Positions 1 to 30,936 of a DNA stretch of 30,936 bases are shown here, one piece after another. The stretch's first letter is position 1, and each line of letters starts with the position of its first letter. This stretch comes from a virus: the IMG/VR virus record IMGVR_UViG_3300048928_000081, positions 1 through 30,936 of that record; one strand, given 5' to 3'. The notes beneath the pieces were generated by a model, which worked only from the letters and a program-made list of their open reading frames with translations, was not told the DNA's origin and searched no databases. Both the position numbers and the translations under genes were made by a program.

Positions 1-41
1 AAAGGACTTTGGAGCGTGGTGAATCGCCTTGAACTGAAGCG

Positions 42-65
42 ATGGTGCCCGGGGCCGGAATCGAA
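42..65. other. Left attachment core (attL), tRNA-Leu 3' end identity
   Basis: These 24 bases recur exactly at 30149-30172. Read on the minus strand they are the end of a tRNA: half of the T arm (TTCGATTCCGG), the acceptor strand CCCGGGC, discriminator A, then CCA. Bases before 42 are presumed host. Identity stops sharply on both sides of the 24 bases, which defines the crossover core. Confidence 0.85.
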
Positions 66-125
66 CCGGCACACCTTTCGGTGGGGGATTTTGAGTCCCA
101 CTTGAAAGTGAGCATCCATGCGGGC
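43..125 (-). pseudogene. tRNA-Leu-like sequence with degenerate 5' half
   Basis: On the minus strand, 83 bases end in CCA and have a clean T arm (GCCGG TTCGATT CCGGC), a class II variable arm (CACC GAAA GGTG) and an anticodon loop CTCAAAA, which gives anticodon CAA (Leu). The 5' side is poor. The acceptor start GCCCGCA pairs only 5 of 7 positions with CCCGGGC, no normal D arm is visible, and the top anticodon-stem pair is T-C. It lies inside the element beyond the att core, so it is phage-borne sequence or an old recombination scar rather than the host tRNA body. A functional tRNA is unlikely but not excluded. Confidence 0.55.
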
Positions 126-138
126 TTTCATGCTGTTT

Positions 139-195
139 CGTTCCGCTTTTTTCCGCGTCACGCTCCCAGCACGAAATGAAAAAGCGGAACGCGCT
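139..195. repeat. Left integrase arm-type site cluster (GCGGAAC motifs)
   Basis: The motif aaaaagcggaacg occurs at 179-191 and in inverted orientation at 139-151. A third, shorter copy (ttccgcg, inverted) lies at 151-157. The same GCGGAAC word occurs three times just inside the right att site (30091-30120). Paired arm sites on both sides of the core are expected for tyrosine-recombinase attP sites. The assignment rests only on motif repetition and position. Confidence 0.6.
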
Positions 196-1220
196 TAGGC
201 AGCGGGACGGAGCTTCCGAACGCCGCCATAGTGGCGCTCTGTCAGGCGCTTGTCGTGATGTTGCAGCAACTCTGCCGCCTCTTCAAGACTGCCTGATTTT
301 TGAGCGGCACGTTTGCGCGCGTCGCGCAGGTAGAGGGCGCGAATCTGCCGTACGAATTCGTCATCGTTGGCCAGCCCGGCCTTCACCGCGGCGCGCGCTC
401 TGGCCTTGTCCCACTGATATCCCAGCTTGCGAAGCTCAACCGGTTCGCCGGCAGGCGTGGAGAGCAACATCAGGTGGTCCGCGTTGCCCATAGCGCGGCG
501 TCGGCTCAGTAGCTCCGGCAACGTCGCCGACAAGCTCAAGTCCCACTCAGCCTCTTTGCCCGTCTTGCTGGCCTCCATGCGCAGAATGTCGCCCTTCGGC
601 AGGAGTACCGTCACGCAGTCCGTCAGCCGCATGCCGGTAGCCGCGCCAAGGTCCATGCAATCGCGCAGGGTCGGATTCCCTTCGTAGCGGATAGCCTCCC
701 ACACCTCATCCAGCACCTTCATCTTGCGCGGCTTCTCGGTGTTCTTCCACTTCGACCGCTCCATACCGGCCGCCGGCCAGGGTAGGGCGGTGTAGCCCTC
801 CAGGCGCGCCCAGTTCCAGATGATCGACAGCAGCGCCATCTCGCGGTTCGCTTGCGTCTTGGCCGACCGGTCGCGCAGGTAGCGCTTGAGCATCGGCAGA
901 TCCACGTCGCTCCAGGTGGACGCCTGCATGGCTGGGCGCATGGTCCGCAGGGACTTGGCGTAGCCTCGCTTCGTCTCAGCGCTGGTGTACGCCGGCAGCA
1001 CATTCTCTTCCCACGCGTCGAAAGCTTCTTCGAGCGTGCCGGCGATACGCGGCGCCCGGTTCACGATCTCGTCCCAGCGCTTCACCGCCTCCTCAAAGTC
1101 CGTGCCTAGTGGGATGTCCGGCTCACCCTCTGGGCGTCGGTCGAAGAAGTAATACACGACCACCTTGCCGCTCTTTCGCTTGCGGGAGTGGGAGCGTAGG
1201 CGCGGATACTGTCCGGTCAT
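195..1220 (-). CDS. int: Phage integrase, tyrosine recombinase
   Basis: This 341-residue protein catalyses site-specific integration and excision at the adjacent att site. An N-terminal arm-binding region rich in basic residues (RSHSRKRKSGK) is followed by a core-binding domain and a C-terminal catalytic domain. Visible catalytic positions are Arg198 in ATGMRLTDC, Lys219 in SKTGKEAE, Arg294 in a QIRALYLRDAR box where the usual His of HxxR is replaced by Arg, a His in LLQHHDKR, and the nucleophile Tyr331 in ERHYGG. The ATG at 1220 overlaps the excisionase stop as ATGA, which decides the start. The gene ends about 130 bases from the att core and reads towards it. The missing HxxR His is tolerated in several phage integrases. 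Confidence 0.95.
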   Translation of the reverse strand: MTGQYPRLRSHSRKRKSGKVVVYYFFDRRPEGEPDIPLGTDFEEAVKRWDEIVNRAPRIAGTLEEAFDAWEENVLPAYTSAETKRGYAKSLRTMRPAMQASTWSDVDLPMLKRYLRDRSAKTQANREMALLSIIWNWARLEGYTALPWPAAGMERSKWKNTEKPRKMKVLDEVWEAIRYEGNPTLRDCMDLGAATGMRLTDCVTVLLPKGDILRMEASKTGKEAEWDLSLSATLPELLSRRRAMGNADHLMLLSTPAGEPVELRKLGYQWDKARARAAVKAGLANDDEFVRQIRALYLRDARKRAAQKSGSLEEAAELLQHHDKRLTERHYGGVRKLRPAA

Positions 1221-1444
1221 TTCACCAGCGCGAAGTTGAAGCCCCGCGACGGCGCGACGGCCTTGCCGGCCAGCCACTCGCGAGTGTGGAAACGGCTCAC
1301 CAGTATGCGCTTCTCGCGACGACGGTGTGGGATGCCATCGCGTCGCAAGATGCGCTCTTGCTCGTCTGCATTGGTGGCGCCGGTTAGTTCTCGAACCTCT
1401 GCCGGCCGCAGGAATTCGTCATCGATGGATCGAGGTGCGGTCAT
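1217..1444 (-). CDS. Excisionase-like protein, DUF4224 type
   Basis: This small basic protein of 75 residues immediately precedes and overlaps the integrase gene. Residues 10-55 (FLRPAEVRELTGATN, then RRDGIPHRRREKRILVSR) match the pattern of DUF4224 proteins, which are winged-helix-like and regularly sit beside phage integrases. The likely role is directing excision or integration by bending DNA at att; this is inferred from position and size. A rho-independent terminator lies directly upstream at 1458-1480, so xis-int may be uncoupled from the early operon. Confidence 0.7.
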   Translation of the reverse strand: MTAPRSIDDEFLRPAEVRELTGATNADEQERILRRDGIPHRRREKRILVSRFHTREWLAGKAVAPSRGFNFALVK

Positions 1445-1796
1445 TCAATCCTCCATTAAAAAAGCCCGCACGGGGCGGGCTCGGGTTCATCTGGCCAGGG
1501 AGCGCGTTTGTTGCGCTGTCGCTTGAGGCGGCACATAGGTGTTCGGGGACCATCTTTGGCAGCTCGCCTGTCACCCATGCCCGCATTGGGTACGGAAGAA
1601 GGCACATCTGCCGAACATGCGCTTCTCCGCGGTCGGTGGCCCGATAGGCACCACGTTCTCCCGCTTTCTCGATCAAGTCCGCAACGACCAGCTGCCGAAC
1701 CGCATCGTCGTATGCCGGGGAGTTGTTGCCCAAGCCGTCGTAGGGTGTCGCAGTGCTGTAGAAGTGCAGCAGCATACTGATGCTCAGCGGGCTCAT
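1419..1796 (-). CDS. Small phage protein with winged-helix-like core
   Basis: This 125-residue protein of unknown function starts at an ATG that overlaps the upstream stop (ATGA at 1793-1796). The middle (YDDAVRQLVVADLIEKAGERGAYRATDRGEAHVRQM) has the look of a short winged helix: recognition helix, then a wing ending in a T-x-x-G-x-A motif common in phage 'LLHFYS...AY' proteins. The last 20 or so residues are encoded by the terminator hairpin and the overlap with the excisionase start, so the functional protein may end earlier or the C-terminus may be unimportant. It is the last gene of the leftward early operon. Confidence 0.65.
   Translation of the reverse strand: MSPLSISMLLHFYSTATPYDGLGNNSPAYDDAVRQLVVADLIEKAGERGAYRATDRGEAHVRQMCLLPYPMRAWVTGELPKMVPEHLCAASSDSATNALPGQMNPSPPRAGFFNGGLNDRTSIHR
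1458..1480 (-). terminator. Rho-independent terminator before xis-int
   Basis: On the minus strand the stem GCCCGC/GCGGGC (1475-1480 with 1464-1469) has a five-base loop and is followed by TTTTTT (1463-1458). It would stop leftward early transcription just upstream of the excisionase gene. It lies inside the reading frame of the 1419-1796 gene, near its 3' end. Confidence 0.7.
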
Positions 1797-2221
1797 TTTG
1801 GGTCCGATCTTTCGAGGGAGGGGGTAGAAATCGCCATGGAGCGGACGACCCCGAAGGACTCACTGAGCTTGCTGGCGACGTGCCGCATGCTGTGGGCCGA
1901 AACGCAGTCCAGGCTGAGCCCAGCGGCTTCCAGCGCTGCGCGGACGGCGGCCAGGTCCGGCTTCGGGAAAACATCCTCCGGGTAGGCGTTGGCCCAACTT
2001 ACCAGCTTGTGGTCGAACTCGGCGATTTCATCTCGCAGGCCGGCCAGCGCATCCCGCACCCGCTCATCTGCCACGGCCTGGGCGTAGTCCTTGATCGCCC
2101 CGTACATCTTGGCCTCGACCTCGGCACTACTCCCTTCCTGCCTTGCGTAGACGTGACCCCATTCGCACAGAAGCTCCGTCAGGTCGGGCAGTGGCGGCAT
2201 GCTGGGGGTCTGGTCAGGCAT
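1793..2221 (-). CDS. Hypothetical phage protein, acidic and helical
   Basis: A 142-residue protein with no recognised domain. After a proline-rich start (MPDQTPSMPPLPD) it is mostly helical and Ala/Glu-rich, with phrases such as YAQAVADERVRDALAGLRDEI that suggest a coiled coil. ATG 2221 is preferred over an upstream in-frame ATG because it gives the usual 8-base overlap with the upstream gene. It is translationally coupled to its downstream neighbour by ATGA. Confidence 0.6.
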   Translation of the reverse strand: MPDQTPSMPPLPDLTELLCEWGHVYARQEGSSAEVEAKMYGAIKDYAQAVADERVRDALAGLRDEIAEFDHKLVSWANAYPEDVFPKPDLAAVRAALEAAGLSLDCVSAHSMRHVASKLSESFGVVRSMAISTPSLERSDPK

Positions 2222-2387
2222 GGTCGCCCTGCTCTTTCTCGCGTGAGGGCTTTCGTCGCGCAATCTCGTCCCTGCAGGCTTTAGCGAAAGCCCTGTCGCT
2301 GGGGTCGTTGCTCATCGCGCAGGCCAGCAGCAGCCCGGCTAGGTCATCCGTGGGCACGTCGCTCAGGTCAGGTGTTTCGGTGCTCAT
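2214..2387 (-). CDS. Hypothetical small phage protein (57 aa)
   Basis: This short acidic-then-basic protein begins MSTETPDLSDVPTDDLAG. The first half resembles a helical DDLAGLLLACAMS segment; the end is highly charged (RRKPSREKEQGDH). The start is fixed by an ATGA overlap with the preceding 49-residue gene. No function can be assigned; the coupled small-gene layout supports that it is real. Confidence 0.55.
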   Translation of the reverse strand: MSTETPDLSDVPTDDLAGLLLACAMSNDPSDRAFAKACRDEIARRKPSREKEQGDHA

Positions 2388-2533
2388 GGCTCTTCTCCGG
2401 GGGTTTCGGTCGGCGCCGGCTTGCTCACGAAGTGCCACTGGCCGCAGCTGCAGAACTGGTAGCCGCTGGTGTCGCTCCAGCGGGCGTAGGTGCCCGGGCC
2501 GGCGGCCGGGATGTGCTCGACCTGGTCAGCCAT
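2384..2533 (-). CDS. Hypothetical mini-protein (49 aa), CxC
   Basis: This short minus-strand gene starts with ATG at 2533 (MADQVEHIPAAGPGTYARW) and ends in a TGA overlapping the next ATG. It overlaps the upstream gene by 8 bases. The segment GYQFCSCGQWHF holds a CxC pair and a His and may bind a metal or belong to a dimeric zinc site. The chain of overlapping start and stop codons on both sides is the main evidence. Confidence 0.55.
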   Translation of the reverse strand: MADQVEHIPAAGPGTYARWSDTSGYQFCSCGQWHFVSKPAPTETPGEEP

Positions 2534-3194
2534 TGGCGTCACCCTGCTCTGGGGGTAGAAACCGGCCGTCCAGGAGCCGCGCCGCCGCGGTCAGGTGCTC
2601 CGCCTCGGCGCGCATGGTTGTGATGTAGCCCGGGAGCTCCGCGCGCAGTTCGGGCTGCGCTTCGGCGGCCTTTTCCACGACCGCCACCATGTCCAACAAG
2701 ACTGTGGCGGACCGCCGCAGGGACTTGGCGGCCGGCGCGGCGCCTTCTGGCTTCCACCATCCGGCGTCCAGGCCCGCCTGCGCGCGCTCGGCGATGCTGC
2801 CGTAGGCCGTCATCTGTGCCTGGGGATCGAAATCCGGCGCAGCGTGGGCGGCAGCCATGCTGGGGGCGTCGGCATACAGCGGCGGCGCCCTGCCACCGTC
2901 CGGCATTGCGTAGAGCTCGCAGTCGAAGGTCGGCCCCTTGCGGCCGGACAGCAGGCGGAGCTCGCCATCGTCCCAGACCGCGAAGTTCAGCAGTTGCACT
3001 GGCTCGGCCGCTGGCGCAGATGCGAGTGCTGCGCGGACCCTGGCTTCGACTGCGCGGGCGATCTCCAGCAGGCCGGCCTCGTTGGCAATGGTCGTGGTCT
3101 CGCCGCCCAACTCGTGCGCTCTGGTGGTGTTGAGGCTGTCGCAAGCGTTGATGACGACACGCATCAGTTCGTCGTCGGTCAGGTCACGTTGCAT
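2526..3194 (-). CDS. Hypothetical phage protein (222 aa)
   Basis: A protein of unknown function preceded by a good ribosome binding site (CAGGAG, 7 bases before the ATG). It is helical at both ends, with a short compact middle (VQLLNFAVWDDGELRLLSG) that looks like beta strands. The C-terminal helix (LRRSATVLLDMVAVVEKAAEAQPELRAEL) could form a coiled coil. Early-operon context suggests an accessory role in takeover or DNA metabolism, but nothing specific can be said. Confidence 0.65.
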   Translation of the reverse strand: MQRDLTDDELMRVVINACDSLNTTRAHELGGETTTIANEAGLLEIARAVEARVRAALASAPAAEPVQLLNFAVWDDGELRLLSGRKGPTFDCELYAMPDGGRAPPLYADAPSMAAAHAAPDFDPQAQMTAYGSIAERAQAGLDAGWWKPEGAAPAAKSLRRSATVLLDMVAVVEKAAEAQPELRAELPGYITTMRAEAEHLTAAARLLDGRFLPPEQGDANG

Positions 3195-3447
3195 GGGAAT
3201 CTCCTGGGGTGGCGGGCGGCGGGCTGACGACCTCCAGCACGCGCTTCAGGTCGAAGGCGCGCAGCAGGATGTCGCGGTGCTCGCGCAGCCCTTCAAGCTC
3301 GCGATGCATGGTGTTGACCTTGTCGAAGGCGCAGACCGGGCACTGCAGCAGAGCTGGCTGGACGCCCAGAGCCTTCACGCGGCCCTCGTCAAAGGCGAAC
3401 TCCAGGTTGTGGATCGTGCAGCGGATGTGCATGCTGGTCTTGCTCAC
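3184..3447 (-). CDS. Small zinc-finger-like phage protein (87 aa)
   Basis: The N-terminal half contains a CTIH pair (residues 10-13) and a CPVC knuckle about 25 residues later, a spacing compatible with one zinc ribbon. A helical segment follows (MHRELEGLREHRDILLRAF), then a proline-rich tail. It overlaps the neighbouring genes by 4 and 11 bases. Similar short CxxC phage proteins are common in early operons; the function is unknown. Confidence 0.6.
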   Translation of the reverse strand: MSKTSMHIRCTIHNLEFAFDEGRVKALGVQPALLQCPVCAFDKVNTMHRELEGLREHRDILLRAFDLKRVLEVVSPPPATPGDSHAT

Positions 3448-3932
3448 GGCTTGTCCTTTGCTGTAGCTGCGGCGGCACCTGGGGCGGCCGGGTCCATCCA
3501 GTACGTGACGGCCTCAACATCGGCGAATGGGCTGGAGTGGCAGTCGAAGTAGCTGCCGTGCTCCCAGACGCGCCATTCGCCCGTGTGCACGCCGCTCACG
3601 TCGGTGACGGTCATCCCGCCGTCGGTGTCCTCGCCATGGCGCTCGGCGTACACCCAGAAGATGACGGCCTTGCCGGGTGGTGGCTTGCGCGCGTCGTCAA
3701 CGGAGATCCAGCCGTCCGACCCGCAGCCCTCGGGGGTGTGAGCGAGCGCAGCACGAGCGCTGCTGCGCGCTGCATCCAGTTCGTCCAGCGCCTCCTGCAT
3801 GCCTGGGATGGCAATGGCGGCGCTGTAGGCGGCGGCGTCAAGCAGGCTGGCGCGGCGGTCGCATGCGGCATCCAGTCGCTGCAGGGCGGCCCGCAGGTCC
3901 GGGACCGCGCCTTGTTCTGTTTGGTTGGTCAT
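3444..3932 (-). CDS. DUF551-like phage protein
   Basis: This 162-residue protein has a helical Ala-rich N-terminal half followed by the pattern of the DUF551 family: GWISVDDARKPPPGKAVIFW near residue 73, then GEWR and finally VEAVTYWMDP, where family members usually read W-M-P-L-P. DUF551 proteins are frequent in phage early and nin-type regions and have no established biochemical function. The gene overlaps the next one by 4 bases. A second in-frame start cannot be excluded because the ribosome binding site is weak. Confidence 0.65.
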   Translation of the reverse strand: MTNQTEQGAVPDLRAALQRLDAACDRRASLLDAAAYSAAIAIPGMQEALDELDAARSSARAALAHTPEGCGSDGWISVDDARKPPPGKAVIFWVYAERHGEDTDGGMTVTDVSGVHTGEWRVWEHGSYFDCHSSPFADVEAVTYWMDPAAPGAAAATAKDKP

Positions 3933-3943
3933 AGCGGTCAGCC

Positions 3944-4309
3944 CTATGCTTGCAGCGCAACCATACCCATGCCGGCCATCTTCTGCGCCAGGTCCTCGGG
4001 GCAGTCGTGCCCGAGCACCGTGCGCGGCGTCAAGAGCTTCCAGGCGCCCAGGGTGGCGCCCAGGCCGATCAGCGTCAGGGCTGCTGCCTGGTCGCCGATC
4101 CAGGCCCCGACCTCGATGTAGCTGTGCTCCTTCCCGTCGAACGGGTCGATGTCGGCGAACTCTCCCTTGTGCCCAGCCATGGCGGTCTTCAGTCCATCGA
4201 GGGATGCCTTGGGGCCCTTCTTGACGCCGAAGAAGATCACGTCGGCGTCGGCAAGGTCGGCCGCGCAGCGTTGCGCATGCTCTTTCAGGTAGTCGTTCAG
4301 AGTGGTCAT
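3944..4309 (-). CDS. Hypothetical phage protein (121 aa), glycine-rich middle
   Basis: An unknown protein that starts MTTLNDYLKEHAQRCAADL. A central hydrophobic stretch (IGDQAAALTLIGLGATLGAWKLLTP, residues about 71-95) could be a buried helix or a weak membrane segment. No enzyme motif is visible. It stands slightly apart from its neighbours (11 bases downstream, 33 upstream) in the distal part of the leftward operon fed from the promoter at about 4970. Confidence 0.6.
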   Translation of the reverse strand: MTTLNDYLKEHAQRCAADLADADVIFFGVKKGPKASLDGLKTAMAGHKGEFADIDPFDGKEHSYIEVGAWIGDQAAALTLIGLGATLGAWKLLTPRTVLGHDCPEDLAQKMAGMGMVALQA

Positions 4310-4342
4310 GGTATTTCTTTCAGGGTCGGCAGGGGGCGGGAA

Positions 4343-4549
4343 TCAGGCCTTCTTCGCGGCCGAGATCGAGGCGATCTCGGCGCGTGTCAGCCTGCGGACG
4401 GTGGCGGTCTCTCCGCCGAACTGGTTCTCGCGCACAGCCATCCGAAGATGCTGCGTGGTGGTGTCGGCGCCGTCGCCATCGCGGGTGATGCGCGGCACTT
4501 TCACCAGCATCCACTCGGTCGGCTTCTCGTTCTCGATTCGATTGATCAT
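4343..4549 (-). CDS. Hypothetical small basic phage protein (68 aa)
   Basis: This short protein is preceded by AAGGA five to six bases from its ATG. The second half (LRMAVRENQFGGETATVRRLTRAEIASISAAKKA) is basic and helical. No domain is recognised. It is the second gene downstream of the 4938-5007 control region. Confidence 0.55.
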   Translation of the reverse strand: MINRIENEKPTEWMLVKVPRITRDGDGADTTTQHLRMAVRENQFGGETATVRRLTRAEIASISAAKKA

Positions 4550-4583
4550 TTCGATCCTTCAGCGGGGGTGATTGAAAAGGCGG

Positions 4584-4913
4584 TCAAAGACCGCGCATCA
4601 CAGGGTTCGTACCGCAGACCGCGGCCAACGCCCGGGCCACGCCGGCCACATGCTCGTTGCGCTCGGCCTTGGCCAGGTATTCGAAAGTCGGATGGAAGTA
4701 CGCCTCGGGCTTGTGGCCATCCTTCTTCATGTGGCCGAGCGTCCCGGCCTTGACCGCTGCGTTCAGCGCCTTGCGAACGTCAGCTGGAACGCGCGACGTG
4801 CACAGCAGCACACGGCGGCACTTCACCTGCTCGACATGGGACTGCTCGATGGTCAGCTCGCCGCGCTGCACGCGATCCTTGATGCTTTCCCAGTCGTTTT
4901 GGCTCAGTTTCAT
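4584..4913 (-). CDS. First gene of the leftward distal early operon, unknown function
   Basis: This 109-residue protein starts MKLSQNDWESIKDRVQRGEL, with GGAG five to eight bases before the ATG. The helix ELTIEQSHVEQVKCRRVLLC and the helix PADVRKALNAAVKAGTLG hint at a DNA-binding fold, and the phrase HKPEAYFHPTFEYLAKA recurs in phage hypotheticals (recollection, not checked). It is the first product made from the leftward promoter that the operators at 4938-4996 would control, the position of an immediate-early regulator such as Cro or N. No Cro-like motif is obvious, so that role is only positional. Confidence 0.65.
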   Translation of the reverse strand: MKLSQNDWESIKDRVQRGELTIEQSHVEQVKCRRVLLCTSRVPADVRKALNAAVKAGTLGHMKKDGHKPEAYFHPTFEYLAKAERNEHVAGVARALAAVCGTNPVMRGL

Positions 4914-4937
4914 TTCGATCTCCGGTTCGGTTGCTGT

Positions 4938-5007
4938 GCATTCATTGTGATTGAATGAATGCGCCGCCGTCAAGCATTTGTTGTGATTATTTGAATCGCG
5001 GTAGACT
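4938..5007. promoter_or_regulatory. Divergent promoter and tandem operator region
   Basis: Two 23-bp direct repeats start at 4938 and 4974, exactly 36 bp apart. They share GCATT, then TTGTGATT, then TGAAT (18 of 23 bases). The first copy is also palindromic: GCATTCAT-N9-ATGAATGC at 4938-4962. A leftward promoter fits TTGACG (-35, complement of 4968-4973) with CACAAT (-10, complement of 4944-4949), 18-bp spacer. A rightward promoter fits TTGTTG (4978-4983) and TAGACT (5002-5007), 18-bp spacer. Repeat one covers the leftward -10; repeat two covers the rightward -35. This geometry is that of a repressor-controlled genetic switch. Confidence 0.6.
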
Positions 5008-5013
5008 CCACCC

Positions 5014-5193
5014 ATGGAACAACCAAAACGCAAGCGCGGCGGGCAGGAGAAGCCCGACGACCAGAAGCTGGTGCAGCGGTCCATCCGCCTGCTGCCGGCG
5101 CAGTGGGCGAAGTACGACGCGGCCGGCGGCCTGCCGTGGCTGCGCGACCTGATCGACCGCGCCCGGCCGAAGCCGAAGGACGGCGACACCTGA
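5014..5193 (+). CDS. Ribbon-helix-helix-like protein, candidate regulator (59 aa)
   Basis: This is the only rightward gene in the early region. After a basic N-terminal tail (MEQPKRKRGGQEK) the sequence follows a ribbon-helix-helix plan: strand VQRSIRLL, helix PAQWAKYDAAGG, then helix LPWLRDLIDRARPK. Arc/CopG-type proteins of this size bind tandem operators as dimers. There is no Shine-Dalgarno sequence; a TAGACT -10 box ends six bases before the ATG, so the mRNA may begin at or next to the AUG, as in lambda cI transcribed from pRM. Its stop codon abuts the stop of the convergent gene at 5194. The role as lysogeny repressor or autoregulator is inferred. Confidence 0.7.
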   Translation: MEQPKRKRGGQEKPDDQKLVQRSIRLLPAQWAKYDAAGGLPWLRDLIDRARPKPKDGDT

Positions 5194-5823
5194 TCAGCCA
5201 TTGCCGCCCGCCTCCGCTGGTGATTGAAACGGTGCCCGTGCAGACCGCGCGAGCGCCAGCAGCACCTCGCGGAACTCCGCGGGCGTCGCGGCTGCCTCGC
5301 GCCGGCCGAGCGTCGGCTTGTTGCGGGCCTTGCCGCGCTGGTCGTGAAACCCGACCTGGTGTGTGCCGGTTGGCCGCTCCCAGCGCAGCTCCATCGGCCT
5401 GGCGTGGCCGTTGAAGTAGAGCCAGGTGGCCTTGTTGGCCCGGTGCCCGTAGGCCGACTGCCAGACCTCGCACACCCAGCCGCCCGTGCGGCACTCCTGC
5501 CAGCCGGTGCCGCGTGGCGACGTGAGGCCATGGAAGGCAAAGGCGCGGCTCTTGGCCGGGTGCTCCAGCACGCCGCCGTAGGTGCGCACGGCGCGCAGCG
5601 CGGCCCGGAAGCAGCCCAGGTCGTTGCCTGGCCGGTTGTGCTCGCCGCCCCAGCGGGCGTAGTTGACCGACGCCATTGAGCCCCAGCGCTGGCACGGGGG
5701 GTGCGCGACGACGGGGTGCGGGCCTTCGTAGGCTCGAGCATCTCGAGCTTCGTCCCAGGGGTCAACGCCGGCCACGTCGTAGTAGGCGCCGTCCAACTGG
5801 ACGTACAACGCGGCGACCATCAT
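5194..5823 (-). CDS. Dcm-like phage protein, possible DNA methyltransferase remnant
   Basis: The 209-residue product has VVAHPPCQRWG at residues 38-48, resembling cytosine-5 methyltransferase motif IV (PPCQ, catalytic Cys44), and GGVLEHPAKSR at 83-93, where motif VI normally reads ENV. No clear SAM-binding FxGxG motif I or target-recognition domain is present, and the protein is about half the usual length. It may be a short phage-type DNA-modifying enzyme, a nucleotide-modifying relative or an inactive homologue. The ATG at 5823 overlaps the upstream stop (ATGA). The C-terminus runs up to, but does not overlap, the convergent 59-residue gene. Confidence 0.6.
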   Translation of the reverse strand: MMVAALYVQLDGAYYDVAGVDPWDEARDARAYEGPHPVVAHPPCQRWGSMASVNYARWGGEHNRPGNDLGCFRAALRAVRTYGGVLEHPAKSRAFAFHGLTSPRGTGWQECRTGGWVCEVWQSAYGHRANKATWLYFNGHARPMELRWERPTGTHQVGFHDQRGKARNKPTLGRREAAATPAEFREVLLALARSARAPFQSPAEAGGNG

Positions 5824-6059
5824 CGACCATCACCTCCCGAGGGTGGGACGGGCCGCGTGTCGATGGCGCCGCGGCACCAGGGGCAGAACTGCAGCGAGGC
5901 GAACTTCTTTCCGTGCACGATGGCCAGCTGCTGCCGAGTCTTGCCGGACTCGTGGTCACGGACGGTCTGCAGCGTGACTAGGCCGTGCCCTGCGATGGCG
6001 TGGGCCTGGTCGCAGAGGCTGAGCCGACTGCCGGCCAGCTTCTTGCACTTGTCGCTCAT
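5820..6059 (-). CDS. Hypothetical small Cys-containing phage protein (79 aa)
   Basis: An unknown protein coupled by ATGA overlaps on both sides. Cys5 and Cys16 near the N-terminus and a CPWC motif near residue 60 could together make one zinc site. The middle (VTLQTVRDHESGKTRQQLAIVHG) resembles a small beta hairpin. No function is known. Confidence 0.6.
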   Translation of the reverse strand: MSDKCKKLAGSRLSLCDQAHAIAGHGLVTLQTVRDHESGKTRQQLAIVHGKKFASLQFCPWCRGAIDTRPVPPSGGDGR

Positions 6060-6682
6060 GCCTTGCCTCCCTGTGCCTGGGCGGCGCGGGCTGCGTCGTC
6101 CTTCTCTGGATCGGCGAACAGCGGCATGTAGTACAGCTGCATCCAGCGCTCCATCTGCGCGTACTGCCGCGGGTGCACCACGTCCTTGATGTTCCGGAAT
6201 CCCTGGCGGTTCACATAGACGATGGGCTTAGCCTGCGTGGCGTTGGCGAGCGCGGCGCGCACCATGCCGAACGGCTCCGGTGCATCGGGCTTGCCCTCGA
6301 TGAAGTCCACGACGGCCTGCAGCGCAGCGATGGCGCTGGGCGCAGCCGCAGCAGCACCAGGGGCGAGGCCGACGGACGTCAGCATGGCCTCGACCCGGTC
6401 GAGGGCTGTGCAGAGCCCGGGGTCGCGCCCAGCGGTGCCTCCCGTGGTCCGGGCAGCGACGCAGAGCGCCCGGACACTTTGGATGAATGCATTCGACGCG
6501 ACCTGGACGGTGGGCACGGGCGCATCCGGGAACAGCTCAATCCAGCGCACCAACATGTGATGCAAGCCGCCCGTGCACGCGGCCTGGATCACATTGCGGA
6601 GTCGGTTGATCTCGACGGCGGCGTCCAGACCCGCATCTGGATTCCCACCATCTTCCTCAGCGGGTCTTGTCGTGTTGGTCAT
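6056..6682 (-). CDS. Hypothetical phage protein (208 aa)
   Basis: This protein starts at the ATG that overlaps the stop of the NinX-like gene. The N-terminal two thirds are helical and Ala-rich (EINRLRNVIQAACTGGLHH, SIRALCVAARTTG-like helices). The C-terminal third has KPIVYVNRQGFRNIKDVVHPRQYAQMERWMQLYYMPLF, which reads like a compact conserved phage motif. No catalytic signature is seen. The operon position between NinX-like and zinc-ribbon genes suggests an accessory early function. Confidence 0.6.
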   Translation of the reverse strand: MTNTTRPAEEDGGNPDAGLDAAVEINRLRNVIQAACTGGLHHMLVRWIELFPDAPVPTVQVASNAFIQSVRALCVAARTTGGTAGRDPGLCTALDRVEAMLTSVGLAPGAAAAAPSAIAALQAVVDFIEGKPDAPEPFGMVRAALANATQAKPIVYVNRQGFRNIKDVVHPRQYAQMERWMQLYYMPLFADPEKDDAARAAQAQGGKA

Positions 6683-7101
6683 GCTGCCTCCGTTGGGGTG
6701 GCGGTGCGCCCGCCTTTGAGAGCGACGATCAGTCGCATGGCGGCTACCAGCGCACTGGTCTCGTGGTAGCCCATGCCGCGCCGGCCATCTGTGCCGCGCA
6801 GCTTCCAGCTGGTCGCAAGCCAAGTGCCGCGCGGGCCCCAGCCGGCCTTCGGGCCGCCGTTGCGGTGCACGCTGGACTCGGGGCCAGACAGGTGGATCTG
6901 GAAAATCTCGATCAGCGGGCCGCCTTGCGCCCAATCGGTGGAAGGCGACCAGGGCGGCACGCTCGCGCCGCCGATGTAGCCGATGAATCGGCCGCCGATT
7001 CCAATGGCCCACGCCTCGCCCTCTCGGGCAATGGCGTCGTGCCCCAGCGCGCGGGCGACAGCCTCGTCCAGTGCATCGCCTTCAAGTTGGCAGAGCTCCA
7101 T
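6679..7101 (-). CDS. NinX-like protein (DUF2591)
   Basis: This 140-residue protein starts MELCQLEGDALDEAVARALG and has the family features seen in phage NinX/DUF2591 proteins: a short LxGxxLDxAVAxAxG opening, a W-x-P box (VPPWSPSTDW), a GGPLIE motif near residue 60, and a closing segment GYHETSALVAAMRLIVALKGG. GAGG stands about eight bases before the ATG at 7101, which is preferred to an upstream ATG. NinX genes occur in the early or nin region of many lambdoid phages; the biochemical function is not established. Confidence 0.75.
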   Translation of the reverse strand: MELCQLEGDALDEAVARALGHDAIAREGEAWAIGIGGRFIGYIGGASVPPWSPSTDWAQGGPLIEIFQIHLSGPESSVHRNGGPKAGWGPRGTWLATSWKLRGTDGRRGMGYHETSALVAAMRLIVALKGGRTATPTEAA

Positions 7102-7156
7102 ATTTCTATCCTCAATCGGTGCGGGTTGGACTTGCTGCGGCAAGGGTGGCGAGGTA

Positions 7157-7612
7157 TCACGCGGCCTCTGCCATGGAGTTGGTGTTGGCGGCCACTTTGG
7201 CCATGTGCGACCGAAGCGACACAGGGGCGAGGCCGGTCCATGGGTTGATGGCGATCACAGTTCCTCGGCGCTTGGCAGCCCTCGCGCGCTCCTTTGCGCG
7301 GTAGGCTTCAAGGTTCTTGGCCCGGTAACGTCGGACCGCCTCGCGGTTGAGCTCTCGCTCGCTACGCTTCGGCTTGATGGCGTCCTCTCCACCGGCAGCG
7401 GAGTAGCGGGCCAAGAGGCAGCGCCACTCCCCGGTTACCTGGGTCCACCCGACGATGCGGAACCGCTCGCCCGGATGATCCTTGCGACGCTTCCCGATGG
7501 CGCCGTTGATGGCATGCACGGTGGCGTCCAGTTCTTCGGCGATGTCTCGGGTGGTCATCGGTCCACGCTTGCGCAGCAGCGCCGTGATGGCCTCGACTCT
7601 TTCGATGCGCAT
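7157..7612 (-). CDS. Helix-turn-helix protein, early operon
   Basis: The N-terminal 45 residues form a typical winged helix-turn-helix: IERVEAITALLRKRGPMTTRDIAEELDATVHAINGAIGKRRK, then a wing containing FRIVGWTQ. The C-terminal part holds a strongly basic helical stretch (SERELNREAVRRYRAKNLEAYRAKERARAAKRR) often found beside nuclease or DNA-binding modules. The ATG at 7612 lies three bases after the stop of the Gp157-like gene, so the two are coupled. It is a plausible transcriptional regulator or replication accessory; neither can be separated from sequence alone. Confidence 0.7.
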   Translation of the reverse strand: MRIERVEAITALLRKRGPMTTRDIAEELDATVHAINGAIGKRRKDHPGERFRIVGWTQVTGEWRCLLARYSAAGGEDAIKPKRSERELNREAVRRYRAKNLEAYRAKERARAAKRRGTVIAINPWTGLAPVSLRSHMAKVAANTNSMAEAA

Positions 7613-7614
7613 GG

Positions 7615-8112
7615 TCAGCTGATCGCCAGTCGGTCGCTGCGCACGATGCGAGCGCCGGCAACCGCCTCGCCTGCCTTGATCGCGGCCTTGATCTTGGTCT
7701 TGCTGGGCGTCGGCGGCTTCGGGTCGTTGCACAGCGACGCCGGAAACTCGGCGCCGTCCTCGATCTGCACCGACTCGTCGCGGTCGATGTGAAGCTTTGC
7801 GCCGAACAGGCCGGTGTCGTGCTTCACCTCCAGGATGCCGGTGGCCTTCATGCAGTCGGCCATGTAGCGCTTGAATGCTTCCAGGCGCTTCACACGGGCT
7901 GCGTGCCGGCTCACCATCTGCTCGATGATGGAGGACGAGGCTTCCAGCAGCGCCGCCTCTTCCTTGGCATACGCCACGCAGGCAATGGCCTTGTTCTGGA
8001 ACAAATCGCGGCTCTGGGAGTAGGTCTCGACCAGCTCGCCGGTTTCTGGGTCAATCTGGTTCACGGAATCGCGCACCGACTGCGCGAGATCAAACAGCGT
8101 CACGTTGCTCAT
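7615..8112 (-). CDS. Gp157-like phage protein
   Basis: This 165-residue protein is placed in the Siphovirus Gp157 family from its architecture: a helical, coiled-coil-forming N-terminal part (DLFQNKAIACVAYAKEEAALLEASSSIIEQMVSRHAARVKRLEAFKRYMADCM), then GLFGAKLHIDRDESVQIED and a C-terminal PKPPTPSKTKIKAAIKAGE helix. Family members lie next to recombination genes, as here, and have been discussed as host-interference factors; no activity is proven. It overlaps the Erf gene by ATGA at 8109-8112. Confidence 0.75.
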   Translation of the reverse strand: MSNVTLFDLAQSVRDSVNQIDPETGELVETYSQSRDLFQNKAIACVAYAKEEAALLEASSSIIEQMVSRHAARVKRLEAFKRYMADCMKATGILEVKHDTGLFGAKLHIDRDESVQIEDGAEFPASLCNDPKPPTPSKTKIKAAIKAGEAVAGARIVRSDRLAIS

Positions 8113-8696
8113 GCGGGCTCCTTGGGCCATGCGGCCGTCAACTTGTCTTGGGTCTTGGCGTCCAGCTGCTGCCAGATCGCATCGCGGTCTGCGTCGTCCA
8201 GTCCGATGAGGTAGTCGCACACACCAACTGCATCGCCCTTGGCGACGCCGGCCGTCAGGCGCTTGGCAATGGCTGCGGGGCTGCTGTCCTGAGCGGGCGG
8301 GGCAGCGTCTTGCTTGCGTTTCGCGGCGGTTGCTTGGTTGCCGTCGTCATCCTCCGGCGCCATGCCGCAGGCCGCCATCAGCGAGTAGCGGCGGGCGTAG
8401 GTCAGCGCCGAGCCGTAGCCTTGCGGGTCTTGCTTTGCCGCAGGGACGGACAGCTTGCCGGCGCTGATCGTCTCGCCGGACTCGTGCACGAAAACCGTCT
8501 CGACGGTCACGCCGCGTTCGGACTCGTGGGACGACTGCATCAGGAAGATGCCATTGCTGTTCAGCGCATCGATCACCGCTTCGATGCATGCCGACAGATC
8601 GGCGTACTTGTTCTTGAAGTGCGGGTTCGTGTGGGTCTTGAGCGCGGGGCCAAACTGCTGCTGGGCCTTGACCATTGCGCTTGCGATGTTCTTCAT
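8109..8696 (-). CDS. erf: Erf-family single-strand annealing protein
   Basis: The 195-residue protein matches ERF recombinases (P22 Erf, 204 aa), which anneal complementary single strands during phage recombination and genome circularisation. The family core is clear: FKNKYADLSACIEAVIDALNSNGI at residues 27-50 and the hallmark PQGYGSALTYARRYSL near 91-106, followed by an acidic EDDDGN. The C-terminal third is the usual variable linker and tail. GAGGA sits about five bases before the ATG at 8696, which rules against the longer upstream start. No partner exonuclease or SSB is recognisable nearby. Confidence 0.9.
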   Translation of the reverse strand: MKNIASAMVKAQQQFGPALKTHTNPHFKNKYADLSACIEAVIDALNSNGIFLMQSSHESERGVTVETVFVHESGETISAGKLSVPAAKQDPQGYGSALTYARRYSLMAACGMAPEDDDGNQATAAKRKQDAAPPAQDSSPAAIAKRLTAGVAKGDAVGVCDYLIGLDDADRDAIWQQLDAKTQDKLTAAWPKEPA

Positions 8697-8703
8697 GGCG
8701 TCC

Positions 8704-8817
8704 TCAGAACGGCAGGCCCTTGAAGGCCATGCCGTAGGCAATGCGCGCGGCGTACCGGCGCGAGTGGTGGGCGGCGTACAGCCGATAGATGGCGATGAAG
8801 TGGCGCAGCTTGTTCAT
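8704..8817 (-). CDS. Mini-protein, basic (37 aa)
   Basis: A short gene between the 23-residue membrane peptide and erf. Its ATG (8817) overlaps the upstream TGA as ATGA, and its own stop lies inside the erf ribosome binding region. The sequence is rich in Arg, His and Tyr (MNKLRHFIAIYRLYAAHH, then SRRYAARIAYGM). It could be a coupling peptide or a small regulator of erf. It is supported only by the overlap pattern. Confidence 0.5.
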   Translation of the reverse strand: MNKLRHFIAIYRLYAAHHSRRYAARIAYGMAFKGLPF

Positions 8818-8885
8818 GCGAACACCTTCAAAGCAAAGCCGGTCAGGCCGGCCAGATAGGTAAGCCAGAAGAGGGCGGGGGACAT
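8814..8885 (-). CDS. Membrane mini-protein (23 aa)
   Basis: The ATG at 8885 follows the upstream TGA by one base and is preceded by AAGGAG seven bases away, a strong site for so short a gene. The product is almost entirely one hydrophobic helix (ALFWLTYLAGLTGFAL) with one Lys near the end. The stop overlaps the next start. Single-pass micro-proteins of this type may be regulators of membrane proteins or simply coupling devices. Confidence 0.5.
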   Translation of the reverse strand: MSPALFWLTYLAGLTGFALKVFA

Positions 8886-8886
8886 G

Positions 8887-9123
8887 TCAGGGCTCCTTGG
8901 GTTGATTGGCGTCCTGCCACTTCGCCTCAAGCCAGTCGTACAGGCGTTGCGCATCCTCGAACACCTCGTATGCGTCCTCTCGCGTGGCGTAGTGCGTGAA
9001 GTGGTCGTCGTGCAAGTGGTGGTAGTCGGCCCCAACCTGCATCGACGTGAATGCCTCGGTATCGCGGTCCCAGTGCGCCCGGAAGTAGCTCGGGTAAACG
9101 CTGCAGCATTTCACGGCACGCAC
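8887..9123 (-). CDS. First gene of the leftward proximal early block, unknown
   Basis: The protein (78 residues from GTG 9123; an in-frame ATG at 9186 would add 21) has a compact mixed sequence, VKCCSVYPSYFRAHW ... ADYHHLHDDHFTHYATREDAYEVFEDAQRLYDWLE. It is rich in His, Asp and aromatic residues. The HHLHDDHFTH cluster could bind metal. Neither start has a convincing Shine-Dalgarno sequence. Transcription would begin in the 9124-9220 gap shared with the rightward late operon. Confidence 0.6.
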   Translation of the reverse strand: MRAVKCCSVYPSYFRAHWDRDTEAFTSMQVGADYHHLHDDHFTHYATREDAYEVFEDAQRLYDWLEAKWQDANQPKEP

Positions 9124-9220
9124 TCTGTCGTCTCTAGGCGAGAGTGAGAACAGCAGCCCCAGCCATTCGGCAGTCTGATGGGGCATCCCGATAAGCCAAG
9201 GTAGCCCGGGGAGGATCGAA

Positions 9221-9661
9221 ATGGCACTTTTCCATATCAAGGTTCGGGCGCTGATGGAAGCGACCGTAAGCACCCCGGTTTTCGCCGAGAGCGCTGAAGA
9301 GGCAATGGCCTACCTGCGTGCAAACAGCGAGTGGCACTCTGATGTGGCTATTTCGGACGAGGTGGAGAAGGGCCTGCGAATTGAGCCCCTGGAGGTGATC
9401 CAAGTCGAATCACCGCAAGAGTGCGACCCTCTGGAGAAAGTCGAGGGGTGCTGGTACGACGAGGAAAGGTATGGCTACGGCTGGCAGTTGAGCCTGTCAG
9501 ATGCGTTCTTCTGGGATCGCATGCAGGCAGTGTTCTGGGCCTACAAGAACGGGGATGTTGACGACATCGAAGCTGAAGGGGCGATGTACAACGAATTCTG
9601 TGCCCTGCGCGAGGCTTCGGCGTCCGAGTTCGCCGCGCTGCAGGGTGAGCGCAATGGCTAA
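9221..9661 (+). CDS. Unknown protein opening the late operon (146 aa)
   Basis: This gene starts at an ATG preceded by a strong GGGGAGGA site. Its acidic product begins MALFHIKVRALMEATVSTPVFAE, with the look of a small alpha/beta domain, and contains SLSDAFFWDRMQAVFWAY. It overlaps the small terminase start by 8 bases, so it is translated together with terminase. No homology is recognised; a DNA-packaging accessory or control protein is possible from position only. Confidence 0.65.
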   Translation: MALFHIKVRALMEATVSTPVFAESAEEAMAYLRANSEWHSDVAISDEVEKGLRIEPLEVIQVESPQECDPLEKVEGCWYDEERYGYGWQLSLSDAFFWDRMQAVFWAYKNGDVDDIEAEGAMYNEFCALREASASEFAALQGERNG

Positions 9662-9920
9662 GGCCGGCCGCCCAATGGGCAAGCTGCACCAGGACGACGT
9701 GCGCAAGAAGATCCAGGCAAGTCAATTGATCAATGTCTTGCAGGAACATGCACTTAAGGGCTCGGATCTGGAGCAGAGCCGCATCAAGGCCATCGAGATC
9801 CTGCTGAAGAAGTCGCTACCCGATCTGACGGCGATTCAGTTGACCGGCGAAGACGGTGGGCCGGTCGAAACCGTGACCCGCATCGAGCTGGTTCCGCTGG
9901 GTGGCAACGGCACAAATTGA
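9654..9920 (+). CDS. terS: Terminase small subunit
   Basis: This 88-residue protein has the compact pattern of short phage small terminases: MAKAGRPMGKLHQDDVRKKI, a helix QASQLINVLQEHALKGSDLEQSRIKAIEILLKK, then LPDLTAIQLTGEDGGPV. Small terminase binds the packaging site on phage DNA and hands it to the large subunit. The start at 9654 lies within the end of the previous gene and the stop lies inside the large terminase start, a normal packaging-module arrangement. The protein is shorter than P22 or lambda relatives. Confidence 0.75.
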   Translation: MAKAGRPMGKLHQDDVRKKIQASQLINVLQEHALKGSDLEQSRIKAIEILLKKSLPDLTAIQLTGEDGGPVETVTRIELVPLGGNGTN

Positions 9921-11214
9921 GATCGTCCCGAAGCTGATCCCTGTCTTTGAAGGCAGGGCAGACGTTCGGGGTGGTGTTGGTGGGCGCGGCTCAGGAAAGA
10001 CGCGCAGCTTCGCGAAGATGATCGCCGTGCGCGGCTACATGTTTGGCATGGCCGGCATCACTGGCCAGCTGGTGTGTGGCCGGCAGTTCATGAACTCGCT
10101 GGAGGACTCCAGCCTTGAAGAGTGCAAGCGGGCCATCGAGGAAGAGCCCTGGCTGGCCGAGTACTACGAGATCGGCGAGAAGTACATCAAGTCCAAGGAT
10201 GGGCGGATCTGGTTCACGTTCGTGGGCCTGGACCGCAGCATTGCGTCGATCAAGTCCAAGGGCCGCATCCTGATCCTGTGGGTTGACGAGGCCGAGCCAG
10301 TGACGGACTTCGCCTGGTCCATCGTCATTCCCACGCTTCGAGAGGAAGAGTCGGACTGGAACGCTGAACTGTGGGTGACGTGGAACCCGATGCGTAAGAC
10401 CTCGGCGGTCGAAAAGCGCTTCCGGTTCTCCAAAGACCCGCTGATCAAGATTGCAGAAGTCAACTGGAGCGACAACCCGAAGTTCCCGGCCAAGTTGGAG
10501 CGCGAGCGCCTGCGGGACAAGGAAGAGCGGCCAGACCAATACGGACACATTTGGGAAGGTGGGTACGTCTCGGTTGTCGAGGGCGCTTACTTCGCCAAGC
10601 ACCTGACGGACGCCAAGGCGCAAGGGCGGATTTGCCGAGTGGCGGCTGATCCGCTGATGACGTTGCGCCTGTTCTGCGACATCGGCGGTACGGGAGCAAG
10701 AGCTGATGCCTTCGCCATCTGGGTTGCGCAGTTCATCGGCCGCGAAATCCGCGTGTTGGACTACTACGAAGCTGTCGGGCAGCCGCTCGCGTCGCACCTA
10801 GCCTGGGCCAGGTCCAAGGGTTACACGCCCGACAAGGCGCAGATCTGGTTGCCGCATGACGGCGCGACTCAGGACAAGGTGCACGACGCCAGCTATGAAG
10901 GCGCGCTGACGCAAGCTGGCTATTCGGTGACGGTCATCGAGAACCAAGGCAAGGGCGCCGCGATGGCGCGCATTGAAGCCGCTCGCAGGCTGTTGCCGGC
11001 GTGCTGGTTCAACGAAGAGCCAACAGAGCCCGGGCGCGCCGCGCTGGGTTGGTATCACGAGAAGCGCGACCAAGAGCGCGGCATAGGGCTTGGCCCTGAA
11101 CACGATTGGGCAAGCCACGGCGCCGATGCATTCGGCCTGATGTGCGTTGCCTACGAAATGCCAGCAGGCGCACCGGTTGCGCCGATCAAGTACAGGAAGA
11201 GGCCACTAGCATGA
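9901..11214 (+). CDS. terL: Terminase large subunit, ATPase and nuclease
   Basis: The 437-residue motor packages DNA and cuts the concatemer. Walker A is GGRGSGKT (residues 27-34), Walker B ILILWVDE ends in the catalytic Glu130, and the coupling motif LWVTWNP follows at 158-163. The C-terminal RNase H-like nuclease shows FCDIGGTG (Asp260), LPHDGA (Asp320) and HDWASHGADAFG (Asp402, Asp409). The start is GTG 9901, overlapping the small terminase gene by 20 bases; no better ATG exists nearby. The type is closest to headful (pac) terminases of short-tailed phages, but the packaging mode cannot be read from sequence alone. Confidence 0.95.
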   Translation: MATAQIEIVPKLIPVFEGRADVRGGVGGRGSGKTRSFAKMIAVRGYMFGMAGITGQLVCGRQFMNSLEDSSLEECKRAIEEEPWLAEYYEIGEKYIKSKDGRIWFTFVGLDRSIASIKSKGRILILWVDEAEPVTDFAWSIVIPTLREEESDWNAELWVTWNPMRKTSAVEKRFRFSKDPLIKIAEVNWSDNPKFPAKLERERLRDKEERPDQYGHIWEGGYVSVVEGAYFAKHLTDAKAQGRICRVAADPLMTLRLFCDIGGTGARADAFAIWVAQFIGREIRVLDYYEAVGQPLASHLAWARSKGYTPDKAQIWLPHDGATQDKVHDASYEGALTQAGYSVTVIENQGKGAAMARIEAARRLLPACWFNEEPTEPGRAALGWYHEKRDQERGIGLGPEHDWASHGADAFGLMCVAYEMPAGAPVAPIKYRKRPLA

Positions 11215-11227
11215 AAGATCAAGCCTG

Positions 11228-13471
11228 ATGGCCAAGATGGACGATGACACGCTGCTGTCTCACCTCCAGAAGGAGGAAGAGGCCGCCGCGGATTACGTGT
11301 GGGGTGCGCTTTCGGCCGAGCGGCTGAAGGCCATGCGCGAGTACCACCGCGAGCCCTACGGCAACGAGGAAGAGGGCTGGTCCACCATCGTCACCAGCGA
11401 GGTGCAGGACACCATCGAATGGCTGCTGCCTGACCTGCTGGACGTGTTCGTCAGCACGGACAAGGCCGTCGTCTTCGAGCCAACGCGCGCCCAGGACGTG
11501 GCAGGCGCAGAGCAGGCCACGGACGCCTGCAACTACGTCTTCTACAAGCAGAACAACGGCTTCCTCGTCCTGTACACGGCGCTCAAGGATGCGCTGATGG
11601 TCAAGAACTGCGCGGTGATGTGGCGCAAGGAAGAAAAGCGCACCAAGAGCGTGCTTCCGGTGCAGAACGCCACGCCCGAGATGCTGGCGATGGTCCTGGC
11701 CCAGCACGAAGAGGCCGAAATCGAGTCGGCGAGCGAGGTTCAGCAGCCCATCATGGACCAGATGACGGGCCAGCCTGCCGTCGATCCGCTCACTGGCCAG
11801 CCGATGGTGCAGACGCTGATCAACGCCCGCATCTCGTACATCGAGAAGCGCAAGACGATCAAGATCGAGGCCTTCCCGCCCGAAAACCTGCTGGTGCGCC
11901 GCGATTGGACGCAGCCTCTGCTGGACGATTGCCCCTATGTGGCCCGCGCGATGGAGGTTTCTCTGTCGGACCTGCACGAAATGGGGTTCGAAGACGTCAC
12001 GGCCGAAGACCTGACGAGCAGCGGCGAACCTGCGCCGACCGACGAGGACGCCTACCGCGCCGAACGGGCAGGCCGTAACGGCGACGCCTACATCGAATCT
12101 CGCCAGCGCAACGATGTCGAGGACGACAGCCTCAAAACCGGCATCCTGCGCATCGAATTCGTGCTGGTGGACTACGACGGCGACGGCATCGCTGAGCGCC
12201 GCTGCATCTACCGACTGCAGAACAAGGTGCTGAGCAACGACGAGTGCTCGCATGTGCAGATCGCCACGGCCTCGCCTGTGCTGCTCACGCACCGCTGGGA
12301 CGGTCTGAGCGTTGCGGACCTGATGAGCGACCTGCAGCGGCTGAACACCGAGCTGACGCGCCAGGTGCTGAACAGCGCGTACCTGTCGAACAACCCGCGC
12401 AAGACGGTCCTGACCGATGTCAACGGCACGCCGCGGGCCAACATCGATGACCTGCTCGACTCGCGCCCTGGCGGCATCCTTCGCCAGCAGCAGGTCGATG
12501 CCATCGGCCAGGACATCACGCCATTCGTCGGCGGCCAGATGCTCCCGCTGCTGGAGTACGTGGACCAGATGGGCGAGCGCCGCACGGGTTTGAGCCGGCA
12601 GAGCCAAGGGCTGGACCCCAACGCCATCAACGAGCGCACCGCAACGGCGGCACGCATGGCCCAGGGCGCAGGCCAGAAGCGCATCAAGCTCATGGCCCGG
12701 ATCTTCGCGGAGATCCTGCTCAAGCCCATGTTCCGCGGCACGTTCAAGCTGCTGACCGATGGCGACATGGAGCGGATCGCGTTCAAGTTGCGTGACCAGT
12801 TCGTGGAGTACGACCCCAACGAGTGGCGGGACAGCTACGACACGACGATCAACGTCGGCCTGGGCACTGGCGACAAGGAAGTGCAGGGCATGCAGCTGCA
12901 GCAGATCGCAGCGGCTCAAGGCGCATTGGCCGCGAGCCCGTTCGGCCCGTTGCTGCTCAAGCCCAAGCAGGTCTACAACACGCAGGCGAAGCTGGTGGAG
13001 AACGCCGGCTTCAAGAACGTGGGCGATTTCTTCATCGATCCGGGCGACCAACCTCTTCCGCCGCCCCCGCCGATGCCGCCCGATCCCAAGATCGCGGTCA
13101 AGCAGATGGAACTGCAGGCCGATGCGCAGAAGTTCCAGGCCGAGACGCAGCGCCTGAACGAGGTCGAGCAGCTGAAAGCACAGGCCAAGCTGCAAGAGGT
13201 CCGCGCCAACCTGGAGCTGCAGGCCGCGAACGATGCGCGCGATTCTGAGCGCGAGATGATGAAAGCGCAGTTCGAGGCGCAGCAGGCCATGCGCGACGAC
13301 GAAACGAAGCGGCTCATTGCGCAACTGGACGCCGAGATCACACGCTACAAGACCGACGCCGACAACGCCGTCAAGCTCCAGATCGCAGGCATGCAGCAGC
13401 AGACCGCAGTGCACGCCAACGAGACACGCGCCCAGCAGGCGCAGGAAAAGTCCGAGCCCCAAGGGGACTGA
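11228..13471 (+). CDS. Portal protein, P22-type
   Basis: The 747-residue protein (P22 gp1 is 725) forms the dodecameric DNA entry ring. The N-terminal part contains the wing and clip region with EEGWSTIVTSEVQDTIEWLLPDL, typical of this family, and ARTGLSRQ-like text (RRTGLSRQSQGLDPNAINERT) at about residues 455-475, as in many podovirus portals. Residues from about 600 on are one long charged helix region (QAETQRLNEVEQLKAQAKLQ), corresponding to the C-terminal barrel of P22-like portals. The gene lies 13 bases after terL. A weak ribosome binding site leaves ATG 11237 as an alternative start. Confidence 0.9.
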   Translation: MAKMDDDTLLSHLQKEEEAAADYVWGALSAERLKAMREYHREPYGNEEEGWSTIVTSEVQDTIEWLLPDLLDVFVSTDKAVVFEPTRAQDVAGAEQATDACNYVFYKQNNGFLVLYTALKDALMVKNCAVMWRKEEKRTKSVLPVQNATPEMLAMVLAQHEEAEIESASEVQQPIMDQMTGQPAVDPLTGQPMVQTLINARISYIEKRKTIKIEAFPPENLLVRRDWTQPLLDDCPYVARAMEVSLSDLHEMGFEDVTAEDLTSSGEPAPTDEDAYRAERAGRNGDAYIESRQRNDVEDDSLKTGILRIEFVLVDYDGDGIAERRCIYRLQNKVLSNDECSHVQIATASPVLLTHRWDGLSVADLMSDLQRLNTELTRQVLNSAYLSNNPRKTVLTDVNGTPRANIDDLLDSRPGGILRQQQVDAIGQDITPFVGGQMLPLLEYVDQMGERRTGLSRQSQGLDPNAINERTATAARMAQGAGQKRIKLMARIFAEILLKPMFRGTFKLLTDGDMERIAFKLRDQFVEYDPNEWRDSYDTTINVGLGTGDKEVQGMQLQQIAAAQGALAASPFGPLLLKPKQVYNTQAKLVENAGFKNVGDFFIDPGDQPLPPPPPMPPDPKIAVKQMELQADAQKFQAETQRLNEVEQLKAQAKLQEVRANLELQAANDARDSEREMMKAQFEAQQAMRDDETKRLIAQLDAEITRYKTDADNAVKLQIAGMQQQTAVHANETRAQQAQEKSEPQGD

Positions 13472-13514
13472 ACCATTTCAAAGGCTCCGCAGTGATGCGG
13501 CCCGGAGGTAATCC

Positions 13515-15533
13515 ATGAGCGAATCCATCGCAGGCGGCCAGACCGTCGATCTTCCCGTTCGTGCTGGCGACAGCCTGAAGATCGGGTATCTCGGCGGCAC
13601 TTACTCGGCCGTGGCCATCGCCGGCTTGTCTGGCCTGCCTTCGGCTCTGGCGACCAACGCCAACACGAGCCAGACGCTCGGCCCATGGGCGCGCAACATC
13701 GTCGTACGGCTGTCCACCTCGGCAAATGGCCGCGTGGAATACGCGGTGGGCAACCCACCCGTGTTCGCACCGGCCGGCACGCGGTTCGTGCGCACCAGCG
13801 ACGGTGTGCCGCTGGAGCTGAAGGGCCTGGGCGCGAACGCCGAATACCTCGCGGCCGGCTCCAGCCCGACCGCGCCGGCAGCCCTGGCTGCATCGGGCTC
13901 GTACAGCACGTCGCTGACCGAAGGCACGCGCTACGAGTCCGCCGCGCCCACCGTAACCGGTGGCGTGGCGCCGTATGCATTTGGCTCGGCGGGTGGTCGC
14001 CTGCCGCCTGGAATTCGTATCAATCCTCAATCGGGCGTGATGCATGGCGTGCCGAGTTTCCAGGGCTCCTATGCGGGTGTGGTGGTGCGTGCGATAGACC
14101 AATTGGGCGCTTTCATCGATATGGCAGTCGGAACGGTCGCGGTGGCTGCCCCGAGCACCGCTCCCGTTGTGGGCAACCGATTGGCGGTGGCTGGCGATTC
14201 CATCACGCAGCGCAGCTGGGATACGGCGGTCGGAAGCGCAACCCTAGCCATGGCGGGTGGTGTGTGCACCGTCACCCTGTCGGCGGACCGCACTGCCTTG
14301 ATGCTGCCGGGCCAGAAGATCCGGTTGTCCCTGGCCACAAACCCCACCAGCCTCTACAACGGCGAATGGGCCATCACCGCCAAAACCGGGGTTCGCACGC
14401 TGACCTTCGATTTCCCATTCGCTGAAGCGGCCCCCAGTGGGAACTGGAACTGCTCGTTTGCCAATGCGGTCGCCACCGAGGGTTTCGTCAACCACATCAT
14501 GGGTACGACCGGCCAGCGCATGGCGCTGACCAAAAACATCGGCTGCGATGGCGCCACTGCCCAGCAGATCCTGGCCATCATGCAAGCACGCCTTGCGCCC
14601 GGCGACTGTGACGTGCTGTGTGTCATGGCTGGCACGAACGACATCAACCAGTCGATCCCCACCGCCACCACGATTCCATTCCTGCAGCAGATCATGGACT
14701 ACGCCGTGACCATCGCTCCCTTGGTGGTGATGATCTGCCCCCCGCCGACCGGAACTGCGAACGGTGGGCCGGCCGCTCTCGGCAACGCAATCAAGAGCTA
14801 CGCGTCGGCCAACTACCCGACCAAGATTTCGGTCATTGATGCATACGAGCTGGTCCGGGAACCTGGTCAAACTCTGGCGAAGACCGGCTATCTGATCGAC
14901 AACCTGCATCCGTCTGGAAACGCGGCCTGGGTCATTGGTAGCGCAGCCGGCGCGGCCATCCTCGCAGCGCGCCCGGATCTGCCGGCGCGGCCGACGCCGG
15001 CGACGAGTTTCGTCACGAACGGCAACCTCACGGCGGTGACCGGTTCCGTGGCTGACGGCGTGACGGCATTCCCGGCTTCGTCCACGATGACGCCGAGCAT
15101 CGTCGCGAACCCCTACGGCCCTGGAAACCTGCAGCGCTACGACGTGACGGCCACGGCTGCAGGCCGCTCGCGCGCCGAATTCCCTGTGGCTTTCGGCAGC
15201 TTGGTCACTGGCAAGAAGTACCAGGCCAAGGCCCGCGTGATCCTGAACGCCACCTCGGCAACGTTGACTGACCTGGACTTGCAGATCACTGTGACAGCTG
15301 GCGGGCAGAGCTACTTCCTGCAGGCCATCAGCACGCAGACGAACACGAACGCGGGTGGCATGGGCGGCACGAAGCGTGCCTATGCAGAACTGCCGAATCT
15401 GGTGGTGATCACCGAGCCGTTCGTTGCGCCTGCCAGCATCACACTGGTGGGCTTCCGGTTCTTCCTTGGCTTCGGTGGCGCTGGAACTGGAGCGTACAGC
15501 TTCGGCGAGATCGACTTTTTCGAGGTTGTCTAG
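13515..15533 (+). CDS. SGNH-hydrolase tailspike-like protein
   Basis: This 672-residue protein starts after GGAGGTAATCC. Residues 1-115 are beta-rich. A putative Ig-like (He_PIG) domain at about 130-212 includes GGVAPYAFGSAGGRLPPGI. An SGNH/GDSL hydrolase follows: GDSIT (Ser229), GCDGAT, GTNDIN (Asn375) and DNLHPSG (Asp462, His465), the complete catalytic set. Between block I and the next helix, residues about 235-315 form an inserted beta-rich stretch. The C-terminal 180 residues look like a jelly-roll. Such enzymes remove acyl groups from polysaccharides, so a role in attacking acetylated surface sugars is likely. Its place between portal and scaffold is unusual for a tailspike. Confidence 0.8.
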   Translation: MSESIAGGQTVDLPVRAGDSLKIGYLGGTYSAVAIAGLSGLPSALATNANTSQTLGPWARNIVVRLSTSANGRVEYAVGNPPVFAPAGTRFVRTSDGVPLELKGLGANAEYLAAGSSPTAPAALAASGSYSTSLTEGTRYESAAPTVTGGVAPYAFGSAGGRLPPGIRINPQSGVMHGVPSFQGSYAGVVVRAIDQLGAFIDMAVGTVAVAAPSTAPVVGNRLAVAGDSITQRSWDTAVGSATLAMAGGVCTVTLSADRTALMLPGQKIRLSLATNPTSLYNGEWAITAKTGVRTLTFDFPFAEAAPSGNWNCSFANAVATEGFVNHIMGTTGQRMALTKNIGCDGATAQQILAIMQARLAPGDCDVLCVMAGTNDINQSIPTATTIPFLQQIMDYAVTIAPLVVMICPPPTGTANGGPAALGNAIKSYASANYPTKISVIDAYELVREPGQTLAKTGYLIDNLHPSGNAAWVIGSAAGAAILAARPDLPARPTPATSFVTNGNLTAVTGSVADGVTAFPASSTMTPSIVANPYGPGNLQRYDVTATAAGRSRAEFPVAFGSLVTGKKYQAKARVILNATSATLTDLDLQITVTAGGQSYFLQAISTQTNTNAGGMGGTKRAYAELPNLVVITEPFVAPASITLVGFRFFLGFGGAGTGAYSFGEIDFFEVV

Positions 15534-15540
15534 TGGCTAT

Positions 15541-15786
15541 TCACCACTGCTCGTCGTTGAACTCCTCGGCCCTCTCCTCGGAGCTCAGCCGTCGCTTTCT
15601 GTCCATCTCGGCGGCGTACGCCATCCAGGTGGCTGCGCCGACCAAGATGAGGCTGACCAGTCCGCCCAGCCACGCCACGGCCGAGTCCTCCGCCACTGCC
15701 GCCACAAGCGCGCCTGACGCTGCGGCCAGCAAAGTCTCGCGAATTGTCGGAGCCCCTAAACCATTGATTGCGGTGGGTGTAGTCAT
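15541..15786 (-). CDS. Small membrane protein on the opposite strand, possible moron
   Basis: This 81-residue minus-strand gene sits inside the rightward late operon. From ATG 15786 the product has two hydrophobic stretches (ETLLAAASGALVAAVA and AWLGGLVSLILVGAATWMAYAA), then a basic turn (MDRKRRLS) and an acidic tail ending EEFNDEQW. This looks like a genuine membrane topology, whereas the opposite-strand reading is Ser/Ala low complexity. Opposite orientation and an isolated position are typical of lysogenic-conversion or exclusion genes expressed from the prophage. The holin class cannot be excluded. Confidence 0.6.
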   Translation of the reverse strand: MTTPTAINGLGAPTIRETLLAAASGALVAAVAEDSAVAWLGGLVSLILVGAATWMAYAAEMDRKRRLSSEERAEEFNDEQW

Positions 15787-15870
15787 GATTTGGCTTCTTG
15801 CTGCACTTGTTTCGGAATCGTAACAAATCGGCATGCGGCTAGTTCCAGCCTTATTCCACGGCTCATCCAA

Positions 15871-16167
15871 ATGACCGACCACACCGAAGTCCATCGCGCC
15901 ACTGAGGCGTCCCAGGTGCTGGAGAGCCAGGCCTACCAACAGGCGATGCAGTCGCTCAAAGCCCAGATCCATCAGCAGTGGATCGAATGCCCCGTGCGTG
16001 ACCGCGAGGGGCAGTTGTTGCTCCTGCAACTGGCAAAGCTGGCCGACAAGTTCGACGGCATCCTGCGCGGCATGGTCGAGACCGGGAAGCTGGCACAGCG
16101 TCGCATCGAGATCGATGAGGCGCGCAACGAATCGAAGGCGCGGCAGATGCTGCGCCGTGTGATGTGA
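15871..16167 (+). CDS. Hypothetical helical phage protein (98 aa)
   Basis: The protein is helical throughout (VLESQAYQQAMQSLKAQIHQQW ... GQLLLLQLAKLADKFDGIL). The ATG at 15871 follows a clear gap after the divergent membrane-protein gene. Its stop overlaps the GTG start of the next gene (GTGA), so the two are coupled. It resembles the short coiled-coil proteins often found before scaffold genes in podoviruses; no function is known. Confidence 0.65.
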   Translation: MTDHTEVHRATEASQVLESQAYQQAMQSLKAQIHQQWIECPVRDREGQLLLLQLAKLADKFDGILRGMVETGKLAQRRIEIDEARNESKARQMLRRVM

Positions 16168-16544
16168 CCTGGCTAGACCGCGATCTCATTACGGGACCGT
16201 ACTTGGCCCTTGTGCTGTCGGATGCTGAGTACCAGAAGGCGATGGCTCACTGCGGGATTGGGCCGGCAGACCGAGGGCCTTGGATCAGAACGAGTCACGC
16301 GAATGCGACGGCGCACTATTTGAACAACCCGAAAGGCGAACAGGTTTGCATCGTTGCACTTCGTCTTGTTGACGACGTTACGCCGATCCAAATTGCCGCG
16401 TTGTTGGTGCACGAGGCGGTGCATGTGTTCCAAGAGTTCTGCACCAGGATCGGCGAGTGCAGCCCGTCGCCGGAGTTCGAGGCGTACTCGATCCAGACGA
16501 TCAGCCAGCGTCTCATGCAGGCGTACGCAGAACGAATCAAGTAA
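16164..16544 (+). CDS. HExxH-motif protein, putative phage zincin
   Basis: The 126-residue protein contains LLVHEAVHVFQEFC: HEAVH at residues 83-87 is a minimal zinc-protease motif, and Glu104 or Glu106 in SPEFEAYSIQ could be the third ligand of a gluzincin. It starts with GTG in a GTGA overlap with the previous stop. Its position directly before the scaffold gene raises the possibility that it processes capsid or scaffold, but it may also be a structural relic. Similar small HEAVH proteins are known in head modules of proteobacterial podoviruses (recollection). Confidence 0.6.
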   Translation: MTWLDRDLITGPYLALVLSDAEYQKAMAHCGIGPADRGPWIRTSHANATAHYLNNPKGEQVCIVALRLVDDVTPIQIAALLVHEAVHVFQEFCTRIGECSPSPEFEAYSIQTISQRLMQAYAERIK

Positions 16545-16635
16545 CCGGCGATCACCCGCCATTGGGCCTCCGCTGCGAAGCGTGCCCGTAGCAGCCTCTG
16601 GTGACTAGAGGGGCTGTTTAGACAGGACCATTCCC

Positions 16636-17613
16636 ATGGACGGACAAGGCGACATCGCCCCCGATACCCCTGACCTCGTTCAGTTTCTGATCGACAACCC
16701 CGAGGCCGATCACGACGATTCTGAACAACCCTCCGACGAGCCCGCGCATGCGGACAACTCCGACGATCAAGAGGACCAATCTGCCGAAGGCGAAGACGAC
16801 GACGAGGAGCAATCCGACGACGCCGCCGAGCCGGAGAAAAAGCCCGAGCAGGCAACTGGCCAAAAGTTCACCGTCACTGTGAAGGGCGAAGACGGTGCTG
16901 ATCAGACCCTTGAGGTCGATCAGAAAGAGTTGATCGCCGGCTACACGCGGCATGCGGACTACACCCGCAAGACGCAGGAACTGGCGACCAAGGAACGCGA
17001 AGCAGCGCGCATCGTCACGGCCAAGCTGGACGAAGGCCGCAACCACTACCTGCAGCAGGCGCAACTGACGCATGCCGCCATCACCAGGCTCGCCGGCCTG
17101 CGTTCCGACGCAGAAATGGCGGCCCTGGCGCAGACGGATCCGTCTGCCTGGGTGCAGGAGAACCAACGAGCCACCGCAATCCGGAACGAGTTGCAGCGGC
17201 TGGAACAAGGCATGCAGGCTGAACACCAGCAAGCCCTCCAGAAGCAGCAGGAAACGTCCCGCGAACGCAAGGCCCAGGCGTGGGAGCAGCTGACCAAAGA
17301 TGGCATTGACCGCCCTGCGATGGAGCGCATCTACAGCGCCGTCACCAAGACCTACGGCCTGAGTGCCGAGCAAATGGCCGGTGTGGACGACCCCCGTGTT
17401 GTCCGAATGATGCGCGACGCCGCCGCGTACCAAGAACTCAAGGCGAAGAGTGCACAGGTGAAGAAGCAGGCCAAGGCCGCGCCTCCCCTGCCGCCTCAAC
17501 GTCAGACCCCCACCCGAAGCGACCAGAACACCCGCCGCATGAACGAGCGCTTCCGCTCGGGCCGCGCCGGCGTGAAAGACCTGGGCGCGTTCATTCTGGC
17601 CAACAAGCTGTAA
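16636..17613 (+). CDS. Capsid scaffolding protein
   Basis: The 325-residue protein has the composition of a scaffold: a very acidic N-terminus (residues 1-70 are rich in Asp, Glu and Ser), then DQTLEVDQKELIAGYTRHADYTRKTQELATKERE, and a long Gln-rich coiled coil (residues about 115-230) that ends with a basic tail RMNERFRSGRAGVKDLGAFIL. The basic C-terminus is the usual coat-binding end. It lies 9 bases before the major capsid gene. The DYTRKTQE box recurs in scaffolds of podoviruses and some siphoviruses. Confidence 0.85.
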   Translation: MDGQGDIAPDTPDLVQFLIDNPEADHDDSEQPSDEPAHADNSDDQEDQSAEGEDDDEEQSDDAAEPEKKPEQATGQKFTVTVKGEDGADQTLEVDQKELIAGYTRHADYTRKTQELATKEREAARIVTAKLDEGRNHYLQQAQLTHAAITRLAGLRSDAEMAALAQTDPSAWVQENQRATAIRNELQRLEQGMQAEHQQALQKQQETSRERKAQAWEQLTKDGIDRPAMERIYSAVTKTYGLSAEQMAGVDDPRVVRMMRDAAAYQELKAKSAQVKKQAKAAPPLPPQRQTPTRSDQNTRRMNERFRSGRAGVKDLGAFILANKL

Positions 17614-17622
17614 GGAGCCAAC

Positions 17623-18591
17623 ATGGCACAACCGACAAATCTCTACGACCGCTACGACGCGGGCACCAACGTTCGCGAAGACCTGATCGACAAGATCACG
17701 ATGACCAACCCCGAGGAAACCCCGGTGGTGTCGTCCTTCGGCCGCGCGACCGCGACCAACACCTACCACGAGTGGCAGCGCGACGCCCTGCGCGCACCCA
17801 ACAAGGACAACGCGGCCATCGACGGCGATGACGCAACGCCGAGCGCCAAGACGCCCCCGCTGCGTGTTGCGAACATCTGCCAGATCTTCCAAGACACCAT
17901 CGCCACCTCCGGCCGTGCCAACACGGTCAAGAAGGCGGGCATGGCCACCGCCCAGGCCTACTACAAGGCCAAGGCGTACAAGGAGCTGCAGCGCGACATC
18001 GAGGCCGCCGTCGTATCGAGCAACCCCGCAGTTGCAGGTTCCGGTGCCGCCGCTTCGAAAGCTGGCGGCCTGGGCGTGCTGATCTACACCAACGCACTGC
18101 ACAACGGTGCTGGCGCAACGGCGGCTCACACCTCCGGCGCCCCGACGACCGCAGTGACGGGCGGCACCAACCGGGCCTTCACTGAGGCGCTGCTGAAGAC
18201 GGCCGTGCAGAGCACCTACACGGCCAGCGGCAAGGTGCCCCCGATGGTTGTCCTGTCGCCCAGCCACAAGACCACCTTCTCGGGCTTCACCGGCATCGCC
18301 CAGAACCGCAAGGAGGTCAAGGACAAGAAGCAGGCCAATATCGTTGGCGGTGCTGATGTCTACGTGTCCGACTTCGGCAACCTGGAGATCGTCCCGCACT
18401 ACATCATGGCCGGCGCCAATGAGGTCTACGGCCTCAACCCGGAGTACGGCGACATCGTCTACCTGCGCGGCTTCCGCAGCAACGAGCTGGGCCGCACCGG
18501 CGACTCCGAGAAGGAACAGGTGCTGGTGGATGCCACCGTGCGTCTGACCTCCGAGAACACGTCGTTCAAGATTGACGACCTGACGCCCTGA
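17623..18591 (+). CDS. Major capsid protein, SU10/DUF5309 type
   Basis: The 322-residue protein begins MAQPTNLYDRYDAGTNVREDL and follows the SU10-like major capsid family (DUF5309): TPVVSSFGRATATNTYHEWQRD in the N-terminal part, VANICQIFQDTIATSGRANTV at residues about 82-103, MVVLSPSHKTTFSGF near 208-222, and a C-terminal VYGLNPEYGDIVYLRGF...EKEQVLVDATVRL. A strong ribosome binding site (AAGGAG) precedes the ATG. It forms the icosahedral shell with an HK97-like fold. A terminator follows directly. Confidence 0.9.
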   Translation: MAQPTNLYDRYDAGTNVREDLIDKITMTNPEETPVVSSFGRATATNTYHEWQRDALRAPNKDNAAIDGDDATPSAKTPPLRVANICQIFQDTIATSGRANTVKKAGMATAQAYYKAKAYKELQRDIEAAVVSSNPAVAGSGAAASKAGGLGVLIYTNALHNGAGATAAHTSGAPTTAVTGGTNRAFTEALLKTAVQSTYTASGKVPPMVVLSPSHKTTFSGFTGIAQNRKEVKDKKQANIVGGADVYVSDFGNLEIVPHYIMAGANEVYGLNPEYGDIVYLRGFRSNELGRTGDSEKEQVLVDATVRLTSENTSFKIDDLTP

Positions 18592-18606
18592 TCCGGCGCG
18601 AACCAA

Positions 18607-18630
18607 GGGGGCTTCGGCCCCCTTTCCTTT
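18607..18630 (+). terminator. Rho-independent terminator after the capsid gene
   Basis: Stem GGGGGC / GCCCCC (18607-18612 with 18617-18622) has a TTCG tetraloop followed by TTTCCTTTTT. It probably reduces transcription past the capsid gene so that coat protein is made in excess of the tail proteins. Confidence 0.85.
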
Positions 18631-18664
18631 TTCTGGCATCGCTGAGAAGCGACCTGGAGACGAA

Positions 18665-18979
18665 ATGGCCTATTCCGAGAATGTCACGCTTGACGAAGGC
18701 GTGTCGCGCGGCGGTGTCCGCACGCAATTGCACTTCGAGGGCGAAAGCCTCATCGTCCAGAAGACCTACGACGCCACGCCGCACCTGCAATACGCCCAGC
18801 AGGCACGCGAGGCCACCGATGGCCAGCGCTGGGGCGAGGGCAAGCTGATCGGGCACATCCCTCCGGCTGAGTACGCCCGCTTCCTGATGATCCGGGACAA
18901 CGCGGAGCGGCAAAAAGCCATCAAGACTTGGCTGCGTGAGAACCCGGCGTTCTGCATGTTCCACAGGGCGCTGCGGTGA
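18665..18979 (+). CDS. Small head-region protein (104 aa)
   Basis: An unknown protein with a plain phage-like layout. It starts MAYSENVTLDEGVSRGG and includes THLQYAQQAREATDGQRWGEGKLIGHIPPAEYARFLMI. It follows the terminator and overlaps the adaptor gene by GTGA. Genes in this position are often head-decoration or connector accessories; that is position only. Confidence 0.7.
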   Translation: MAYSENVTLDEGVSRGGVRTQLHFEGESLIVQKTYDATPHLQYAQQAREATDGQRWGEGKLIGHIPPAEYARFLMIRDNAERQKAIKTWLRENPAFCMFHRALR

Positions 18980-19587
18980 TTACCGACTACGCATCCCTGC
19001 AGGTCGAAGCGGCCAAGGACGCGCAACGGCGCGACCTCGATTCCGTGATGCCGGGCCTGATCCAGCGCGCCGAGGCGAACATCTTCCGCGAGTTGGCCCT
19101 CTATGGGCTGACCGCGGAGGCGACCGGCACGTCCGTTGGCGGCCAGATCACGGCGCCGAACGACATGGACGGTATCGAGAGCCTTGCCATTGACGCGCAC
19201 GGCTGGTCTCGGTCTCTGGACTACATCCCGACCCAGGACGGCCTGCAGCAGATCGGCGGCGGTGTGCCGCGGTGGTACGGCATCGATGGCTCCGTGATCT
19301 CGATGTACCCGACACCGGCCGAAAACTACGACTACACGCTGCGCTACACGCCCGCGCTCGTGCCGCTCAGTGACGCGAGCCCGACAAATTGGGTTCTCCT
19401 GAACGCCCCTGACGTGTACCTGCACGCGACCGTGATCCAGATCGGCATCCGCACCCAGGACGATGCCCTGATTACCCGTCACGGCCAGTTCTACAACAAC
19501 TCCATCCAGGCCCTGCGCAACAAGGACGCCCGCCAACGCTTGGTGCGTCGTGGTGGCCTGCAGATCCGCCCGCGGAACGCCTTCTAA
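18976..19587 (+). CDS. Head-tail adaptor (P22 gp4-like)
   Basis: The 203-residue protein begins with GTG in a GTGA overlap. Its plan is that of podovirus adaptors: an N-terminal helical bundle (YASLQVEAAKDAQRRDLDSVMPGLIQRAEANIFREL), a central beta part (ITAPNDMDGIESLAID ... VPRWYGIDGSVISMYPTPAENYDYTLRYTP), and a C-terminal helix-turn region. It would attach to the portal and carry the tail nozzle. Downstream genes are joined by one-base TAATG overlaps. The assignment rests on position and fold pattern. Confidence 0.7.
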   Translation: MITDYASLQVEAAKDAQRRDLDSVMPGLIQRAEANIFRELALYGLTAEATGTSVGGQITAPNDMDGIESLAIDAHGWSRSLDYIPTQDGLQQIGGGVPRWYGIDGSVISMYPTPAENYDYTLRYTPALVPLSDASPTNWVLLNAPDVYLHATVIQIGIRTQDDALITRHGQFYNNSIQALRNKDARQRLVRRGGLQIRPRNAF

Positions 19588-21140
19588 TGCTGTTCAAGCT
19601 GTCCCCCTTCGCCGGTCTGAACAAAGACCTGTCGGCCGTCGAGTTGCCGGCCGGCGTGGTGACCGATTCGGCGAACGTGCGCTTCCGAAAGGGGATGGCA
19701 GAGCTGTTTCCGACCAAAAGCACGGCCTACGGGACGGCTCCACTGGCCCCTGTGACGGTGTTTCCCGTGCATGTGGGCACCACGCGCTACTGGCTGGTGC
19801 TCGGCACGGCAAAAGCCTACTGCGTGACCGGTGCACCTGCTGTCTGGACCAACATCACGCGCCAGACCGCGAGCGTGGACGTGAACTACAGCGCAGACCT
19901 GGCCACGGGCTGGAATGGTGGCGTGCTGAACGGCGTTCCCATCGTAAACAACGGGTTCGACGTGCCCCAAATGTGGGCGCCCGCAACTCCTGGAACGAAG
20001 CTGCAGGCCCTGTCGGCCTGGCCCTCGACCGCCCGTTGCCGTGTTCTTCGCCCGTTCGGCAACTTCATGTTCGCGTTCGACGTGACCAAGAGCGGCACGC
20101 GCTACCCGCACCGCGTGAAGTGGTCGCATCCCGCAGACCCCGGGACCGTTCCGGCAAGCTGGGACGAGACGGACCCCACCAAGGACGCCGGTGAGTTCGA
20201 TCTGTCGGGCTCAGGGCACATCATCGACGCATTGCCCCTGCGCCAGTCGCTGATCATCTACACGGAGAACTCCACGTGGATCTGCAACCTGGTGGGCGGG
20301 CAATTCGTGTTCTCGTTCCAACAGATCTTCGCCGCGTCGGGGCTCCTTTCCCAGGATTGCGTGGTCGAAGTGGACGGCTCGCACATCGCCATGACCGCGA
20401 CCGATGTGGTCCGGCACGATGGGAGCTCGATTCGCTCGATCCTTGAGGACTCGATGCGGCAATGGCTGTTCGACAGCATCGAGCCGACCATGTTGGATCG
20501 GTGTTTCATCGCCAAGGTGCCGTACTCCAAAGAGGTGTGGATCTGCTTCCCTGAAATGGGGCAGACGCTGTGCACCAAGGCAGTCGTCTACAACTACATG
20601 GACGGGACTTGCGCCATCCGCGAGCTGCCCGGGGTGTCCGCTTCCATGCCTGGGATGGTTGAGCAATCGACCGCGGGCGCCTTTGATGACAAGACCGCCC
20701 CTTTTGAAAGCTACCTGACCGCCTTCGACCAGAGCGAATACGGCTCGCAGATCGAGCGCGCCTTGTTCTGCGCGCCCGGGCTGTCGCAGTTGGTTTTGAT
20801 GGACAGCCTGCCCACGGAAAGCACTGGTTTGGTGTCTGGCTTCATGGAGCGCACAGGGCTTGCTTTTGATGCGCCCAACCAAGTCAAGACGGTTTCGCGT
20901 GTGCGGCCTCGGATCAAGGCACCGACCGGTGCGGTGGTGAGCTTTCGCGTGGGCGGCCAGATGGATCCCTATGGGCCGGTGGACTGGAGCGACCTGCAGA
21001 CCTACACCGTGGGCACTGACAGCAGCGTTGATCTGTTCGCCAGCGGTCGCTACCTGGCCTATCGGGTCGAATCGTCAACAGCCTATGGCTGGAGGCTTGA
21101 GGGCCTGGACTTCGAATTCACACCTCGTGGGGGTTGGTGA
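19587..21140 (+). CDS. Tail tube/nozzle-type structural protein
   Basis: The 517-residue protein is beta-rich with repeated short strands and Trp/Tyr (for example SLIIYTENSTWICNLVGGQFVF and KEVWICFPEMGQTLCTKAVVYNYMDG), as in P22 gp10 and T7 gp12-type tail nozzle propellers. It starts with MLFKLSPFAGLNKDLSAVELP, an opening shared by many podovirus tail tubular proteins. It follows the adaptor directly. A role in the tail stem is inferred from position and composition. Confidence 0.7.
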   Translation: MLFKLSPFAGLNKDLSAVELPAGVVTDSANVRFRKGMAELFPTKSTAYGTAPLAPVTVFPVHVGTTRYWLVLGTAKAYCVTGAPAVWTNITRQTASVDVNYSADLATGWNGGVLNGVPIVNNGFDVPQMWAPATPGTKLQALSAWPSTARCRVLRPFGNFMFAFDVTKSGTRYPHRVKWSHPADPGTVPASWDETDPTKDAGEFDLSGSGHIIDALPLRQSLIIYTENSTWICNLVGGQFVFSFQQIFAASGLLSQDCVVEVDGSHIAMTATDVVRHDGSSIRSILEDSMRQWLFDSIEPTMLDRCFIAKVPYSKEVWICFPEMGQTLCTKAVVYNYMDGTCAIRELPGVSASMPGMVEQSTAGAFDDKTAPFESYLTAFDQSEYGSQIERALFCAPGLSQLVLMDSLPTESTGLVSGFMERTGLAFDAPNQVKTVSRVRPRIKAPTGAVVSFRVGGQMDPYGPVDWSDLQTYTVGTDSSVDLFASGRYLAYRVESSTAYGWRLEGLDFEFTPRGGW

Positions 21141-21385
21141 TGGCCTATCGCTTCACGATGCCCCCGCAGGACGTTTCCAGCTTGCCGGCGTACCTCGCGC
21201 GTGAGTTCAGCGCAGTTGCTGGCGGCTTCAACGACGCAGCCGATGGCGTGCAGTTGAACCCTCTTACTGCCGCGCCGAAGAAGCCGCGCACGGGCCTGAT
21301 CGTCTGCGCTGATGGGACGAACTGGAATCCTGGCGCAGGTGCAGGCATCTACTGGTACACCGGGTCCGCCTGGTCGAAGCTATGA
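21140..21385 (+). CDS. Small virion-region protein (81 aa)
   Basis: This short protein starts at an ATG that overlaps the previous TGA and has GGGGG upstream. The sequence ends with NPGAGAGIYWYTGSAWSKL, a glycine- and aromatic-rich motif that occurs at the C-terminus of many phage structural accessories. The final TGA overlaps the cupin start. No function is assigned. Confidence 0.65.
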   Translation: MAYRFTMPPQDVSSLPAYLAREFSAVAGGFNDAADGVQLNPLTAAPKKPRTGLIVCADGTNWNPGAGAGIYWYTGSAWSKL

Positions 21386-21840
21386 GCGCAATCATCGAAC
21401 AACCCGCCATGCGCGAAAGGCTGGCAGGGCTGGAGCGCGCCATCGTGGAGTGCCTTCCGCAGGTCGAGCTCAAGGTCGTGCACCACTTCTCGGCTGGCCT
21501 CTATGCCCGAGAACTGCACATCCCGAAGGGGACCGTTCTCACTGGGCACATCCACAAGACGCAGAACCTCAACATCATGTCCAAAGGAGAACTCACGGTT
21601 CTCACCGAGGACGGACCGGTACGGGTAAAGGCGCCTTTCACCATCGTCTCGCCACCTGGCACCAAGCGGGCCGCCTATGCGCACGAAGACACGGTGTGGA
21701 CCACGATTCACCCCACCGAGCTGACCGACGTGGACGAGATCGAGAAGGCCTTCATCGTCAAGACCTTTGACGAGTACCAGCTGTTTGTCGAAAAAAACCT
21801 GAGCATCGAAAGGAGCGAACCATGTCCTGGGGAGCAGTAG
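21382..21840 (+). CDS. Cupin-like protein in the tail module
   Basis: The 152-residue protein has the pattern of a single cupin barrel: YARELHIPKGTVLTGHIHKTQNLNIMSKGELTVLTEDG (residues 41-78), with His56 and His58 and the GEL strand of cupin motif 1, then FTIVSPPGTKRAAYAHEDTVWTTIHPTE containing His101 of motif 2. Such proteins can bind a metal ion or a sugar. The gene overlaps both neighbours (ATGA upstream, 19 bases downstream). Its presence among virion genes suggests a structural or regulatory role in the particle rather than metabolism. Confidence 0.75.
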   Translation: MSAIIEQPAMRERLAGLERAIVECLPQVELKVVHHFSAGLYARELHIPKGTVLTGHIHKTQNLNIMSKGELTVLTEDGPVRVKAPFTIVSPPGTKRAAYAHEDTVWTTIHPTELTDVDEIEKAFIVKTFDEYQLFVEKNLSIERSEPCPGEQ

Positions 21841-22487
21841 CAGGCGCCGCAATCGGCGTAGTCGGCGGCGCAATGAGCGGCGGCGGCGGAAGTTCGCAAT
21901 CCACCACACAAGAGGTTGACCCACGCCTCGCAAAGTACCTCTACGGCGAGGACGGAGACGGGGGGCTGTTGGCTGATGTGTCCAAGTGGTATCAGGCCAA
22001 CAAGTCCGGCCTGAACGACCAGATGGCGCAGGGCCTGAACACGCAGTGGAACGTCTACAACGACCCCAAGACCTTGGGTGGGTATCAGCAGATGTCCAAC
22101 CTCGGCTCTGGCCTCATGTCCACGCCGGTTGTGGGGAACCCCTTCGCAGACGGGCGTCTGTCGCTGGGTGGCGGCAGCAACCTCGGCATGGGTGGTGGCC
22201 AGTCGCAGACACCGCAGCAAGCGCCGCAGAGCTACGGCATGCCGGCGAGCGCACAGCAGCCAATGCCCGCTGCTCCTGGTCCGTTCTCGTCCAGCCAGCC
22301 CGCCTATCAAACGGTTGCCCCACCTCCTGCCGCACCTGTGAATTCAAGCTGGGAAGACCTCTTCAATCCCGGAAAACAGCCCGTCCTAAGCACGGACAAG
22401 AACAAGGACTGGCGCCAAGGCGGAACCAACTGGGTTTGGAACGGCGGCATGTGGCAGCCCGAGCGCATGGAACAAGGAGGCGCCTGA
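21822..22487 (+). CDS. Probable ejection or internal virion protein 1 (221 aa)
   Basis: The protein begins MSWGAVAGAAIGVVGGAMSGGGG, an alanine-glycine hydrophobic helix typical of phage internal proteins that enter the cell membrane. The rest is Gly/Gln/Pro-rich and low in charge, with an aromatic end (NWVWNGGMWQPERM). AAGGAG lies six bases upstream of the ATG. Together with the next three genes it occupies the position of the podovirus ejection-protein cluster. Confidence 0.6.
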   Translation: MSWGAVAGAAIGVVGGAMSGGGGSSQSTTQEVDPRLAKYLYGEDGDGGLLADVSKWYQANKSGLNDQMAQGLNTQWNVYNDPKTLGGYQQMSNLGSGLMSTPVVGNPFADGRLSLGGGSNLGMGGGQSQTPQQAPQSYGMPASAQQPMPAAPGPFSSSQPAYQTVAPPPAAPVNSSWEDLFNPGKQPVLSTDKNKDWRQGGTNWVWNGGMWQPERMEQGGA

Positions 22488-22489
22488 CC

Positions 22490-23236
22490 ATGGCCATCAA
22501 CCCATACATCCAGCAGCAGGCCGATGCGATCCAGGCGGCCAGCAACCAGAACCTTGCGCAGAACGTCATGCCCGGCATCCGCTCCGGCGCACTCGGGGCA
22601 GGTCAGTACGGCAGCAGCCGCCAGGGCATCGCTGAAGGTGTCGCAGCAGGCAATGCGCAGACCGGTGTCGCCGGGGCTCAGGCGCAGCTCTACGGCAACG
22701 CCTACGCGCAGGACCAGAACAACGCTTTGCAGCAGCAGTCCATCAACAACCAGTACAGCCTGGGCATGGGCAATCTTGGTCTGGGCTTCTTCAACGCCGG
22801 CAACAACTACAACCTGGGTATGGGGCAGTTGGGCAACCAAGCCACGGCGCAGAACCAGAACTTCTACACCCAGCAGCGCGGGCAGGATCTGCAGCAGTTG
22901 GGCCTCGGGGCCTCGCTGTTCGGCCAGGGCGTCACGGGCCAGGTGGGCGTGGGCCAGGGCCAGTACCAGACGGGCCAGACGGGCTACAACGCGCCTTTGA
23001 CCAGCCTGCAGCAGTACAGCAACCTCCTGAGCCCATACACCGGCCTTGGCGGCACGCAGGTCACAACCGGCAGCGCAAGCGGCAGCGGCGGCCTCAACAG
23101 CGCCATCGGCGGCGCGCTTGCGGGCGGGCAGATCGGCAAGAACCTGGGCCTGGGTTCGAGCACGTCCAGTAGCGGATGGTCGATGCCGTCCAACACGCTG
23201 GACTACAGCGGCTCCAGCGCATTCAGCTTCACCTAG
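22490..23236 (+). CDS. Gln/Asn/Gly-rich internal virion protein 2 (248 aa)
   Basis: The protein is very rich in Gln, Asn, Gly, Ala and Tyr, with repeats of an N-N-x-x-LG motif (SLGMGNLGLGFFNAGNNYNLGMGQLGNQ). No enzyme motif is present. AAGGAGG lies ten bases before the ATG at 22490. Such low-complexity sequence next to the ejection genes is common in phages of this type. It may form part of a translocation tube. Confidence 0.6.
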   Translation: MAINPYIQQQADAIQAASNQNLAQNVMPGIRSGALGAGQYGSSRQGIAEGVAAGNAQTGVAGAQAQLYGNAYAQDQNNALQQQSINNQYSLGMGNLGLGFFNAGNNYNLGMGQLGNQATAQNQNFYTQQRGQDLQQLGLGASLFGQGVTGQVGVGQGQYQTGQTGYNAPLTSLQQYSNLLSPYTGLGGTQVTTGSASGSGGLNSAIGGALAGGQIGKNLGLGSSTSSSGWSMPSNTLDYSGSSAFSFT

Positions 23237-23243
23237 GATCACC

Positions 23244-24527
23244 ATGAGCCTTCTCGACTTCTTCGGCAGTGGCTGGGATGACCCGCGCTCCGGCCAGATC
23301 CTGGGCCTCGCACAGGGCCTGCTGTCTGCGCCTGGTGGCCGCGGCCTCGCAGCGGGCATCGAGGGCATGCAGCGTTCCCGCCAGAACGACCTACGCTCGC
23401 AACTGGCACAGTTGGAGTTGCGCGGCGCCCAACGCCAGGACCAGCAGCAGCAGCGCGCAATGGACCTGGACACGGCAATGCGCGAGGCCGCCGCAGCCTC
23501 CTACCGCACGCCGCAGCAAGCCAACGCGATGAGCATGGGACCGGCGCAGGATGGCGGCGCAGTGCCACAGGTGCAACCGGGCTTCGATGCAGCGGGCTAC
23601 ATCAATCGTCTGTACGGCATCGACCCCATGAAGGCCATCGCCGTGCAGCAGTCGCTGACGAAGGATTCGCAGTTCAACAAGATCGACCCCAAGGACTTCA
23701 CTCCTAGCTCTCTGGCCAAGTTTGCCCAGACGCGGAACTATGGCGACCTCGTGCGGCAGGACAAGCTCGAGTTCAAGGACACGGGCGGCCAGATCACGGC
23801 GTTGAACCCCTTCACAGGGCAGCAGGTAGCAGGCGTGGGCAAGACCGGGAACCCGTTCGATGACTTGGTTTTGGGCGATGGTGCGGGCGGCTTCCGCCCG
23901 AATCAGCCGCTGGTGGAAGCGCGAAAGGCCATCGCTAAGTCCGGCGCGGCCAGCACCTCGGTCAAGATCGAAAACAAGATGGGCGAGGGCATCGCGGCCC
24001 AGGTCGGGCCGATGTTGCGCGAGTCGGCTGGTGTCGCCGAGGGCGCCGTGAAGCAGATCGATGCCGCGGACCGCATCATGAAGGCGCTGGACTCCAACAA
24101 GATGTATGCGGGCACTGGCGCAACGATTGGCCTGACTGCTGCTCAAGTGGCAGACAGCCTCGGCATCGCCGGCAAGAACACGCAGGAGAAGATCGCCAAC
24201 ACACGCAACGTGATCCAGGGACTGTCTCAACTGACCCTGCAAGGCCGCCAGCAGATGCGCGGCCAGGGCGCCATCACGGAAAGCGAAAGCAAGCTCGCGG
24301 AACGTGCCGTGTCGGGTGACATCAGCCTGACCCCGGCAGAACTTCGCATCCTTGCGGGTGCTGCCAAGCGGTCGGCGACCTACATGCAGAGCGAGCATCA
24401 GCGCAAGCTGGATGTGGTTCGAAAGAACCCAGACCTCGCCGGCATGGCGCCGTACTTTGATGTTGCCCCCGTCCCAGCGGAGAAGGCGCCGGCCGGCAAT
24501 GTCGTTGACTTCGGGAGCCTGCGGTAA
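23244..24527 (+). CDS. Ejection or internal virion protein 3 (427 aa)
   Basis: The start is MSLLDFFGSGWDDPRSGQILGLAQGLLSAPG. A long Gln-rich coiled coil follows at residues about 45-90 (LRSQLAQLELRGAQRQDQQQQRAMDLDTAMREAAAAS), then helices through the end. The C-terminal domain (LTAAQVADSLGIAGKNTQEKIANTRNVIQGLSQLTLQGRQQMRGQGAITESESKLAERA) resembles the closing region of many podovirus internal proteins. The stop overlaps the next start by one base (TAATG). Confidence 0.7.
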   Translation: MSLLDFFGSGWDDPRSGQILGLAQGLLSAPGGRGLAAGIEGMQRSRQNDLRSQLAQLELRGAQRQDQQQQRAMDLDTAMREAAAASYRTPQQANAMSMGPAQDGGAVPQVQPGFDAAGYINRLYGIDPMKAIAVQQSLTKDSQFNKIDPKDFTPSSLAKFAQTRNYGDLVRQDKLEFKDTGGQITALNPFTGQQVAGVGKTGNPFDDLVLGDGAGGFRPNQPLVEARKAIAKSGAASTSVKIENKMGEGIAAQVGPMLRESAGVAEGAVKQIDAADRIMKALDSNKMYAGTGATIGLTAAQVADSLGIAGKNTQEKIANTRNVIQGLSQLTLQGRQQMRGQGAITESESKLAERAVSGDISLTPAELRILAGAAKRSATYMQSEHQRKLDVVRKNPDLAGMAPYFDVAPVPAEKAPAGNVVDFGSLR

Positions 24528-26719
24528 TGGACGTCCGCCTGCCTGACGGGACCGTCATTCAAAACGTGCCGGATGGCACCACGCGCGCCCAGCTGGTGGA
24601 GCGCCTGCAGCGCAACGGCATGACCGTTCCTGGCGATTGGCTCGGCACGCCAGCCGCCGCTCCTGCGCCTGAGCGCGCGGCGGTGGAGTCTGCCGGTAGC
24701 TTCCTGAACGACATCCCGCGACAAGTCGGACTGACTGCACGGTATGGCATAGAAGGGCTGGCCAACGCCGCCCAGATCGTGACCGAGCCAGTGCGGCAGC
24801 TCGTCACGGATCGGCTGCTGCCGAACCGCACGCCTTCGCTGACCGGCTTGGTGACGGGAGAGCGTCCGGTCAAGTCGCGCCCGCTCGGCGAAGAGGCATC
24901 GCGCCTTGCGGACTGGATGGGTCTGCCGAAGCCGCGTGATGCCACAGAACGGGTTGTTGGCGGTGCAACTCGGCTGGTTGCGGGGGCGGGCGGCACGACG
25001 GGCGCTGCTCGCCTTGGCGGAAGCCTGCTCGCACCCCTGACGGCGAACGTGCCGGCGCAGCTGGGGTCGGCTGCCGGTGCGGGTCTGGCCTCTGGCGCCT
25101 CGCGGGAGGCTGGCGGCGACGAGCTTTCGCAGGTGGGCGCTGGGGTGTTGGGCGGGCTTGTGGGTGGGCTCGTCCCGGGTGGCGCGATGCTCGCGGGGAA
25201 GGCTGTGGAGAACGCGGTGAATGACCGCATTCCATCACTGGCCCGCGCCCGAGACATGCAACTCGACGTACGCCTGGGCAACATCCTCCGCCAGCAGGAC
25301 GTGGACTTTTCGGCCCTGCCGGAGAGCCTGCGCCGCAGCATGCGGGCGGAGATGCGCGATGCACTGCGCACCGGGCAGGAAATCAACCCGGCTGCGGCAC
25401 GCCGGCTGCTCGACTTCCAGCGCACCGGCACGACGCCCACCCGTGGGATGTTGTCGCTGGACCCGGTGCAGATCACGCGCGAGCAGAACCTGTCACGCAT
25501 CGCCGCCAACAGCCAGGACGACACGCTGTCCGGCCTACCGCAGCTGCAGAACCAGAACAATGCCGCACTGATCGGGCGCTTGAACGATGTGGGTGCCGCC
25601 CGAGGCGACCCGCTGCGGGCTGGTGAAACAGTGGCCGGCGCGGTGCTGGGGCGGCAGGCTGGTCTACGCGGCGCGGAACAGGAGGCCTGGACCGCTGCGC
25701 GCGCTTCGCCTGGCTATACGCAGCCCATTTCCCCGGCTCCGTTGAACGCCATCAACCAAGCGTTGGGAGATGAGGCTTTGATGCCGTTCATGAATCCGAC
25801 GATCTCGCGGTACATGGAGGCATTCCAGACCGGCCAGCAGCCGTTCACGCCTCAGCACTACCGCAACCTGCAGTCGATGCTCTCGCGCGAGATGGCGAAG
25901 GGCGGGAACGAGGCAGCAGCGGCCGGCGCTGCGCGGCGTGCTCTTGAGGCGACTCCCATGACGCCGCTGACGCAGACCGGCAGCAGCATGCCAGTGACTG
26001 CCGCAGGTGTGAACTACCTGCGAGGGCTGGATGCGCAGCCTGCAGACGCCATGGCAGCAGTGGACCGCGCGCGCCAGGCGACCCGCGCAGCCTATGCCTA
26101 CGAGGACTCGTCACCTCTGGTGCGCAGCGTGCTCTCTGACGGCGCGTCCGGCGACCCGCAGCGCATCGCTCAGCGCTTCGTTGTGGGTGGCACTGCCGAC
26201 GAGGCGGCGACGCTTGCGCAGGAAGTGGGCGAGGGTGGCCGTGGCGCCATCCGTGATGCCCTGATGGCACACCTCAAGGACAAGTCTCTGAGCGGTGCAT
26301 CCGATGAGGTCGGGAAGTTCAGCCAGGCCAACTACAACAAGGCCCTCAAGCAGATCGGCGACCAAAAGCTGTCGCTTTTCTTCTCCCCGGAAGAGATCGA
26401 AAACCTGCGGGCAGTGGGCCGTGTGGCGAGCTACATGCAGGCCCAGCCCGTGGGTTCCGCTGTCAACAACAGCAACAGCGGCGCTTTGATGCTCGGCCGC
26501 GGCTACGACGCGCTGCGTGCGGTGGCTGGGAAGGTTCCGTTCGGCCAGCAGGTGGTTCTGGACCCGTTGCGCAACATCGATCTGTCACTGTCCCAGCGCG
26601 CCGCGCAGAACGTGACAGGCGGTCTCTTGGCTCCTCTGGAGCGGCAACTGCTCGGCGTAGGCCTGTTGCCTTCAGGCGTTGCCGCAGGCGGGCTACTTGC
26701 CGCGCCAAGCACCAATTAG
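24527..26719 (+). CDS. Large internal virion protein (730 aa)
   Basis: It opens with MDVRLPDGTVIQNVPDGTTRAQLVERLQ, a short domain that begins large structural proteins in many podoviruses. A glycine-alanine-rich hydrophobic region (residues about 140-225, with AGVLGGLVGGLVPGGAMLAGKAVE) looks membrane-active. The rest is helical (TLARARDMQLDVRLGNILRQ-like segments through EEIENLRAVGRVASYMQ). It is the largest of the four ejection-type genes and probably forms the channel that delivers DNA through the envelope. No transglycosylase motif (ES...) is visible. Confidence 0.75.
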   Translation: MDVRLPDGTVIQNVPDGTTRAQLVERLQRNGMTVPGDWLGTPAAAPAPERAAVESAGSFLNDIPRQVGLTARYGIEGLANAAQIVTEPVRQLVTDRLLPNRTPSLTGLVTGERPVKSRPLGEEASRLADWMGLPKPRDATERVVGGATRLVAGAGGTTGAARLGGSLLAPLTANVPAQLGSAAGAGLASGASREAGGDELSQVGAGVLGGLVGGLVPGGAMLAGKAVENAVNDRIPSLARARDMQLDVRLGNILRQQDVDFSALPESLRRSMRAEMRDALRTGQEINPAAARRLLDFQRTGTTPTRGMLSLDPVQITREQNLSRIAANSQDDTLSGLPQLQNQNNAALIGRLNDVGAARGDPLRAGETVAGAVLGRQAGLRGAEQEAWTAARASPGYTQPISPAPLNAINQALGDEALMPFMNPTISRYMEAFQTGQQPFTPQHYRNLQSMLSREMAKGGNEAAAAGAARRALEATPMTPLTQTGSSMPVTAAGVNYLRGLDAQPADAMAAVDRARQATRAAYAYEDSSPLVRSVLSDGASGDPQRIAQRFVVGGTADEAATLAQEVGEGGRGAIRDALMAHLKDKSLSGASDEVGKFSQANYNKALKQIGDQKLSLFFSPEEIENLRAVGRVASYMQAQPVGSAVNNSNSGALMLGRGYDALRAVAGKVPFGQQVVLDPLRNIDLSLSQRAAQNVTGGLLAPLERQLLGVGLLPSGVAAGGLLAAPSTN

Positions 26720-26773
26720 CGCCAGGATCACCAGCGAAATCAGCCAGCCAAGCATCCCCGGATCTACGTTCAT
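26693..26773 (-). CDS. Hydrophobic mini-protein (26 aa) between late genes
   Basis: On the minus strand, from ATG 26773, a small reading frame encodes one hydrophobic helix (GMLGWLISLVILALIGAW) followed by a basic end. AGGGGG lies about four bases upstream. It overlaps the end of the large internal protein gene and reads against the late operon. Its hydrophobic, in-register helix is suggestive, but the chance of a random small frame is not negligible. Confidence 0.35.
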   Translation of the reverse strand: MNVDPGMLGWLISLVILALIGAWRGK

Positions 26774-26783
26774 TCAGCCCCCT

Positions 26784-26807
26784 AGGCCACCCAAGCGGTG
26801 GCCTTTT
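26784..26807 (+). terminator. Terminator before the tail fibre gene
   Basis: Stem AGGCCACC / GGTGGCCT (26784-26791 with 26797-26804) has a five-base loop and is followed by TTTTGCATTTT. It separates the ejection genes from the fibre-lysis module. Some readthrough, or a promoter that is not visible, must feed the downstream genes. Confidence 0.75.
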
Positions 26808-26828
26808 GCATTTTAAGGAGCCCAACGC

Positions 26829-27764
26829 ATGGGACTTGAAGCCGCCAACTACATCGCCGACCTGGTGGAGACGAACCCGACCGGTTCGGACCCAGCCAGC
26901 TCGTCCGATGACCACCACCGCCTCATGAAGAAGGTGGCGAAGCAGACGTTCCCGAACCTCAACGGGCCGGTCACGGCGACGCCAGCCATGCTCAACGGCG
27001 ACAAGGTTCGCCAGGGGGCCGGCCCTGGGCAGCTCAATAACGCAATCTCGATGGGTTGGGACGGGGCGGAGATCCGAGTCTCCTTGGACGGCGTGAACCG
27101 CGGCGGCCTGGCCTACGACTGGACGGTCCTGGAAGCCTCGCCGCCCGGGTTGCTTGGCATGTTCTTCCAGAACTCCCCCCCGGCTGGATGGCTAAAGGCC
27201 AATGGCGCTGCAGTCAGCCGCACCACCTATTCCCGTCTGTTCGCGCGCATCGGCACCCTCTACGGTGCCGGGGATGGAAGCACGACGTTCAACCTGCCGG
27301 AGATGCGCGCTATGTTCGCTCGGTGTTGGGACGATGCGCGCGGCGTTGACCCTGGTCGTGGCATCGGTAGCTACCAGCCCCAGGCCAACATGGCCCACAA
27401 CCACGGCGGGGCAACTGGGCTGAACGGTGCCCACACGCCAAGTGGCACGGCAAACGTGGCTGGCTCCCACTTCCACACCGGCACGGCGCTCGCAGCAGGT
27501 TCGCACACAAACACCGTTCCACAAACTCGTGTTGCCGGCGGGGGCGGGGCGGCTGCTTCGCTCAAGAGTGAGGATCTGGCCGGGACACCACTGGCCACCA
27601 ATTCTGTGGGCGACCACACGCACACCCTGTCCATGACGACGGCGCCAGATCACACCCACATCCTGAGCATGAACGCGGTTCCCGATCACGCTCATTCCAT
27701 CGCGACGGACGGCACGGAGTCGCGTCCTTTCAACGTGGCCCTGATGGCCTGCATCAAGTACTGA
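26829..27764 (+). CDS. Tail fibre with collar domain
   Basis: The 311-residue protein starts after AAGGAG. A virion-attachment region is followed by a phage tail collar domain (PPGLLGMFFQNSPPAGWLKANGAAVSRTTYSRLFARIGTLYGAGDGSTTFNLPEMRAMFAR, residues 105-165). The distal part is glycine- and histidine-rich with HxH pairs at His190/192, 214/216, 263/265, 275/277 and 287/289, an arrangement that binds iron in the tip of T4 fibres. The C-terminus ESRPFNVALMACIKY is standard for collar-domain fibres. It is the likely receptor-binding protein. Confidence 0.85.
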   Translation: MGLEAANYIADLVETNPTGSDPASSSDDHHRLMKKVAKQTFPNLNGPVTATPAMLNGDKVRQGAGPGQLNNAISMGWDGAEIRVSLDGVNRGGLAYDWTVLEASPPGLLGMFFQNSPPAGWLKANGAAVSRTTYSRLFARIGTLYGAGDGSTTFNLPEMRAMFARCWDDARGVDPGRGIGSYQPQANMAHNHGGATGLNGAHTPSGTANVAGSHFHTGTALAAGSHTNTVPQTRVAGGGGAAASLKSEDLAGTPLATNSVGDHTHTLSMTTAPDHTHILSMNAVPDHAHSIATDGTESRPFNVALMACIKY

Positions 27765-27771
27765 GGTGGCC

Positions 27772-28305
27772 ATGAGCGAAAAAACCGTCTACAGCTATCA
27801 CCCCTTCGCCCGGGCCTATCTCGGCCCGTTGACGCTTGACGATAGCGACCGCAGCCCGCTTGAAAAGGACGTGTGGCTGATTCCCGGCGGCTGCCTTGAG
27901 GTTGCTCCGCCCGAGCCCGGCGCCGGCCAGTACGTCGCCGAAGAGGCCGGCGCCTGGGTGCTGCGCGACATCCCGCAGCCGCCGACGCCGACCCCCGAGC
28001 CTGAACCCGAGCCGCCGACTCCCGAGCAGCAAATGCAGGCTGTCGAGGACGCGATCCAGGACTACATGGACGCGATGGCCCGCATGCTGGGCTACGACGA
28101 CATCAAGACCGCCGTGACGTACGCGGACGAACCTGCAGTCCCGAAGTTCCAGGCCGAAGGGCAAGCCCTTCGCGCGTGGCGCTCGCTGGTCTGGGCGGCC
28201 TGCTACGAGCACCTGGCGCTGGTGGAGGCGTGGGAGGCCGAGATCCCGACGCTGGAGGAAGCCATCGCCATGCTGCCCGTGTTTACGCCACCGGAGGCAG
28301 CTTGA
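27772..28305 (+). CDS. Tail fibre assembly-like protein
   Basis: The 177-residue protein directly follows the fibre gene. A compact N-terminal domain (SYHPFARAYLGPLTLDDSDRSP) leads to a proline/glutamate linker (PPTPTPEPEPEPPTP) and a helical C-terminal domain, AVEDAIQDYMDAMARMLGYDD ... LRAWRSLVWAACYEHLALVEA, as in phage tail fibre assembly chaperones. The ATG at 27772 has GAGG five bases upstream; a GTG at 27766 is an alternative. Its stop overlaps the next TTG start. Confidence 0.75.
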   Translation: MSEKTVYSYHPFARAYLGPLTLDDSDRSPLEKDVWLIPGGCLEVAPPEPGAGQYVAEEAGAWVLRDIPQPPTPTPEPEPEPPTPEQQMQAVEDAIQDYMDAMARMLGYDDIKTAVTYADEPAVPKFQAEGQALRAWRSLVWAACYEHLALVEAWEAEIPTLEEAIAMLPVFTPPEAA

Positions 28306-28622
28306 CTATTCAAGACCCCACCGCGATCAACCGGCCAGTCATCAAGGCCTGTGCGTCCTGGGCCTGCGCGGGAGTGGCCCGCATCGCAGAGGCTGGGACC
28401 GCCACCCAGACCGATACATGGCATTGGGTGCAGTCCGTTCCATGGGCGGCCCTGGCGTCTGCAGCGGCGTTCGGCTACTCGCTGATCCTCATCGTTGAGG
28501 CCATCTGGAAAAAGGGCGTTCGACCGCTGGCCCAGCGCATGGGCTGGATCAAACCTCGCCGTCGCCTGACGGACATCACAGACAGCGAATGGGCGTCCAT
28601 GCGCCCGGGGAGTGACCGATGA
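28302..28622 (+). CDS. Membrane protein, probable holin-like lysis gene
   Basis: The start is TTG 28302, within the previous stop (TTGA) and preceded by GGAGG. The 106-residue protein has one strong hydrophobic helix (WAALASAAAFGYSLILIVEAIW, residues about 48-69) followed by a basic, Arg-rich cytoplasmic part. Position directly before the endolysin makes it a holin or antiholin candidate. A second, 3-TM holin lies after the endolysin. Confidence 0.65.
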   Translation: MTIQDPTAINRPVIKACASWACAGVARIAEAGTATQTDTWHWVQSVPWAALASAAAFGYSLILIVEAIWKKGVRPLAQRMGWIKPRRRLTDITDSEWASMRPGSDR

Positions 28623-29059
28623 GCGAACTGGAACGACAGCTGCGCGGCGACGAAGGCGAGAAGCGTCAGGCCTACCAAGACCATCTGGGGTTCTGGACCA
28701 TCGGGGTGGGGCGCCTCATCGACGCCAGGAAGGCCGGCAGCGGCCTACGCCCGGACGAGATCAGCTACCTGCTGAACAACGACATCGCCGACCGCAAAGC
28801 GGCCCTGGCTGCCAAGCTGCCTTGGATGCAGAGGCTGGACGAAGCTCGTCAGGGTGTGCTGCTGAACATGTCGTTCCAATTGGGGGTTGAAGGCCTGCTC
28901 GGCTTCGTCAACACCCTCAAGTTCATCGAGGCCGGCGACTACGGTCGTGCGGCCGACAACATGATGCTGAGCAAGTGGGCGACCCAGACGCCCGCGCGTG
29001 CAAAGCGCCTGGCCACGCAGATGCGTACCGGCGTGTGGCAATTCACCCCGGGGACGTAA
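28619..29059 (+). CDS. Endolysin, GH24 T4-type lysozyme
   Basis: This 146-residue muramidase shows the T4 lysozyme E-D-T catalytic set: Glu12 in GDEGE, Asp21 in YQDHLG and Thr27 in FWTIGVGRLID. The usual helical C-terminal domain follows (DEARQGVLLNMSFQLGVEGLLGFVNTLKFIEAGDY). There is no signal or SAR-type N-terminal helix, so release through a holin is expected. The ATG overlaps the previous gene by 4 bases. The cell-wall substrate is peptidoglycan. Confidence 0.92.
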   Translation: MSELERQLRGDEGEKRQAYQDHLGFWTIGVGRLIDARKAGSGLRPDEISYLLNNDIADRKAALAAKLPWMQRLDEARQGVLLNMSFQLGVEGLLGFVNTLKFIEAGDYGRAADNMMLSKWATQTPARAKRLATQMRTGVWQFTPGT

Positions 29060-29061
29060 CT

Positions 29062-29472
29062 ATGTGGCCGCAACTCCTGACCCTTCTCCCGGGCCTGCTG
29101 GACAAGATCCTGCCCGACCCCAAAGCCGCCGACGAAGCCAAGCTGAAGCTGATGGAGCTGGCTCAGTCTGGTGAACTCGCCCAGCTCAACTCGGCGACTC
29201 AGATCGCCGTGGCTCAGACCGAAGTCAACAAGATCGAGGCCGGCAGCAACCGCCTGTTCGTGGCGGGATGGCGGCCCTTTGTTGGCTGGATTTGCGCATG
29301 CGCCATCGGCTTCAAGTACATCGGCGGCCCGCTGCTGGTCATGGTGGCGGCCTGGTTCGGCCATTCCATCGAACTGCCGGACGTGGGAGCCGAAGACTTG
29401 ATGGTCCTGTTGGGCGGCATGCTGGGCCTGGGCACGCTGCGCACGGTCGAGAAAGTCAAGAAGGTCGCCTGA
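29062..29472 (+). CDS. Holin, 3-TM type (GTA_holin_3TM)
   Basis: The 136-residue protein has an N-terminal helix (MWPQLLTLLPGLLDKILPD), a charged linker rich in Gln/Glu, then hydrophobic segments FVAGWRPFVGWICACAIGFKYIG and LLVMVAAWFGHSIEL, and a final LLGGMLGLGTLRTVEKVKKV. The pattern RPFVGW and GTLRTVEKV is that of the 3TM holin family first described in gene transfer agents. GGGGA precedes the ATG at 29062. With the endolysin and the upstream membrane gene it makes the lysis cassette. Rz/Rz1 spanins are not recognised. Confidence 0.85.
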   Translation: MWPQLLTLLPGLLDKILPDPKAADEAKLKLMELAQSGELAQLNSATQIAVAQTEVNKIEAGSNRLFVAGWRPFVGWICACAIGFKYIGGPLLVMVAAWFGHSIELPDVGAEDLMVLLGGMLGLGTLRTVEKVKKVA

Positions 29473-29481
29473 TGCGGGCCC

Positions 29482-29694
29482 TCATTCAGCGATCTGGCAC
29501 GCCACATCGTCAACCAAACGATGCGTTCGCCGCGCCTCTGCCGCAACCATGGATTGCTGCCGTTGCTTGCGTTCTTGCTTCAAGATCGATGCAAGAGCGT
29601 GCGGCGAATAGAAGGCCTTCGCCTCCGCGCTTGGATACTCCTCAAACAGTCCGCCGAGCCCCAATGCTTGGGCAATGTCGTGCTGATGGTGCAT
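29482..29694 (-). CDS. Small minus-strand accessory protein (70 aa)
   Basis: This gene is opposite to the late operon and diverges from the gene at 29717. The protein begins MHHQHDIAQALGLGGLFEEYPSAEAK and contains the helix ALASILKQERKQRQQSMVAAEARR. No domain is recognised. No Shine-Dalgarno sequence is visible; TAGAAT (complement of 29701-29706) lies six bases before the ATG and could be the -10 box of a leaderless transcript. Its position after the lysis genes fits a moron, but proof is lacking. Confidence 0.45.
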   Translation of the reverse strand: MHHQHDIAQALGLGGLFEEYPSAEAKAFYSPHALASILKQERKQRQQSMVAAEARRTHRLVDDVACQIAE

Positions 29695-29716
29695 GTTTCA
29701 ATTCTAGGGGGTTGGC

Positions 29717-30004
29717 ATGACCTGGCACCTTGACCCCATCACGCTCCATGGCCGGCGCTACCTCGCGGGCAAGAGCTATGCGAACCGGGACAAGTACGCT
29801 ACCAACGTCACGGTGCAGATCATGAACGGCACAACGGCCTATCTGAGCTGCATGCTCAACGACGGGACCGATGGTCCGATCCGCAAGGAGGATTTTGAGG
29901 AACTGAGCGCCATGCTCCGAGACAAGTACGGCATCAAGGCCATACACATGGAGCGGCACGGTGCAGCGAAGGTCCACAACACCGGGCCGGCGCCTCTCAC
30001 CTGA
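29717..30004 (+). CDS. Right-end accessory protein (95 aa)
   Basis: The gene starts at an ATG with AGGGGG five bases upstream. The product is a compact alpha/beta protein, RRYLAGKSYANRDKYATNVTVQIMNGTTAYLSCMLNDG, followed by the helix RKEDFEELSAMLRDKYGIKAI. It is followed by a strong terminator, so it is the last rightward gene. A lysogenic-conversion or late accessory function is possible; no domain is known. Confidence 0.65.
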   Translation: MTWHLDPITLHGRRYLAGKSYANRDKYATNVTVQIMNGTTAYLSCMLNDGTDGPIRKEDFEELSAMLRDKYGIKAIHMERHGAAKVHNTGPAPLT

Positions 30005-30047
30005 TCTCGCGGGGTGTCTCCTGATCGGCTCAAGCCCGATCTTCACA

Positions 30048-30081
30048 GGCCCCGGGCGGGAAGGTCCGGGGCCTTTTCTTT
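30048..30081 (+). terminator. Strong terminator at the right end
   Basis: Stem GGCCCCGG / CCGGGGCC (30048-30055 with 30066-30073) is followed by TTTTCTTT. It ends rightward transcription before the arm sites and the right att core, isolating the host. Confidence 0.88.
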
Positions 30082-30085
30082 GGGA

Positions 30086-30125
30086 GAAAAGCGGAACGCT
30101 CCGCGGAACAGATGCGGAACGCGCT
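30086..30125. repeat. Right integrase arm-type site cluster
   Basis: Three direct copies of GCGGAAC occur in 30 bases: gaaaagcggaacgct (30086-30100), gcggaaca (30103-30110) and gcggaacgcgct (30114-30125). The last matches the left-end copy gcggaacgcgct at 184-195 exactly. These lie 24-60 bases from the right core. Confidence 0.6.
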
Positions 30126-30148
30126 AGCGGCTTTGTAGCAAGAAAACT

Positions 30149-30172
30149 ATGGTGCCCGGGGCCGGAATCGAA
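30149..30172. other. Right attachment core (attR)
   Basis: A perfect copy of the 24 bases at 42-65. The sequence that follows (from 30173) does not continue a tRNA, so on this side the core stands alone. The host attB was therefore not an ordinary tRNA gene, or the flank has been rearranged. Confidence 0.85.
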
Positions 30173-30545
30173 TCTCTCTCAAAGGTCGTTGTTCTTAATC
30201 AAGTTTCTTTGTTGACGCGTTGGGTGGGGAACACCTTTGGGTACGCCTTAAAAAATTCCCTTTGTTGTGCTGTTGCGACAGCCGAGGCTTTCCATGCGCT
30301 GGATCAGGCACTCGCCGTCCGCGATCCGCTGGATCGTGCTGGTGAGGTCGTTGGTGTTGTGCTTGCGTGTCGGCACGGTCGTTCCCGGTGAAACCGCTGT
30401 TCTCAGTTCGTCGCCTGGCGGTTGCGCGCCTCTGGCCGTTGCAGCAGTGGGCTCTCGGCGGGGGCAGGGCAGCGCAAGATGGTATGCGGCATGCGCGGAC
30501 GCGCGCGCCCTCGTACCGGATCCGGTGTGCGCGCAGTCCTGCCGC
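30173..30545. other. Host intergenic stretch without a recognised gene
   Basis: The stretch starts with an AT-richer segment (30173-30270) and continues GC-rich. Open frames on both strands are short and Arg/Ala/Ser-rich, as expected for chance frames. The minus-strand frame ending at 30248 runs on from the response-regulator-like remnant without recognisable domain content. I see no gene here that I can support. Confidence 0.4.
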
Positions 30546-30604
30546 GCATCTTCCTCGACAACGTAGCCGATGCCGCGCAGACTGCGTATGGCCACGCCGC
30601 TCGA
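30546..30604 (-). pseudogene. Remnant of a response-regulator C-terminus
   Basis: On the minus strand the sequence encodes SSGVAIRSLRGIGYVVEED. This matches the last strands of OmpR-family winged-helix response regulators, which read V-x-I-R-T-L-R-G-x-G-Y-x-x-E. The conserved helices that should precede it are absent, so only the tail of the gene remains. It is host DNA beyond the prophage, downstream of the enoyl-CoA hydratase gene. Confidence 0.4.
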
Positions 30605-30649
30605 CAAACATGTATTCAAAAGCCAGATGCTCGTAGTTCGCCACCGCGC

Positions 30650-30936
30650 TCAGAGCCAATGGTATATAGGCGGCTGTTTGGCGAGAAAGCGCTGCGCAGC
30701 AGCTTGGTGGTACGCGCTTTCACGGCAAAGCGATTGGGCCAAGGCCTCTTGCAGATACACAGATTGGCGGTCTGACTCGAAGGCGCGGTTCATCACCGAT
30801 TTGGCAATCCCTAGCGCGCCAGCAGGAGCATGCTCGAACCGTGCGGCCAGTTCCAATCCAGCGTCGAGCAGTCTGTCCTGCTCACAGATCTGGTGAACTA
30901 GGCCCAAAGCTTGGGCTTCGGTCACCTCCACGGTTC
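30650..30936 (-). CDS. Enoyl-CoA hydratase/isomerase, C-terminal part (host, truncated by window)
   Basis: The frame is open to the window edge and ends at 30650. It encodes the last 95 or so residues of a crotonase-family protein: EAQALGLVHQI (the usual A-x-x-x-GLV motif), a helix LLDAGLELAARFEHAPAGALGIAKSVMNRAFESD, and the closing QEALAQSLCRESAYHQAAAQRFLAKQPPIYHWL. This matches enoyl-CoA hydratases of fatty-acid or aromatic-acid breakdown. The N-terminal half and active-site region lie outside the window, so the substrate cannot be judged. Confidence 0.75.
   Translation of the reverse strand, partial: TVEVTEAQALGLVHQICEQDRLLDAGLELAARFEHAPAGALGIAKSVMNRAFESDRQSVYLQEALAQSLCRESAYHQAAAQRFLAKQPPIYHWL

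Follow-up and report, generated by a model that had tools for sequence, protein, structure and literature searches.

Genome setting and features of the locus

The window, by which we mean the whole stretch of DNA analysed (IMG/VR record IMGVR_UViG_3300048928_000081), is a linear virus contig of 30,936 nt (30.9 kb). From about 9042 down to 195, in the left arm, the genes run leftward and encode an ERF-type annealing protein, a Gp157/Gam-like protein, NinX, small unassigned proteins, an excisionase-like protein (1217-1444) and an integrase; late genes run rightward from 9221. The one rightward gene of the left arm encodes a protein of 59 residues, and its left-hand neighbour is divergent and its right-hand neighbour convergent (Table 1). 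The NinX-like protein lies at 6679-7101 and a weak Ren-like/winged-helix protein at 7157-7612, in an arm that otherwise consists mostly of small unassigned genes. The window genes that were scanned included none recognisable as a replication or immunity gene, so the record may be incomplete.

Table 1. Coordinates of the features discussed, in the window unless a related record is named
Feature	Position	Strand	Basis
Left-arm leftward gene block (ERF, Gp157/Gam-like, NinX, xis-like, int), holding the 59-aa gene in reverse	195..9042	-	gene calls, profile matches
First gene behind the leftward promoter, 109 aa	4584..4913	-	gene call
Operator 1 (candidate), 25-bp palindrome, core TTGTGATT at 4945-4952	4938..4962	.	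repeat and shuffle tests
Leftward promoter, TTGACG-18-CACAAT, -10 inside operator 1	4944..4973	-	promoter scan
Operator 2 (candidate), second repeat, core TTGTGATT at 4981-4988	4974..4996	.	repeat and shuffle tests
Rightward promoter, TTGTTG-18-TAGACT, -35 inside operator 2	4978..5007	+	box match
Regulator gene, 59 aa, probable RHH, leaderless-type start	5014..5193	+	translation, family comparison, predicted structure
Convergent neighbour, 209 aa, phrog_12600	5194..5823	-	PHROG match
Integron integrase, G008 (in L044)	12577-13515	+	TIGR02249
Integron integrase, G015 (in L055)	38655-39584	-	TIGR02249

Candidate operators and promoters in the window

Two 23-bp repeats (4938-4960 and 4974-4996) lie 36 bp apart upstream of the 59-residue gene. 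They are identical at 18 of 23 positions, a value never reached in 300 dinucleotide shuffles of the 100 bp, whose maximum was 16/23. The first repeat forms part of a slightly longer palindrome whose two 9-bp arms match perfectly, and arms matching at 9/9 positions occurred in 0/300 shuffles. We regard the two repeats as candidate operators; their common core is found in the whole window only at these two places.

The promoter overlapping operator 1, which is read from 4973 to 4944 on the minus strand, is the only sigma-70-like promoter detected in 4500-7500. The rightward boxes (4978-4983 and 5002-5007) score 8/12 and are thus weak; the -10 box ends 6 nt before the ATG at 5014, and there is no Shine-Dalgarno sequence there. 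A preliminary description of this DNA had proposed all of these elements, namely the 59-residue open reading frame, the spaced repeats with a palindromic first copy, the two promoters with a -10 and a -35 box inside the repeats, and a -10 box six bases before a start codon that lacks a Shine-Dalgarno sequence. Our coordinates and translation agree with it on each, and the repeats lie beyond the shuffle maxima.

Two more copies of the 9-mer gtgattgaa are present, at 4568 and 5220, as had also been reported. Further operators at these copies were rejected because the TTG arm is missing, one copy lying in the tail of a terminator-like hairpin and the other inside the end of the convergent gene. 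The early/late divergence at 9042-9221 was likewise considered, and no operators are present there.

The 59-residue protein

AlphaFold predicts helices at residues 28-37 and 40-50, with an extended conserved strand segment, LVQRSxRL, before them (pLDDT 78-86 in this part); the two models are both single-chain and middling (pLDDT 70.5 and 66.5). The modelled order of strand, helix and helix is plausibly that expected for a ribbon-helix-helix (RHH) protein. Structure prediction, which had been suggested as a check, yields the helices behind the strand, and Foldseek and VIA-align searches with the models gave no fold match. The window protein and the main family have no match in Pfam, PHROG, NCBIfam or PDB families either; the sole match to a known RHH sequence family is a weak BrnA-antitoxin match of one distant relative. 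Thus, of the earlier RHH assignment, the part that is supported, by comparison of about 35 relatives, is a small DNA-binding protein, while the RHH class comes without a fold or family match. DNA binding, repression and the RHH fold are what we infer for this protein.

Arc and Mnt of phage P22 are very small phage RHH repressors that act on promoter operators. The window protein resembles them as a very small phage protein with operators at promoters, its repressor role and RHH fold being predicted, and its strand residues Q21, S23 and R25 might be placed like Q9, N11 and R13 of Arc. It differs from Arc and Mnt in having no Pfam, PHROG or profile match to them, and in that its gene is a single-gene mobile unit outside an immunity region, with a conserved leaderless-type start.

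A family of short regulators

About 35 relatives were collected, with 43-71% identity in the main alignment, and 24 relatives of the window protein (P0001) are located in viral contigs; genes on these related contigs were called with our own simple gene caller. Two relatives belong to named genomes, Paraburkholderia ultramafica and Burkholderia sp. OK233, and matches occur in 8 of 398 genomes of the family of the OK233 strain. Further copies are carried by plasmids of Burkholderia contaminans and B. aenigmatica. In the genomes sampled, the family is almost absent outside Burkholderiaceae. Among INPHARED phages, tblastn found no matches with P0001 or the family consensus, and two chance matches only with a longer relative.

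The invariant residues are G9, LVQRS, R25, L26, W31, K33, D35 and the WLR at 42-44. At the N-terminus, most relatives carry GRPPKP, which is similar to an AT hook (L033 gives a weak Pfam match), and the corresponding position in the window protein reads KRGGQEKP. Together these proteins make up an undescribed family of regulators of about 55-60 residues. Annotation tends to overlook the family, since its genes are small and have no Shine-Dalgarno sequence; four plasmid records of B. contaminans and one of B. aenigmatica show no annotated gene where the match lies. A 41-residue frame in L016 (495-620, minus strand; MIPVPVRLTPGQRDKLQRIGVQRLRDWLDRTA...) resembles the regulator core and is possibly a second small RHH-like gene in that array.

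Leaderless-type start

A -10-like hexamer lies 6-8 nt before the ATG in 31 of 32 family upstream regions, compared with 3 of 249 control genes on the same contigs. With at least 5/6 of TATAAT demanded, 27 family members and no control gene remain. None of the 32 regions has a Shine-Dalgarno sequence. L022 and L023 are exceptions without the leaderless geometry, and for L002, L005 and L024 we picked the start from several in-frame ATGs lying close together. The leaderless-looking start noted earlier in the window is kept across nearly the whole family. From this geometry we infer that the transcript has its 5' end at the ATG and is translated leaderless.

Twin sites across the relatives

Nearly every member has two copies of one short element upstream of the gene, 34-36 bp apart; in L007 and L009 the spacing is 46 bp, about one helical turn more. 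We read the element as TTG-N5-CAA, whose centre is asymmetric and occurs in either orientation (TGATT or AATCA). The de-duplicated twin-site sum is 283, compared with a shuffle maximum of 240. A test restricted to direct repeats misses the loci in which one site is flipped (L004, L010, L011 and L017), which were judged by eye, and L025 has no clear twin sites.

The two sites of a locus resemble each other (11.9/15) more than sites of different lineages do (8.5/15; permutation p<5e-5, using one representative per lineage and sites picked by eye). In a few lineages with other operator centres, the residues of the predicted recognition strand differ as well: where the window protein has LVQRSIRL, L031 has LELRSIRL with GTGCTACACAAAA occurring twice, L034 has LVSSSLRL with TTTTGCACCCC twice, and L035 has LVAKTLRY with TATTTGTACACG twice. 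Searching related prophages for co-conserved operators, another check suggested in the preliminary description, has thus revealed twin sites in nearly all relatives, varying together.

Eight related records, about 309 kb in all, contain 19 operator matches, of which 16 belong to the twin pair itself. Because operators are found essentially only at the regulator's own gene, the protein most likely acts locally. In many relatives operator 2 lies between the -35 and -10 boxes, instead of on the -35 box as in the window. A leftward promoter resembling TTG(A/C)-17/18-CACAAT is recognisable in about half of the relatives and is weaker elsewhere. G005, G006, G008 and G015 share a conserved leftward 5' leader beside operator 1 (CCGGTTGGTGTGTCGATGGG as read on the regulator strand); it occurs once per record, and the genes it precedes are mostly unrelated.

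Integron and transposase contexts

In 11 relatives (alignment A2), an attC-like site starts with the gene's stop codon. With a covariance model built from such sites, at least two were found in 12 of 25 records and one in a thirteenth. The same model found no attC in the window (best E 0.48 with filters off), and we rejected an integron cassette as the status of the window copy. The orientation of the attC sites, which we take from a comparison with aadA-type attC sites, agrees with that of the regulator gene. Two records encode integron integrases (429 and 411 bits; curated cut-off 265); both also carry phage structural or packaging genes and a separate phage integrase, and attC arrays adjoin.

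Arrays of attC-like sites, mostly with one site per about 300-800 bp, are seen in the left arms of phage contigs, including L006 (5159-5219), L007 (1648-5766), L013 (301-3867), L014 (2003-6308) and L009 (3794-6033). Many leftward phage genes end in the GTTAGGC core of a site and so run against the attC orientation, whereas the RHH-like gene has the same orientation as attC. Integrons and attC clusters carried by phages are already known (Qi et al. 2023, PMC9892861); the main text of that paper makes no mention of regulator, ribbon or DNA-binding. The present family resembles such cassettes and CALINs in the attC-like site at the stop codon of 11 relatives and in the two records with an integrase, and differs in the lack of an attC at the window copy.

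The stop codon of the regulator adjoins an ISL3-transposase-like frame in L018, L015, L019 and L026, and the downstream 140-residue frame of L018 matches Zn_ribbon_ISL3 (E 2e-9). Because this frame abuts the stop codon, the leaderless promoter may drive a pair of regulator and transposase fragment in these four loci.

Proposed role and alternatives

Sequence comparison shows that the gene is conserved and that the twin sites co-vary, and it establishes the spacing of -10 box and ATG, the confinement of sites to the locus and the variety of contexts. We consider it probable that the gene encodes a self-contained, autoregulated local repressor, portable between contexts, that controls itself and the leftward promoter. 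The probable RHH protein would bind the two operator copies between the divergent promoters. Binding at operator 2, on its own promoter, would limit its own synthesis, and binding at operator 1, on the leftward -10 box, would also hold the leftward promoter down. Repression of both promoters is the most economical reading because of these two positions; since the rightward boxes of the window are weak, operator 2 may instead serve activation. The leftward promoter would restart transcription of the distal part of the left-arm operon (small unassigned genes, then xis and int). The regulator mRNA would start at the AUG or no more than one or two nucleotides from it. The unit would have been inserted in reverse orientation into left-arm operons, plasmids and integron arrays that are otherwise unrelated.

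The preliminary description had instead seen in the protein the lysogeny regulator. On this reading, its binding would keep the early operons of a lysogen shut, in the manner of lambda CI. The window contains no HTH_3 or S24 domain, the regulator would be transcribed against the left-arm operon, and its start is of the lambda cI type. The cI mRNA is cited as leaderless (PMC9031893), and cI transcribed from pRM is, like the gene predicted here, a repressor gene between divergent promoters with multiple operators; the CI protein, however, is much larger and unlike the window protein, and the 59-residue regulator is not the master repressor where the context is known. Operators are essentially confined to the gene itself, instead of marking the early-operon promoters; the records of several related phages also encode, at a distance of kilobases, CI/Cro-type or S24 repressors; and homologues reside on non-phage Burkholderia plasmids. 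The statement that no other CI, Cro or Arc candidate is recognisable in the prophage holds for HTH_3 and S24 domains in the window and proves little, given a possibly incomplete record. The evidence does not support the lysogeny claim, and we consider a master switch unlikely. About as improbable is that the protein activates its own weak promoter, in the manner of lambda pRM, with operator 1 activating and operator 2 limiting: the -35 box is weak in the window and in many relatives, and the helical phase between the sites is conserved (35 or 46 bp), but operator 2 often occupies the repressing position between -35 and -10, and operator 1 covers the leftward -10.

Omega, the RHH ParB protein of plasmid pSM19035, is the closest known system in mechanism. 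Like omega, the protein could be a small partition (centromere-binding) protein, with the twin sites as a minimal centromere. The core heptad AATCACA (or TGTGATT) fits the omega heptad WATCACW, which is usable in either orientation (PMC9499535). Both systems have a small DNA binder (RHH being predicted here) with promoter-overlapping sites, the family occurs on plasmids, and a ParA-like gene follows the regulator in L024 and lies upstream of it in L004. However, omega, to which the 59-residue protein has no detectable sequence homology, works with a ParA partner on 7-10 contiguous heptads, and its full ParA activation needs at least four contiguous repeats (PMC9499535), whereas the present family has a pair of sites separated by about 35 bp, and most of its members lack a ParA nearby, as does the left arm of the window; a partition role is thus quite improbable. 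Least likely of all is an orphan antitoxin-type regulator whose toxin would be the neighbouring gene. Many antitoxins are small autoregulated RHH proteins, and the BrnA match of the distant relative points the same way; still, the neighbours are unrelated from locus to locus, for which reason a conserved partner or toxin-antitoxin pair was rejected, and the regulator is monocistronic in most contexts.

Implications

Beyond the local repressor, a broader reading is possible, which we hold only tentatively and judge somewhat less than even: a cassette that moves from phage to plasmid and back, in part by integron (attC) recombination, with operator and recognition strand changing together, so that the lineages are insulated orthogonal repressors. 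If so, the leaderless start would let the travelling cassette work without any host leader, and each lineage could rewire whatever operon receives it.

The gene, its paired operator and its leaderless-type promoter stay together in unrelated contexts, and a regulator within a prophage xis/int operon need not be a lysogeny switch. Lineages with different operators and strands offer a natural set for tests of protein-DNA specificity, and the family as a whole offers one for compact, host-independent switches.
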